A stretch of DNA of 54,825 nt. Origin: Sedimentisphaerales bacterium. GTDB lineage: Bacteria > Planctomycetota > Phycisphaerae > Sedimentisphaerales > Anaerobacaceae. The translations under genes and the position numbers were made by a program. Below the pieces are notes generated by a model. That model searched no databases. It had not been told where the DNA came from and saw nothing but the letters and a program-made list of their open reading frames with translations. Every line of letters begins with the position of its first letter. Within the stretch, counting starts at the first letter, position 1. This document shows, piece after piece, positions 1-54,825 of the stretch. The stretch spans positions 1 to 54,825 of the forward strand of contig JAFGBG010000098.1 in assembly GCA_016933295.1 (NCBI GenBank), given 5' to 3'.

Positions 1-68
1 AGCGGACAGCGTATAGTTTTTAAATGCTTAATTTTAAGTTAGTTATGTCAATAATAATCCGTAAAGCT

Positions 69-162
69 TCTTTGTGCCTATGTGCCTGTGGACCTATGTG
101 CCTGTGTGCCTTTGGACCTATGTGCCTTTGCACTTTCAATATACCTCTGTGTGCTCTGTGGC
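69..162. repeat. degenerate short tandem repeat (CTATGTGCCT-type)
   Basis: The stretch holds three copies of CTATGTGCCT with irregular spacing, followed by CTCTGTGTGCTCTGTGGCGA. A reverse-complement relative (AAAGGCACATAGGCACAAAG) lies at 37284-37303. No convincing gene lies in bases 1-276; the two ORFs called here are repeat translations. It resembles the dispersed low-complexity intergenic repeats common in large environmental bacterial genomes. It is not a CRISPR, because repeat length and spacers are irregular. Confidence 0.7.
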
Positions 163-171
163 GAAAAAAAA

Positions 172-195
172 TGGAAAACGAACCCAATTTTAAAA
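172..195 (-). repeat. copy 1 of a TTGGGTTCGTTTT intergenic repeat
   Basis: Read on the minus strand this gives AAAATTGGGTTCGTTTTCCA. The core ATTGGGTTCGTTTT recurs at 37223-37236 and 37579-37592 on the plus strand. It directly abuts the CTCTGTG/GCGAAA repeat here, and at 37 kb it is again next to the GTGCC-type repeat, so the two sequences seem to travel together as one composite intergenic element. Confidence 0.6.
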
Positions 196-276
196 TAGGC
201 AAATTGGCACAAGCTCTTTTATAACAAATAAATAAGTGAGATTTTGACGGATTTGATTAACTATAAGGCGGTTGTT

Positions 277-1611
277 TTATCGTTGAGCCTCGGTAGATTC
301 AATGGGCAGCCAAAGACAGGCACGGCAGCCTTTTTCATCCGAGCGGTTTTCAAGAGTCAGATATCCGCCGTGCGCCTCGGCAATCTGACGACTCAGGGCC
401 AAACCGATGCCGGAACCTTTTGCCCTGGTTGTGAAAAACGGCACGAAGACATCGTTGGTTTCGTCAAAACCGGGCCCGTTATCCTCAATCCATACCTGCA
501 AGTGCCGGTCTTCAATTTGCCAGCCAACCTTAACTTCCGGATTATCCGTAACACCTTCGAGACCGGCTTCTACGGCGTTGGTAATAAGGTTAATCAGTAG
601 CTGTTCCAATTGCCCTCTATCCGCTTCGATAATCGCATCCGGACCAGGAAGAACAGTGACTTTTAATCGTGTCTCAAGGCCGCATACATGCTGTATCCAT
701 TCACGGACATTGACCTGGCCTATGACAGGTTCCGGCAGACGAGTGAGTTTCGAATAAGATTCGATAAAGCGGCCCAGCTCATCCGAACGATCCGCGATAA
801 TTTCAAGTCCTTCGAGAACATCGGGCTGCCACTGATTTTGCGAAGCATCCTTTCTGACCCTGTCCTGGAGTGTCTGGGCAACCGACTGGATGGGCGTCAG
901 CGAGTTATTGATTTCATGCCGCATAATCTGTATTAATCTCTTCCATGCCAGGCGTTCTTCTTCGTGCAGCGTGCGTGTGAGATCGGACAGAAAGATGAGC
1001 TGATGCGATATGCCTTTTTCGCGATAAGAGGTCCGGCGTAATTCCCATCGGCGAACGCCCACCGGCAAAGCCAGATCGATTGTTCGCGGAGTTGTGCCTC
1101 TCAGGCAGTCCTCAAGTCCGATATCCGCGGCATGACGGCCCAGAATTTCTTCATCGGGCTTTCTCAATATCTGCCGGCCGCTGTCATTTACAAGACACAG
1201 ACGCCCTTCCTGGTCGAAACCGAACATGGCAACATCTATCTGTGCCAGGGTTTTACGCAGCAAAGCCGTGGCTTCGACCGCCCCAAAACGCTGCTCCTGC
1301 AAAGAGCGGGTAAGAGCATTGATCTCTAAAACAAGCTCGCCGAGGGCATCTTTGCGAGAGGCACCGCGAATACGCAGGGAATAATCGCCCTCTCGCAGCG
1401 CCTCTAAGAGGTTCGAGAGCGTTCTCAGAGAATAAACCACTCTGGCCCTGAGACCGAAGGCAAATCCCAGCCATAATATCAACATAAGGCAGGTCAGTAT
1501 TATGCGAGTTTGAACGGAAAAATCGCCGGACCATAGAAACCACATGGCTATGATAAATGCCGCAAGCCCGCTCGCTAACGACCGAATCAGGATTTGACGT
1601 TCGATTCTCAT
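277..1611 (-). CDS. NtrY-like sensor histidine kinase
   Basis: This 444-aa membrane sensor kinase would autophosphorylate and pass phosphate to the response regulator encoded just upstream. Two membrane segments lie at about residues 9-27 and 36-54. They are followed by a HAMP-like linker, a PAS domain (FGFDQEGRLCLVNDSGRQIL), and a HisKA box with MRHEINNSLTPI near residue 230. The HATPase domain has the N box (NLITNAVEAG), EDNGPGF and GSGIGLALSRQI. The RHEINNSLTPI form of the H-box is typical of NtrY-type kinases. There is almost no periplasmic loop, so the signal is probably intramembrane or cytoplasmic. The start lies 1 nt after the regulator's TAA, so the two are cotranscribed and probably translationally coupled. 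The stimulus is unknown. Confidence 0.92.
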   Translation of the reverse strand: MRIERQILIRSLASGLAAFIIAMWFLWSGDFSVQTRIILTCLMLILWLGFAFGLRARVVYSLRTLSNLLEALREGDYSLRIRGASRKDALGELVLEINALTRSLQEQRFGAVEATALLRKTLAQIDVAMFGFDQEGRLCLVNDSGRQILRKPDEEILGRHAADIGLEDCLRGTTPRTIDLALPVGVRRWELRRTSYREKGISHQLIFLSDLTRTLHEEERLAWKRLIQIMRHEINNSLTPIQSVAQTLQDRVRKDASQNQWQPDVLEGLEIIADRSDELGRFIESYSKLTRLPEPVIGQVNVREWIQHVCGLETRLKVTVLPGPDAIIEADRGQLEQLLINLITNAVEAGLEGVTDNPEVKVGWQIEDRHLQVWIEDNGPGFDETNDVFVPFFTTRAKGSGIGLALSRQIAEAHGGYLTLENRSDEKGCRACLWLPIESTEAQR

Positions 1612-1612
1612 T

Positions 1613-2992
1613 TTATTCGATCTGGTATTTTTCCAGACGTCGATACAAAGCAGCGCGGCTCAATCCGAGTGCTTCGGCGGCTTTGCTGATGTCACCTTCA
1701 AATCGGGCCATTGCCTTTCGGACAGCCCGGCGCTCCATTTCTTCGAGCGTTATATTTTCAAGCCGCAAGGTTGTTTCCGGTCTTTCCGTCAGACCAAGCT
1801 CATGCGAACGTATGAGCTTGTCCCGTGTCATAAGAACCGCCCGTTCTATCGTGTGGTCCAGCTCGCGGACATTGCCGGGCCAATGATAAGACAATAAAGC
1901 CTGCATGGCGACGGGATCAAAACCTGTAATAGCCTTGCGATACTTTGTGACATAACCTCGCAGAAAGTGCGTGGCCAAAAGCGGGACGTCTTCTTTACGT
2001 TCCCTCAAAGCAGGCACATGAATCTCAACCGTATTCAAGCGATAAAGCAAATCCTGGCGAAAATCTCCCGAAGATATTTCGGAAGATAAGTCTGCGTTGG
2101 TAGCTGAAAGCACACGCACATTCACCCGGCAGGTTTTTGACGAGCCGATAGGCTCGAATTCCCCGCTTTCAAGAACACGCAAAAGTTTCGACTGAAGCTT
2201 TACCGGTACAGCGGCAATCTCATCCAGAAACAGCGTGCCTCCGTCGGCCAGTTTGAACCGGCCCAGCCGATTAGTTTTGGCATCGGTAAAAGCACCAGCC
2301 ACATGGCCGAACAGCTCACTTTCGAAAACGGTTTCCGGAATACTCGCCGTATTTACGCTTACCATTGTCTTATCTTTCCGGTTCGAGGCGGCGTGCAGAG
2401 CATTTGCAACAACACCTTTGCCGCTTCCGTTTTCGCCGGTTATAAGAACATTCGCATCGGAAGGTCCCACTCGGGCAATGGCTTCCAATACGGGCTGCAT
2501 TGCGTGCGATTCGGCAATAAGGGATTCGGAACTTTCGTTCTTAAGATAAACAATCTCCTGTTCGAGCTGCCTGCTTTTTCGCAGAGAGCGGCTCAGCTCG
2601 ACTTGTGTTCGCAGAACCACAAGCAGCCGCTCGTTCTTCCACGGCTTCGGTATAAAATCGCGCGCGCCCCGGCGCATCGCTTCGACGGCCAGCTCCACGC
2701 TGCTCCAGGCGGTCATTACAACTACGGGAAGCATATTGTCGATTTGCTTGATTCTCGACAGCACATCAAGGCCCTGCTCTCCGGAAGTTTGCCCCCGCAC
2801 GTAGTTAAGATCCATAAGAACAACATCGAAATCTCGGGTTTTAACCGATTCTATGATTTCGGCAACGGATGAAGCCGTCTCAATCTGAAAACCTTCCGGC
2901 TTTAGCAGTAAACGCAGAGCCTTAAGAACGTCAGGCTGGTCATCGGCAACAAGAATACAGGGTTGTTCGTAAGGCTTTTGTGTTTCTGACAT
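1613..2992 (-). CDS. NtrC-family sigma54-dependent response regulator
   Basis: This 459-aa protein has three domains. The receiver carries DD at 17-18, phospho-acceptor Asp61 in VVLMDLNY, and a Thr/Lys switch (VVMTAWSS, FIPKPW). The AAA+ domain has Walker A GENGSGKG, Walker B GGTLFLDEI and the arginine-finger region. A Fis-type C-terminal HTH reads DISKAAEALGLSRAALYRRL. It should activate sigma54 promoters when phosphorylated by the adjacent kinase. The sigma54-contact loop reads GAFTDA instead of the canonical GAFTGA; this variant exists in some NtrX/NtrC-like regulators and may weaken or alter sigma54 use. It is the first gene of a two-gene operon. Targets cannot be read from this window; no strong TGGCAC-N5-TTGC site was found near the neighbouring genes. 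Confidence 0.93.
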   Translation of the reverse strand: MSETQKPYEQPCILVADDQPDVLKALRLLLKPEGFQIETASSVAEIIESVKTRDFDVVLMDLNYVRGQTSGEQGLDVLSRIKQIDNMLPVVVMTAWSSVELAVEAMRRGARDFIPKPWKNERLLVVLRTQVELSRSLRKSRQLEQEIVYLKNESSESLIAESHAMQPVLEAIARVGPSDANVLITGENGSGKGVVANALHAASNRKDKTMVSVNTASIPETVFESELFGHVAGAFTDAKTNRLGRFKLADGGTLFLDEIAAVPVKLQSKLLRVLESGEFEPIGSSKTCRVNVRVLSATNADLSSEISSGDFRQDLLYRLNTVEIHVPALRERKEDVPLLATHFLRGYVTKYRKAITGFDPVAMQALLSYHWPGNVRELDHTIERAVLMTRDKLIRSHELGLTERPETTLRLENITLEEMERRAVRKAMARFEGDISKAAEALGLSRAALYRRLEKYQIE

Positions 2993-3222
2993 AAATTATT
3001 CCACTTACTACAAAGCGATTATTTAGTCTGAATTAAATCCATAACTGGAAATTATTTAAAGAACTTTTGTATCGTCGTGTTAAAATCATAAACCAAATGC
3101 TCAAGAAGGTAAAGGAGAAATAAGATTTTGTTTAGTGCCGTCAAAAGCGGATCAAGGATATTCAATTTTTATCATTGACTCAAAAAAAGATTTTTCAATT
3201 GATTCCAATTCGAGAAAGATTT

Positions 3223-3235
3223 TGCTATTATAGCA
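3223..3235. promoter_or_regulatory. perfect 13-bp palindrome in the divergent regulator/GH35 intergenic region
   Basis: TGCTATTATAGCA is a perfect 6+1+6 inverted repeat about 120 bp upstream of the GH35 gene, in the 360-bp AT-rich gap (2993-3352) separating it from the divergently transcribed two-component operon. Its placement suits an operator, but it is short and a single copy. No other feature was recognised in the gap except the GH35 ribosome site GAAGGAG. Confidence 0.25.
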
Positions 3236-3352
3236 GAATTGGGAAGCCTTATTGTAGAATCGGGCGTTCCTTTATTACACAAAAACCTGTATTTCTATAG
3301 ATAAAAATTTATCATCGACATTCAACTTAATACAACCGAAGGAGACAAACCG

Positions 3353-5242
3353 ATGTTTACAAGGAAATTAGTTAATCCATGTTTGCTTATAAGATCAATT
3401 ATTTTTCCGATTGTAACTTTATTGATTATACCGGCACTCGGAGTCGAATCTGCCGGCGGTGGGAATTACAACGATATTCCACACTTGCGTAAAAGCGGTG
3501 AAGTAACAAAACTTTTTGTAGATGGCCGGCCCTTCATCTGCGTCGCGGGGGAGGTGCGCAATACGAGTTCCTCCGACTTCGAGACCATGAAACTGACCAT
3601 TCAGCGTCTGGCCGAATGCAACCTCAATACCATTTTGACTGTCGTCTCCTGGGACCTGGTCGAGCCCGAAGAGGGCAAGTTTGACTTCTCGATAATCGAC
3701 TATCAGATCGAAGCCGCCCGGGCCAATAATGTGCGGCTTATCCTTCTCTGGTTTGCCAGTTGGAAAAACGGCCTGTCGCATTTTCCGCCGGAGTGGATCA
3801 AGGCCGATCAGGAGCGTTTCCCTCGCGTGGTAAATGCCGAGGGTAAAACGCTGGAGATTCTCTCGACGCTCAGCCGGGCCAATCGGGATGCCGACGCTAA
3901 AGCCTTCGCCGCCGTTATGAGGCACATTCGCGATCTCGATTCGAAACACCACACCGTTATCGCCATACAGGTCGAGAACGAAGTGGGTGTGTTAGGCAGC
4001 ACACGAGACTTCTGCCCCGAGGCCAACGAAGCTTTTTCCAAGCCCGTGCCGCGGGAGTTGATGGAATATCTCCGGCAAAACAGGGACAACCTGCTGCCCG
4101 AGCTAAAGGCGATTTGGGATGCGGCCGGCAATAAGACCAGCGGCACGTGGGAAGAAGTTTTCGGTAAGAACGTTCAGCGTCCGACGGATGTTCCGCCTGT
4201 ACCCAATAGCCGCAACCGTCCTCAACGAACTGCCGACGCCGAACTTTTCAACCACACGGACGAGATTTTCATGGCGTGGCATTACGCCCGCTATATCGGA
4301 TACATCGCGTCACAGGGCAAGAAGGAATATCCGCTACCGATGTATGTCAACACGTGGATCGTTCAGCCGAGTGACCTCGGACCCGGTGACTACCCAAGCG
4401 GCGGCCCCGAGCCGCTGGTACACGACATCTGGCGTGCCGGCGCTCCTGCAATCGACATACTGGCACCGGATATCTACCTGCCGCAATATGCCGATATCAT
4501 TCGAACCTTCTCACGAAGTGGCAATCCGGCCTTCAATCCAGAAACCTGGCAGGATGGAAATTTGTGCTGGACGGCCTTCACACAGCTCAATGTACTGTGC
4601 TACTCGCCGTTCGGGATCGACAATCTAAGCCCGGACAGCGCGTTCGCACGAGCCTACGGCCTTATTGGCGGACTATCCGGCGCGATCGCTGAGGCGCAGG
4701 GAAAGAAGGATGTAATCAAGCTGATTACCCTGGAACAGGGCGAGCACCCGGGCCGGGTAGAGATGGGCGACTATGTGTTTGATTTCACACTCGCCCCAGT
4801 CCGACGGCGCGGCGGCGGCCCGGATACCGGCTCAGCCACCGCCGCGGACACCGATGCAACGGCATCACGTTTCGGCAGCCGAGGAACACTGGCGTTTATG
4901 GAGGCTCCTTTCGTGCTCATTATCAACACGGCTGTCAACGAATATTACTTTGCGACCAATGGTAACTACTCTTTCCGGGTCTCTCCAAGAACCGGCGGAG
5001 GTATCGCGGCCACGGCAAGTATCGACCGCGGAGCCTTCGTCAACGGCCAATGGGTCAGAACTCGCCGGCTCAACGGTGATGATATTATGAGAGGTGGCTA
5101 CGATGTCTCCGGCGCAGCAGCCAATAACCAGGCCGGCACGCTTATCCCCCTGGGGGGCGGCGACAGGTATGCCCGCCCAACTGAGGCAGGAACATCAACT
5201 CCACCGACGATAACACGCATCAGGTTCTATCGCTACCGTTAA
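3353..5242 (+). CDS. secreted GH35-like beta-galactosidase with DUF5597-type C-terminus
   Basis: This 629-aa protein has an N-terminal signal segment (about residues 12-33) and a TIM barrel of the GH35/GH42 superfamily. The likely acid/base is Glu210 (QVENEVG) and the likely nucleophile Glu397 (FNPETW). The barrel segment DILAPDIYLPQY and the following CYSPFGID match DUF5597-bearing beta-galactosidases of the Caulobacter/Xanthomonas type. The expected role is removal of galactosyl residues from hemicellulose or pectin side chains outside the cytoplasm. An Arg/Gly stretch followed by an Ala/Thr/Asp-rich stretch (VRRRGGGPDTGS... at about residues 483-511) interrupts the C-terminal beta domain and looks like an inserted loop. 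The start is supported by GAAGGAG nine nt upstream. It converges on the PL9-like gene; the substrate linkage is inferred only. Confidence 0.85.
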   Translation: MFTRKLVNPCLLIRSIIFPIVTLLIIPALGVESAGGGNYNDIPHLRKSGEVTKLFVDGRPFICVAGEVRNTSSSDFETMKLTIQRLAECNLNTILTVVSWDLVEPEEGKFDFSIIDYQIEAARANNVRLILLWFASWKNGLSHFPPEWIKADQERFPRVVNAEGKTLEILSTLSRANRDADAKAFAAVMRHIRDLDSKHHTVIAIQVENEVGVLGSTRDFCPEANEAFSKPVPRELMEYLRQNRDNLLPELKAIWDAAGNKTSGTWEEVFGKNVQRPTDVPPVPNSRNRPQRTADAELFNHTDEIFMAWHYARYIGYIASQGKKEYPLPMYVNTWIVQPSDLGPGDYPSGGPEPLVHDIWRAGAPAIDILAPDIYLPQYADIIRTFSRSGNPAFNPETWQDGNLCWTAFTQLNVLCYSPFGIDNLSPDSAFARAYGLIGGLSGAIAEAQGKKDVIKLITLEQGEHPGRVEMGDYVFDFTLAPVRRRGGGPDTGSATAADTDATASRFGSRGTLAFMEAPFVLIINTAVNEYYFATNGNYSFRVSPRTGGGIAATASIDRGAFVNGQWVRTRRLNGDDIMRGGYDVSGAAANNQAGTLIPLGGGDRYARPTEAGTSTPPTITRIRFYRYR

Positions 5243-5517
5243 CGGCGTTTGGTTTAGCACGGTTGGAATCGGAATGTTGATTTCGTAGTGCTTGATATGG
5301 CATTATACGCAGATGAATATTTAGTAAAACGAACAGACAACAATTTAATTCATGGTACAAATTAAAAATGTAGAAGATTAACAGGTTACTTCGTTCAAAA
5401 TGTATTCAAAACTTAATACCTGATATTTCGCACACCCAAGCTAATTTTGAGAGGTGCGGACATATAACTTTCTTAGAGATGGTGGGACCAGTTTCTATTC
5501 CTACATCCGGCGATTAT

Positions 5518-6786
5518 CTACTCGGTCTCAAACGCCCCCAGATCCGGGGACGTCCCGTTATACGGCAAACCCACATCTACTCCGGCATCTATAAGCCTGC
5601 TTGTTTGCGAAAGCCGCATAAAATCCAGCCGAGGCAGGCTACCGTCAGATTGACGAGGACCATCCATGTCTTCAGGTACGATACTCAGGAAATCGGCGTC
5701 TGTTACTTTGGCCTTTAGATTCCATGAATTGAACTGGTCGTCCGGATCGCTCTTGGTCACATTCGCCAGTGCAACGCCGGGACCATAGGCGATATTGTTT
5801 CGCAAAAGATGGACAACCGGATCGACCACTGTCTGCATATCGAAGTTGCGTGGATTTCCAAAGGCAGTATCGTTATAAAAGTGAAGCGGCCCAGGGTGAT
5901 AGTTAGCATAGAAACCCTGCACACGATTGTTGAAGGACAGGTTGAACCGGATAACGTGCGTCGGGATTTGCGGGGGAAATCTCGCCGGATTCAGCAGAAA
6001 TCCGCCCGACTTGAATCCTGCGCCGTTGCCGGCCCTCTCGGAAGTGTCGAGAACAAAACCATTGTGCCAGGCCCAGCAGCCTTCGATCGTGTGCACGCCG
6101 GGCGCATTAATCAGGTCATATCCATCGTCGCTGTTAGACCACGCCCGGCACCCTCTGAACACATTGCCGTCGTCGTTGCTGTGGCCGCCGAATCCATCGG
6201 CGTTCTCTCCCCTGCGGTCGGGGTCGTAGTTGTGATGCGAGTCACAGTTAAGCACCAGATTATCGCCGCCGTCGGAGATGAAAAGGCCAGGGCCTTCGTT
6301 GTGGTGCAGGTTGAGACGCTCGAAAATATTGTGGCTGCCCCCTTCGACGCGGATAGCCCACGATTCATTGGTCCGGGTGAGAATCTGCTGCACGCCTCGG
6401 ACCTCAAGGCCCTTCAAGTGCAACCAGTCGCCCGTGATGCTGAATCCCTTAATCCTGACCGGTGTTGCCAGTCGATAGAAATCGAAGATCGGTGTTTCAT
6501 CTTTATAGGACCAATAGTTGATGCGTTTTCCCTCTTCGCCGCTCTTATTCAAAAGAATACCGATTTTAATGTCGGTCCCGTTAAAAACATATTCGCCGCC
6601 CCGTATCCAAACTGTATCACCCGGCGAGACGGACTCCTGGGCACGGGTAACGGTCGCAAACGGGCGGTCTATTGTACCGGGATTGGCATCGTCGCCGTCA
6701 GTAGCTACATAGAATTCGGCGGCGTCAGAGGTACTTAGTGCAAGCAGTACGGCAAGAACAAACGCAAAGCAAATTGAGGTTTTCAT
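5518..6786 (-). CDS. secreted right-handed beta-helix protein, PL9-like pectate lyase
   Basis: I chose ATG at 6786 (MKTSICF), because GGAG lies 7 nt upstream and a signal peptide follows directly (ending SDAAEF). The ORF-track start at 6798 overlaps that GGAG. The 422-aa product starts with FYVATDGDDANPGT and then DTVWIRGGEYVFNG, the usual entry of DUF1565/PL9 beta-helices. Repeated turns such as GGSHNIFERLNLHHNEGPGL and the Asp-rich NCDSHHNYDPDRRGENADGF match the PL9 calcium/active-site face. The expected reaction is beta-elimination of polygalacturonan or a related uronic backbone in the periplasm or outside. It lies upstream of the PL26-like gene but is transcribed separately from it in terms of order: PL26 comes first. 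No G/R insert is seen here. Confidence 0.82.
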   Translation of the reverse strand: MKTSICFAFVLAVLLALSTSDAAEFYVATDGDDANPGTIDRPFATVTRAQESVSPGDTVWIRGGEYVFNGTDIKIGILLNKSGEEGKRINYWSYKDETPIFDFYRLATPVRIKGFSITGDWLHLKGLEVRGVQQILTRTNESWAIRVEGGSHNIFERLNLHHNEGPGLFISDGGDNLVLNCDSHHNYDPDRRGENADGFGGHSNDDGNVFRGCRAWSNSDDGYDLINAPGVHTIEGCWAWHNGFVLDTSERAGNGAGFKSGGFLLNPARFPPQIPTHVIRFNLSFNNRVQGFYANYHPGPLHFYNDTAFGNPRNFDMQTVVDPVVHLLRNNIAYGPGVALANVTKSDPDDQFNSWNLKAKVTDADFLSIVPEDMDGPRQSDGSLPRLDFMRLSQTSRLIDAGVDVGLPYNGTSPDLGAFETE

Positions 6787-6921
6787 ATAATGCTCCATAG
6801 AACCAAATCGGCGTCAAAGTCATACTAATATAAAAATAAACTGTATTCTATAGTGTTCCCTATTCGGTGTCCCAGGCTGAACTGTTTCCCGATGCGAACC
6901 ATACTTTTATCACCGGACGGC

Positions 6922-9612
6922 TCATTCGCCTCCACGTCTTCCCCTAGTACCGAATCCGCCACGACCGCCTCTCGGCCCTGGTTCGGGAGCTTCCATAGGT
7001 AACCGGTCCTTGACCATCTCCAGGATTTCAATATCCATCAGGGACGACTGGGCAGATGTATTCGTGCTGACACCGCGAGCTTCATCGACCGGATTAAGCA
7101 CCTCAGGTGCTTCGATCCGCGTCGTATTATAATTGCTACGACCGTATCCAACCCCCTGGATCGCACGCTCGGCAAATGCAGGATTCTTCGTTTTGTAATA
7201 CACGTATGCCGCTAATCGCGGCGTTCCCTGGCTGTTGCCACCGCCCTGCTCGCCTATCATCGATGCATCGGCTCCTTCTGCTCCGGTCTCTTTGTCGCGC
7301 AGAAGCACCTCCGCCGGCGCGTTCCCTAACCGACAATACTGAAGCCAGATTTTCTCCCACGTCGGATCGTCGAGTAAATCAGTCAATTCAAAAGCCACTT
7401 CCGCTCCGCCTTGAATCGTTGTCAGGTTATAAGTTCCCGGCGAGTCGTCCACCTGATAGAGCTTCCCCGTCGCCGGATCGTAGCCCATAACCAGATTTCG
7501 CCCGGTTCGCATCCCATACGGCATTTCCGCCATCGAGTTGACACCGGCCATAATTTTGTCACGCCATTTAGTCTCGCCGGTCCGTTCCCATTCAGTCATC
7601 CAGTTGCTTACGAACGCCAGCCAGTCCGGCCCGACACGCACCCTCCCCGGATATTTCGCTTCCCTTTCGTTTCTCGGCTGCGCCTTGCGCATCATGTCAA
7701 CCTCGGAAGTTGTCTTGTCGGCCACCAGCACCATCTTCATGATATCGCCAATGCGCTCATCGGTCGTCAGGTAGTAATAGAACCGATTATGTGCCGCCTG
7801 GCTGACGCGCGGCTCCTTGGCGCTGTCGCCCCAATGCACTACATTGTGCCGGGAGCCCAGACCTGCAAAACGGCCGAAGTGATATGTGTCCACCTCGCTG
7901 GTGTGCCGCGTCATTGCCTCTGCCATTCGGAATATGTCTGCGTCTCCTGTTCGGATATAGCTGTACCAAAGCCATAACACCGAACCCAATTCCGTGTTGT
8001 CCCAGGCATATCCTCCCACATCATAGCGCCACATATGCCTCTGCGTATCGTACGCATGGCGCACATCGCCATAGTGCCAGAATCCATACCAATGATGCTG
8101 TTCAATCGCATTCCTGTAATAATCCAGCGCCCCAGCCAGCCGATCCTCAACCAATTCCTTGAACGGCGTTGAACGATCAGGCAGGCTCCAGAGACCGAAG
8201 ATTCCCGCCGCGTGAATTATCTGAGGATTGATCGTCAATAAGGGTGGTTCGTTCGCCATCTTTGCCTGCGCCACAGACTCATCGCGCGACGGCATCTGTC
8301 CCGAGGGGTACAGCATCAGCTCACTGGTTCTTGCCACACCGACCGGATCATCATATCCCTCTTCGTAATCCTCGTAATTCCCGCTGCCATTGACGTTCCC
8401 ATGGCCGTGTGTGTCGTAGAATCGCATGTCCATCGCCGGCCCGTCCGGGGACCACAGCCAAGCCAGAACCGTTGCCGCTTCTGCCGTGGCTCCACGCACC
8501 TCCAGAGCCGACGGATGAGACTGCCAGAAGTCCTTCACTGCTACACCCAGACCACCGGTTTCGTCTCCGGCAAAAACATAGCCGGCAGCCCGCTTCCCCT
8601 GAGCGGCTTCCAGCCACGAGCTCTTATCGTTTGTCCGCTTGACAATACTGAAGCCTTCGGAATTAGATTGCACAAGCTTAAACTCATCCCACTGTGCCGA
8701 AGGATCCTGGGTATCTGCCCTGCCTCGCCTGCCGAATCCACCACGTCCACCAGTGACTGTAGGCTCGCTCCAAAGACCACCATCGGCTCCGGCGAACCGC
8801 ACGGTGCGGTCACGCAATCCTCCTCGCAGCGGCACATCGAATGCTAATCCAAGACCTCGCAGGAAATCCTCGTTTTTGTCACCGTCGAACATAATCGTAT
8901 GCACGACCTTGATCGGCTGAAGTCCGGCGTAGAAATACAGCCGCACAACAAACGGTAACCACTCTCGCGAACCGTTCACCTCCTTGTGGATACCCTCGAA
9001 CTTTACCACTGCTCGCACCGGCCCTTCCTGCTCAACAGTCACTTTCTTGATCGAGCTCACATACACCTCACGCGGCGATGGATGCAGGTAATTGGTCTCA
9101 GGTCCGTTCTGCAGGATCGCCTCCAATCGTCCATTACGAGCGACTTCACGACCATCCACAGTAATCGAATCAATCAGACTGCCTTCTTTACCGCCCAACA
9201 AAACCTGCATCAAGCCCGTATCCACAAGCCATGATCCGGCCGTCTCGGCGCCTTTGATCCTAACAGCCGGACCGCTCGTCGTCACTGCCTGGGCCTCCTC
9301 AACAATCATCGGTCCGGTGTCATTCGCGTCGGCGGTCGTCGCAAATCCCGTCCACTTGACGGATCCGTCCGGCCAATACGCCAACGTCCAGCTCTGTAGC
9401 GGCTTCGTCTCATCGTTGTCTGTCTTCAGCCGGAACTGCTGGTCCCGCCGCACCGTTCCCTCGGGCCACGGAACTCCCCAGCTCACACCGATCGGACCAA
9501 CTGGAGTCTTCTCACCCAACCATTTTATCTGTACATTCTGTGCCATTACTCCCACGCTCGTTGCAGCTATCAAAAAGATCATAAAGGCCACGCAAGATAT
9601 ACGATACTTCAT
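6922..9612 (-). CDS. secreted PL26-like exo-rhamnogalacturonan lyase (PcRGLX/YetA-like)
   Basis: This 896-aa protein has a cleavable signal peptide ending VGVMAQNVQ and a start supported by GGAGAAAAG. The N-terminal beta-sandwich (VGPIGVSWGVPWPEGTV ... WTLAYWPDGSVKWTGFA) is the PcRGLX N-terminal domain. The central part (HHWYGFWHYGDVRHAYD, WLWYSYIRTGD) is the (alpha/alpha) barrel of this family. It is expected to attack rhamnogalacturonan-I from chain ends. It carries two Gly/Arg-rich stretches. One is internal (GGRGGFGRRGRADTQD, about residues 287-304, between two beta-sandwich strands) and one forms the extreme C-terminus (PRGGRGGFGTRGRRGGE). Neither is expected in the fold. The internal one uses the same codons (GGC AGG CGA GGC AG) as the CE15-like gene insert. 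Confidence 0.85.
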   Translation of the reverse strand: MKYRISCVAFMIFLIAATSVGVMAQNVQIKWLGEKTPVGPIGVSWGVPWPEGTVRRDQQFRLKTDNDETKPLQSWTLAYWPDGSVKWTGFATTADANDTGPMIVEEAQAVTTSGPAVRIKGAETAGSWLVDTGLMQVLLGGKEGSLIDSITVDGREVARNGRLEAILQNGPETNYLHPSPREVYVSSIKKVTVEQEGPVRAVVKFEGIHKEVNGSREWLPFVVRLYFYAGLQPIKVVHTIMFDGDKNEDFLRGLGLAFDVPLRGGLRDRTVRFAGADGGLWSEPTVTGGRGGFGRRGRADTQDPSAQWDEFKLVQSNSEGFSIVKRTNDKSSWLEAAQGKRAAGYVFAGDETGGLGVAVKDFWQSHPSALEVRGATAEAATVLAWLWSPDGPAMDMRFYDTHGHGNVNGSGNYEDYEEGYDDPVGVARTSELMLYPSGQMPSRDESVAQAKMANEPPLLTINPQIIHAAGIFGLWSLPDRSTPFKELVEDRLAGALDYYRNAIEQHHWYGFWHYGDVRHAYDTQRHMWRYDVGGYAWDNTELGSVLWLWYSYIRTGDADIFRMAEAMTRHTSEVDTYHFGRFAGLGSRHNVVHWGDSAKEPRVSQAAHNRFYYYLTTDERIGDIMKMVLVADKTTSEVDMMRKAQPRNEREAKYPGRVRVGPDWLAFVSNWMTEWERTGETKWRDKIMAGVNSMAEMPYGMRTGRNLVMGYDPATGKLYQVDDSPGTYNLTTIQGGAEVAFELTDLLDDPTWEKIWLQYCRLGNAPAEVLLRDKETGAEGADASMIGEQGGGNSQGTPRLAAYVYYKTKNPAFAERAIQGVGYGRSNYNTTRIEAPEVLNPVDEARGVSTNTSAQSSLMDIEILEMVKDRLPMEAPEPGPRGGRGGFGTRGRRGGE

Positions 9613-9749
9613 ATTCTTTTCTCCATTTCGTCTTTGGTCGGACGATGAATACCAGACCGGGATTTAAAATTTAGTTTTAACTTAAAAAATCCTGTAAGTT
9701 CCATATCTTAAAATACTGCAATAACCACTTAATATATTCATTTTGTGCA

Positions 9750-10832
9750 TCAGGGCAGAAACTTTTTTGAGGCCGCAAGCTTCTCCGGCAAATATTCTTC
9801 GATTACATAATTGAGGTCATGCACTGCAAAAGCCTGTTGTTCGGCTCTGACCCCCATATCAAGCAATTGCTGAATTGCATCCTGCCAAGGTTTGTAGTGT
9901 TGCACAAACGGGTCATTTTTGAGAGCATCTTTGGCTCGTTTGATATCGACATCTTTGAGAGGATGCGTAGGCAGCTTGTAGTCGATAATGTCCTGAGGGG
10001 TGACACCGAGGAACCTGGCGTTCGGTACACAAAAATAACGGTTGATATGTGCCGCATTGCCCGATCCGACTTTCAGAGTACGATAAATGTTGAACATACC
10101 GTATGGATCGCAATCCACGAATGCATAAACAGGCATCCTTAATTCATCGGTAAGCCGCCGGACAAAGCGACGACATGCACGCGTAGGAACGCCGCCCATA
10201 GAAACAAGGATACAATTAGCCTTGCGCCAATAGCCGTGCTTGACCAGACGTTGAAACATACCGGCCGTCTCGATAGCGAGCACGAATTTGGCCTTTGTCT
10301 CAAACTTAAGATGCTCCACGGAAATTGGTATAGAATATGCCCCTGAGCCGAACTTCGTACAGTCAATTTGCAACTTTTTGCCGGTGTCCGGATCGCGATC
10401 GATGACGAAGAGTTTGCCGGCAACCTCCCCTCCCTTTTCCTCGGGAATAAATCCAAGCTGCTCGCGGTTAATTTCGAATAATGCTTCTATATCATCAATG
10501 ACGGTGTCCGATTCAGGCTGCTCATCAAAGCGAGCGTCACCCCAGTTTTTTGACACGTAGTAAGCCTCTCGCTTTGTCATGATTTCATCGTCCTCGACGA
10601 GGGTTTTAGCCTGAGACATCATTCGCAAAGTCTGGGCAAAGGTCTTGACCGTAGCGACAGTGAGCGTACGCATCTTCTTCTTGCCTTTGAGTTCCAAAAA
10701 ACCTTTTTGTGGGTGGTACTTCACGTTGCTCAGTGAACGTAACGGAAATGACATAGTAGGTTTACTTCTGCGTTGGATTTTGGAACGAACAGAAAAAGCA
10801 GTTTCTTTTATCTGATTGGTAATTTTGCTCAC
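9750..10832 (-). CDS. top6A: DNA topoisomerase VI subunit A (Spo11-like)
   Basis: This 360-aa type IIB topoisomerase cleavage subunit has a catalytic tyrosine in the winged-helix/CAP domain, seen as EAYYVSKNWG (Tyr91/92). The TOPRIM domain has the metal-binding Glu in LAIETAG and the acidic cluster VDCDPYGMFNIYRTLKVGS. The length is close to archaeal Top6A. It overlaps the upstream top6B by ATGA, the order found in archaea, which implies coupled synthesis of the A2B2 enzyme. The enzyme would relax and decatenate DNA using ATP. Topo VI is mainly archaeal and plant/algal and only sporadic in bacteria, so a gene pair here indicates old transfer or lineage retention. Confidence 0.95.
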   Translation of the reverse strand: MSKITNQIKETAFSVRSKIQRRSKPTMSFPLRSLSNVKYHPQKGFLELKGKKKMRTLTVATVKTFAQTLRMMSQAKTLVEDDEIMTKREAYYVSKNWGDARFDEQPESDTVIDDIEALFEINREQLGFIPEEKGGEVAGKLFVIDRDPDTGKKLQIDCTKFGSGAYSIPISVEHLKFETKAKFVLAIETAGMFQRLVKHGYWRKANCILVSMGGVPTRACRRFVRRLTDELRMPVYAFVDCDPYGMFNIYRTLKVGSGNAAHINRYFCVPNARFLGVTPQDIIDYKLPTHPLKDVDIKRAKDALKNDPFVQHYKPWQDAIQQLLDMGVRAEQQAFAVHDLNYVIEEYLPEKLAASKKFLP

Positions 10833-12625
10833 GAATGACTCCTTTCAAGGACATCTGTTAGCTGTTTGACTATAATCGTTTCCTGTCGGTCAGAGAGACC
10901 CAACATTTCCCGCAGAGCTATGGCAATATGAGGAATGTACTTTTGGATAAAGGCCTTCTTACGCTCCGATTCAGCAGCCTTACGCCGGCGTCTAACGAAC
11001 TTAGCCAAGTTTCGCCCGCATTCTTGCAACGCGAGTCGTATTTCTTTGATAATTTCAGGATAGTGTGCGATGGCTTCTTTACTTTCTGATGTGAAGGGAA
11101 CCCACACCGAAGCCATGTGAACCATTATAATAAGCGGTCCTGTTGGAAGCGCCCCTGCAGATTGCTGCAAACCATAATTACGCCAACCCGTATCCAGCAC
11201 CGAGCGGGTAATTGCACAGGCAGACTGCTGATAGAGCAGTGGTACTCGATTAGCGAAACGTAATACCCGAGCAAGGTCGTCGGCTTTAAGAGAACCACCA
11301 TACGCCAAGCCAACTTCTATTTGGAAAGGATTGCCGCGATAAACGGCCGGCGGCCTTGTGACCGCCGTGAAGAAGTCGGCGTTAATCTGCTTTTTCAGAC
11401 CGGCCAGAAGAAGTTCCTCGCCAACCGGGCTAAGGCAGTCTGTGGGAGGATTCATTATCTTGGTCTGATTTATGGCCTTGAACAGGTTGTCGGCCTCCTG
11501 TCTGGCAATGCGCGACGGACGAGAACGTTCGGATAGCTTTGCTTTCTCGCATATATTTTTTGCCACTGTTGAACTAACTCTGGAAAAATCGGAATGTAAA
11601 AACGACTGCAGGGTGCGCGCCTTGGTGTCATGGAGCATCTTAATAAGAACACCCAGCTCAACACCATAAGGGTGTGGTTTAATCTCTCTGGTCTGTCGTG
11701 GCAATTGTTTCGATGCACGCTTATATAAATTTGTCTCACCATCCGGCATCACAAATTCAAGCGATACGTGAGGATTGGCGATAGCCGTCTGCTCGAGATA
11801 CTCTTCTACGGATTGACGTCCTTTCTGAAACTTGGCTTCCAATTCCATTTCCACCTTAGTGCCATGCCTGACAGGCCATTCCATGATCTCATCTACAATA
11901 ATACGGGGCTCGTTTTTTTGGGCATCGATCTCCAGTTCGTAATGATGTGCAGAATTGCTACCTGAAATCTTCGATGTGATGGTAATTGGTTTACCGGTAG
12001 TAAGCTGGCCGTACATGCCGGCAGCAGATATACCTATGCCCTGCTGGCCCCGAGACATCTTAAGCCTGTGAAACTTCGAACCGTAAAGCAGCTTCGCGAA
12101 AATTTTGGGAATCTGCTTCCTTAAAATGCCCGGACCATTATCTTCAATCGTAACACGAAAACGATTTTCTTCCTCAAGTGCAGCGATAATAATACGAACT
12201 TCAGGCAAAATTCCGGCTTCTTCACATGCGTCAAGAGAATTATCAACACCTTCCTTTATAGTTGTAAGAAGCGCCTTGCGAGGATTGTCGAAACCCAAGA
12301 GGTGGCGGTTTTTCATAAAGAATTCTGCAACTGAAATATCGCGTTGTTTACGGGCCATATCTTCAGCCGTCGAGTATTGCGGTTGTTTCTTCTCAGAAAC
12401 TTTTTTTATCGATTTCTCAGCTTTTTTTTGTGACTTAGCCTTTGTTTTTCCAGAAGCCCGATGCACTTTTTTTGAAGTCTTCTTTCTGATCTTCTTATTT
12501 GTTTTATTGCTTGATTTTTTCTTATTAGATGTAGTCTTTTTAGACGAGGAACGATTCATTTTTATTATAGACTTCCTTGCTGTTTTAGATTTCTTCTTTA
12601 CCTTATTTCTTCTATCTTTTGTCAT
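10829..12625 (-). CDS. top6B: DNA topoisomerase VI subunit B with lysine-rich N-terminal tail
   Basis: I start the protein at ATG 12625 (MTKDRRN), which has GGAG nine nt upstream; the extra 30 residues of the ORF-track call lack support. This gives 598 aa. A roughly 75-residue Lys/Ser/Thr tail (KKTTSNKKKSSNKTNKK and similar) precedes the conserved body, which begins near DISVAEFFMKNRHLLGF. The GHKL ATPase shows the N box EGVDNSLDACEEAG, EDNGPGI and RGQQGIGISAAGMYGQ. An H2tH linker and a transducer domain follow. It is the ATP-binding subunit paired with Top6A. The tail resembles histone H1-like basic tails and would bind DNA non-specifically; archaeal Top6B proteins normally lack it. Confidence 0.94.
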   Translation of the reverse strand: MTKDRRNKVKKKSKTARKSIIKMNRSSSKKTTSNKKKSSNKTNKKIRKKTSKKVHRASGKTKAKSQKKAEKSIKKVSEKKQPQYSTAEDMARKQRDISVAEFFMKNRHLLGFDNPRKALLTTIKEGVDNSLDACEEAGILPEVRIIIAALEEENRFRVTIEDNGPGILRKQIPKIFAKLLYGSKFHRLKMSRGQQGIGISAAGMYGQLTTGKPITITSKISGSNSAHHYELEIDAQKNEPRIIVDEIMEWPVRHGTKVEMELEAKFQKGRQSVEEYLEQTAIANPHVSLEFVMPDGETNLYKRASKQLPRQTREIKPHPYGVELGVLIKMLHDTKARTLQSFLHSDFSRVSSTVAKNICEKAKLSERSRPSRIARQEADNLFKAINQTKIMNPPTDCLSPVGEELLLAGLKKQINADFFTAVTRPPAVYRGNPFQIEVGLAYGGSLKADDLARVLRFANRVPLLYQQSACAITRSVLDTGWRNYGLQQSAGALPTGPLIIMVHMASVWVPFTSESKEAIAHYPEIIKEIRLALQECGRNLAKFVRRRRKAAESERKKAFIQKYIPHIAIALREMLGLSDRQETIIVKQLTDVLERSHS

Positions 12626-13050
12626 AAATTCGGCTCCATGCTCATATGTAAGGCAAAGCCAGATATTATAGCCACACTTTTGGTACCAACAATGTGGAAT
12701 ACCGACCCTTCTCAATAGTTAAGGTCATAACATAAAGAAACTTTTAAGTCAAGTTTGCGTTGATTAATCAATCACATATCAGAGCTGAGTGATAAATTGA
12801 TCCTTTTACTTATGCCGATTAAATTTCCACACACAGGATTTGCATTACTACCTTTGTGTATTGCACACTTTGATGCCTCAGGTCAAATTCCGACTGAAAA
12901 GATTCGTGAAAAGCAAAAATGATATCATCTCAAAACCAACTTCCGTTGGCTGAAGATTTTCCCTACTTGTCCGGCAGCTCAGTAATATCCGGCAATTCCG
13001 AGTATAGGTCGAATCGAGCTCGGGACGATCGGATGTCTGTAAGCTCAGTC
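12626..13050. other. intergenic gap with no recognised gene
   Basis: This stretch is AT-rich next to top6B and GC-richer next to the CE15-like gene. The minus-strand 85-aa ORF at 12878-13135 mostly overlaps the end of the esterase in another frame and has no family resemblance. I see no clear terminator, repeat or RNA gene. The top6B promoter should lie here, but I cannot point to it with confidence. Confidence 0.5.
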
Positions 13051-14487
13051 TCAACCAGGCGTGGCGGCAGGCCGAGCAGGAGTCGGCGCAAGGGGTTGTG
13101 GTAGTGGCGGAGCTTTGATGTACCGGCCTACCCATTCTAAGAAAGCCGGCCAGTTTGGCTCGGACGTATGGCCGCCTTCGTGCTGACGCCAGGCCAGCTC
13201 GCCACCTATCAATTTTCCCACCGGCGGCATTGGATCCGTCAGGTAATCGCCCGGCGTGCCGAAGTCCTTCTTGCCCAGGAGCTTATACACAGGCCCGGCC
13301 AGCACGCCGGCCATGAAGCTGCCGTGGGCGTCCACCCAAGGAGGATCGCCGGGGAGAACGCCGTAGCTTATAAAGCACGGACGCGGGGCACATAACGCAA
13401 TGAGTTCATGAGAATCTACCGGCAGATCGGCAGCCGTCATGCAGGGATCGGAGGCCCCGTACTTGAGGAAATTGCCGGTCATCCAGTGATATTCACCGCG
13501 GCCGGTGAGGTTCTCGACAGCCTCGCCGAATATATGCCGATGCAGTTTTGCACCGCCTTCGCCGGAGGATGCGACAAACGTGACCGCAACGCGCTCGTCA
13601 AAAGCTGCGGTAACCAATGCCGCCTTCCCGTATCGTGACACCCCTTCAATGCCAACCTTCTTCGGATCAACACCGGCATCGGGATTGGCTTCGAAAAAGT
13701 CAATCAACCGGCTGACACCCCATCCCCATGCCCGCAGCGCGCCCCATTGATCCGGCTTTCGCGGCTGGCCTTTGTTGGTCAGCCCTATGATGCCTTGGCG
13801 CAGACTCATGCCGCCCCTGTCCGGCTGGATACTGCCGGGATTAATGAAGCCGTAACCCCAGCCGTGGGAGATAGCCTGCTCCGTCCAGGATGGGCCGCTC
13901 TGTCTGCCTCGCCTGCCCCCAAAAAAGCCGCCGAAACCGAATTCAAGCATTATCGGCACGGCCTGTTTCACTCCCGCCGGGACAGTGAAACTCGCGCGAA
14001 TATTCACAGTGATATCCGGGTACGCCGAATTATCAACATGACCGACAAGCGTCTTGGTGACCGTCGGAATTCCGGCGCTGTTGCCATTGGTTGTCTCCGT
14101 CACTTCCCACGTCACCCTCGGTGCATCAGGTGGAATCCGACCATACACTTCACGCTCAAAGTCCTCAAGGATTTCCGCCCGTCGTTTAGGCCATTGCGCG
14201 GGACTGGTTACCTTGGTTCCGTCCTTCATCGTGAGGACGTCCGGCATACTGTCCTTGTAAGGATTGGCGGTGGCTTCGTCGAAGGTGCTCTGATTGTTCG
14301 GGTTAGCACCAGGGCGTAATTGCCTGATTCCCAGCTGGTTCATCATGTTCTGGTGGTCGTCATATTCATCCTGAGCACTCGACCCCCGCCGATCAGCATG
14401 TACTACCGAACTATTGAAAATAGGCGCTATCCCCAGAATTATCACGAAGACCGAATATGCACTAAAATATTTACAACGAACTGACAT
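13051..14487 (-). CDS. secreted CE15-like glucuronoyl esterase
   Basis: This 478-aa secreted alpha/beta hydrolase has a signal peptide (about residues 1-31, ending VVHADRR). The nucleophile elbow GVSRYGKAA places Ser284, in a context very close to the CE15 consensus GCSRxGK. The likely acid is Glu310 (SSGEGGA), and the likely His is His440 (RQHEGGHTSEPN). DQWGALRAWGWGVSRLID and EYHWMTGNF are also CE15-like. Such enzymes cut the ester between lignin alcohols and the 4-O-methylglucuronic acid of glucuronoxylan, which fits the xylan locus downstream. A Gly/Phe/Arg segment (GFGGFFGGRRGRQSGP, residues 184-199) is inserted before a conserved strand, and the C-terminus is a Pro/Ala tail. Acetylxylan esterase is a less likely alternative. 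Confidence 0.82.
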   Translation of the reverse strand: MSVRCKYFSAYSVFVIILGIAPIFNSSVVHADRRGSSAQDEYDDHQNMMNQLGIRQLRPGANPNNQSTFDEATANPYKDSMPDVLTMKDGTKVTSPAQWPKRRAEILEDFEREVYGRIPPDAPRVTWEVTETTNGNSAGIPTVTKTLVGHVDNSAYPDITVNIRASFTVPAGVKQAVPIMLEFGFGGFFGGRRGRQSGPSWTEQAISHGWGYGFINPGSIQPDRGGMSLRQGIIGLTNKGQPRKPDQWGALRAWGWGVSRLIDFFEANPDAGVDPKKVGIEGVSRYGKAALVTAAFDERVAVTFVASSGEGGAKLHRHIFGEAVENLTGRGEYHWMTGNFLKYGASDPCMTAADLPVDSHELIALCAPRPCFISYGVLPGDPPWVDAHGSFMAGVLAGPVYKLLGKKDFGTPGDYLTDPMPPVGKLIGGELAWRQHEGGHTSEPNWPAFLEWVGRYIKAPPLPQPLAPTPARPAATPG

Positions 14488-14698
14488 AATCTTCCCCTTC
14501 TGATTTGTTGCCCCTCGTCAGTGGCTATGATATTCTCGGTACTGCATAGCTCTACACCATGCACAGCAAGAGGCGGTACAATTTTTATTCAGCACTGTTT
14601 ATGTTTTTCTCTTGAGAACCTCATAATAGGTTGATAAAGCTCTTTTCCGATGTTTAGAGCCAAATATCTAATCAGTATAAACCACAATCCCTTATGCA

Positions 14699-14730
14699 TA
14701 GGATGAGAATTTTACGAAATTCTTATCCTA
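14699..14730. repeat. 14-bp stem inverted repeat in the 14488-15141 gap
   Basis: TAGGATGAGAATTT and AAATTCTTATCCTA pair with one G-T wobble around a TACG tetraloop, a stable hairpin on either strand. It is not followed by a clear T-run. It lies in the 654-bp gap between the CE15-like gene (its start side) and the end of the broken Fn3/F5-8C gene. It may act as a factor-assisted terminator for the latter or as an operator. Nothing else was recognised in this gap. Confidence 0.45.
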
Positions 14731-15141
14731 CATGCAAATACTTTCATCTTCCACAATCCAGACTTTCCTAATTCCCAACTAAGCAATCTGCTATGAACAA
14801 CATCTCAGTGCCAGTCAGCTCCGCCGGCTATTTTTACACAGAATACAGCCACTGGAATGATTCATCTTCTGGATTCTGTTTACAGGAATCTGTACCCAGA
14901 AATAGTCATAGTAAGCAGTAAGTGAAATTACCCGGCCGCCAATTGCATACACACCATCCCGAACGGTAATTGTATATCAATCTACGCCTGTAGATAGAGG
15001 ATTCCGATACTATCTGTTCCGGACTCAATTATGCCGGATTCCGCTTCAATCCAAATCTATTCCGCAGGACCAGCAGGAGCAGTGCCGTTCTAATTATCAA
15101 ACCATGACCATCTACTCTAAAGCTCAGAACACCTCTGAAAG

Positions 15142-17991
15142 TTATTCTTCAGGAAGCACGGCTTTGTAGCCAATGCCGTCATACCAGGTACGGTCATTAC
15201 CATTACCACTCACACCCGGGCGATTGGCATCGTCATCGATATATACGGTGATCGTGGTTGTTGTGCCGGTAGCGCCGAGGTATGCCTGCCACAGAGTGCG
15301 ATTACTCTCAGTAAGCAGCGGCACAGGCTCCTCAAAGTCATCTGCGACAGCCAGGGTGGTTCCTCCATTGGGATCAGCGCAGATATATAGTGGGAGATCG
15401 CCAACACTGTTCTCCAGCGAAGCTGCAATACGCCATGGCGCGGTGTCGCCGGTCCACATGTAAACGTAAACGTCGTAATTGCCTTCCGGCACTTCGACAG
15501 ACGTCATCAGACGAGGACAATCTTCCACATTGTTGCCACCCCAGTCACCACCGGATTCGAATATAGTGCCGTCATTTGAGAGTCCTGCTCGTTTGCGCCA
15601 AAGACCATCGGCGCCGCTGCCTGTGGTGCCCGGATCATCGGCCATAAATACTTCGCCCGTAGCCAGCATGGTGTTACCTGCCTGGCCATCTGTTGCATCC
15701 ACATAGACAATCTTCGGAGCGGGAGCAACGCCATATAACCGGATATCATCAATAAAGACTATGCCTGAACCACCGGTCGCACCGGTCTTCTCAAAACCAA
15801 TGGTCATTGACCTGACATTACTCAGATTAATACCCAGTGAAGTTAGGTCAATCGTGAAATCCTGCCACTGTTCTGCAGAAATATCACCGCTAAATATCTT
15901 CTTTACGCCGTCAACTTCAACATACATCTGTTCTGTAGAAGGATTATCAGCACTGCCATAAATCCACAGTACTAATCTCTCAGGAGAACCTACGGTCCAA
16001 TCTGAACCACTTTGCAGGTTATTAGTATTCGCAGTAATTTTCGATATTCCTGCAGAAGTATTGTTATACATTAACGGTGCCGAATGGCCGCTTCTAACAG
16101 TCTCGGTATCAAGAGAGGCACCACTTGTATACCCCATCGTTGAGCCGTTGGTTGAGGGATTGTCATATCCGTCAATCCAGGTCAAATAAACCAGGTTGCT
16201 GTTTTCTTCGCCCTGTGGGATGTCATTGTAGGATTCAAAATCGTCCACAACGAGATATTCCTGCGTCCCGAAAGTCCAGAAGAGGTCACCTTCCCATATC
16301 GGCGTGACCTCGGCGTTATTGACCTCATCGACCCGCCAGAAGTAAGTTCTGCCTAATGCAAGGTCAGGGCTGTAACTTGCCTGGTTTACAGTCATAGCGG
16401 TTGCGGTTCCATCGATAACAGCCTGCTGGTTTGTGCTGATATATATGTTATGCTCAGCCGCTTCTCTTCCGGGTCTCCAGCTAAGAGTTGTATCTATAGC
16501 AACATCCGTAGCCTCATCATCAGGATTGGGTTCTCTTGCATATGTAGGAATGTACAGGAAACGCACCTCGCTAAGACCATACTGGTCAAAAACTCCGTTG
16601 CTCCAGTTGCTGGTGGCTGTAATTCTGACATATTTTGCCGCTACGCCGTCAAAAGGAATGGTGATATTGGTGGCATACCCCGTCCTACCGGTCGCCGAAG
16701 CAAATTCGTTCACATCGGGAACCTGATACCAGTTAATCCCATCGGTCGAATACTCGACGACAACTTCCTTAATACCGAACCACCAAAGAACATTGGGGCC
16801 GTTATAGTTCCATACCAGCATTTCGTGTAATTTATAAGTTTTATCGAATTCATACTGAATCCAAATTGGTCCTGTTTGCCCCTCGGCAGTAAGCCACATA
16901 GTTGTGGGAAGGATAGAATGCTTATCATCTTCATCCAGACCTGAACGATCTATAGTATTTTCTGGTCCCTCACCTTCGCCCTGACTTGAAGCGGTCGCCG
17001 TAATTTGATCTTCAGTCATTGTGTATGAGAAAGTCTCAACCGTAAAGCTCCAAACCTTGCCTTTGAAAACCGTATTATCCGGCGGAGCACTCACTTCATC
17101 AACACGCCAGAAGTAGGTCTGGCCGAATTCAAGCCTGCCGGGAGCATACTAGTTGGCATCCTGTGTCGGGCTAACCAGCAGAGGGCTACTGGTATCGGCG
17201 TCATTTACATTATCGAAATCAGTACCGAAATAAACATTATGAGTATCGGCAAATTCCCCGGGTGTCCAGCTCAGGGATGGCTCGCGAAACACATCGGTCG
17301 CCTCATCTTCCGGGACAGGATCGGTGGCGAATTCCGTTGCAGGAGACGGCGGTTCCTCACCCATGGTAATAATGAGATTATCCATTAACCAGATTTGGTC
17401 CCACTCTGCCGTACCTGCTGGTATTGATGTGCCCGGCCACGGCGGACCACCAACCTCAATAGACCACATAGGCTCCGTCATGTCCCAACTGGTTCCCGCC
17501 CACCAGCCAACGGTCAAGTCAGCTAAATTAGCTTCTACATGGACCCAGCCGTCGGCTTGAGCATACTGTGAAACGCCGGAACCATATCCATTATCAGCAG
17601 TACCACCAATTTTTGTAAGAACATAAAACTCCAAGTCGATAGGATCCCAATTACCGGAAACGCTGCGTATATCAAACGCAATGTAGTAATCTGCCGGATC
17701 GCTACTGGTGTTTCCACTCAACTCTATGTCCCACTTTGAACCAAATCGCATGTTTCTGGCCGCTGTTGTAGAATTGCCTATCGTTCCGGTATGCTCAATG
17801 ACGATGTTTCCATCATATTCCGCATACACAGCATTATGCACTGTCCCATTATCGCCCCAGTTCCAAGCGGGAAAACCGTCGCCTACAGCCTCGCCTTCAT
17901 AATCGTTTTCATACACAATATCAGCAAAACTTGTTATTGATCCCGCTAAACATAAGAGTAATACGATTGGAATTGTCTTTTTCATCCACAT
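15142..17991 (-). pseudogene. large secreted Fn3/F5-8C (discoidin) protein interrupted by an in-frame TAG
   Basis: Two adjacent minus-strand ORFs (17149-17997 and 15142-17094) share one frame and join into a single protein of about 950 codons. Only a TAG at 17149-17151 separates them. Reading through it restores DAN-stop-YAPGRLEFGQTYFWRVDEV, the regular end of an Fn3-like module; an intact second module (TLSWRPGREAAEHNIY ... TYFWRVDEVNN) occurs downstream. I start at ATG 17991, with AAGGAG 7 nt upstream and a signal peptide ending SITSFADIV. Order: N-terminal beta-sandwich, Fn3-like module, F5/8-type C domain (ENTIDRSGLDEDDK ... KYVRITATSNW), second Fn3-like module, and two more beta-sandwich modules. 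This is probably a carbohydrate-binding or cell-surface protein. The second ORF's own start (GTG 17094) has no ribosome site. Readthrough or a sequencing error remain possible. Confidence 0.8.
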
Positions 17992-18333
17992 AATCAATCT
18001 CCTTCAAAAAGATTAATAAAAGAATTATTGATATATTTCGATATATGATGGCGTATATACACAGCCTCCAGCCTTCTCGACAGACAACCTGGTGAACAGT
18101 ATCTAAATGCCTATAAAACCGAATATTATATATTCAAGTATGCCGTATCAGTGCCCAAACAGTTAGTCTTTCCTTTTAATACCGCTCAGAATTGTCAAAA
18201 GTGAGATGAAAAACGGAATACAGATAAGATTTTTAATCTCGCCGGTTTAAAAGTACGAGAGCATAATCTTAAAGATGCACTCACTGCGAGCAGTCGCGTA
18301 GTGGCTTTCCTCAGAGGAATCGTTAAATGAAAA

Positions 18334-18365
18334 CTAACATGGCCTGAGACAATTACGGATGTTAG
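18334..18365. repeat. inverted repeat upstream of the sigma factor gene, possible terminator or operator
   Basis: CTAACAT and ATGTTAG form a perfect 7-bp inverted repeat with an 18-nt loop, followed on the plus strand by CATGGTCTTTTTCACTTTTTTT. It sits about 100 bp before the ECF sigma factor gene in the 470-bp gap 17992-18461. The T-rich tract makes attenuation or termination before the sigma gene conceivable. The large loop argues against a strong intrinsic terminator. No other gene was recognised in this gap. Confidence 0.3.
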
Positions 18366-18461
18366 CATGGTCTTTTTCACTTTTTTTGCATTTTTTATAT
18401 CTCAATTCGTTGTTTTTGCCGGTAAATTAGGAGAAAGTAACCAAAATAGCATGGATTTGAT

Positions 18462-18995
18462 ATGGATCAGGACAAACGCACTTTAGAATTCCTGAAGCTT
18501 TTCGTACGCCATCAGCAGGAAATTTATGCATATATTCTCACTTTGGTACCTCATTTACATGATGCGGACGATCTGTTCCAGGATGGGATGGTCGTTATGT
18601 GGCAGAAATTCGACCAGTTCCAGCCAGGTACAAACTTTGCCGCTTGGGGTGTCCAAATCATGCGTTTTCAGATTCTGGATTATCGCCGAAAAATGGCTCG
18701 CAATAAACAGGTCTTAATGGAGGATTCGTTGTTTGAGGCGCTGATGAACCACATTCCCACTATTCAGGATGAAGCGGCCGCGCGTATAGAAGCCCTGCGC
18801 AAATGTGTGGCCCTTTTGGACGATCGGGCAAAGCGAATCATTAAGATGCGCTACGAGCGTAACGTCTCGGTGGATAAAATCGCCTCGTACCTGAAATTAT
18901 CGCGCCGTCATGTCTATCATGTTCTCGGCCAAATCACCAGCGTGCTGCTGAGATGTATGCGAAGGAAATTGGCAGAAGGAGGCTATCCGATATGA
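18462..18995 (+). CDS. ECF-type RNA polymerase sigma factor
   Basis: This 177-aa protein has sigma region 2 (FVRHQQEIYAYILTLVPHLHDADDLFQDGMVVMWQKFDQF and LDYRRKMARNKQ) and region 4 (LDDRAKRIIKMRYERNVSVDKIASYLKLSRRHVYHVLGQI). It is the planctomycete/verrucomicrobial ECF type that is usually paired with a FecR-like membrane protein. It overlaps that partner by ATGA. It should redirect RNA polymerase to the genes controlled by its partner, plausibly the enzyme genes downstream. The start is weakly supported: AGGAGAAAG lies 24 nt upstream, nearer an out-of-frame ATG at 18451 that would encode an 11-residue peptide ending inside this gene, so a translated leader is possible. Confidence 0.92.
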   Translation: MDQDKRTLEFLKLFVRHQQEIYAYILTLVPHLHDADDLFQDGMVVMWQKFDQFQPGTNFAAWGVQIMRFQILDYRRKMARNKQVLMEDSLFEALMNHIPTIQDEAAARIEALRKCVALLDDRAKRIIKMRYERNVSVDKIASYLKLSRRHVYHVLGQITSVLLRCMRRKLAEGGYPI

Positions 18996-20575
18996 GTAAG
19001 CCTCCCTTCCCGGACATAGATGAACTCTTGCAGCGCATGCTGGACGACCAGATTCAGCCTGAAGAGATGGAGCGTCTTCAGAAAGCGATGCGTGAGGATC
19101 CCAATGTCCGGGATTACTATGTTGACAGTATGTTGGTCTGTGCCGTGATACGGCGTTCAAGTCAGGTGACCGGGGAATTGTCTGAGTCGGATCTGATCCA
19201 GGCGCTCTCGAGCGGCGAAAATCAGGGTGGTTCCAAACGAATCGTGCGACACTTATATTCAATCGCGGCAATCCTGATACTTGGAATCTTGGTACTATCC
19301 TTTCTGAGCTTGTTCCAGCACTGGTTTCAGGGGCCGGCAATCGGCAGACTGACCGGCACTTACGAGGTTCAATGGCGAGGATCTCGGCCGAGTCCGGGTG
19401 AACCACTGTATATAGGTTCTTATAATTTGCGTGAGGGTGTGGCAAAGATGGAACTGAACGAGGGAACAAGCCTCCTGCTTGAGGCACCATGCCGGGTCGA
19501 ACTGACGAGTGTTGATGAAGTGGTCCTGAAAAGCGGCAGACTTGTTGCTGTAGTCTCTTCGCAGACAAAGGATTTTCGTGTGCGAACACCCACGGCCCTG
19601 ATCACGGACATGGGCACGGAATTTGGGGTGATCGCACATTCCGACGGAAGCACGGAGGCCCATGTTCTAAAAGGCCGTATCAGTGTAGCGCTTGATCCGA
19701 ACAAATCGGATAGGCCGACATCGCTGATTGTAAATGAGGGACAAGCTACGTTAGTTGACGCAACCGGAGGGACTATCCAAAGCGGACTGGCTGCTCAGGC
19801 GGATCTTTTCCTCCTTCAATTGCCATTATCCAGTCAGCCCGTAGGTCCGTCTGGACGGCTGAATCTGGCAGATTTAGTAGGCGGAGGCAACGGCCGCGGC
19901 ACCGGTATGTTGGATCAAGGCATCGACTTAAACACCGGCCGGGCATTCAGAAATCGCACCACAGATATTTTGGAGACTCAGCAAAACAGATTTCAGTCAA
20001 CGCCGCAGTTCCCCGGGATTGATGGTGTGTTCGTGCCCAACGGAGCCTATGGCCCGGTCGTGATCAGTTCCACAGGATTGGTCTTTTCTGAATGTCCAAG
20101 GACGACGGGAAGTTACTTTGGGGGCCCAGCCAATAGTGGCAAATTCTTTGACCTTTTAGATAAACAAACTTATACAGTCCGACTCAATGGCGTTACTTTT
20201 GGCACATCCAGACATCCCGCTTTGAGTCTCCATGCCAATGCAGGTATCACCTTCGACCTGGACCGGATTCGGCAGGACAATCCAAACATTAAGATCGACC
20301 GATTTACCGCCGTATGTGGTATCCCCAAATACCTGCCTCACCCCCGGTTCAGCTCCGCGGATGTTTGGATTCTTCTGGACGGTGTCGTTCATCTTCACTT
20401 GCGCCATTCTTTGGAGCGGAACGTTGTTGAGAAGGTGGACGTAATGATTCCCGCCCGGACGCGATTCCTGACACTTGTTACCACCTGCTCCGGACGCGCG
20501 GATTATTCATGGATCGTCTTCGGCAATCCTTTCCTGGAGCCGGCCACCACAGTAGAGAAAGAGGCCACCCCTTGA
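18992..20575 (+). CDS. FecR-domain transmembrane regulator with C-terminal NPCBM-like domain
   Basis: The start is ATG 18992, overlapping the sigma gene stop, with AGAAGGAGG upstream; the ORF-track start at 18953 is not used. The 527-aa product has a cytoplasmic anti-sigma-like N-terminus (DIDELLQRMLDDQIQPEEME) and one membrane helix at about 88-108. A FecR core follows at about 125-250 (SGRLVAVVSSQTKDFRVRTP, DMGTEFGVI, EAHVLKGRISV). The C-terminal domain at about 345-520 (FGTSRHPALSLHANAGITFDL ... VDVMIPARTRFLTLVTTCSG) resembles NPCBM carbohydrate-binding domains. I infer that it senses extracytoplasmic glycans and controls the overlapping ECF sigma factor, which would couple polysaccharide detection to the downstream xylanolytic genes. 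Confidence 0.85.
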   Translation: MSKPPFPDIDELLQRMLDDQIQPEEMERLQKAMREDPNVRDYYVDSMLVCAVIRRSSQVTGELSESDLIQALSSGENQGGSKRIVRHLYSIAAILILGILVLSFLSLFQHWFQGPAIGRLTGTYEVQWRGSRPSPGEPLYIGSYNLREGVAKMELNEGTSLLLEAPCRVELTSVDEVVLKSGRLVAVVSSQTKDFRVRTPTALITDMGTEFGVIAHSDGSTEAHVLKGRISVALDPNKSDRPTSLIVNEGQATLVDATGGTIQSGLAAQADLFLLQLPLSSQPVGPSGRLNLADLVGGGNGRGTGMLDQGIDLNTGRAFRNRTTDILETQQNRFQSTPQFPGIDGVFVPNGAYGPVVISSTGLVFSECPRTTGSYFGGPANSGKFFDLLDKQTYTVRLNGVTFGTSRHPALSLHANAGITFDLDRIRQDNPNIKIDRFTAVCGIPKYLPHPRFSSADVWILLDGVVHLHLRHSLERNVVEKVDVMIPARTRFLTLVTTCSGRADYSWIVFGNPFLEPATTVEKEATP

Positions 20576-20710
20576 CAATGCAAGGCCGTTCGCTTATCAA
20601 TTGGTTTAAACCTCAGTATTTCGGTGTTTTTTTGGAATGTTTAGTAAAAAGAGCACTTTATCCGGGATTTATGAAGTAAATATGAGTTGATCCTTTGAAA
20701 GGCTTATAAC

Positions 20711-23023
20711 ATGTTCGGAAGACATTCTACTGCGATTCTGGTTTCGATTTTGACTCTATCCGGTGGTTTGGCTATTGCGCAGCCACCTGCGGAACCGCTG
20801 AGTCTGTGGTACCGTCAGCCGGCCGAACAGTGGATCGAGGCCTTGGCAGTAGGCAACGGGCGACTCGGAGCAATGGTCTTCGGTGGTTTTGCGCAGGAGC
20901 GAATTCAATTAAATGAAGACACGCTCTGGGCCGGCGGACCTTATGATCCGGCGAATCCCGATGCACTTGAGGCATGGCCAAAGGTACGGGAATTAATCTT
21001 TGCCGGTCGATACCGGGATGCACATAATCTGATAAGTCAGAAGATGATGGCCAGGCCCCTGAGCCAAATGCCTTATCAGTGTGCGGGGGACCTGCTGCTG
21101 ACCTTTCCGGATGCAAACGGAGTGACGAATTATCGACGAGACCTCAACCTGGATACTGCCGTTGCTACGGTTACATATACGATTGAAAGGGTACACTACA
21201 CGCGAGAAGTCTTTTCCAGCCCCGTGGATCAGGTCATAGTGATTGCCTTAAAAACGGACAAGCCCGGTAAAGTCACGTTTACAGCCGGCATGGAAACGCC
21301 GCAGAAGGCGTCGGTGACAGTGGAATCACCTAATACTCTGGTAATGCAAGGCATTAATGGTAGCTCACGCGGCATTGCCGGCGCACTAAAATATCAGGTC
21401 CGCGTGGCCGTTTCGACTTACGGCGGACGGATCGTGGCAGGCGACGGACAAATTTCCGTCACCGATGCGGATTCGGCATTACTTCTGATTGCTGCAGCGA
21501 CCAGCTACAAGAGCTACAAAGACGTGACCGGCAATCCCGAGGTGCTGACCAAAGAGACAATCGCCAAAGCCGGCCAGAAGTCTTTCGACTCGTTGCTCAA
21601 GGATCATATTGCCGCCCATCAGAAGTTGTTTCGGCGGGTGACGCTTGACCTCGGCACTACGGCCGCCGCTGATCGCCCGACGGACGAGCGAATCATGGAT
21701 CCAAACAAAGAAAATGATCCGCAACTGGCGGCCCTCTATTTCCAGTTCGGCCGGTATCTGCTTATCAGCAGCTCTCGGCCGGGCTGCCAACCGGCGAATC
21801 TACAGGGCATTTGGAATGATAACATGAATCCACCCTGGCAAAGCAAATACACGATTAACATTAATACCGAGATGAACTACTGGCCGGCTGAGCCGACGAA
21901 TCTGGGCGAGTGCGTCGAACCGCTCGTTGCGATGGTGATGGATCTAACCGAAACCGGCGCGCAGACGGCCAAAATCTGCTACGGCGCCGACGGGTGGGTC
22001 ACTCATCACAATACCGACTTGTGGCGAGCCACAGCGCCGATCGACGGTCCCCAGTGGGGCATGTGGCCTATGGGGGGCGCCTGGTTATGCCTGCACTTGT
22101 GGGATCATTATGATTATTCCCGTGACACAGAATATTTAGCTAAAGTCTATCCGGCCATGAAGGGAGCCGCGCAGTTCTTCTTCGAGACGCTGGTCGAAGA
22201 TCCCAATCAAAAATGGCTGGTGACGTGCCCGTCACTATCACCCGAAAACAATCATCCGTTCCGTACGAGCGTCTGCGCGGGCCCAACGATGGACATGCAA
22301 ATCCTGCGAGACCTGTTCTACAATTGTATCCGTGCGGCGGAAATTCTCGGCGTCGATGAGGACTTCAGAAAACAAGCTGTCGCGACACGCCAGCGCCTGG
22401 CGCCAAATCAGGTCGGCAGCGCCGGCCAGCTCCAGGAATGGCTGGATGATTGGGACATGAAAGCTCCGGACCTTCATCACCGACATGTCTCACATCTGTA
22501 CGGATTGTATCCGAGCGATCAGATTCACGTGCGAACCACCCCCGAACTGGCAACAGCGGCACGCAAGAGTCTTCAGATTCGTGGCGACGAAGCCACCGGC
22601 TGGGGCATCGGTTGGCGTCTGAATCTCTGGGCACGCCTCCACGATGGCGAACACGCCTATAAGATTCTTACGATGCTTCTGCGACCAGAGCGGACCTACC
22701 CGAATATGTTCGATGCGCATCCGCCGTTCCAGATCGACGGCAACTTCGGCGGTACTTCCGGCATCGCCGAGATGCTCCTTCAAAGCTGTGCAGGCGAGAT
22801 TGAGTTGCTGCCGGCCTTGCCAAAAGCATGGCCAAACGGCTCCGTCAAGGGCCTTCGTGCCCGCGGTGGCTTCGAACTGGATATTCAGTGGAAAGACAAT
22901 AAACTCGTAAATGTAACCGTGCGTTCGCTCGCAGGCGGTTCCTGCCGACTTCGCTATGGCGCCGTCACGCACGACCTGAATCTGGCCAAAGGCCGGAGTG
23001 CTCAATGGGATGGAATCCCATAA
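20711..23023 (+). CDS. secreted GH95 alpha-L-fucosidase/alpha-L-galactosidase
   Basis: This 770-aa protein has a signal peptide (ending GLAIAQPP) followed by the full GH95 architecture. The N-terminal super-sandwich starts LWYRQPAEQWIEALAVGNGRLGAMVFGG and continues ERIQLNEDTLWAGGPYDPANP. The (alpha/alpha)6 barrel carries the catalytic signatures ININTEMNYWPAEPTNL (the Asn pair), CPSLSPENNHP (the Glu) and FQIDGNFGGTSGIAEML (the Asp). The expected reaction is inverting hydrolysis of terminal alpha-1,2-L-fucose or alpha-L-galactose, both found on xyloglucan or complex xylan side chains. The length is normal and no G/R insertion is present. It is the first enzyme gene after the sigma/FecR pair, 135 bp downstream. 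Confidence 0.93.
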   Translation: MFGRHSTAILVSILTLSGGLAIAQPPAEPLSLWYRQPAEQWIEALAVGNGRLGAMVFGGFAQERIQLNEDTLWAGGPYDPANPDALEAWPKVRELIFAGRYRDAHNLISQKMMARPLSQMPYQCAGDLLLTFPDANGVTNYRRDLNLDTAVATVTYTIERVHYTREVFSSPVDQVIVIALKTDKPGKVTFTAGMETPQKASVTVESPNTLVMQGINGSSRGIAGALKYQVRVAVSTYGGRIVAGDGQISVTDADSALLLIAAATSYKSYKDVTGNPEVLTKETIAKAGQKSFDSLLKDHIAAHQKLFRRVTLDLGTTAAADRPTDERIMDPNKENDPQLAALYFQFGRYLLISSSRPGCQPANLQGIWNDNMNPPWQSKYTININTEMNYWPAEPTNLGECVEPLVAMVMDLTETGAQTAKICYGADGWVTHHNTDLWRATAPIDGPQWGMWPMGGAWLCLHLWDHYDYSRDTEYLAKVYPAMKGAAQFFFETLVEDPNQKWLVTCPSLSPENNHPFRTSVCAGPTMDMQILRDLFYNCIRAAEILGVDEDFRKQAVATRQRLAPNQVGSAGQLQEWLDDWDMKAPDLHHRHVSHLYGLYPSDQIHVRTTPELATAARKSLQIRGDEATGWGIGWRLNLWARLHDGEHAYKILTMLLRPERTYPNMFDAHPPFQIDGNFGGTSGIAEMLLQSCAGEIELLPALPKAWPNGSVKGLRARGGFELDIQWKDNKLVNVTVRSLAGGSCRLRYGAVTHDLNLAKGRSAQWDGIP

Positions 23024-23199
23024 CGAAAGCTTATAATACCAATTTGAGGAGAACCAGACAAGTACAGCCCTATGGGGCAAAAACGCTAATATTATTCGGT
23101 ATCTACGATGATACCTCGCCGCTTTGGGCAGTGGTCATCGGCATGGATATATGATAAACTTGTTATGCCGAAACATAATCATTCATAAGGAGTACTATT

Positions 23200-25314
23200 A
23201 TGAAAAGCTTTACATTCCTTCCTTGGCTTGTGAGTTTGGTTTCGCTGACCGGCTGTATTACTACAGCCGCAACTTCGGCTTCATCCGGGATATCTGCCGA
23301 TCCGGCAAAATCCTGGACCGCCGACAACGGCAACGGTACCTATTCCAATCCACTGTTCTATGAGGAATTCGAGGATCCCGACGTCATACGCGTCGGCGAG
23401 GACTATTACCTCGCCGGCACTACCATGCACATGAATCCAGCTCTGATCGTGCTGCATTCCAGGGACCTGGTGAACTGGGAACTCGCCAGCTATTGCATGG
23501 ATCGTCTCGACCTCGGCCCCGCATTTCGTCTCGAAGGCCAAAACATCTATGGCAGAGGCATATGGGCGCCATGTATTCGTTACCACGACGGCATGTTCTA
23601 TGTTTTCTCCAACGTCAACGGCGTGGGTTTACAGGTTTTCCGTTCAAAATCAGCCTATGGCCCATGGGAGCGCAATCAGTTGCCCGGAAGGCACGACCTG
23701 TCGGTCCTCTTCGATGATGACGGCAAGGTTTACATCATCTCCGGCAACCGTAGCCCATATCCTATCGAAGAGCTTACACCGGATCTCAAGTCCTTCGTTC
23801 CCGGCGTCCGCCACCAGTTAGATGCACGCATGGGCGAGGGCCACCACCTATATAAGATTAACGGCAAATACTTCGACGTCTCCGCCATCCCCGGCGCGCA
23901 CACGGACCAGGTCGTCGCCCGAGCCGATTCGATCGACGGTCCCTGGCAGGTTGAACTCATGGTACAAGGCGAATCACTGGGCGTACCCACTCAAAATGGC
24001 GTCCGCACCAGGGGACGCGGCAGTAATCAAACCTTCACGGTCACGCCGAGCAATCCTAACGCCGGCGGCGGACTCACCCTCCATCAGGGCGGCATAGTTG
24101 ATACCCCGTCCGGTCAGTGGTGGAGCATAATAATGCAGGACCACGGCAGTATAGGTCGAATGGTCGCCCTTGTTCCAATTACCTGGGAGAACAACTTTCC
24201 GATCATCGGCCTGCCGGGAAATCTCAGGAAGGCTCCCAATACATGGATCAAGCCAGAGACCGGTTACAAACAGGATCCCAAGCCGCTGTTTGTGCGCAGT
24301 GATAACTTCGATTCCCCTAAAATGAATCCCGTCTGGCAGTGGAATCATGTCCCCGACGATACTAAATGGTCTCTCACTGAAAAGCCCGGTGTGCTTCGCC
24401 TGCACTCGCTGGCTTCCGATGACTTCTGGATGGCTCGCAACAGTCTGACACAGCGGCCAATGGGGCCTGAGTCAATTACGACAGTAGAACTGGATGCATC
24501 GGATCTTAAGCCGGGAGATACCACAGGCCTTGCGCTGCTGAACGCACCTTATGCATGGATCGGCCTTGTGAAAACTGCCGAAGGCATAACTTTGCAGATG
24601 TTTGATCAGACCAATCGTAAAACCACGAATGCTCCAAACAGTCCCACCCATCTCTGGCTACGCGTTGCCTGCAACTTCGACACCGAGGAGGCTGTTTTTA
24701 GCTGGAGTAAAGACGGCAAGGAATTCACACCACTGGGCGATCCATTTATTATGGCGTACCAGCTCACGACTTTCCAGGGCGTTCGCCCTGCCCTGTTCAA
24801 CTACAACACTTCAGGGCAGCCCGGCGGTTACGCCGATTTCGACAATTTCACGGTTGACGAGCCGCGAGCGAGGGGCATCGAACGTGAGATCCCCGTGAAC
24901 AAAACCATTGTTCTAACCAGCGGCGCCGACGGCAGTTTCCTGGTCGCCGATATAAAGAACAACACACTGGTTAATATCTCGGCCGATGCGGCAGGTACGG
25001 TCCCTCAAAATGCCAAGTTCCAAATCATCGACGTGGATTTGGGCCGCGTGGCGATCAAGGCGACTAACGACCGTTTTATCTCCGTCACCGGTGAGGGTGT
25101 CGAGCTAAAGGATCTCGCCGGAAAGGCGCCCGGTGATGCAGAATCTTTCCAATGGATCAATCTGATGCGTGGCGACACTATGCTAATGTCCCTCACTAAT
25201 CATCGTTATCTGGCTACCAAGCCCAATTCCCCCAGTCAGGTGACTGTTTCCGCCACCGGACCTCAGCCGGATCGAAAAGGCGGTGTCTGTTTCAAATGGA
25301 GGGCAGCCGAATGA
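23200..25314 (+). CDS. GH43 lipoprotein with C-terminal beta-trefoil-like domain
   Basis: This 704-aa protein has a lipobox (SLTGC, Cys19) suggesting lipid anchoring, with AAGGAG before the start. The five-bladed GH43 propeller opens with FEDPDVIRVGEDYYLAGTT. It contains the second acidic strand VLFDDDGKVYIISG and the Glu region GEGHHLYKINGKYF; a concanavalin-like C-terminal module (DUF1349/GH43_C2 type) follows at about 370-560. The final roughly 140 residues (NKTIVLTSGADGSFLVAD ... FQIIDVDLGRVAIKATNDRF) read like a fascin/AbfB-type beta-trefoil that could bind sugar. The activity is likely beta-xylosidase or alpha-L-arabinofuranosidase. RTRGRGSNQTF and the Asn/Gly run after it lengthen the loop before LHQGGIVDTPSG. 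Confidence 0.88.
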   Translation: MKSFTFLPWLVSLVSLTGCITTAATSASSGISADPAKSWTADNGNGTYSNPLFYEEFEDPDVIRVGEDYYLAGTTMHMNPALIVLHSRDLVNWELASYCMDRLDLGPAFRLEGQNIYGRGIWAPCIRYHDGMFYVFSNVNGVGLQVFRSKSAYGPWERNQLPGRHDLSVLFDDDGKVYIISGNRSPYPIEELTPDLKSFVPGVRHQLDARMGEGHHLYKINGKYFDVSAIPGAHTDQVVARADSIDGPWQVELMVQGESLGVPTQNGVRTRGRGSNQTFTVTPSNPNAGGGLTLHQGGIVDTPSGQWWSIIMQDHGSIGRMVALVPITWENNFPIIGLPGNLRKAPNTWIKPETGYKQDPKPLFVRSDNFDSPKMNPVWQWNHVPDDTKWSLTEKPGVLRLHSLASDDFWMARNSLTQRPMGPESITTVELDASDLKPGDTTGLALLNAPYAWIGLVKTAEGITLQMFDQTNRKTTNAPNSPTHLWLRVACNFDTEEAVFSWSKDGKEFTPLGDPFIMAYQLTTFQGVRPALFNYNTSGQPGGYADFDNFTVDEPRARGIEREIPVNKTIVLTSGADGSFLVADIKNNTLVNISADAAGTVPQNAKFQIIDVDLGRVAIKATNDRFISVTGEGVELKDLAGKAPGDAESFQWINLMRGDTMLMSLTNHRYLATKPNSPSQVTVSATGPQPDRKGGVCFKWRAAE

Positions 25315-25408
25315 AACTTTTTCGTCATCGTAGGTCTTCTATGCCGCTGGTACTGCGGCACAGTAAGATCTCAACAAAACGAAACCTCGTGACTTGAAAG
25401 GTGATATC

Positions 25409-27382
25409 GTGAAAAAATATGTAAAAGCGCTTACCGTTTTGCTGATATTTGGAACATGTGCTGTCCCTTCCTGGGCCGAAGGTCATTACAAAAGTTTCAC
25501 CGTTTCAACCTACGCGATTCAGAGTACTGTACAGGGTCTAATGAACGGTAATCCCGATCCCGCCGAATCATGGTCTGCCCTTACACGCAATCTCAAGATC
25601 GACAAGATATATCTTGAGGTCATGCGTAACCACACGCTCGTCGACGAAAACGGCCTGGAAAAACTGAAAAAGTACTATCAGGACCAGGGTGTGCAGGTCT
25701 GCGGCGCCTTGGCATATAGCATCAGCGAATCCTACGGCTACCAGGGCTTTGACTATGCCGATCCGGAAAACAGGGAATTCGCCCAAAAGGCCGTGGAAAT
25801 GGCGGCCCGCCACTTCGATGAAATATTGCTCGACGATTACTATTTCTTCAACCGCAAGACCGACTACGATATCAAGGCCAAGGGCGACAAATCATGGACG
25901 CAGTATCGCCTCGAGACCATGCGTGAGGTTACTGAGAACCTCATAGTCAAGCCCGCCAAGGCCGTCAATCCCAATTGCAAAATTATTATCAAAATGGCCA
26001 ACTGGTACGATCAATACGCCGGTATGGGCAATGACACCGAAATAGTTCCGCTCCTTGTCGACGGTATGTTCGCCGGCACGGAATCCCGTCTTTGGGTCGG
26101 GCAGGAACAACACCTGCAACCCTATCTCAGCTACAATATCATGCGTTTCATGGATAACCTCAAGCCTGGTATCAACAAAGGCGGCTGGGTTGATCAGGGC
26201 GGCGCAAATCCAGTTGATCGCTACTGCGAGCAGGTACTGAATACTGTGTTTGCCCGCTGCCCTGAGATGTGTTGCTTCCACTATGGGGGTATGCTTAGGC
26301 GCATTCGACTCAATACTACAACAAACCGCACATGGGCCGACCAGCCCACCAGCCTCAACCTCACTGAAGTCCAAAAAACCATCGGCCCTGATGAGAATCC
26401 TACCTTCGCCGATATCGCCGCCTACACCCTCGGTCAGGTTGACAAGGTTCTGGTCAACGTCGGCAAGCCAGTCGGTATAAAGACCTATACTCCTTATCAT
26501 GCCACAGGTGAGGAATTCCTCCACGATTATCTGGGAATGATCGGTTTACCCATGGACATCTTTCCATGTTTTCCTTCTGATGCCGATATGGTTCTTCTCA
26601 CCGAACAGGCCAAATTCGATCCCGATATTATTCACAAAATCCGGACTCAGCTTGAGGCCGGCAAATCCGTATGCGTTACATCCGGTTTCGTACGCACCAT
26701 GAAAGGCAAAGGTATTGAAGATATTTGCGAGCTCGAAACTACCGGAGCCGCTGTGCCGGTGCGGGGTTTTACCTTCGCGGGAGGTCCCGGTGCCCCCTTC
26801 CGGGGCGGTCGCGGCTTGACAAGGCGTGAGGGTGAACCTGATCCCTTCGAAGCTCCTCGCGATATCCTTATTCCTGAAATCAAGTATTTCAACATCCTGA
26901 CCCATGACGCATGGGGTGACGCTTTGGGTATCTCCCCCGGTGGCACGACTTATCCCATATTGCTCTCCTGCGATTATTCCAAGGGCAAGTTCTACGTCCT
27001 GACCATCCCCAACGATCCCGCCGACATCTATGCCTTTCCGTCCACGGTTCTGTCGGTTATCCGGGCTGCCTTAGGCTCAGCCGAGCCTATCCGTATCGAC
27101 AATGCACCCGCGCAGGTCGCTTTATTTCGCTACGACAATAACACATTTATAGTGCAGAATTACCTGCCTACATCGGCAGAAGTTACAGTCTCTGTCGCAG
27201 GCTCAGCGGAGAAAATTCACGAGATGCTTACCGGCCAGGACATCACACCCGCACCGGCAGCAGGTCGCGGTTTTGGCCGACGCGGTGGATTTGGCGGTCG
27301 TGGCCCGGCCGGCCCGCCGCAGCGTACATCCTTCATATTCACCGTGCTGCCACACTCGTACATGGCCTTTGCTGTCAAATAG
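25409..27382 (+). CDS. secreted protein of unrecognised family, possible TIM-barrel glycoside hydrolase
   Basis: I choose GTG 25409 (MKKYVKALTV), with AAAGGTG just upstream and a signal peptide ending VPSWAEG; the TTG at 25394 in the ORF track lies on the ribosome site. The 657-aa protein has an N-terminal part with barrel-like strands: KIDKIYLEVMRNHTLVDENG, GVQVCGALAYSIS, FDEILLDDYYFFNR and CKIIIKMANWYDQY. The Asp pair in LLDDYYF and His/Tyr-rich loops could be catalytic, but I cannot assign a CAZy family. The second half (TYTPYHATGEEFLHDYLGMIG ... TEQAKFDPDIIHKI) resembles a glutamine-amidotransferase-like sensor fold. It contains two G/R-rich stretches: GGPGAPFRGGRGLTRREG and GRGFGRRGGFGGRGPAG. 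Its position between GH43 and GH51 genes implies a role in arabinoxylan breakdown. Confidence 0.75.
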   Translation: MKKYVKALTVLLIFGTCAVPSWAEGHYKSFTVSTYAIQSTVQGLMNGNPDPAESWSALTRNLKIDKIYLEVMRNHTLVDENGLEKLKKYYQDQGVQVCGALAYSISESYGYQGFDYADPENREFAQKAVEMAARHFDEILLDDYYFFNRKTDYDIKAKGDKSWTQYRLETMREVTENLIVKPAKAVNPNCKIIIKMANWYDQYAGMGNDTEIVPLLVDGMFAGTESRLWVGQEQHLQPYLSYNIMRFMDNLKPGINKGGWVDQGGANPVDRYCEQVLNTVFARCPEMCCFHYGGMLRRIRLNTTTNRTWADQPTSLNLTEVQKTIGPDENPTFADIAAYTLGQVDKVLVNVGKPVGIKTYTPYHATGEEFLHDYLGMIGLPMDIFPCFPSDADMVLLTEQAKFDPDIIHKIRTQLEAGKSVCVTSGFVRTMKGKGIEDICELETTGAAVPVRGFTFAGGPGAPFRGGRGLTRREGEPDPFEAPRDILIPEIKYFNILTHDAWGDALGISPGGTTYPILLSCDYSKGKFYVLTIPNDPADIYAFPSTVLSVIRAALGSAEPIRIDNAPAQVALFRYDNNTFIVQNYLPTSAEVTVSVAGSAEKIHEMLTGQDITPAPAAGRGFGRRGGFGGRGPAGPPQRTSFIFTVLPHSYMAFAVK

Positions 27383-27433
27383 GATCAAGTGATTATGTGA
27401 CAATATGAAAAGATTCTTTTACTTGGAATTACC

Positions 27434-29557
27434 ATGAGTACTATACAACTGAAAATTCGCCTCAACTTGTTCACAGTCATCTTAACGGCCGGAATGTGGA
27501 TTCTACATGCCGTTGCGCCGGTATCCGCTGCCACGATTACGCCCGTTAATGCCGTCATCGACGCCGGCAAGACTTATGCTCCCATCAATCCCAACATATA
27601 CGGTATGTTCATCGAACACGCCGGCGGCCTCGTGTACAACGGTATGTGGGCTGAAATGATAGGCGACCGCAAGTTCTATAATCCCATCACAACACAGAAC
27701 TCAGCCCCTGCCGGCCGCAGCAGCCGCGGTCGCTTTAGTGGAGCGCCTCGCCGCTGGATTCCCGTCGGTCCGGCAGAATCCATCACCATGAATACTCGAC
27801 ACATCTACGTCGGCGACCACTCCCCAGCAATCGCGCTCAATTCAAATGAGCCTCGCGGCATCCGCCAAACGGGTCTTACCCTCATGCGCAACAAATCCTA
27901 TACCGGACGCATTGTCCTCGCCAGCGATCCTGCCGCTAAGGTATCTGTCAGCCTTGTGTGGGGAACGGGCACCACTGACCGTCATACATTGACTATCGAC
28001 AAGCTAACCCGTGCCTATGCCAGGTTCCCACTCACCTTCAGGTGTCCTGTCGATTACCCTGACGGCCAGATCGAAATCACCTCCACCGGATCCGGCACCT
28101 TATATATCGGCGCCGTCTCGCTGATGCCTTCCGACAATATCCAGGGCTGGCGCCCCGAAGTCATCGCCGTCCTCAAATCCCTGCGCTCGGGTGTCTATCG
28201 CTGGCCCGGCGGCAACTTCGTCTCCGCTCACGACTGGCGCGACGCAATCGGTGATCCCGATCAGCGCCCGCCCACCTGGGATCCTGTCTGGAATACTCTG
28301 CAGTCCAATGACGTTGGTACCGACGAATTCATGGCCCTGTGCCGGCTCGTTAATGTCGAACCCTATATCACCGTCAATTCCGGCTTCGGCGAAGCCCGTT
28401 CAGCCGCCGAATATCTCGAGTACACCAATGGCCTCGCCACCACCCGTATGGGTGCGATGCGTGCCGCTAACGGCCACCCCGAGCCTTATCGCGTCAGGTT
28501 CTGGAACATCGGCAATGAAATGTGGGGCGACTGGCAATATGGTTATATGCCCCTTGCACAATACCAGGTCAAGCACAACCTCTTTGCCAAGGCCATGCGC
28601 AAGGTCGATCCCAACATTATCCTCATCGCCAGCGGCGCCATGCCCGATACAATGACCGGTTCCAAAATGTCCTTGAAATTAGGCGACAAGCTTATTCCCG
28701 ATTACCTCGGGCCGGCCGATTGGACGGGCGCACTGTTTCTCAATTGCCTTGACAACATGGACATGATTAGCGAGCATTATTACAACTATAATTCCCACTT
28801 CGATCTCGCGCAGGCAAAGCAAGTGCCTAATGACCCGAATGAACCTCTCGTGGATTGGATGCGACGTCCTGCAAATCACATCCGCATTAAGTACGAAGCT
28901 TATCAGGAATATCTGAAACGAATTCCCGCGTTGAAGAACAAACCTGTCCCCATTGCCTTGGATGAATATGCCTACGCCGGCGGGGGTCGCGGCGGCGGCA
29001 ATTATAAGGTCGTTCCGGCCTACGCCTGGAATTTCCACGAGATGTTCCGCCACTCCGATCTCTTCCAGCTTGGTGCATTGACCTTTATCACGGGAACATA
29101 CAGTACCGCAGACGGCCGGGCCGTTCTCAATCCCGTCGGCATGCTATTTAAGTTCTATCGTGACTACTATGGCACAATCCCAGTGGATGTTTCCGGCAAC
29201 TGTCCACAGCCCAAACCCACAGAGCCTCCCGGTGGCGAACAGCCCGTTGTCCACGCCGGCAGCGATACTTTTCCGTTGGATGTTGCCGCCGCCTGGACGG
29301 CCGACCGAAAGACCCTTACCATCGCTGTTATTAATCCTACCGAATCCCCACAGACTCTGAGCCTCCAAATCCGCGGGGTTGAGCTCTCCGACAAAGGTAC
29401 TCTTCGCCGCATGGCACCGCAGAGCCTAACTGCTACCGTGGTTGCCGGACAGGAACCGGGCGTCAAGATCGAAGAACAATCGCTGGATGCCATCCCTGCG
29501 AATCCAACTTTCGCCCCATTCAGCGTCAATATTTATGAGTTCCCGGTTAAATTATGA
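27434..29557 (+). CDS. secreted GH51 alpha-L-arabinofuranosidase
   Basis: This 707-aa protein has a signal peptide ending APVSAATITP. The GH51 start ISPN-like motif is INPNIYGMFIEHAGG, followed by a CBM-like sandwich and the barrel. The acid/base is Glu362 (FWNIGNEMWGDW) and the nucleophile Glu511 (IALDEYAYAG). The C-terminal beta domain ends IYEFPVKL. It removes arabinofuranosyl branches from arabinoxylan or arabinan. A Gly/Arg/Ser stretch (PAGRSSRGRFSGAPRRW, about residues 92-108) lies in the loop before WIPVG. A second Gly-rich loop (GGGRGGGNYK) follows the nucleophile directly, close to the active site. Its stop overlaps an upstream ATG of the GH62 ORF by ATGA, so cotranscription is likely. 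Confidence 0.92.
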   Translation: MSTIQLKIRLNLFTVILTAGMWILHAVAPVSAATITPVNAVIDAGKTYAPINPNIYGMFIEHAGGLVYNGMWAEMIGDRKFYNPITTQNSAPAGRSSRGRFSGAPRRWIPVGPAESITMNTRHIYVGDHSPAIALNSNEPRGIRQTGLTLMRNKSYTGRIVLASDPAAKVSVSLVWGTGTTDRHTLTIDKLTRAYARFPLTFRCPVDYPDGQIEITSTGSGTLYIGAVSLMPSDNIQGWRPEVIAVLKSLRSGVYRWPGGNFVSAHDWRDAIGDPDQRPPTWDPVWNTLQSNDVGTDEFMALCRLVNVEPYITVNSGFGEARSAAEYLEYTNGLATTRMGAMRAANGHPEPYRVRFWNIGNEMWGDWQYGYMPLAQYQVKHNLFAKAMRKVDPNIILIASGAMPDTMTGSKMSLKLGDKLIPDYLGPADWTGALFLNCLDNMDMISEHYYNYNSHFDLAQAKQVPNDPNEPLVDWMRRPANHIRIKYEAYQEYLKRIPALKNKPVPIALDEYAYAGGGRGGGNYKVVPAYAWNFHEMFRHSDLFQLGALTFITGTYSTADGRAVLNPVGMLFKFYRDYYGTIPVDVSGNCPQPKPTEPPGGEQPVVHAGSDTFPLDVAAAWTADRKTLTIAVINPTESPQTLSLQIRGVELSDKGTLRRMAPQSLTATVVAGQEPGVKIEEQSLDAIPANPTFAPFSVNIYEFPVKL

Positions 29558-29592
29558 CTGAATCAGATACACTAATAAAAAGGAATTTTGCT

Positions 29593-30687
29593 ATGAATAA
29601 TTCTATTCTCTTATGGTTTGCCGTTTCGGCTCTGCTGTCCGGCAATATTCTTATCGCTTCCGCAACTGAACCAATCGCTCAATCCCAAACTGCTGAGACG
29701 GTTTCAGTCAGCGAGAATGTCCCCGTAACGCCCTTCTCCACGCCTCTCAAGTGGAAGTCTTCCGGTATGCTGGTCAGCCCAATTTCCGACGAAATGCACA
29801 CAATTGTGTCCGTCAAAGATCCGACGATCGTCCGCTATAACGATCTTTGGCATATCTACGCAACCGCCTACTCGACATCCGCCAGAACATGGACCATGGT
29901 GTACCTGAACTTCAAAGACTTTTCTGAAGCCCCCAAGGCCAAGCTGACTTATATTGACATCAATCCGGATTTGAAGGGGTATCACTGCGCTCCGAGTTTG
30001 TTCTATTTCCGGCCGCACAACAAGTGGTACTTGGTCTTCCAGTCGCAGCAGCCACAGTATTGCACTACCGATGATATCTCCAAGCCTGAAACCTGGACGG
30101 CGCCGCAGGATTTCTTTGAAACCAAGCCGTCCGGCGCCCCGAGGCTTTGGATCGATTATCACGTGATTTGCGACGATACACATGCCTATCTGTTCTTCAC
30201 CGGCGACGATGGCCGCTTTTATCGCAGCCGGACCAGGATCGAGGACTTCCCCAAGGGCATGAGCAATCCGGAGATTGCCATCCAGGACCGGCGAAACAAT
30301 CTTTTTGAGGGGAGTATTACCTACAAGATCAAGGGTACCAATACCTATCTGACTCTGATCGAAGCCCTGAGCCCGGCACGCTACTATCGCGCCTGGATAT
30401 CTGACGATCTCAACGGGGAATGGACGCCAGTGCCGGGTGCCGACTCGTGGGAGAGACCTTTCGCAGGGATCAACAATGTCACCTTCAAAGACGGTGTAAA
30501 GCCCTGGACGAGGGATATTAGCCACGGAGAACTGATTCGCGACGGATATGATGAAAAGATGATAATCGATCTCGATAACCTACAAATGCTTTACCAGGGT
30601 CGCGACCCGAATAGTGGTGGTAACTACAGCCTTTTGCCCTATCGGCTCGCCCTGCTAACGCTGGATCCTTCCAACAAGCAGGATTAA
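29593..30687 (+). CDS. secreted GH62 alpha-L-arabinofuranosidase
   Basis: I start at ATG 29593 (MNNSILLW), which has AAAAGG 9 nt upstream and leads straight into a signal peptide; the ATG at 29554 overlaps the GH51 stop and would add 13 residues. The 364-aa protein spans the GH62 propeller: the base region VSVKDPTIVRYNDLWHIYAT, GYHCAPSLFYFRPHNKWYLVFQ, the pKa-modulating Asp in LWIDYHVICDD, and the general acid Glu in LFEGSITYKIKG. GH62 is almost exclusively active on single arabinose branches of arabinoxylan, which makes this gene the clearest pointer to the substrate of the locus. No G/R insertion is present and the length is normal for a single-domain enzyme. Confidence 0.93.
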   Translation: MNNSILLWFAVSALLSGNILIASATEPIAQSQTAETVSVSENVPVTPFSTPLKWKSSGMLVSPISDEMHTIVSVKDPTIVRYNDLWHIYATAYSTSARTWTMVYLNFKDFSEAPKAKLTYIDINPDLKGYHCAPSLFYFRPHNKWYLVFQSQQPQYCTTDDISKPETWTAPQDFFETKPSGAPRLWIDYHVICDDTHAYLFFTGDDGRFYRSRTRIEDFPKGMSNPEIAIQDRRNNLFEGSITYKIKGTNTYLTLIEALSPARYYRAWISDDLNGEWTPVPGADSWERPFAGINNVTFKDGVKPWTRDISHGELIRDGYDEKMIIDLDNLQMLYQGRDPNSGGNYSLLPYRLALLTLDPSNKQD

Positions 30688-30797
30688 TGGGATTGGGATT
30701 AATAATTGAATGAACGAGATATCGCGGCGAATTTACAGGATATGGATGAAAAGCCGCTCATCCGATAGTTTGCGTACTTTCCACAGGAGGTTACATT

Positions 30798-32501
30798 ATG
30801 TATAAGACCATTCCCATAACCACGGCGTTACTTGCGCTGGCTCAGGTTGTCATAGCAGCCGATGCCCCGGATACTTCTACATGGGTGAAATTCACCTCTT
30901 TCACTTACGCCGGTAAAACCTCCATCACGCCGGGGGCCGGAGAATATCTCAATCCCATCATCGCCGGTTTTTATCCGGATCCTTCGATCTGTCGGGTCGG
31001 CGACGACTACTACATGGTCAATTCCTCATTCAATTACTTTCCCGGCATTCCCATCTGGCATTCCAAAGATCTGGTCAATTGGACACAAATCGGCAACGTC
31101 ATCGACCGGTCTTCGCAATTCGCCGTTAGAGGCGGCCAGATGTCTTCGGGCACGTATGCACCCACCATTCGCTACCACAAAGGCACCTTCTACATGATCA
31201 ATACCCTTGTGGGCGGTATTGGAAATTACTATGTCACGGCCACGGATCCCAGAGGCCCCTGGTCGGAACCGGTCCGGGTGCCGAGCGTTGGCGGCATCGA
31301 TCCGGATATCTTCTTCGATGAGGACGGCAAGTGCTACATTCTCAGTTGTGACGATCCCGAAGGCAAAGCTCTGTATAATGGCCACCGCGCTATTAAGATC
31401 CAGGAATACGACCTCGAACAAAAGAAGTTTGTCGGCGACAAGACTGTTCTGGTCAACGGCGGTACAGACATCACGAAAAGCCCGATATGGTGTGAAGGCC
31501 CCCATCTTTACAAGATCAACGGGACGTATTACCTGATGTGTGCCCAGGGCGGCACGGGCACGGCACACACCGAAGTTATATTCAGGTCGGAATCTCTTCG
31601 AGGACCATATGTCCCCTGGGAAAAGAATCCGATACTTGCCGCCATGGATCTTCCGGTCAACCGCTCCGATCCAGTCACATGTACCGGCCACGCCGATCTC
31701 GTACAGACGCAAAGCGGCGAGTGGTTCGCCGTCTTTCTTGCCTGCCAGCCCTATGAGTCCGGCTTTTATAACACCGGCCGCCAAACGTTCATGCTTCCGG
31801 TCACATGGGAAAACGACTGGCCCGTTATTTTGCCGCCTCGCACACCGGTCCCACTGACCGTGAACAGACCCAATCTGCTTCCTGACAAGCCCCCGGCTGT
31901 GGCAACAACGGGTAACATCAGCTTTACTGACACGTTCAATTCGGACACACTGCACTATCGGTGGATCGGTATTCGCAAACCTGCTTCTCAATGGTATGTG
32001 ACATCATCAGCCGCCAAGGCCCTCTTCCTTGAGCCTCGCGACGATCTTCTTTCGGGCCAGGGCAATCCGTCCTATATTGGTGCGCGGCAGCAAAACAATG
32101 ACTTTACCTGCACCGTAACCCTGACGGCTCAGCCCAGGACAGTAAGTTGTGTCGCAGGTCTGGCGGCCTTCCAGAACGAGGGCCATTACTATGCCATCAA
32201 CGTCGAAATCGATTCCGGACGACTCACTGAGATCTCGGTCGAACAGGCCGGTGGCAGCCGTGGCTTCCGCCGCGGCGGCGAACAGTCGCAAGCGAAATTT
32301 CTGGCCGCCCAAGCGTTACCTGAGAACATAACTTCCATTTATCTCAAAATCGAAGGAGCCGGACCTCGCACCCGACTTTTCTACAAGATCGGCAGCGGCG
32401 AATTTATCCAGCTCGGCGAGGACCTCCAATCTTCCTTTTTAAGTACCGAAACTGCCGGAGGTTTCCAAGGAGTAACACTGGGCATGTTCGCACACATTTA
32501 A
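30798..32501 (+). CDS. secreted GH43 beta-xylosidase with C-terminal sandwich domain
   Basis: This 567-aa protein has AGGAGGT before its start and a signal peptide ending VVIAADAPD. The propeller opens with the classic YLNPIIAGFYPDPSICRVGDD (base Asp in YPDPS). The second Asp is in IDPDIFFDEDGKCY and the acid Glu in WCEGPHLYKINGTYY. The C-terminal concanavalin-like domain (ISFTDTFNSDTLHYRWIGIR) is that of beta-xylosidases (GH43_C2). It should release xylose from xylo-oligosaccharides. A Gly/Arg loop (GGSRGFRRGGEQSQ, about residues 484-497) lies between two strands of the C-terminal sandwich. It is followed by a 294-bp AT-rich gap without a recognised feature. Confidence 0.92.
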   Translation: MYKTIPITTALLALAQVVIAADAPDTSTWVKFTSFTYAGKTSITPGAGEYLNPIIAGFYPDPSICRVGDDYYMVNSSFNYFPGIPIWHSKDLVNWTQIGNVIDRSSQFAVRGGQMSSGTYAPTIRYHKGTFYMINTLVGGIGNYYVTATDPRGPWSEPVRVPSVGGIDPDIFFDEDGKCYILSCDDPEGKALYNGHRAIKIQEYDLEQKKFVGDKTVLVNGGTDITKSPIWCEGPHLYKINGTYYLMCAQGGTGTAHTEVIFRSESLRGPYVPWEKNPILAAMDLPVNRSDPVTCTGHADLVQTQSGEWFAVFLACQPYESGFYNTGRQTFMLPVTWENDWPVILPPRTPVPLTVNRPNLLPDKPPAVATTGNISFTDTFNSDTLHYRWIGIRKPASQWYVTSSAAKALFLEPRDDLLSGQGNPSYIGARQQNNDFTCTVTLTAQPRTVSCVAGLAAFQNEGHYYAINVEIDSGRLTEISVEQAGGSRGFRRGGEQSQAKFLAAQALPENITSIYLKIEGAGPRTRLFYKIGSGEFIQLGEDLQSSFLSTETAGGFQGVTLGMFAHI

Positions 32502-32795
32502 TAATCATTACAATAACGAAATATTCCTGAATATGAAAATCGATGTAACAACAAAATCAACCAGGTTTTGGCAGAGACTCGCTTTTGAAAGTAGAGTACA
32601 ATGAAGCATATATTTTGTACGGCCTGTTCGTTTACAGGGTATTATCGGTTGCGATCGGAGGACTTATACGACAAAGCGAAGCCGCCGCGGAGCTTGGCTT
32701 TGATGATAATTTTCAATAAAACTTTTATGGTAAAACATTTTTTTGACCACTCCGGGTGATATAAGTAAGGTCATTGATGATATATGGAGACAATT

Positions 32796-34145
32796 ATGTT
32801 ACTAAAGAGTGTAAATTACAAATCCGAGAAGATTCAATTTAGCCGTTACTCCTTTATTCTCATTATATTATACCTCATTGGCCCTAATCGTGGATTTGCA
32901 CAAAATCCTCTGATTCTTGATCAATTCACAGCCGATCCAACTGCAAGAGTATTCGATGGAAGAGTTTATGTTTATCCTTCCCATGATATTCTTGCGAGTC
33001 CAGGTAAGGGGCGTCCAGGGTGGTTTTGTATGGAAGATTACCATGTTTTCTCTTCCGAAAATCTGACGGATTGGACCGATCATGGTGTCATTTTAACCCA
33101 GACCGAGGTTCCATGGCTTGAGCGCAAAACATACAGTATGTGGGCGCCCGACTGCGTCTATAAGGATGGACAGTACTATTTCTATTTTCCCACTGGTGGC
33201 AGAATAGGTGCCGCAATAGCAGATAAACCATACGGCCCTTTCAAACCGGAACAGCAGCCCATAGCGGGTGTTCGCGGAATAGATCCCGGGGTGCTCATTG
33301 ACAAGGATGGAAGTGCCTATTTATTCTGGGGAGGAATATCAGTTGCCAAATTGAAAGACAATATGGTTGAACTGGATTCGCAGCCGCAGCGGATTGCAAA
33401 TCTCCCCAGGCCAGGGCTCATTGAAGGCCCATTTCCTTTTAAGCGAAATGGTATTTATTACTTAACTTATCCGCATGAAGTAAATGGGGCCGAGAGACTT
33501 GAATACTCAATTGCCAGCAGTCCGACGGGGCCTTATGAGTGGAAGGGAGTGATCATGGACCAATCCGTCAGCGGTTGCTGGACAAATCATCATTCAATTG
33601 TTGAATTCAAAGGGCAGTGGTATTTGTTTTATCATGACAGGGATTTATCCCCGGACTTTGATAAAAACCGATCCATAAGGGCGGATTATCTATACTTCAA
33701 TGACGACGGCACCATACAAAAGGTCATTCCAACCTTGCGAGGAGTGGGTATAACAAATGCCGCCGGTGAAATACAGATTGACAGGTACAGCGCCGTTAGC
33801 CCGGAAGGAGTAACCGTTGCATTCGTTGACCCGAATCAGAAACAAAAAGGATGGAAAGCTATTCTGACGGCCCAAAATGCCTGGATTAGATATAACAAGG
33901 TAGATTTTGGTCGAGAGAAGCTGAAATCAGTTTCAATTAAAACTTCATCCTCAACAGGAGGCGTTATTGACATCAGAATCGATGCAGTTGATGGACCGTT
34001 GCTCGCTAAAGTTAACATTGCGGACAATACAGACTGGAGTGTGGTCAATTCAAACCTCTCAGAAAATCCTTCCGGCGCGCATGACTTGTTTGTGATGCTT
34101 AAAGACACAAAAACCGTTGAAATCGATTGGATAAAGTTTGAATAA
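32796..34145 (+). CDS. secreted GH43 arabinofuranosidase-type enzyme with CBM6
   Basis: I use ATG 32796 (MLLKSVNYK), with GGAG 6 nt upstream; the ORF-track ATG at 32784 overlaps that site. The 449-aa protein has a signal segment (ILIILYLIGPNRGFAQ). The GH43 propeller follows, with the base Asp in LDQFTADPTARVFDGRVYVYP, MWAPDCVYKDGQYYFYFP, and the acid Glu in LIEGPFPFKRNGIYYLTYP. The C-terminal CBM6 ends DLFVMLKDTKTVEIDWIKFE. This arrangement is usual for arabinoxylan arabinofuranohydrolases and some exo-xylanases. It carries no G/R insertion. Its codons are visibly more AT-ending than those of the genes just upstream, so it may have joined the locus separately. Confidence 0.9.
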   Translation: MLLKSVNYKSEKIQFSRYSFILIILYLIGPNRGFAQNPLILDQFTADPTARVFDGRVYVYPSHDILASPGKGRPGWFCMEDYHVFSSENLTDWTDHGVILTQTEVPWLERKTYSMWAPDCVYKDGQYYFYFPTGGRIGAAIADKPYGPFKPEQQPIAGVRGIDPGVLIDKDGSAYLFWGGISVAKLKDNMVELDSQPQRIANLPRPGLIEGPFPFKRNGIYYLTYPHEVNGAERLEYSIASSPTGPYEWKGVIMDQSVSGCWTNHHSIVEFKGQWYLFYHDRDLSPDFDKNRSIRADYLYFNDDGTIQKVIPTLRGVGITNAAGEIQIDRYSAVSPEGVTVAFVDPNQKQKGWKAILTAQNAWIRYNKVDFGREKLKSVSIKTSSSTGGVIDIRIDAVDGPLLAKVNIADNTDWSVVNSNLSENPSGAHDLFVMLKDTKTVEIDWIKFE

Positions 34146-34208
34146 GTAATCTCAGGCGATTCGTCTAAAGAGAGTAAATAAAAAACCTCAGGTAAAAAGG
34201 AGTCGATT

Positions 34209-35330
34209 ATGAAAACTAACAAACTACTATATGTAATCTTTCTGTCTTTGACAGTACTATGCTTCGTTGAAAAAGCCACAGGTTCGGAGAAATCGGCGTT
34301 AAAGGACGTGTTCAAAGATTATTTTCTGATTGGCGGAGCTTTTAATCATAATCTTGTCTCTGGTGAAGATCCCAATGCGGCAGAAATTGCCATAAAACAC
34401 TTCAACACTGCAACATCTGAAAATGATATGAAGTGGTCACTCATTCATCCCCGGCCGGACCAGTATAACTGGGAGCCGGCGGACCATTTCGTGGATTTTA
34501 CCGAAAAAAATAATATGGTTCCTATCGGACACTGCCTTGTCTGGCACAGCCAGGTACCACGCTGGACTTTTCGCGACGATTCCGGAAATCAATTGACTCG
34601 TGATGCTCTTCTTGCCAGAATGAAAGATCATATTACGACAGTTGTCGGCCGTTATAAAGGACGCGTCAAGGGCTGGGATGTTGTCAACGAGGCGCTTAAC
34701 GACGATGGAACATTACGTAATAGCCGATGGTTACAGATAATCGGCGAAGGCAAGCCCGAACAGCAATATGATTATATTGCAAAAGCCTTTGAATACGCCC
34801 ATCAGGCCGATCCTGATGCAGAATTGTATTACAATGACTATAGTCTTAGCACGGATAAGGAAAAATGCGATGGTGCAGTAGAAATCGTGAAATATCTCAA
34901 ATCCAAAGGCCTCCGGATCGATGGTGTCGGAATCCAGCTACATGCCGGATTGGATTATCCTGACAAAGAATCCCTCGAGTACTGTATTAACACGTTAGCG
35001 GCTACCGGCGTAAAGGTGATGGTTACCGAACTGGATATTCGCACACAGAGACGCGGTTATCGCGGCGCCGATATCAGTCGGATCAACCGGCAAAATACGA
35101 GCGATCCCAACGCGGCCTCGGCGGAAATCCAGAAGAAGCTCGCGGATAAGTACGCGGAGATATTCTCTATCCTGCTCAAACACAAAAAGGTCATCACCCG
35201 CGTCACGTTCTGGGGTGTTTATGACAGAACATCCTGGATCAGGTGGGGCTCTCCCCTGCTTTTTGATAGGAACTACAAGCCTAAACAAGCTTTTGATGCT
35301 GTAATTAATACCGTACAGGCTGACATGTAA
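34209..35330 (+). CDS. secreted GH10 endo-beta-1,4-xylanase
   Basis: This 373-aa single-domain enzyme has AAAAGGAG before the start and a signal peptide ending VEKATGSEK. The TIM barrel shows ENDMKWSLIHPRPDQYNW, the substrate-binding GHCLVWHSQVPRW, the acid/base Glu161 (GWDVVNEALNDDG) and the nucleophile Glu274 (MVTELDIRT). The end VTFWGVYDRTSWIRW and the final aromatic subsites are also canonical. It cuts the xylan main chain, the central activity among the surrounding debranching enzymes. RTQRRGYRGADISRINRQN after the nucleophile is mildly Arg-rich, but an Arg/Gly-containing loop is normal at this point in GH10, so I do not count it as an insertion. Confidence 0.96.
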   Translation: MKTNKLLYVIFLSLTVLCFVEKATGSEKSALKDVFKDYFLIGGAFNHNLVSGEDPNAAEIAIKHFNTATSENDMKWSLIHPRPDQYNWEPADHFVDFTEKNNMVPIGHCLVWHSQVPRWTFRDDSGNQLTRDALLARMKDHITTVVGRYKGRVKGWDVVNEALNDDGTLRNSRWLQIIGEGKPEQQYDYIAKAFEYAHQADPDAELYYNDYSLSTDKEKCDGAVEIVKYLKSKGLRIDGVGIQLHAGLDYPDKESLEYCINTLAATGVKVMVTELDIRTQRRGYRGADISRINRQNTSDPNAASAEIQKKLADKYAEIFSILLKHKKVITRVTFWGVYDRTSWIRWGSPLLFDRNYKPKQAFDAVINTVQADM

Positions 35331-35407
35331 TTTACCCTATGCCGGGCATGTGACTGCTAAGAAAAAGCTGTTGGTCATTAGTTTATTGATATCGCAAGGA
35401 GAAAAAA

Positions 35408-37042
35408 ATGTCTGGTAACTGTTTAAATGGGAAATATAGGTTAAGAGGGACTTTATTGCTCTCATTAAACAATCGCCTTATCACTATTCTTAAAACTGCC
35501 CTAATCATGTTGGAGATATGCTTTTGCATGCAATCTGCTTTGGCTAAATCAGCCGCACCCATTATCGGCAAATCTCCTCGTTACTGCAATCCTCTTTCTA
35601 TTGAAACTTCCTCCAGAGACGGCTCACCGCGAGGCGTCAGCCTTGGTGATGTGACAATCGTGCGGGAAAATAACCAATATTACATGTTCTGTACAGGCGG
35701 CGGTGCCTGGGTTTCGGAAGATTTAGTCAACTGGAAATACAATCCTGTTCAGGGCCGTGTGCCGGTTGCTCCCGGAGTATTTAAATACAACGGTTATTTT
35801 TATATGTCGGGCAATGGTGCGCCGCTATACCGTGCGAGTGACATACTTGGTCCCTACGAAGAAGTTGGTGACTGGAAAGACCATAACCGCCAGGCATGGG
35901 AAGGCACGGCAAATAACGGCCAAACATGGGAAGGAGCTTTCGATGTGCACTTTTTTATCGATAATGACAAGCCATATCTGTATTATCCCGGCCGAGGAGC
36001 CGAAGGAATATACGTTGTCCCGCTCGATCCTGAAAATCTCACTCAATTCGCGGCTGCTCCTAAACGTCTGTTTGGTTTCGATAAGTCACATCAATGGGAA
36101 CGCTACGGCGAGATGAACGAGTATTCCGAAGTTACCTGGATTGAAGGTCCGTGGATGATTAAACATGATAACAGATATTACCTCGAATATTCCGCGTCCG
36201 GCACTCAATGGCTAAGCTATGCAACCGGCGTTTATACATCCACAAATCCTCTCGGGCCGTTTACATACGCACCGGAAAATCCGATTCTGCGTAAAACCAC
36301 CGGCGTTGTCACCGGGGCTGGTCACGGCTGTGCAGTCAAAGGTCCGGACGGCAATTTCTGGCAGTTTTATACCATCGTACTGGCAAATCCGCCCGGCGGC
36401 AGACGTATCGGAATGGATCCAATCGGTTTTGATGAAAATGGTAACCTTTTCGTTAAAGGTCCCACTGAAACGCCGCAATGGGCTCCCGGTGTTGTCGATG
36501 ATCCTACCCGTCAAAATGATTCCGGTTCGATTCCCTTGACTATTAATAAACTGCGAGCAATGAATTCTCGAAGCACTTTCTCAAGCCAACGCACTGGCCA
36601 TGAAGCTGCTTATGCTGTCGATAACTCTAACGGGACATGGTGGGAACCAGCTGAAGATGACAAGCAGCCGGTCTTAACTCTGGATTTAGGGCCGGCAACT
36701 GAATTTGATCATGTCCAACAATTTATGATTGACTCCTGCCGTATTGAATTCACAACAGGTGGCGGTTTTGGTTTCCGTTCTGGAAGACAAAGCGGAAACA
36801 CCCAACCGACTAATACGACAATTACCCATCGATACAAAATCGAAGCTTCCGTCGATGGTACTACCTACACTACTGTTCTTGATAAAACCGACAATAACAT
36901 AACAAAGTATATAGAGTTCGAAGAGATTCCTCCTACGTCATGCAGATTCGTTCGTCTGATTATTACCGACTGGCCAAAGATTAGTAATTCGCACCTGGGT
37001 ATAATGGAATTTACTGTTTTCGGCAAACCAATTGAACCGTAA
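35408..37042 (+). CDS. secreted GH43-like enzyme with F5/8-type C (discoidin) domain
   Basis: This 544-aa protein has AAGGAG before the start and a long signal region (hydrophobic at about 27-45). The propeller includes the base Asp candidate in GVSLGDVTIVRENNQYYMFC, the acidic strand EGAFDVHFFIDNDKPYLYY, and the acid Glu in VTWIEGPWMIKHDNRYYLEY. The C-terminal F5/8 domain (ALRAMNSRSTF-like start, DNSNGTWWEPAEDDKQPVL ... RFVRLIITDWPKIS) is a likely carbohydrate-binding module. A Gly/Arg loop (TGGGFGFRSGRQSGNTQP, about residues 450-467) sits inside this discoidin domain, and its GRQSG repeats that of the CE15-like insert. The exact specificity is unclear (arabinofuranosidase or xylosidase). 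It is the last gene of the CAZyme cluster. Confidence 0.86.
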   Translation: MSGNCLNGKYRLRGTLLLSLNNRLITILKTALIMLEICFCMQSALAKSAAPIIGKSPRYCNPLSIETSSRDGSPRGVSLGDVTIVRENNQYYMFCTGGGAWVSEDLVNWKYNPVQGRVPVAPGVFKYNGYFYMSGNGAPLYRASDILGPYEEVGDWKDHNRQAWEGTANNGQTWEGAFDVHFFIDNDKPYLYYPGRGAEGIYVVPLDPENLTQFAAAPKRLFGFDKSHQWERYGEMNEYSEVTWIEGPWMIKHDNRYYLEYSASGTQWLSYATGVYTSTNPLGPFTYAPENPILRKTTGVVTGAGHGCAVKGPDGNFWQFYTIVLANPPGGRRIGMDPIGFDENGNLFVKGPTETPQWAPGVVDDPTRQNDSGSIPLTINKLRAMNSRSTFSSQRTGHEAAYAVDNSNGTWWEPAEDDKQPVLTLDLGPATEFDHVQQFMIDSCRIEFTTGGGFGFRSGRQSGNTQPTNTTITHRYKIEASVDGTTYTTVLDKTDNNITKYIEFEEIPPTSCRFVRLIITDWPKISNSHLGIMEFTVFGKPIEP

Positions 37043-37220
37043 AAAATACTGAGCAGACCACGTATATAAATAATATACCGGCTGGTTTCGATTGAATTTG
37101 CAATGCTTCTTAATAGATACTACTCAAAGCTACTCTCAGAGATTGAACAATATTCGCTAAATACTAATTTCACTTTTCATAAAAGCGCTTATATCAAAAA
37201 CATGTCCAGAGCTTGTAGAA

Positions 37221-37303
37221 GGATTGGGTTCGTTTTTTCAATTTACCACCAAATCTATCTCTATTTGGAAGGCACAGAGGTTCAAAGGCACATAGGCACA
37301 AAG
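37221..37303. repeat. composite intergenic repeat, copy 2 (TTGGGTTCGTTTTTTCA plus GGCACA units)
   Basis: GGATTGGGTTCGTTTTTTCA at 37221-37240 is followed at 37271-37303 by GGCACAGAGG and AAAGGCACATAGGCACAAAG, the reverse complement of the repeat at 69-130. The pairing of both motifs matches the left end of the window. The 75-aa ORF at 37103-37330 runs through this repeat and is not supported as a gene. Confidence 0.6.
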
Positions 37304-37412
37304 ATATATCCCAGCACAATATTAACATAACCAATTTAATATCAAATATTTACAACACGATACCCTGTCCGCTACACGCGATCTCCTATTAAAATTGTGT
37401 TCGTACTCCCTT

Positions 37413-37435
37413 GGGGACGCCTTACGGTGCTTGGG
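37413..37435. repeat. GGGGACGCCTTACGG dispersed repeat, copy 1
   Basis: GGGGACGCCTTACGGTGCTTGGG closely matches GGGACGCTTTACGGCGG at 37897-37913. Both lie in the non-coding 37.0-38.8 kb block and look like decayed copies of one mobile or REP-like sequence. Confidence 0.45.
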
Positions 37436-37577
37436 CATAAATTTTCTTGTCCCGGCCCATTCGACCCCGCTCAGAACCTGACCTGAATGAAACTGAAGGG
37501 ATAAACTCCGCCGCTGGCAAAGCCGGATTCGACGCATTATCTTGTTAACATAGAACTTATATCAATATGCCTCCGGT

Positions 37578-37600
37578 CAATTGGGTTCGTTTTTTCAAAT
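37578..37600 (+). repeat. TTGGGTTCGTTTTTTCA repeat, copy 3
   Basis: CAATTGGGTTCGTTTTTTCA matches the 37221-37240 copy almost exactly (ATTGGGTTCGTTTTTTCAA is shared) and relates to the minus-strand copy at 172-195. The flanks differ, which delimits the shared core to about 19 bp. Confidence 0.6.
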
Positions 37601-37879
37601 AGCCCTGAAATTTCATACTATATGTTCAGTAGGCATAACTTGCTGCCGGTAAAGTATTTAAACTCTTTTTGTGTAATTAGTAAATTATCAGACATTAAAG
37701 ACTTCAAATTAATCTCTAATGAACTAATCAACTGATTAACTTTCGCTGGATTTCTTTTTGCCCCCCTCTTATTCGATAATTTACTATATTCAATTGTTAA
37801 TTAACTATCTTACACATTTACGGCGAAAATGCAAGAAAAAAATTCACGATTCTCGATATTCGATACTGGATTCTGGCTT

Positions 37880-37915
37880 CTCCGTTAGTCCCTTTAGGGA
37901 CGCTTTACGGCGGAG
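37880..37915. repeat. nested inverted repeat, GGGACGCTTTACGG copy 2
   Basis: CTCCG...CGGAG encloses GTCCC-TTTA-GGGAC, giving a nested hairpin; the right half contains the repeat shared with 37413. GGATTCTGG and GGATTCT sit on either side (37868-37876 and 37932-37938). The region resembles REP/MITE-type debris. The 91-aa ORF 37758-38033 is a translation of it and is not a gene. Confidence 0.4.
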
Positions 37916-38071
37916 TCCCAAGGACTGTTTTCTGGATTCTATTAATAATACGTATGGCGTATTGCGTAAAGCAATGCCTAAAAATGCTCCTGACCTGCTC
38001 AGTAGAAAAGCCTTAACAAATTATCTATTTTAAACCTGCGCATTGTTACCGACTGTTGTATACAATCGAGA

Positions 38072-38260
38072 ATGAGCACAACATCTAAATCACCAAAAAA
38101 GGTGGCACAGGCGGCCTATCTTACCGCCCAAAATACACTGCCCGATTACAGCCGTCGATTCAGTCCCAAAAAATTCACTCAACCAAAAATATTAGTATGT
38201 CTTTTTTGAATATCTTTTTCAAAACAGACTAACGAGGGATTGTAGCTATACTTATCGGAA
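38072..38260 (+). pseudogene. remnant of an IS transposase N-terminus
   Basis: From ATG 38072 the frame reads MSTTSKSPKKVAQAAYLTAQ, DYSRRFSPKKFTQPKILVCL and stops at TGA 38207. A one-base shift continues LNIFFKTD-stop-RGIVAIL. KFTQPQLFACLVLKxFLKTDYRGIVAIL is the usual start of a family of DDE transposases (IS4/IS5-like), so at least one frameshift and one nonsense change (Tyr to TAA at 38230) have killed it. The rest of the transposase is missing or unrecognisable up to the tRNA. It is too short for the ORF track. Confidence 0.7.
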
Positions 38261-38423
38261 AAGAAAAAAAACCTTACGAAGTTCAACTAAAAGTGAATAC
38301 CAGTCTCAACGATCTGTCGTAATTGCCAATCCGAAAACAAAATTAGAACAAGATTTTAAGAATTTTGGAGTTCGTATATCTGCTTTGAGTTTGTAAGTCT
38401 TTTGTAAACAGAATCTTGCTGAA

Positions 38424-38495
38424 TGGGCCCGGTAGGATTCGAACCTACGACCAATGGATTATGAGTCCACTGCTCTACCGCTGAGCTACGAGCCC
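38424..38495 (-). tRNA. tRNA with CAU anticodon (Ile2 or elongator Met)
   Basis: On the minus strand a full cloverleaf can be folded: acceptor GGGCUCG/CGGGCCC with A discriminator, D arm GCUCAGCGGUAGAGC, anticodon stem UGGAC-UCAUAAU-CCA with CAU (38461-38463), variable loop, and T arm GUAGGUUCGAAUCCUAC. CCA is not encoded. The anticodon-arm and variable-loop context (GACUCAUAAUC, UUGGUC) recalls tRNA-Ile2, in which C34 becomes lysidine, but Met cannot be excluded by eye. Confidence 0.93.
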
Positions 38496-38813
38496 TGTAT
38501 TATTTCAAATACCTTCCTGAAATAATATTATTTCATCAATTCTCCTTATTATAACCGCCAAATTTGAGGAGAAAACAGAATTATACATTCGTAAAGTAAC
38601 TTTATACAAAAAAATTCTTTGTTACAAGCAAATTCGAGTATTTTAATACCCACGGAGATACTTGAATCCAAATATCTCCAAAGATTAGCCTGCAAGGATA
38701 ATTCATAAAATATCCTTCCAATTTCATTAGCAACAACCTAATATAATCCATGATTTTTTTGTTAACATAGTGTCCAGGTAAAAAATGTTAGCTTTTTAAT
38801 GGGACATCCAACA

Positions 38814-40307
38814 ATGCTTAATAAAAAGTTATTCTTAACAATGGCACTTGCAGTTATAGCGGCGTCAAATGGTTCATATGCCATCCAAAAACCCGGATTA
38901 GAAAATCCTGAGAGCTCAGTAGTACTTATAAGAACTCTTAAGCAGGATTTTGACTATGTAACTCCATGGAAAAGGAAGGACATGGCCCAGAGTGCCGGTT
39001 CAGGCTTTATCATTGGCGGCGAAAGAATCCTCACCAATGCCCATAATGTTGGTAACAGCAGATATATAGAGCTTAGAAAAGAAAACATTGCCAGACGTTA
39101 CCCTGCACGGATTATATTCATCGGACACGACTGTGATCTGGCAATGCTAACTGTTGACGATAAGAGTTTCTTTGAGGGAACCCAGGCACTGGAACTGGGG
39201 GGAATTCCAAAGGTAAACAGTACCGTCTCCACATACGGTTTTCCAGTCGGTGGCGACCGCATCTCGGTAACAGAAGGTGTTGTCTCACGCATAGAAGCAG
39301 ATACATACGCCCACAGCGGCGCAGATGACCATTTAGTCATTCAAACTGATGCGGCCATCAATCCCGGTAATAGCGGTGGACCGGTCATACAAAACAACAA
39401 GATTGTCGGAGTTGCTTTCCAGGGTCTGCGAGACGCTGACAACATCGGTTATTTGATTCCGACAACTGTTATAGAACACTTTTTGAAAGATATTGAGGAC
39501 GGCAATTATGATGGTTTTGGCTCAATGGGGGCGCTTTTTTATCCGGGCTTACATAATCCGAGTTATAAGGATTATCTTAAGATTCCGCCGGAGGAAGATG
39601 GCATCGTGGTGATTGGAACATTAATGCATTCATCAGTAGAATCCATTCTTCAGCCGGGTGATGTGATTACACAAATCGATGACTACAATATAGACAATGA
39701 CGGAATGATTCAGATATATGGTTTGAGACTATCCATTTCGGCGACAATTGAGTCCAAGCAAATCGGCCAGACACTGGAACTAACTTTTTTCCGAGAAGGT
39801 AATCTTCAAAAAGCAACTGCTACGATTGCTCTAAATAGACCGATATTCGAGCAGGCACGCCAATATGACCGTCCCCCTCCTTACGTTTGTTTTGCAGGAC
39901 TGGTATTCGTTCCCGCAACACGGAATTATCTCGAAAGCTGGGGACCTCGCTGGCCGCAGGAAATACCTTTTTACCTGCGATACCTTTTCTCTCATTCTAT
40001 AGAGCTTAATACAGACAGACAACGCAAGGAATATGTTGTTCTTTCGGAAATTATGTCTGACGAGGTCAACACTTACGCCTACGAGTTTAAAAGCCAGATA
40101 GTAGAGAGTATCAATGAAACCACTATTTATAGTCTTAACGATATCTATAAAGCCTTCAAAAAATCTGAAGATACCTTCTACACAATAAGATTTATGGGTA
40201 ATGATCGTATCCTGAGAATTAATGCCGAAAATGCCAGGCGCGTACATCAGTCCATATTAGAAAAATATGATATTCCCGCCGAGGCCCGGATGGAGACAAA
40301 ACCATGA
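38814..40307 (+). CDS. HtrA-like trypsin-fold serine protease with PDZ domain
   Basis: I prefer ATG 38814 (MLNKKLFLTM), which leads directly into a signal peptide ending GSYAIQKP; neither this nor ATG 38799 has a strong ribosome site. The 497-aa protein has a complete triad: His77 (ILTNAHNVG), Asp108 (GHDCDLAMLTV) and Ser187 (NPGNSGGPVI). A PDZ-like region follows at about 230-350 (GIVVIGTLMHSSVESILQPGD). A further roughly 150 residues (YVCFAGLVFVPATRNYLE ... IESINETTIYSLNDIYKAF) resemble the second PDZ of plant-type Deg proteases. It should cleave or monitor misfolded exported proteins. It overlaps the next gene by ATGA. Confidence 0.9.
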   Translation: MLNKKLFLTMALAVIAASNGSYAIQKPGLENPESSVVLIRTLKQDFDYVTPWKRKDMAQSAGSGFIIGGERILTNAHNVGNSRYIELRKENIARRYPARIIFIGHDCDLAMLTVDDKSFFEGTQALELGGIPKVNSTVSTYGFPVGGDRISVTEGVVSRIEADTYAHSGADDHLVIQTDAAINPGNSGGPVIQNNKIVGVAFQGLRDADNIGYLIPTTVIEHFLKDIEDGNYDGFGSMGALFYPGLHNPSYKDYLKIPPEEDGIVVIGTLMHSSVESILQPGDVITQIDDYNIDNDGMIQIYGLRLSISATIESKQIGQTLELTFFREGNLQKATATIALNRPIFEQARQYDRPPPYVCFAGLVFVPATRNYLESWGPRWPQEIPFYLRYLFSHSIELNTDRQRKEYVVLSEIMSDEVNTYAYEFKSQIVESINETTIYSLNDIYKAFKKSEDTFYTIRFMGNDRILRINAENARRVHQSILEKYDIPAEARMETKP

Positions 40308-41812
40308 AAAAATGGATAATTTATATCGCTATTTTGTTTGCAGCTTCTACACCCTGTTCGAATGCAACCGAATCGAATCTTGAACGATCCGAGTTAACAG
40401 AATTAATGAAAGAATCAATCGTTTACCTTGAAATTTCCAAACATGGTTATAACCAGGGCGAACCATGGAAACACAGTGATGTTACTCAAGAATGGGCCTG
40501 TGCATGTGCGGTTGGAGAATATCAGGTAGTAACCACGGCGGAGAGTGTCGCAAACCATACCTATCTTAAAGCTCTCCGATACGGCCAAAATGAGTTTATC
40601 GGAGCACAACTCGAAGTTGTCGACTATGAAGCCAATCTTTGCTTGATTCGATTGGATCCGAACGCATTAAGTAAGCCGCTCAGGCCTTTGACATTCAGCG
40701 AAGATTACCTAAAAGGAGCAGAAGTGAATTGCTACTGGTTATCCTCAGAAAATAGGATATATAACGGCCGCGGTTATCTTGACCGTGTAAACGTTCAAAA
40801 AACGCGTACTTCTCATGCACAATATCTTCAATACATAGTGGCAGATACTACTCAACGTACGTCATTCGGAGAAATTTATTGCGTTGGCAGCTCGCCTGTA
40901 GGAATAGCATGCTGGTCAAATAACGATAAAGAAACCGGTTTGATTCCGGCAGAAATAATCAATCACTTTCTAAACAGTGTTAAAGACGGCAACTACACAG
41001 GGCTTGGAAAGGTAGGTTTCGCCGTCTCGGAGCTCCTCAATCCGGCCATGCGATCCTTCCTTAAAATGCCGGAATCACTTAAAAGCGGGGTGTATGTAAC
41101 AGATGTGTATAATCTCGGCACGGGTCACAATATCCTGAAAAAAGACGATGTTATTCTGGCAATTGATGGTAATACTCTTGATCCTTACGGCAGATTTATG
41201 CACCCAAAATATGAACTTTTATTATTTGACCATTTGATAACCAGCAAGAGCGTCGGCGAAAACATAATATTCGAGATCTGGCGTGACGGCAAAAAAACAG
41301 AAATACAGGGAGAAGTCAAGACATTCAAGCCCTCGGAAATGCTCGTACCGTATCACGAATTCGACCAGCAGCCGGAATATATCGTAACGGCGGGATTTAC
41401 AATGCAGAAACTGACACGAGAGTATCTGATGGAATTCGGCCGTGATATGTCCGGCGACACACCAAGTCATTTATATCATTACTATCGTGACCTTGCTTTC
41501 AAACCAACCGATGAACGCAGGGACATTGTCGTACTAAGTTATGTTCTACCTACACCATTCAATCTTGGCTATGCCGGTCTTGGACAGATGGTTGTCAGCA
41601 AATACAACGGTATGAAAATAAGTTCTATCGAAGACATTCTGGTAGCCAGGAATTTGAATCCGGAGTCGAAATATGATGTTATCGAATTCGAACTGGATAG
41701 CCCGGTCGTAGTTATAGACCGACGGCAAACAAGAGATAGCGACGTGTTTGTACAAAAAAATTATGGCATCACAAATCTCCTTAACATAAATCAACAAAAA
41801 CCAGGAATCTAA
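40304..41812 (+). CDS. catalytically dead paralogue of the HtrA-like protease
   Basis: This 502-aa secreted protein (signal ending CSNATESN) aligns along its whole length with the preceding protease: PWKRKDMAQSAG/PWKHSDVTQEWA, FLKDIEDGNYDGFGSMG/FLNSVKDGNYTGLGKVG, and LQPGDVITQIDDYNID/LKKDDVILAIDGNTLD. All three catalytic positions are changed. NAHNVG has become TAESVA (His to Glu), DCDLAML has become EANLCLI (Asp to Asn), and GNSGGPV is replaced by RTSFGEIY. The PDZ-like half is better kept. It is probably a non-proteolytic partner or scaffold made together with the active protease, which it overlaps by ATGA. The reading frame is intact, so it is selected and not a pseudogene. Confidence 0.85.
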   Translation: MKKWIIYIAILFAASTPCSNATESNLERSELTELMKESIVYLEISKHGYNQGEPWKHSDVTQEWACACAVGEYQVVTTAESVANHTYLKALRYGQNEFIGAQLEVVDYEANLCLIRLDPNALSKPLRPLTFSEDYLKGAEVNCYWLSSENRIYNGRGYLDRVNVQKTRTSHAQYLQYIVADTTQRTSFGEIYCVGSSPVGIACWSNNDKETGLIPAEIINHFLNSVKDGNYTGLGKVGFAVSELLNPAMRSFLKMPESLKSGVYVTDVYNLGTGHNILKKDDVILAIDGNTLDPYGRFMHPKYELLLFDHLITSKSVGENIIFEIWRDGKKTEIQGEVKTFKPSEMLVPYHEFDQQPEYIVTAGFTMQKLTREYLMEFGRDMSGDTPSHLYHYYRDLAFKPTDERRDIVVLSYVLPTPFNLGYAGLGQMVVSKYNGMKISSIEDILVARNLNPESKYDVIEFELDSPVVVIDRRQTRDSDVFVQKNYGITNLLNINQQKPGI

Positions 41813-41903
41813 AAACAGCACAAGAGGGCAGAATAATATTATAGCCAACCATTTCCCCTAAACCAATTCAGATGGTAAACAATCATTCAATCGAATAAAA
41901 AGG

Positions 41904-42017
41904 AAGCCCCCGCTTGAAGGAGGAAAGGTGGATAGCAGGGGCTTTGCACAAGCGAAACTGTACTATCTTCGCATTTATTGCACAATGCCGTCAATTGTGG
42001 TGACTACGTATTTTTAG
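41904..42017 (+). ncRNA. intergenic structured element, copy A
   Basis: Stem P1 is AAGCCCC(c)GCT (41904-41914) paired with AGC(a)GGGGCTT (41934-41944). Its loop is purine-rich and contains GAAGGAGGAAAGGTGG. After a 42-nt spacer, stem P2 CACAAT/ATTGTG (41981-41986/41994-41999) closes the loop GCCGTCA, followed by ACGTATTTTT. The layout is shared with copies B and C. The same DNA also contains a small ORF, so RNA and peptide roles compete; the class is unknown. Confidence 0.45.
41928..42017 (+). CDS. possible 29-aa small ORF inside copy A
   Basis: GTG 41928 follows AAGGAGG by 4 nt and opens a 29-codon frame (MDSRGFAQAKLYYLRIYCTM, then PSIVVTTYF) ending at TAG 42015. The frame of copy B gives a similar start (QSRDLSNSVYL) and end (VPCRVPIITIF); copy C gives VPSSVTFVTLF, but only after stops. 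The ribosome site would be hidden in the loop of P1. It is below the ORF-track limit and may be coincidental. Confidence 0.3.
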   Translation: MDSRGFAQAKLYYLRIYCTMPSIVVTTYF

Positions 42018-42121
42018 ATAAAATTTCTCTACATATACGAGACCAGAAAGGTCCTATATTACAGGCACAAAATAGCTAAAAATCGCAATATTCTTGTTAT
42101 TTTAGCAAAAAAACAATAATA

Positions 42122-42267
42122 AAGCCCCTACTTTGTGGAGGAGAATACAAAGCAGGGACTTAAGTAATAGTGTATATTTAATACACTATCACACCTCCTT
42201 CTTTCATCAATTAACCATCTTTTACTATAATTTAGTGCCGTGTCGAGTTCCAATTATAACGATTTTT
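42122..42267 (+). ncRNA. intergenic structured element, copy B
   Basis: P1 is AAGCCCCTACTTTG (42122-42135) with CAAAGCAGGGACTT (42148-42161), 12 of 14 positions paired, with loop GGAGGAG. The spacer is 75 nt and contains an extra perfect hairpin TAGTGTAT/ATACACTA (42168-42188) plus CACCTCCTT (42193-42200), complementary to its own loop. P2 is TATAATT/AATTATA (42226-42232/42252-42258) around TAGTGCCGTGTC, then ACGATTTTT. The 74-aa TTG ORF 42133-42357 runs through it without a ribosome site upstream of the TTG. Confidence 0.45.
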
Positions 42268-42443
42268 ACAAATACAACGATTTCTCAGGCTATTTCAAAT
42301 CCTGATTCAAAAACATCAATACAAAAGCACTTATGGCAGATTTCACACGCAGTATAACGTTTGGCTATAACACAATCCTCCTAAAGTGGATTCCTGAATA
42401 TGTCGATTCTTCAGAACAGATATATACAATATGGGAGTAAAAA

Positions 42444-42821
42444 ATGGATCAAGCCAGGAATCAAAGACAAGAAGAAAGATTAGAGTATCAATGGCCCGTA
42501 TGGTTTGCGGAAGATTTCAAACAAATGCTGTCCGAAGGTCTAATGGTCGATGTCTCCAGCGGAGGAATGGCATTTAAATGTAATGCCGACGAGAATTGCC
42601 CCAAAGTTGGACAAAAATTAGCTGCTCGCTTTAGCATCCCGCGTTTCGAAGAAGACGACTCATCAGCTATAACAAGCTTTATCAGAACAGGATATGTTCT
42701 ACGAGTCGAAAAAATAAATGCATCTTTGTGCCTGGTGGCGATTCAATTCGATGAACCTTTATCTCTCAAACCCTGTGAACAGGCCGATATTAATATTATG
42801 CTCAACAAGAATTTACGGTGA
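42444..42821 (+). CDS. PilZ-domain c-di-GMP-binding protein
   Basis: This 125-aa cytoplasmic protein consists of a single PilZ domain. The N-terminal R8-QEE-R12 (RxxxR) and VDVSSGG (DxSxxG) motifs that contact cyclic di-GMP are both present. The barrel then runs through FKCNADENCPKVGQKLAARF, FIRTGYVLRVEKIN and LVAIQFDEPL. It would act as a stand-alone receptor that changes a partner on binding the second messenger. The start follows GGGAG at 7 nt. It is flanked by element copies B (176 bp upstream) and C (about 215 bp downstream). The partner and process are unknown. Confidence 0.9.
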   Translation: MDQARNQRQEERLEYQWPVWFAEDFKQMLSEGLMVDVSSGGMAFKCNADENCPKVGQKLAARFSIPRFEEDDSSAITSFIRTGYVLRVEKINASLCLVAIQFDEPLSLKPCEQADINIMLNKNLR

Positions 42822-42990
42822 CTAAAACTACTATCATCCCGAAGCTAATCAGACTGCAAATTTATTCATATCATATTTCCTCTTTCCCTGATACGGCAGA
42901 TATATTGATTAAAGCAGGCAGGATTGAGTCAAATCTACAATAATATTCCAAGCGAAATCCGACAAGAGCTTATTTTTTAAGGGAAAACAA

Positions 42991-43009
42991 GCCCTTCGTG
43001 GTGAAGGGC
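42991..43009. repeat. 7-bp hairpin preceding copy C
   Basis: GCCCTTC-gtggt-GAAGGGC is a perfect short hairpin 170 bp after the PilZ stop and 27 nt before P1 of copy C. It lacks an adjacent T-run, so it is not a standard terminator; GAAAAAGGGAAAT follows. It may belong to the copy C structure. Confidence 0.4.
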
Positions 43010-43035
43010 CGAAAAAGGGAAATCAGGCTTTGAAA

Positions 43036-43155
43036 AAGCCCCTGTTTTTATTAACCCCCACATCCAATAAACAGGGGCTTAAGTATTGAAAAGTTATCGA
43101 TCTATAATTCTCTATAATAAAGTGCCGTCGTCAGTGACCTTTGTAACGCTTTTTG
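43036..43155 (+). ncRNA. intergenic structured element, copy C
   Basis: P1 is a perfect 12-bp stem AAGCCCCTGTTT/AAACAGGGGCTT (43036-43047/43069-43080) with a pyrimidine-rich loop (TAACCCCCACATCC) instead of the GGAGGA of A and B. The spacer is 43 nt, nearly equal to copy A. P2 is ATAAAG/CTTTGT (43117-43122/43139-43144, one G-T) around TGCCGTCGTC, then ACGCTTTTT. CTATAAT precedes it as in copy B. The remaining 380 bp to the MoxR gene are AT-rich, with no other recognised gene. Confidence 0.45.
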
Positions 43156-43504
43156 TTCATACAAAACTTCCTTTATTTATGGCATTGAATTAAAACCAAC
43201 ATCAAACCCACAGTCGTCCTTTTGAAGGGGATTCCGAGTAATTTAGTTACAAAACGCTAAATTTATGTGTTTTTTTCAGTAAAAAACCAGATAGAGAGTA
43301 ACGAATTCCCCGTTTTTACGTCTATTTTTATGGTTTATTACATAAAAACAACGGCAATAGTTTCAAATAGTACTATTGCATTAAATAACGACTTATAAAC
43401 GGCAAAGAAGATAAATTTTCATGTATATACTTCATCATTACACACAGGTCAACCTAAGTGAAATTCTGGCAATTCTTAACCTGTTTTGGTACAATATGTT
43501 AATG

Positions 43505-43518
43505 ATTTGTGTACAAAT
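43505..43518. promoter_or_regulatory. inverted repeat just upstream of the MoxR operon
   Basis: ATTTGT-GT-ACAAAT is a perfect 6-bp inverted repeat ending 16 nt before the MoxR start codon and just before the ribosome site AAGGAAC. It could be an operator or simply AT-rich chance symmetry. Confidence 0.25.
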
Positions 43519-43534
43519 ATAAGGAACAAACCGC

Positions 43535-44575
43535 ATGGAACAACCTGTAGAACAAAAGCTCGAAAACTCATCTAAATTTGGCTCTATTAACGAGGCTCAG
43601 CTCATAGAACGTCTTCACAAAGGATTGCTAAAATTAAAGCACCAAATTCATAAAACTATTATAGGTCAGGACAGTGTCATTGATTCGATGCTTTGCTGTA
43701 TGCTTGCCGGAGGACATTGTATTGTCCAGGGTGTTCCAGGTCTTGCAAAAACCTTGATGGTACATTCCGTGGCGGATTCTATGAATTTGGCATTCAACAG
43801 GATACAATTCACACCCGACCTTATGCCGTCGGATATAACCGGCGCTGATATCATTCAGAGAGATCCACAGTCTAAAAAAAGAAAATACGAATTTGTCCAC
43901 GGGCCGATATTTGCCAATGTAGTCCTTGCCGATGAAATTAATCGTACGCCGCCAAAGACTCAGGCAGCGCTTTTACAGGCCATGCAGGAAAGAGAAGTAA
44001 CCATCTCCGGCCGGACATACAAACTACCCGAACCTTTCTTCGTTCTTGCAACACAAAATCCAATCGAGCAGGAAGGAACATACCCCCTGCCGGAAGCGGC
44101 ACTGGATCGCTTTATGTTTATGATATACATTGATTATCCTTCGGCTAAGGAGGAGCACCTAATCGTCAAACAGACAACAACCGGCAAAAAAAGTATTGTG
44201 CAAAGTGTGCTGGACAAAAACGATATGATCCTGTTTCAGGAGATCGTCAGAATGGCACCTGTCAGTGAGACGGTGATTGCATACTGTATAAATCTGGCAC
44301 GTGCAACCCGACCGACCAGCCGACGCTCAACCGGGATGGTAAAAAAATATCTCAAGTGGGGAGCCGGTCCCAGGGCCGGGCAATTTATGACACTTGGAGC
44401 GAAGGCCAGGGCTTTGATAAACGGACGAATTACTCCAAGCTTCGAGGATGTCAAAGCCGTAAGCAAGCTGGTACTGCGGCATCGAGTTATCCCAAATTTT
44501 AATGCCGAAGCCGATGGCATCAGTGTCGAAGGAATTCTCGATGATCTTGTTCATCAGGTGCCGTTGCCAAAATAA
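43535..44575 (+). CDS. MoxR-family AAA+ ATPase
   Basis: This 346-aa cytoplasmic protein has AAGGAAC 8 nt before the start. Walker A is GVPGLAKT and Walker B is VVLADEINRTPPKTQAALL. Sensor 1 is FVLATQNPIEQEGTYPLPEAALDRF, and the MoxR-specific C-terminal helical part includes ATRPTSRRSTGMVKKYLKWGAGPRA. MoxR proteins act as chaperone-like ATPases, usually on neighbouring VWA and DUF58 proteins. Here it opens a seven-gene operon with exactly such partners (DUF58, BatA-like, VWA), the standard arrangement in planctomycetes and related phyla. Roles proposed for such systems include envelope stress and assembly of secreted or metal-containing proteins. Confidence 0.95.
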   Translation: MEQPVEQKLENSSKFGSINEAQLIERLHKGLLKLKHQIHKTIIGQDSVIDSMLCCMLAGGHCIVQGVPGLAKTLMVHSVADSMNLAFNRIQFTPDLMPSDITGADIIQRDPQSKKRKYEFVHGPIFANVVLADEINRTPPKTQAALLQAMQEREVTISGRTYKLPEPFFVLATQNPIEQEGTYPLPEAALDRFMFMIYIDYPSAKEEHLIVKQTTTGKKSIVQSVLDKNDMILFQEIVRMAPVSETVIAYCINLARATRPTSRRSTGMVKKYLKWGAGPRAGQFMTLGAKARALINGRITPSFEDVKAVSKLVLRHRVIPNFNAEADGISVEGILDDLVHQVPLPK

Positions 44576-44631
44576 TAATATGATAGTTTTTGGGAGTTAG
44601 GCATTATTAATTTCCAAACGGAGCTTAGAAT

Positions 44632-45528
44632 TTGGCACAAAATCGTGAATATCTCGACCCTATATTTTTAAGCAAACTGGCGAATATGGAATTGATTGCC
44701 CGGTGTGCGGTTGAAGGCTTCTTTTCAGGCCTGCACCCAAGCCCTTTTCACGGTTTCAGCGTCGAGTACAGCGATCATAGGCAATATCATCCCGGCGATG
44801 AATTAAAATTCGTGGATTGGAAGGTATTCGGCCGCAGCGATAAACTCTATATCAAGCGATTTCAACAGGAGACCAATACGACAGTTTATATATTACTGGA
44901 CAACAGTAAAAGTATGTCCTTCGCCTCAGAGCATTCGGTTAGTAAAAGCGAATATGGAGCATATCTTGCCGCTGCTTTGAGCTATTTGATGCTCAGCCAG
45001 GGTGACAGCACGTCTTTATTACTTTTTGCCGAGAAAATCCAGAAAAAGATTCCGCCGAGATCCCGACGAACCCACTTGAATATAATTCTGAAAACTCTGC
45101 AGCAAAATAAACCGAGCGGGCGGACCAATCTGGCGAGCGTTCTGCATACACTGGCAGAAACAACAAGCCGCAGAGGTCTTGTAATATTAATTTCCGATCT
45201 GCTTGATGATGAAGACAGCATTTTCAAGGGTCTTTCTCATTTGAAATTTCTTCGTCACGATGTAATCATATTTCAGATAATGGACCATCAGGAGATAAAT
45301 CTTGATTATGACGGACTGGTTCAGTTCGAGGATATGGAATCCAGTGATAAAATTCGAACATTTCCACAATCAGTCAAGCAAATATATCGTCAACGTGTTA
45401 CCGAATTCCTGGATGAAATAGAAAAAACAGCAGGTAGAAGTAATATCGATTATTGTTTCATTGATACCTCCGAACCCTTAGACAGGGCACTGATTGCGTA
45501 CTTAGCCAAACGAAAGAGGCTCAGATGA
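44632..45528 (+). CDS. DUF58 domain protein (VWA-like)
   Basis: The start is TTG 44632, with CGGAG 8 nt upstream. The 298-aa protein shows the DUF58 core: GFFSGLHPSPFHGFSVEYSD, YHPGDELKFVDWKVFGRSDKLYIKRFQQE. The VWA-like segment VYILLDNSKSMSF has a DxSxS MIDAS. Tail motifs are RRGLVILISDLLDD and FHIMD-like FQIMDHQEINL. It has no signal or membrane segment, so it is the cytoplasmic adaptor commonly encoded after MoxR. It overlaps the BatA-like gene by ATGA. The function is inferred from context as a MoxR client or adaptor. Confidence 0.93.
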   Translation: MAQNREYLDPIFLSKLANMELIARCAVEGFFSGLHPSPFHGFSVEYSDHRQYHPGDELKFVDWKVFGRSDKLYIKRFQQETNTTVYILLDNSKSMSFASEHSVSKSEYGAYLAAALSYLMLSQGDSTSLLLFAEKIQKKIPPRSRRTHLNIILKTLQQNKPSGRTNLASVLHTLAETTSRRGLVILISDLLDDEDSIFKGLSHLKFLRHDVIIFQIMDHQEINLDYDGLVQFEDMESSDKIRTFPQSVKQIYRQRVTEFLDEIEKTAGRSNIDYCFIDTSEPLDRALIAYLAKRKRLR

Positions 45529-47582
45529 GTTTCCTGGAGTGGACATTTTTATTCGGTTCGATAGCTATCGCCGGACCTTTACTGGCGCATATGCTGGCTA
45601 AGCCCAGATTCAGACGTTTGCCTTTTACAATGCTCCAGTTTCTCCGCAGCAGTCAGACAGAAAGCTACTCCCGCAGAAGATTGCGAGATTTACTGATACT
45701 ACTTTTGCGTTGCGCGATAATCGTTCTTATCGCCCTGCTTTTTGCCCAGCCTATCATGTACATCAAACCGAAATCGAAAGATATGCGTCACATTTACTTC
45801 CTTGGCCTGGATAATTCCACATCAATGTCTTACTCAGATGATTCGGAAAATTATTTTAAGAAGATGAAAGATTCCGCCGTTAATCAGATTGTATCCGCCG
45901 AAACAGATGCTGTTTTCAATATTTGTTCTCTGGTTTCGGGCAACTGGACTCATGGCCTTTCAAAACAACAGGCATTAGTGGAAGTAAAAGCGATGAAAAT
46001 AAAAATCGGAAGTGCCGATATAGAAGCTTTTCTCTCTGGTATTAGAAATAGCAGCCAGGCAGCTAATCCTGCTGATGAAGTCTCAGCAATGTTGATTAGT
46101 GACTTTACGCCTCAAATATTGAAACAATTCCTAAACATTCAGGATCCTGTAAAAGTTGACAACTACAGACATGAAATTATAGCATCCCTAAAACCCATTA
46201 ATAATGCATCTATAGTAAATGCACAGACTGTTGACTCCGCTACAGACGGATTGATTATAAATGTCTCTGTGGCAAATCAAAATCAAATTCGGCAAAAAAG
46301 GCGATTGGCGGCAAAAATGGAAACCAACGATTCCGTTTTCATCGATTTGGACCTGCCACCAAATCAGGTTAAAATATATCCTATCCATTTAAATCCAGGT
46401 TTCAATACAGATAGGCAATTATTCGTTCCTGTTGAATTATCTCTTTCATCCGGCGACGGTCTTGAAATTGATGACATATATTATCTTGCCGTTCGTCTGT
46501 CACAAAAAAGACAAATTAACATACTACTTGCAGAGGCTAATGAGGATGAAATGTTTCTTCTTGACATGGCGATGCGAACTCTATCCGGCAGAAGTTCGGA
46601 CAAGGTAATAAAAGTCCGACGTATTACCTTTGCCGATTTAAGTCCTGCGAACCTTGACTGGGCTAACGTGCTGGTCTGCTCAAGTGTTACAGAGCGTCTA
46701 AGTAATATGACAGAGGCTTTTTCAAACTTTGTTGAGGCCGGTGGCAGGGCTGTTTTTTTTATAACAGGCGAACCTTCCGCCGCTACTCTGAATCGACTTT
46801 GGCAATTGGGAATTCTTCCCGCACTGCCAAAAAAAATTATTCATGAACAAACTTTTGCTGAGACTGATCCACTTGAAAAAGACTTTTTTGGTGTCGATAA
46901 TATTGCCGCAAAAGCGATATTAAATTACAGAATCGACCGGATACCCGTAGCTGGTTTCTGGGAATGTCAGCAGTATCCGGAAAGTAAATGCCTTTGGCAA
47001 TATAAGAATGGCTCAGGTTTTATTTATTTCAGACAAATCGGCAACGGCACAAGTATCCTGGTTAATACAAGCGCCGATGATTCGTTGGGGGCCTTGACCA
47101 AATCGAGTGTATCGGTCGCTCTTTGTCAATATCTTCTGGGCGAGTACGACCAGATTCGGGATTATAGTTTTACCTGTAACCAACGCATTGTTCTACCTAT
47201 TACGGACATAAACTTCAATCCAGACCAAAAAAACTCATTATGGATCCGGAACTGTGACGGCAGTAAAAAACGTGCCGTTTTAACTGACTCTTTCTTATCC
47301 CTGCTCGATCCGGGCTCCGTGGGATGGCTCAAAACTTTTACCGAACCGGAACTTTATGCCGGAGTGAATCTGCCACCCGATGAAACGGTTATGAACAAAC
47401 CGGCTACAGAAGAAGTGGACAACGCGTTGAGGCGTGTATTTTCAACAGATGCAAGAAATAACATTGCTTCGGCGGAAACTTTTGACATCAAAAAACAAAA
47501 ACCTGTATGGATTACGCTGGCCTGGATAATAATTGCATTATTACTGGTAGAATCTTTTGTCGCAAACAGGCTCAGTAGATGA
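45525..47582 (+). CDS. BatA-like membrane protein with VWA-type domain
   Basis: This 685-aa protein begins with the BatA N-terminal signature (MSFLEWTFLFGSIAIAGPLLAHMLAKPRFRRLPFTMLQFL in two hydrophobic pieces). A second membrane helix follows at about 62-80 (LILLLRCAIIVLIALLFAQP). A VWA-like segment (YFLGLDNSTSMSYSDDSENYF) comes next, then a CARDB-like middle and a glutamine-amidotransferase-like segment (VLVCSSVTERLSNMTEAFSNFVEAGGRAVFFITG). A last helix lies at about 663-680. The MIDAS-like motif is DNSTSMS. It is an envelope component of the MoxR system; the overlap with DUF58 suggests stoichiometric synthesis. Confidence 0.88.
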   Translation: MSFLEWTFLFGSIAIAGPLLAHMLAKPRFRRLPFTMLQFLRSSQTESYSRRRLRDLLILLLRCAIIVLIALLFAQPIMYIKPKSKDMRHIYFLGLDNSTSMSYSDDSENYFKKMKDSAVNQIVSAETDAVFNICSLVSGNWTHGLSKQQALVEVKAMKIKIGSADIEAFLSGIRNSSQAANPADEVSAMLISDFTPQILKQFLNIQDPVKVDNYRHEIIASLKPINNASIVNAQTVDSATDGLIINVSVANQNQIRQKRRLAAKMETNDSVFIDLDLPPNQVKIYPIHLNPGFNTDRQLFVPVELSLSSGDGLEIDDIYYLAVRLSQKRQINILLAEANEDEMFLLDMAMRTLSGRSSDKVIKVRRITFADLSPANLDWANVLVCSSVTERLSNMTEAFSNFVEAGGRAVFFITGEPSAATLNRLWQLGILPALPKKIIHEQTFAETDPLEKDFFGVDNIAAKAILNYRIDRIPVAGFWECQQYPESKCLWQYKNGSGFIYFRQIGNGTSILVNTSADDSLGALTKSSVSVALCQYLLGEYDQIRDYSFTCNQRIVLPITDINFNPDQKNSLWIRNCDGSKKRAVLTDSFLSLLDPGSVGWLKTFTEPELYAGVNLPPDETVMNKPATEEVDNALRRVFSTDARNNIASAETFDIKKQKPVWITLAWIIIALLLVESFVANRLSR

Positions 47583-47595
47583 ATCAGGATTATAT

Positions 47596-50500
47596 ATGGT
47601 ATTAAACGCAGACAACAGAATTGAAACTTTAGCAGCCAGAGTCAGAAAAGTCAGGCGATGGCTTGCGGCTATTGCTATCCTTAAGGTGGCGGCTGTTTGT
47701 TTACTTTTTGTCTGTGGGTATATCGGCGCTTATATGTGGCTTGACCACCTTTTTAACTTCAGCGGCTTAAGCAGGATAATAGCTTTAACTCTTCTGATAA
47801 TCGCGGCAGCTTTCATCCTCTACAAATTATCGCGTTTGCTTATCGTCCAGATTTCTTACACGAATGCGGCAAATTATATCGAAAATAAAAACAGCTTCGA
47901 TCAGCAGCTTGTTGCGGCTATGGAATACTATGAAAAAAAGACAGATTATCCGTATTCCGAAGCGCTCGCGGAATATCTGGTCGCCAAGGTCAGTGATGAC
48001 AGTGATGAATTTAAGTTCGACTCTACTATTGAGAAATGGCATTGTTATATCCTTGCCGCAGCAGTACTTTTAGGTTTTTGTGTTATTGGCTTATATATAC
48101 AGCGAAATCTCGCATACTTAAAAACATACGTCACGCGGCTGACTATGCCTTTGTCTTCTGTTGAACCTGTACCAACAACAATGCTGGAATCAACTACCGG
48201 AGATTTTGTTGCCGAGCCGGAATCGATATTGGAATTTAAAGCCGAAATACAGGGGCGAGTTCCAGAGAACGGCATGTTTGTTTTGGAGCCGCTCTCAAAC
48301 GACAGCAATGAAATACAACCACGGGAGGAAATCCCGATAACTGCGGTTATTGGAGAAAATGGCAATCCTACTCTTGAAACATCTAATTTTTTCGAGGAGA
48401 CTGGAAAATTCAGATATCGATTTGAAGCAGGTCAAACAAGCTCCGAGTGGCATAATATCGAGATTCGCGAAGCTCCGAAAATAGAGAGCATCACCGCCGA
48501 GGTCTCATTGCCTGCAAAACTTGAAAATAATAAAATGCTTAAAAACTACACGGAGCAAATCAAAGACAACAAACTTGAGCTTGTAGAAAACAGCACTGTA
48601 ACATTGCATATTCGAACAACTGAAAATATAAGCGAAGCGGCAATAACCGGATTAGACAGTCTTTCAAGCAGCAAACAACTCGACGGCACAAATACCTTCA
48701 CATACTCCTTCACAGCGGAAAAAGACGGCTCGGTCGGGTTTCGTATTACTGACGAAAAAGGCTTAACTAATAAAAATATACCTGATTTGGAAATTAAGTT
48801 GAAAACCGATGAGCCGCCGGAATTCAAGTTGATTTCGCCGGAAAGCGATTATCTTGCGACAAACGTTGCCAGCATTCCAATAGAGTTTGATGTAACAGAC
48901 GATTTCGGATTAAACTCAATTCAAATATGCCTGGAATTGCCGGATAGACAACCGACTGTAATTGATATCCCAGTTGAGACGGGCGAAAAAAAGCACAAAG
49001 CTGCTTATGTCCTCGAACTCGAGCGGCACGATTTGAAAGTAGGTGACAGTATTCTATTCTATGCCCGGGCGACTGACATCGCCACAGGTATTATCCCGGA
49101 GAATAACAGATCGAGCAGCGATACTTATTTTATAGAGATTCGCCCTTACCAGCAATTCTGGCATCTGATGCCCGGAGGAGGCGAAAGTCAAAGCCCCGGC
49201 GGTACTAATGAAAGCCTGATGACCGTTCTCGAATACACCCGAGCAATCGTTAAAAAGACATGGACCATTGCAGACAAGCAGATTCAGACTGAGGAAGACA
49301 ATTCGAGGCTCGATTATATTTCCGACGACCTGACTTATTGCTCGGAGCTACTAAAAATAATTCGCGACGATCCGGAGAATAATTTCACAGAAGCCCACAA
49401 AGCAGTATTAAATCAGGTATTGAGCCAATACGAACAGGCTCTCGATAATTTGAAACGGCATGACGCACCTTCCGCCCTGCTGTCGGAGAAAAATGCTTAC
49501 AGAATTTTACGCAAATTCATCCTTGAACTGGATATGCAGTACAATCCGCCTTCGAGCGGCAAAAGCATTCCGCAGGAAAAACCGGATAAAGTGACTCTTC
49601 AGGAATCGCCTGAATTGACCGGCATGGAGAAAGAACGAATCGAAGAGCAGATGCAGAAAATGCAGAATAATATCGAGCAGTTAAAAAAAGAACAAAAACA
49701 ACTAAAGACCGATTTCGAGAATTTTCTGGAACAGAAAAAACAGGCCCAAATTAAATCGCAATCCGAATCGGAGAAAAAAACGCCGGATAAAGAAAATGAA
49801 GAGCAAAAAAACCAACAAGACTCTGAGGGAGGGCAAAATCAGGACAACAAACAGAAAAGTCAAAGTGAAACAAGTTCTCAAAGCAGCGGCAATAGTTCCG
49901 GCGAAAGCCAGGATTCCAATAAAAGCCAAAGCTCCTCTTCCGGACAAAGCAGCAGTCAAAACGATAATCAGGCAAAACAAAACAGCCTAAGTAAAAGTGA
50001 CAACAGCCGGAAGGAAAACAATACCCAAAAAGAGCAAAGCAGTACCGAATCCGACAAAAACGACGACAAACAAAGCGATTCTCAAAAAGACCAAAGCGAC
50101 TCGGATGAAAAAAATAGCGACGATAATGAAGGTTCCGCCGGGAATCAACAATCTCAAACGAATCAGGCGGATTCGGCTTCAAAGAGCGGCAGTCCGAGCG
50201 AAAACAGCGGCAATAACCAGGCAGACGGCAAAAATCAAAGTTATGCCCAAAGCGGCAAAAGTACAATGACAAATGAAAACACACAAGCCGCCGAAACATC
50301 TCAAGATTCCGTCAGCCAGGTCCGAGATACCTTAAATGAAGACGCCAGATTAAAAATGCTACAGGCAAAACAAAAGGCTCTACAGGAAAAAGTCTCACAG
50401 TTGAAACAGGACCTGGAAAAAATACCGCAAAGCACCGATTCAACAGCGGCGAAAGCAACCAACCAGGCCCAAGAACATCTCGATAAAGCCATTGAAAAAA

Positions 50501-51051
50501 TGGAACGGTTTCAGAATAAAATGAATGACATGCGTTATGACAGCCAATCGGATTCACGAAAGGCAACCGAAGCAGTGGAATTGATGGATTCCGCCGAGCG
50601 TGATTTGGATTCAGCGGAAAATTCCCTCGAACCTGCCACCATGTTGAGCGATGAACAACAATTAGCGAAAAAAGCACAGGAAATGGCCGAACAATTATCA
50701 GAAGATGCTCAGGCTCTCGAAGAATCCCTTACGGCGGTCGAACGCGAAGAAATGCTGGCTCGATTAAAAGCCGCCGAAAAACTATTGGAGAGTATGTCGC
50801 GTTCGCATTGGGCTACTATCCAAAAAGGTGGAGGTCAAACCGGGGGCGGGAGTGTTCTAACAAAAGACACTTCCAAAGCTGCTGATACGGCAAGAGAGAT
50901 TTCACGCCAGTTCTGGTCAATCGCATTGGATGCACAAAAGCGTTTAGAGCAACCAATAGAGGAAAAATCCTCAGACGTGCGGTTCTACGAGCTTGAGAAC
51001 GAATTTTTTGAGAATGCCGCCAAATATAACCAAAAGCCTGAAACAAAATGA
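47596..51051 (+). CDS. large membrane protein with K/Q/S/N/D-rich linker and coiled coil (DUF4175-like)
   Basis: I start at ATG 47596 (MVLNADNRIE), with AGGA 6 nt upstream and 13 nt after the previous stop; the ORF-track start lies inside that gene. The 1151-aa protein has membrane helices at about 23-47, 59-77 and 149-168. A beta-rich extracytoplasmic region follows (ITAEVSLPAKLENNKMLKNY, PPEFKLISPESDYLATNVASIPIEFDVTDDFG). A strongly biased Gln/Ser/Asn/Lys/Asp tract lies at about 715-900, then a predicted coiled coil at about 900-1080 (LKMLQAKQKALQEKVSQLKQ). This organisation matches large proteins in planctomycete MoxR operons. It may span the periplasm and bind peptidoglycan or surface polymers, but no catalytic motif is visible. 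Confidence 0.82.
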   Translation: MVLNADNRIETLAARVRKVRRWLAAIAILKVAAVCLLFVCGYIGAYMWLDHLFNFSGLSRIIALTLLIIAAAFILYKLSRLLIVQISYTNAANYIENKNSFDQQLVAAMEYYEKKTDYPYSEALAEYLVAKVSDDSDEFKFDSTIEKWHCYILAAAVLLGFCVIGLYIQRNLAYLKTYVTRLTMPLSSVEPVPTTMLESTTGDFVAEPESILEFKAEIQGRVPENGMFVLEPLSNDSNEIQPREEIPITAVIGENGNPTLETSNFFEETGKFRYRFEAGQTSSEWHNIEIREAPKIESITAEVSLPAKLENNKMLKNYTEQIKDNKLELVENSTVTLHIRTTENISEAAITGLDSLSSSKQLDGTNTFTYSFTAEKDGSVGFRITDEKGLTNKNIPDLEIKLKTDEPPEFKLISPESDYLATNVASIPIEFDVTDDFGLNSIQICLELPDRQPTVIDIPVETGEKKHKAAYVLELERHDLKVGDSILFYARATDIATGIIPENNRSSSDTYFIEIRPYQQFWHLMPGGGESQSPGGTNESLMTVLEYTRAIVKKTWTIADKQIQTEEDNSRLDYISDDLTYCSELLKIIRDDPENNFTEAHKAVLNQVLSQYEQALDNLKRHDAPSALLSEKNAYRILRKFILELDMQYNPPSSGKSIPQEKPDKVTLQESPELTGMEKERIEEQMQKMQNNIEQLKKEQKQLKTDFENFLEQKKQAQIKSQSESEKKTPDKENEEQKNQQDSEGGQNQDNKQKSQSETSSQSSGNSSGESQDSNKSQSSSSGQSSSQNDNQAKQNSLSKSDNSRKENNTQKEQSSTESDKNDDKQSDSQKDQSDSDEKNSDDNEGSAGNQQSQTNQADSASKSGSPSENSGNNQADGKNQSYAQSGKSTMTNENTQAAETSQDSVSQVRDTLNEDARLKMLQAKQKALQEKVSQLKQDLEKIPQSTDSTAAKATNQAQEHLDKAIEKMERFQNKMNDMRYDSQSDSRKATEAVELMDSAERDLDSAENSLEPATMLSDEQQLAKKAQEMAEQLSEDAQALEESLTAVEREEMLARLKAAEKLLESMSRSHWATIQKGGGQTGGGSVLTKDTSKAADTAREISRQFWSIALDAQKRLEQPIEEKSSDVRFYELENEFFENAAKYNQKPETK

Positions 51052-53300
51052 TATTTGCGAACTACCCGGGACATTTTATTGTAGCACTAATTCTGGTGAT
51101 TTCCGCCGGCCTGGTAGTCTTTGCGTTCCAGTGCCGCCAGATACAAAAGGAAAAGAACAAATCTTACAGGTTTTTGCTGATGGGATTAAGGTATGCCTCC
51201 ATTCTGATTCTATTTTTAATACTTTGGAATCCGTCCCGATCTATATTGATTGACGAAATCACCAGAAATTCGGTTCTGGTTTTCTTCGATACCAGCAGAA
51301 GTATGTCCGTCATCGAAGAAGAAGGTACTTCGAGATTAGACAAAGCCGTGAATGTTTTTAAGGAAAACTTTCGTCCAACGAATAAAAATGGTCCGGAATA
51401 TAAAATCCTTGGTTTTGACGATCACGTTTATCATAGCGGCTCTACACAGTTATTACAGAAATGGGGAAACCGAACGGATATACAAAACATTTTTACTGCA
51501 ATCGGCAAATATGATATTGCAGAATCCGAAAACCAAAATAAAAACAAACAAAAAAGCGGCAACGACGTTGCAGCCGAACACAATAACAGCCAAATCCGGC
51601 AAGCAGCCAAAGGGGTTGTCGTTTTCACGGATGGCCGGGCAGATGACCAAAGTCTTGCCGGGTATATTCCTCTTGTAAGAAACGATTTTCCCATTGTAAT
51701 TGTCGGTATCGGCTCAAAAAAACCAACAACTGATATCGAGATAAAATCACTGAAGAGCCCGGTAAAAGCTTCAATTGATTCTGTCTATAATGTGGAAGTT
51801 GTGGTTTCAGGTATAAATCCCGGCAAAAATCCGGTGACAGTCGAGCTGCTTGCAGACGACGAAATAATCGGTACGAATCAAATTGATCCGGAAAACTTCA
51901 TTCAGGAAAGCTCAAGTGAAAAAAAGAAAGATGTCACCGTAAAATTCACAGCAAATGCCGACAGCCTTGGTAGTCACAAACTTTTGGCAAAAGCTTGCAC
52001 AGTTCAAAATGAAATCAATCAAGCCAACAATATACGCGGAGCAATGGTTAAAGTTGTAGAAGCCGACAAACTCCGTGTCTTGTTTTATACGCAGGCGGCC
52101 AATTTTAACGTCGGAAAAGTCCGTCAGGTTCTAGCCCGTGATAATCGGATTCAACTTGATCTTGGACTGGATGCAATTAAAACCGTCGGACTATCCGCAG
52201 ATGTATCGAAAAAGTTAGGTTATGTCCGATTGCCGGAAAACCGCGAAGGACTAAATAAATATGATATTATCATCCTCGGGCATTGTCTTTTGGACAATCT
52301 GACAAATGAGCAAATCCACGGCCTATACAGCTTTGTGGCTCAAAGAGGTGGTGGTCTTATTTTACTGCCTGGAAGAGGGGATTTCGGTCCCGGGGACTGG
52401 AAAAATACTGAAATTCAGGCGCTTTTCCCGGTCATTTTTGAACAGAATGACTCTAAACTCTGGCCTCCAAATGCCTGCCGTATCGAGCTTACCCCGGAAG
52501 CATCACACAGCAATATAATAAGCCCTGATGATTTGGACAGGTTCGACACCGATATTTCGGCATTTTACAAGATTGCGAAGACAAAACCTGCCGCCAGTAC
52601 CTATGCCACGTCGGGAGGTATACCATTAGTCACTCTTCATCGAGTCGGGCGTGGAAAAGTTTGCCTGCTCAATATATCGCGTCTTTTCATGTTGTATAAT
52701 GAGGATGAGCAAGGCGGCCTGCTGTATAAGCTAATTTCAGGATTAATATCAAACATAGCTACAACTTCCGGCCCTGCGGCTGGAATAGAACTATTTGTTG
52801 AGCGTGCAGATAATCAGGATAATAAAATCAAATTCAGCGCACACGTGTGTGATAGTTCATTCATACCAGTCGAACATGCAAACGTCCTTCTCAATATAGA
52901 AGAACAGGTACTGGTAATGGAATCTTCAGGAAAAGGATATTATGTCACTGAATCTGACAATATTAATACGGACACTGTCATTGCAACCGCCCAGGCGGAA
53001 ACAGGCGGCGTTTTCCTTGGAGAAAAAACTATTGCCGTTAATTTACCCCCTCGGCGAACGGAGATGTCCGAGACTCAATTAAACGAGACATTTATGCAAA
53101 ATCTTGCCGAACATATCAAAGGAAAATACATCCATGCGGACGATATTGACAAAAATATTACCGAAATATTTGAAGCACAAACACACATAGGGACAACTAG
53201 ACGCATGACAAGTATATGGCCGAGATGGCTGCTGTTTATAACATTGTGCATGACTTTAAGTATGGAATGGTTTTTAAGACGAAAGAAGGGGCTTGTCTAA
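51048..53300 (+). CDS. membrane VWA/glutamine-amidotransferase-like protein
   Basis: This 750-aa protein overlaps the previous gene by ATGA. Two N-terminal helices lie at about 9-27 and 43-60, and a C-terminal helix at about 725-741 ends in RRKKGLV. The VWA domain has a MIDAS at Asp81 (VLVFFDTSRSMSV) and VVFTDGRADDQSL. It is followed by a CARDB-like domain (VEVVVSGINPGKNPVTVELL) and a class I amidotransferase-like fold (DIIILGHCLLDNLTNEQIHG, FVAQRGGGLILLPG) without an obvious catalytic Cys. It is the second VWA component of the MoxR operon and probably forms an envelope complex with the BatA-like protein. Confidence 0.86.
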   Translation: MIFANYPGHFIVALILVISAGLVVFAFQCRQIQKEKNKSYRFLLMGLRYASILILFLILWNPSRSILIDEITRNSVLVFFDTSRSMSVIEEEGTSRLDKAVNVFKENFRPTNKNGPEYKILGFDDHVYHSGSTQLLQKWGNRTDIQNIFTAIGKYDIAESENQNKNKQKSGNDVAAEHNNSQIRQAAKGVVVFTDGRADDQSLAGYIPLVRNDFPIVIVGIGSKKPTTDIEIKSLKSPVKASIDSVYNVEVVVSGINPGKNPVTVELLADDEIIGTNQIDPENFIQESSSEKKKDVTVKFTANADSLGSHKLLAKACTVQNEINQANNIRGAMVKVVEADKLRVLFYTQAANFNVGKVRQVLARDNRIQLDLGLDAIKTVGLSADVSKKLGYVRLPENREGLNKYDIIILGHCLLDNLTNEQIHGLYSFVAQRGGGLILLPGRGDFGPGDWKNTEIQALFPVIFEQNDSKLWPPNACRIELTPEASHSNIISPDDLDRFDTDISAFYKIAKTKPAASTYATSGGIPLVTLHRVGRGKVCLLNISRLFMLYNEDEQGGLLYKLISGLISNIATTSGPAAGIELFVERADNQDNKIKFSAHVCDSSFIPVEHANVLLNIEEQVLVMESSGKGYYVTESDNINTDTVIATAQAETGGVFLGEKTIAVNLPPRRTEMSETQLNETFMQNLAEHIKGKYIHADDIDKNITEIFEAQTHIGTTRRMTSIWPRWLLFITLCMTLSMEWFLRRKKGLV

Positions 53301-53317
53301 AAAACAAGTCTGAATGT

Positions 53318-54139
53318 ATGAGAAAAGTCGACCTTTTAATATTAATAACATTTTTTCTTTCAAATACAATTCTTGCCGGAAATGCTAATGATAAAAATCG
53401 GGAAAAAACCGACAAAAATACCTATGTTCTTATCGTGAGTGGAATCAGCAAAGATCCTCAAGATAGAGTCTTTCGGGAAAAAGCTATTTCAGGCCTTCAG
53501 GAATTGCTCAGCAAAAATCCCGAAATCAATCCACAAAATTTTACTGTTCTCACGGCCGATAATTTACCTGCGAACAGCATCCACAAAACATCAACAGCAG
53601 AAAATCTTCAAGCAACAATAAACATAATAGGAACTAACAGCAAAGCAGAAGATAGATTTATATTTTACTATATTGGTCAGGCCAACATAGCGGCAGAAAA
53701 GCTCCGCTTGAATCTGCCCGGCGAAGATATAACACACGAACAATTGGCTCGATGGATAAAAAGTATTAAGGCCTCTTCAATGTTGATTGTACTGGATTGC
53801 CCCGGCTCAGCTCTTGCGGCCAAGGCCATGTCCGGACGCGACAGAATTGTAATATGCAGCTGCACGGACGAGCAAAAATACAGAACTCGCTTCAGTGAAT
53901 ATTTTATCCCGGCTTTTACTGACGAAGAAAACGACACAAACAATGACGGAAAAATTTCTGTTTTAGAGGCATTTACCGCCGCTTCCAGACAAATAGATGA
54001 TTGGTTTCGCCAAAATAAACTTCTCACAACGGAAACTCCAGTATTAGAAGACAATGGCGACGGACGGCCCAGCAAAGAACCATGGAAATACAAAACAGAT
54101 AGAACAGACGGATTAACAGCATCTGATTTTTTCTTATAA
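53318..54139 (+). CDS. secreted caspase/legumain-like protein lacking the catalytic His
   Basis: I start at ATG 53318 (MRKVDLLILITFFLS), 17 nt after the previous stop; the longer ORF-track start lies inside the upstream gene. The signal peptide ends TILAGNAND. The 273-aa product has a C13/C14-type fold: YVLIVSGISKDPQDRVFREK, RFIFYYIGQANIAAEKLRLN, SSMLIVLDCPGSALAAKAM, RIVICSCTDEQKY, and an acidic NDTNNDGKISVLEAF loop. The usual GHG at the end of the second strand reads GQA, so the catalytic His is Gln, while the DC of the Cys strand remains. It may therefore be a non-proteolytic relative. It is part of the MoxR operon; the role is unknown. Confidence 0.72.
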   Translation: MRKVDLLILITFFLSNTILAGNANDKNREKTDKNTYVLIVSGISKDPQDRVFREKAISGLQELLSKNPEINPQNFTVLTADNLPANSIHKTSTAENLQATINIIGTNSKAEDRFIFYYIGQANIAAEKLRLNLPGEDITHEQLARWIKSIKASSMLIVLDCPGSALAAKAMSGRDRIVICSCTDEQKYRTRFSEYFIPAFTDEENDTNNDGKISVLEAFTAASRQIDDWFRQNKLLTTETPVLEDNGDGRPSKEPWKYKTDRTDGLTASDFFL

Positions 54140-54149
54140 GAAGATAAAT

Positions 54150-54825
54150 ATGACGGGATTGAATGAAAAAATAACAAGACGTACATTCCTCAAAACAGCT
54201 TCAAAAGTCGCGGGGAGTCTGGCTTTTGCTTCCGGAAATTTACTTGCAGTAGCCAAGGCAAGTGAGCCGGAACAACAAATAGACGATCTTGAACTTTATG
54301 ATTTTGTGATGCCTCGAGTCAAATTTGTACCATATAAGCGTCAAGGACAACAGAGACTAAGTGATGATACATGGAATAATAGACCTGGTGGCGATGCGAA
54401 TTTGTTGACCCGCCTCAGTACTGTAATTCGTTGCAAGACAAAACCTATACCTGGAGCGAATAATTGGCAACCGCAATGGGCAAAGGAAGATCAGCTTAAC
54501 GCAGTTGTCACATTTGACAGTCTTGATCAAATTAAGAAATATCCATTTCTTTTTATGACAGGTGAGAATTATTTCAGGTTTAACGACAACCAAAAATATA
54601 ATTTCAAAGAGTATATTATGCGCGGCGGCTTCCTACTTATGGATGATTGTGTGGTCCTTGACGGAGGTGACTTTTTCTACCAAAGTGCATTTAATTTACT
54701 GGAAGAAACTTTCGGAAAAAATTCCGTCAAACGCATTTCGAACGAGCACGAAATATTCCATAATGTATATGACTTAGGTGAGACCGGCTTGCCTACTGTA
54801 GATTACATATATAAAAGACGGCCGG
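54150..54825 (+). CDS. DUF4159 protein with Tat signal, truncated by the window end
   Basis: The ORF track misses this gene because it runs off the window. ATG 54150 lies 10 nt after the previous stop and encodes a twin-arginine signal (ITRRTFLKTASKVAGSLAF). The visible 225 residues contain the DUF4159 core: DANLLTRLSTVIRCKT, YPFLFMTGENYFRFN, YIMRGGFLLMDDC and FGKNSVKRISNEHEIFHNVY. DUF4159 proteins have an amidotransferase-like fold and regularly accompany MoxR/VWA genes. A Tat signal implies export in folded state. The C-terminus is not in this window. Confidence 0.9.
   Translation, partial: MTGLNEKITRRTFLKTASKVAGSLAFASGNLLAVAKASEPEQQIDDLELYDFVMPRVKFVPYKRQGQQRLSDDTWNNRPGGDANLLTRLSTVIRCKTKPIPGANNWQPQWAKEDQLNAVVTFDSLDQIKKYPFLFMTGENYFRFNDNQKYNFKEYIMRGGFLLMDDCVVLDGGDFFYQSAFNLLEETFGKNSVKRISNEHEIFHNVYDLGETGLPTVDYIYKRRP

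Follow-up and report, generated by a model that had tools for sequence, protein, structure and literature searches.

In Escherichia coli, the small regulatory RNAs (sRNAs) MicA and RybB depend on sigma-E, an ECF sigma factor that is autoregulated. In Listeria monocytogenes, LhrC1-5 together with Rli22 and Rli33-1 are multicopy sibling sRNAs whose CU-rich sites, one of them in the terminator loop, block the Shine-Dalgarno (SD) sequence of target mRNAs, and LhrC1-5 are all switched on by the envelope-stress regulator LisRK, one of the targets being a cell-wall protein (PMC4132741, PMC5880928). In Alphaproteobacteria, the cuckoo or alpha-r14 RNAs (NfeR1) have an ultraconserved anti-SD sequence, CCUCCUCCC, that is unpaired while the stems vary, and they silence mRNAs at the ribosome-binding site (PMC10746234). 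The NmsR sRNAs of Neisseria meningitidis are two tandem siblings with predicted anti-SD motifs that are under the stringent response (PMC5362039), and in cyanobacteria Yfr1/Yfr10, with the conserved ACUCCUCACAC, is found with a complementary partner sRNA, Yfr2 (PMC6778093, PMC2190773). For the Phycisphaerae, a class of Planctomycetota, no described sRNA family was found in the open literature or in Rfam, which is not proof of absence.

The window analysed here is a stretch of 54,825 nucleotides from a Sedimentisphaerales bacterium and it is a single contig of a 4.24-Mb genome in 270 contigs. The original prediction was that three intergenic elements, A, B, and C, lie around a PilZ gene and that each is a plus-strand RNA with a P1 hairpin, AAGCCCC...GGGGCTT, followed by a P2 hairpin around TGCCGT and ACG(n)TTTTT. 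All three elements were found at the predicted positions with these motifs, with one mismatch in B; there are two exact P1 palindromes in the 54.8 kb against 0.00 expected and two exact TGCCGT-n-ACGnTTTTT matches against 0.02 expected. The spacers had been given as 42, 75, and 43 nt for A, B, and C and were measured as 41, 74, and 42 nt, each one less. The PilZ gene has no evident connection to the elements beyond its position. That the elements belong to no described class was borne out in Rfam: the sole match above cut-off across the window was a tRNA, a permissive Rfam search of the A-B-C region gave nothing significant, and the elements matched no Rfam 15 family at its gathering score. We consider it quite probable that A, B, and C are minus-strand genes for small regulatory RNAs of a multicopy family whose CCUCC loops would mask the SD sequences of their targets. 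The strand, the terminators, the covariation, the promoters and their spacing, the copy number, and the ECF linkage were established by computation. The features of the three genes, some of them with predicted ends, are as follows.

41894..41962, minus strand: predicted sRNA A, about 65 nt, with a short leader, the terminator hairpin, and a U-tract; 5' end predicted
41904..41944, minus strand: terminator hairpin of A, AAGCCCCTGCT...AGCGGGGGCTT, with loop AUCCACCUUUCCUCCUUCA and CCUCC at 41919-41923
41989..42015, minus strand: promoter of sRNA A, the type I box AAAAATACGTAGTCACCACAATTGACG, with an upstream activator-like site and the -35 TTGACG, from the logo and the -10 spacing test
42104..42227, minus strand: predicted sRNA B, about 120 nt, with a leader containing GAAGGAGG, a leader hairpin, and the terminator hairpin, from alignment and covariation; ends predicted
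42121..42161, minus strand: terminator hairpin of B, with CUCCUCC in the loop at 42137-42143; covariance model R1 match of 43.3 bits, and covariation
42167..42189, minus strand: leader hairpin of B, ATAGTGTAT-TAAAT-ATACACTAT, with covariation across 16 type II members
42194..42198, minus strand: leader element of sRNA B, the GGAGG that is part of GAAGGAGG, well conserved in type II leaders
42235..42267, minus strand: promoter of sRNA B, the type II ECF-like box AAAAATCGTTA-N17-GGCAC, from a pattern search of family genomes
43028..43115, minus strand: predicted sRNA C, about 85 nt, without the leader hairpin and without CCUCC; R1 match of 39 bits
43036..43080, minus strand: terminator hairpin of C, with 12 uninterrupted pairs and a U-tract on the minus strand
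43122..43153, minus strand: promoter of sRNA C, the type II box AAAAAGCGTTA-N17-GGCAC, with the 17-nt spacing seen in B and in the family

Read in the minus-strand direction, P1 is a Rho-independent terminator made up of AAGCCCCUGC...GCAGGGGCUU with a long C/U-rich loop and a U-tract. All three P1 hairpins have a U-tract behind them on that strand (GGGGGCTTCCTTTTT in A, GGGGCTTTATTATTGTTTTTTT in B, and GGGGCTTTTT in C) and on the plus strand no U-tract follows P1 at any of the three places (GGGCTTTGCA, GGGACTTAAG, and GGGCTTAAG), so that the plus-strand assignment had to be given up. The minus-strand RNAs of A, B, and C fold with z of -4.0, -4.3, and -2.0, respectively; the corresponding values of the plus-strand units are +0.7, -1.9, and -2.9. 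Predicted sRNA A matches R1 at 49.1 bits (E 3.6e-10). The 11-pair stem of P1 is kept in 22 aligned relatives with changes on both sides in 10 of the 11 pairs, a level of covariation that none of 500 shuffles reached and that was far lower in every slid version of the stem. Compensatory change in P1, which had been proposed from the three copies, thus holds in the wider family, and with the further copies found in relatives it supports the proposal that this is a selected, repeated RNA element and not debris. Since these hairpins are good Rho-independent terminators, they might merely terminate the adjacent protein genes, in which case the CCUCC loop would have no function in trans. It is consistent with this that A is about 90 nt downstream of a plus-strand gene and that R1 partly recognises generic terminators, giving weak matches across the phylum. 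We nevertheless regard it as unlikely, because the genes flanking A, B, and C are on the plus strand and the U-tracts on the other, conserved promoters stand shortly upstream of the hairpins with no intervening ORF, and CCUCC is enriched in the loops far beyond what composition would give.

P2 of A is promoter DNA of the minus strand and not an RNA hairpin. The type I box of A, 26 bp long, is AAAAATACGTAGTNNCCACAATWGAC and consists of an activator-like site plus the -35. Its motif, GTCWATTGTGGNNACTACGTATTTTT, is nearly invariant in relatives and was found in 11 of 60 family genomes, with up to 15 copies in each, whereas the reversed pattern never matched; among 198 genomes sampled from the class, only two, both of the same family, had matches, and the motif is almost confined to MAGs labelled Sedimentisphaerales, Phycisphaerales, or Planctomycetota. 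A logo of 69 type I copies shows AAAAATACGTAGTYACCACAAT[A/T]GACA, which is the upstream site running into the -35 hexamer, followed by an AT-rich peak. When the sequence 16-19 nt past the -35 was compared with TATAAT, at least four of the six positions matched at 91 of 109 type I sites (14.7 expected) and at least five matched at 35 of them (1.0 expected). The -10 of gene A itself is weak, the best match being GATAGT with a 21-nt spacer. In the 109 type I copies the P2 arm ATTGTG is invariant, and its supposed partner CACAAT, the place of which is free spacer between the -35 and the -10, occurs in 15 copies compared to 24 for scrambled controls, so that P2 does not hold as a hairpin. Nor is P2 of A homologous to P2 of B and C, and the compensation that had been seen in P2 arose because two unrelated promoter types were compared; the three elements are therefore not copies of one P1-P2 unit, the promoter class of A being different from that of B and C. 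The distance from box to hairpin, which had been thought to be fixed, varies widely among relatives.

These data bear on the earlier view that P1 and P2 are hairpins of a structured plus-strand RNA. It is possible to draw both of them in all three elements, and the plus-strand unit of C has the fold value given above, but the P2 pairing is absent in the 109 relatives of the motif of A, the logo and the -10 spacing are those of a promoter, P1 has no U-tract on that strand, and the plus strand of A folds no better than shuffles; we give this view very little credence. A peptide, SIVVTTYF, that can be read from the motif of A on the plus strand was also rejected, as in related copies it is altered by non-synonymous changes and its stop codon is lost, while the DNA positions are fixed. 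The best explanation for gene A is that it has a promoter of the sigma-70 type together with a conserved site upstream, an arrangement that also precedes many genes for exported proteins, and the type I box would be bound by a second, putative activator. Among 110 unique type I sites, about 18 lead into a P1-type terminator and 61 into a candidate ORF, and a hydrophobic N-terminus, as in exported proteins, was seen in 30 of 47 ATG-started ORFs after type I boxes; no Pfam family common to the proteins encoded after these boxes was found. At type I loci of some genomes (L206, L215, L158, and L166) a different recurring hairpin, AGGGAGACA...GTGATGAAGAG...TGTCTCCCT, was observed, which could represent a further sRNA or a small gene.

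P2 of B and C is a second type of promoter, CGTTA-N17-GGCAC followed by TTAATTATAG. The spacing of this type II box is 17 nt in B, in C, and in most relatives, and the spacings of 8 and 5 that are also listed reflect a further GTT within the spacer. A pattern search of 60 family genomes found 27 sites, spread over 10 of them, and the reversed-pattern control found none. Of 31 listed places with the type II box, among which a few sites are counted twice because two loci contain them, 16 lead into a CUCC-loop terminator. Eight other type II boxes, in eight genomes including the source genome, lead into one type of ECF-like protein; long ORFs were read in seven, and the eighth, at L369, has an internal stop and was recognised by its first codons. 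All four of the ECF-like proteins tested have sigma-70 region 2 and region 4 domains, and the three that were scanned against NCBIfam were all above the cut-off for the ECF superfamily. In the source genome the box is at 7847 and the gene at 7925 (G000:C177), and there, as in relatives, the box stands about 40 nt upstream of the ECF gene. All ten genomes with a type II box carry a close ECF orthologue with at least 57% identity to the source-genome protein, genomes with only more distant ECF relatives have no type II box, and in five genomes with a close orthologue no type II box was detected. Judging from the position of the box and from this co-distribution, the ECF factor would use the type II box. 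B and C are probably in an autoregulated ECF regulon because the promoter box that they have in common also precedes the ECF sigma factor gene. A sigma-54 reading of GGCAC...TTGCA was rejected, as there are 9 and not 10 nt between GG and GC and the ECF reading is better. The ECF protein (G000:C177:7847-9382, in loci L365 and L388, with the relatives L371, L374, L375, and L377) has a very long conserved C-terminal extension; it is at least 490 amino acids long in all, the sigma regions are confined to the first 180, and several paralogues per genome occur in the family.

The type II RNAs have a common leader with GAAGGAGG and the hairpin TAGTGTATTGAATATACACTA, in which both-sided changes were seen in 7 of 9 pairs across 16 members. 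The hairpin that had been noted as added in B is real and is this conserved leader hairpin, and since B has the full type II leader, the hairpin is the common state and it is C that is reduced. In type II leaders GAAGGAGG often stands 6-7 nt ahead of a GTG that is part of the leader hairpin, and CUCCUCC is in the terminator loop of the same RNA; GAAGGAGG might serve in self-pairing, as a sponge, or in a tiny ORF. A dipeptide ORF, GGAGG-N7-GTG-TAT-TAA, was considered and rejected, as it is present in some members only and its length is not conserved. The loop of C has GGGGG, and C looks like a diverged or degenerate copy that would have retained the promoter and the terminator and lost the CCUCC loop. 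Immediately beyond the terminator of C, on the minus strand at about 42985-43012 of the window, there is another hairpin, GGCCCTTC-ACCA-CGAAGGGC, followed by TTGTTTT.

When 95 terminator loops were examined it was found that they are 73% C+U and that CCUCC is present in 75% of them, compared to 16% when the loops are shuffled one by one, and that none contains GGAGG; for R1 matches these figures are partly circular, as R1 contains loop sequences. For this reason a hairpin scan that is blind to the loop was run over 578 kb of loci, which is a cleaner test, though small: of 37 well-scoring long-loop hairpins with a U-tail, 7 (19%) had CCUCC and none had GGAGG, while in hairpins without a U-tract each motif occurred in about 2-3%. 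The unpaired CCUCC-type motif is present in A and B and not in C. GGAGGA in the plus-strand P1 loops of A and B might also suggest a sponge that exposes it to CsrA/RsmA, to which we attach scarcely any weight, since the promoters drive the opposite strand and the well-scoring U-tailed hairpins of the loop-blind scan often have CCUCC and never GGAGG on the RNA strand. For anti-SD action, the loops were paired with the ribosome-binding regions of 28 genes of the window. The energies were -8.1 kcal/mol for A compared to -6.7 +- 0.6 for shuffled loops and -7.0 kcal/mol for B compared to -5.6 +- 0.75, a modest advantage of about 2 standard deviations on 28 genes only; both loops also paired more favourably with these regions than with the interior of genes, and the loop of C, which lacks CCUCC, had no preference for the ribosome-binding sites of these genes. 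The CUCCUCC loop of most family members could block the ribosome-binding sites of target mRNAs. At about 17991 of the window, on the minus strand, an ORF for a predicted secreted protein has a ribosome-binding region, UUGAAGGAG, with 9 nt of complementarity to the sRNA A loop (duplex of -19.5 kcal/mol), and this ORF is a possible target of sRNA A, though the match could be due to chance.

A covariance model and a search of related genomes had been called for, and R1 gave 16 matches at E of 0.01 or below in the source genome, among them the minus-strand matches at A, B, and C; these are 15 places, as the palindrome of C matches on both strands. Of 99 relatives, 81 had R1 matches, the maximum being 30 in a genome; elsewhere in the phylum the matches were weak and did not exceed 31 bits, which is what ordinary terminators would be expected to produce. 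When the source genome was searched at the DNA level, another full relative of A was found, as were several places that have P2 of A alone. The family thus has several homologous intergenic copies per genome, about 10-30, within one Sedimentisphaerales family. Being multicopy, intergenic, at times tandem, and confined to one family, the elements could be copies of a MITE- or REP-like mobile or repetitive element without regulatory function. This is very improbable, as terminal inverted repeats or target duplications were not noticed on inspection, copies that have diverged in sequence still keep the pairing and the promoter spacing, the same terminator is joined to different promoter classes, and the boxes also stand alone before genes. 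Inspection of the sequence likewise gave no feature in support of an integron attC, an IS, or a MITE. Some family members (L119, L120, L118, L126, L340, and L330) have an extra 5' hairpin, GRCUGU-nYGYAYGGAnGYnn-ACAGUY, and at L121, L115, L116, and L010 there is a second family of terminator-like hairpins, GGGCTGTAAACCTCCGCTTTTACAGCCC and its relatives, with a CCTCC loop in some copies. A contig labelled Desulfosarcina (L219, JAQYWF010000363.1) has a type I box and two CCUCC-loop terminators of the planctomycete family and is probably misbinned.

The mechanism that fits best by analogy would be that of regulated sRNAs with an SD-masking loop, like the Listeria LhrC or the cuckoo/NfeR1 RNAs. The match to anti-SD sRNAs follows from the anatomy: an own promoter, no ORF, and a Rho-independent terminator that exposes CUCCUCC. 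Each of the three genes would comprise a separate promoter, a leader whose length varies, and a terminator in which the stem is conserved and the loop is usually long, single-stranded, and rich in CUCCUCC. Once the activator or the ECF factor is on, the sRNAs would be produced, and their CCUCC loops would pair with the SD sequences of target mRNAs and thereby lower translation; the targets are probably exported or envelope proteins. We infer the transcription of A, B, and C, the anti-SD pairing, and the identity of the targets. A wider reading, which we find doubtful and offer tentatively, is that of a lineage-wide riboregulatory network with tens of sRNAs per genome, in which one anti-SD terminator module stands behind activator-box, ECF, or plain sigma-70 promoters and buffers translation initiation, and in which type II leaders pair with themselves or sponge sibling RNAs; such self-pairing or sponging is conceivable because GAAGGAGG is kept upstream of the CUCCUCC loop. 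The sRNA family itself would provide a first riboregulatory network for this class of Planctomycetota, linked both to the ECF sigma factor with its autoregulation and to a second putative activator, and it would be another, apparently independent, evolutionary arrival at anti-SD sRNAs.

How does this family compare with the described systems? Like LhrC, it is multicopy and has a CU-rich terminator loop, but it differs in having about 10-30 copies, a single seed region, placed in the loop of the terminator, and several classes of promoter, ECF among them; homology to LhrC (Rfam rli22, clan CL00114) was not found, as the stretch with C scored 21.6 bits (E 1.1) against a cut-off of 80. NfeR1-type RNAs have the motif in three hairpins, whereas the planctomycete family has it in one terminator loop and its stem sequence is conserved; several hairpins each with CCUCCUCCC were not found, there being one CUCCUCC loop per RNA, and there was no Rfam match. 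With NmsR the family shares tandem siblings with anti-SD motifs, though by Rfam the two are not homologous. A few type I loops read CUCCUCACA, comparable to the ACUCCUCACAC of Yfr1/Yfr10, and the GGAGG of type II leaders might act as a complementary partner; the structure of Yfr1/Yfr10 is different, however, and by Rfam they are not homologous. B and C resemble the sigma-E, MicA, and RybB system in that an autoregulated ECF factor would drive sRNAs that would repress envelope or exported proteins, though the ECF factor is a different one with a long C-terminal extension and the sRNAs are non-homologous. Multicopy anti-SD sRNAs are thus already known as a kind, and what appears to be new is the family itself, its modular use of promoters, and its copy number, which at 10-30 per genome is high for anti-SD sRNAs.
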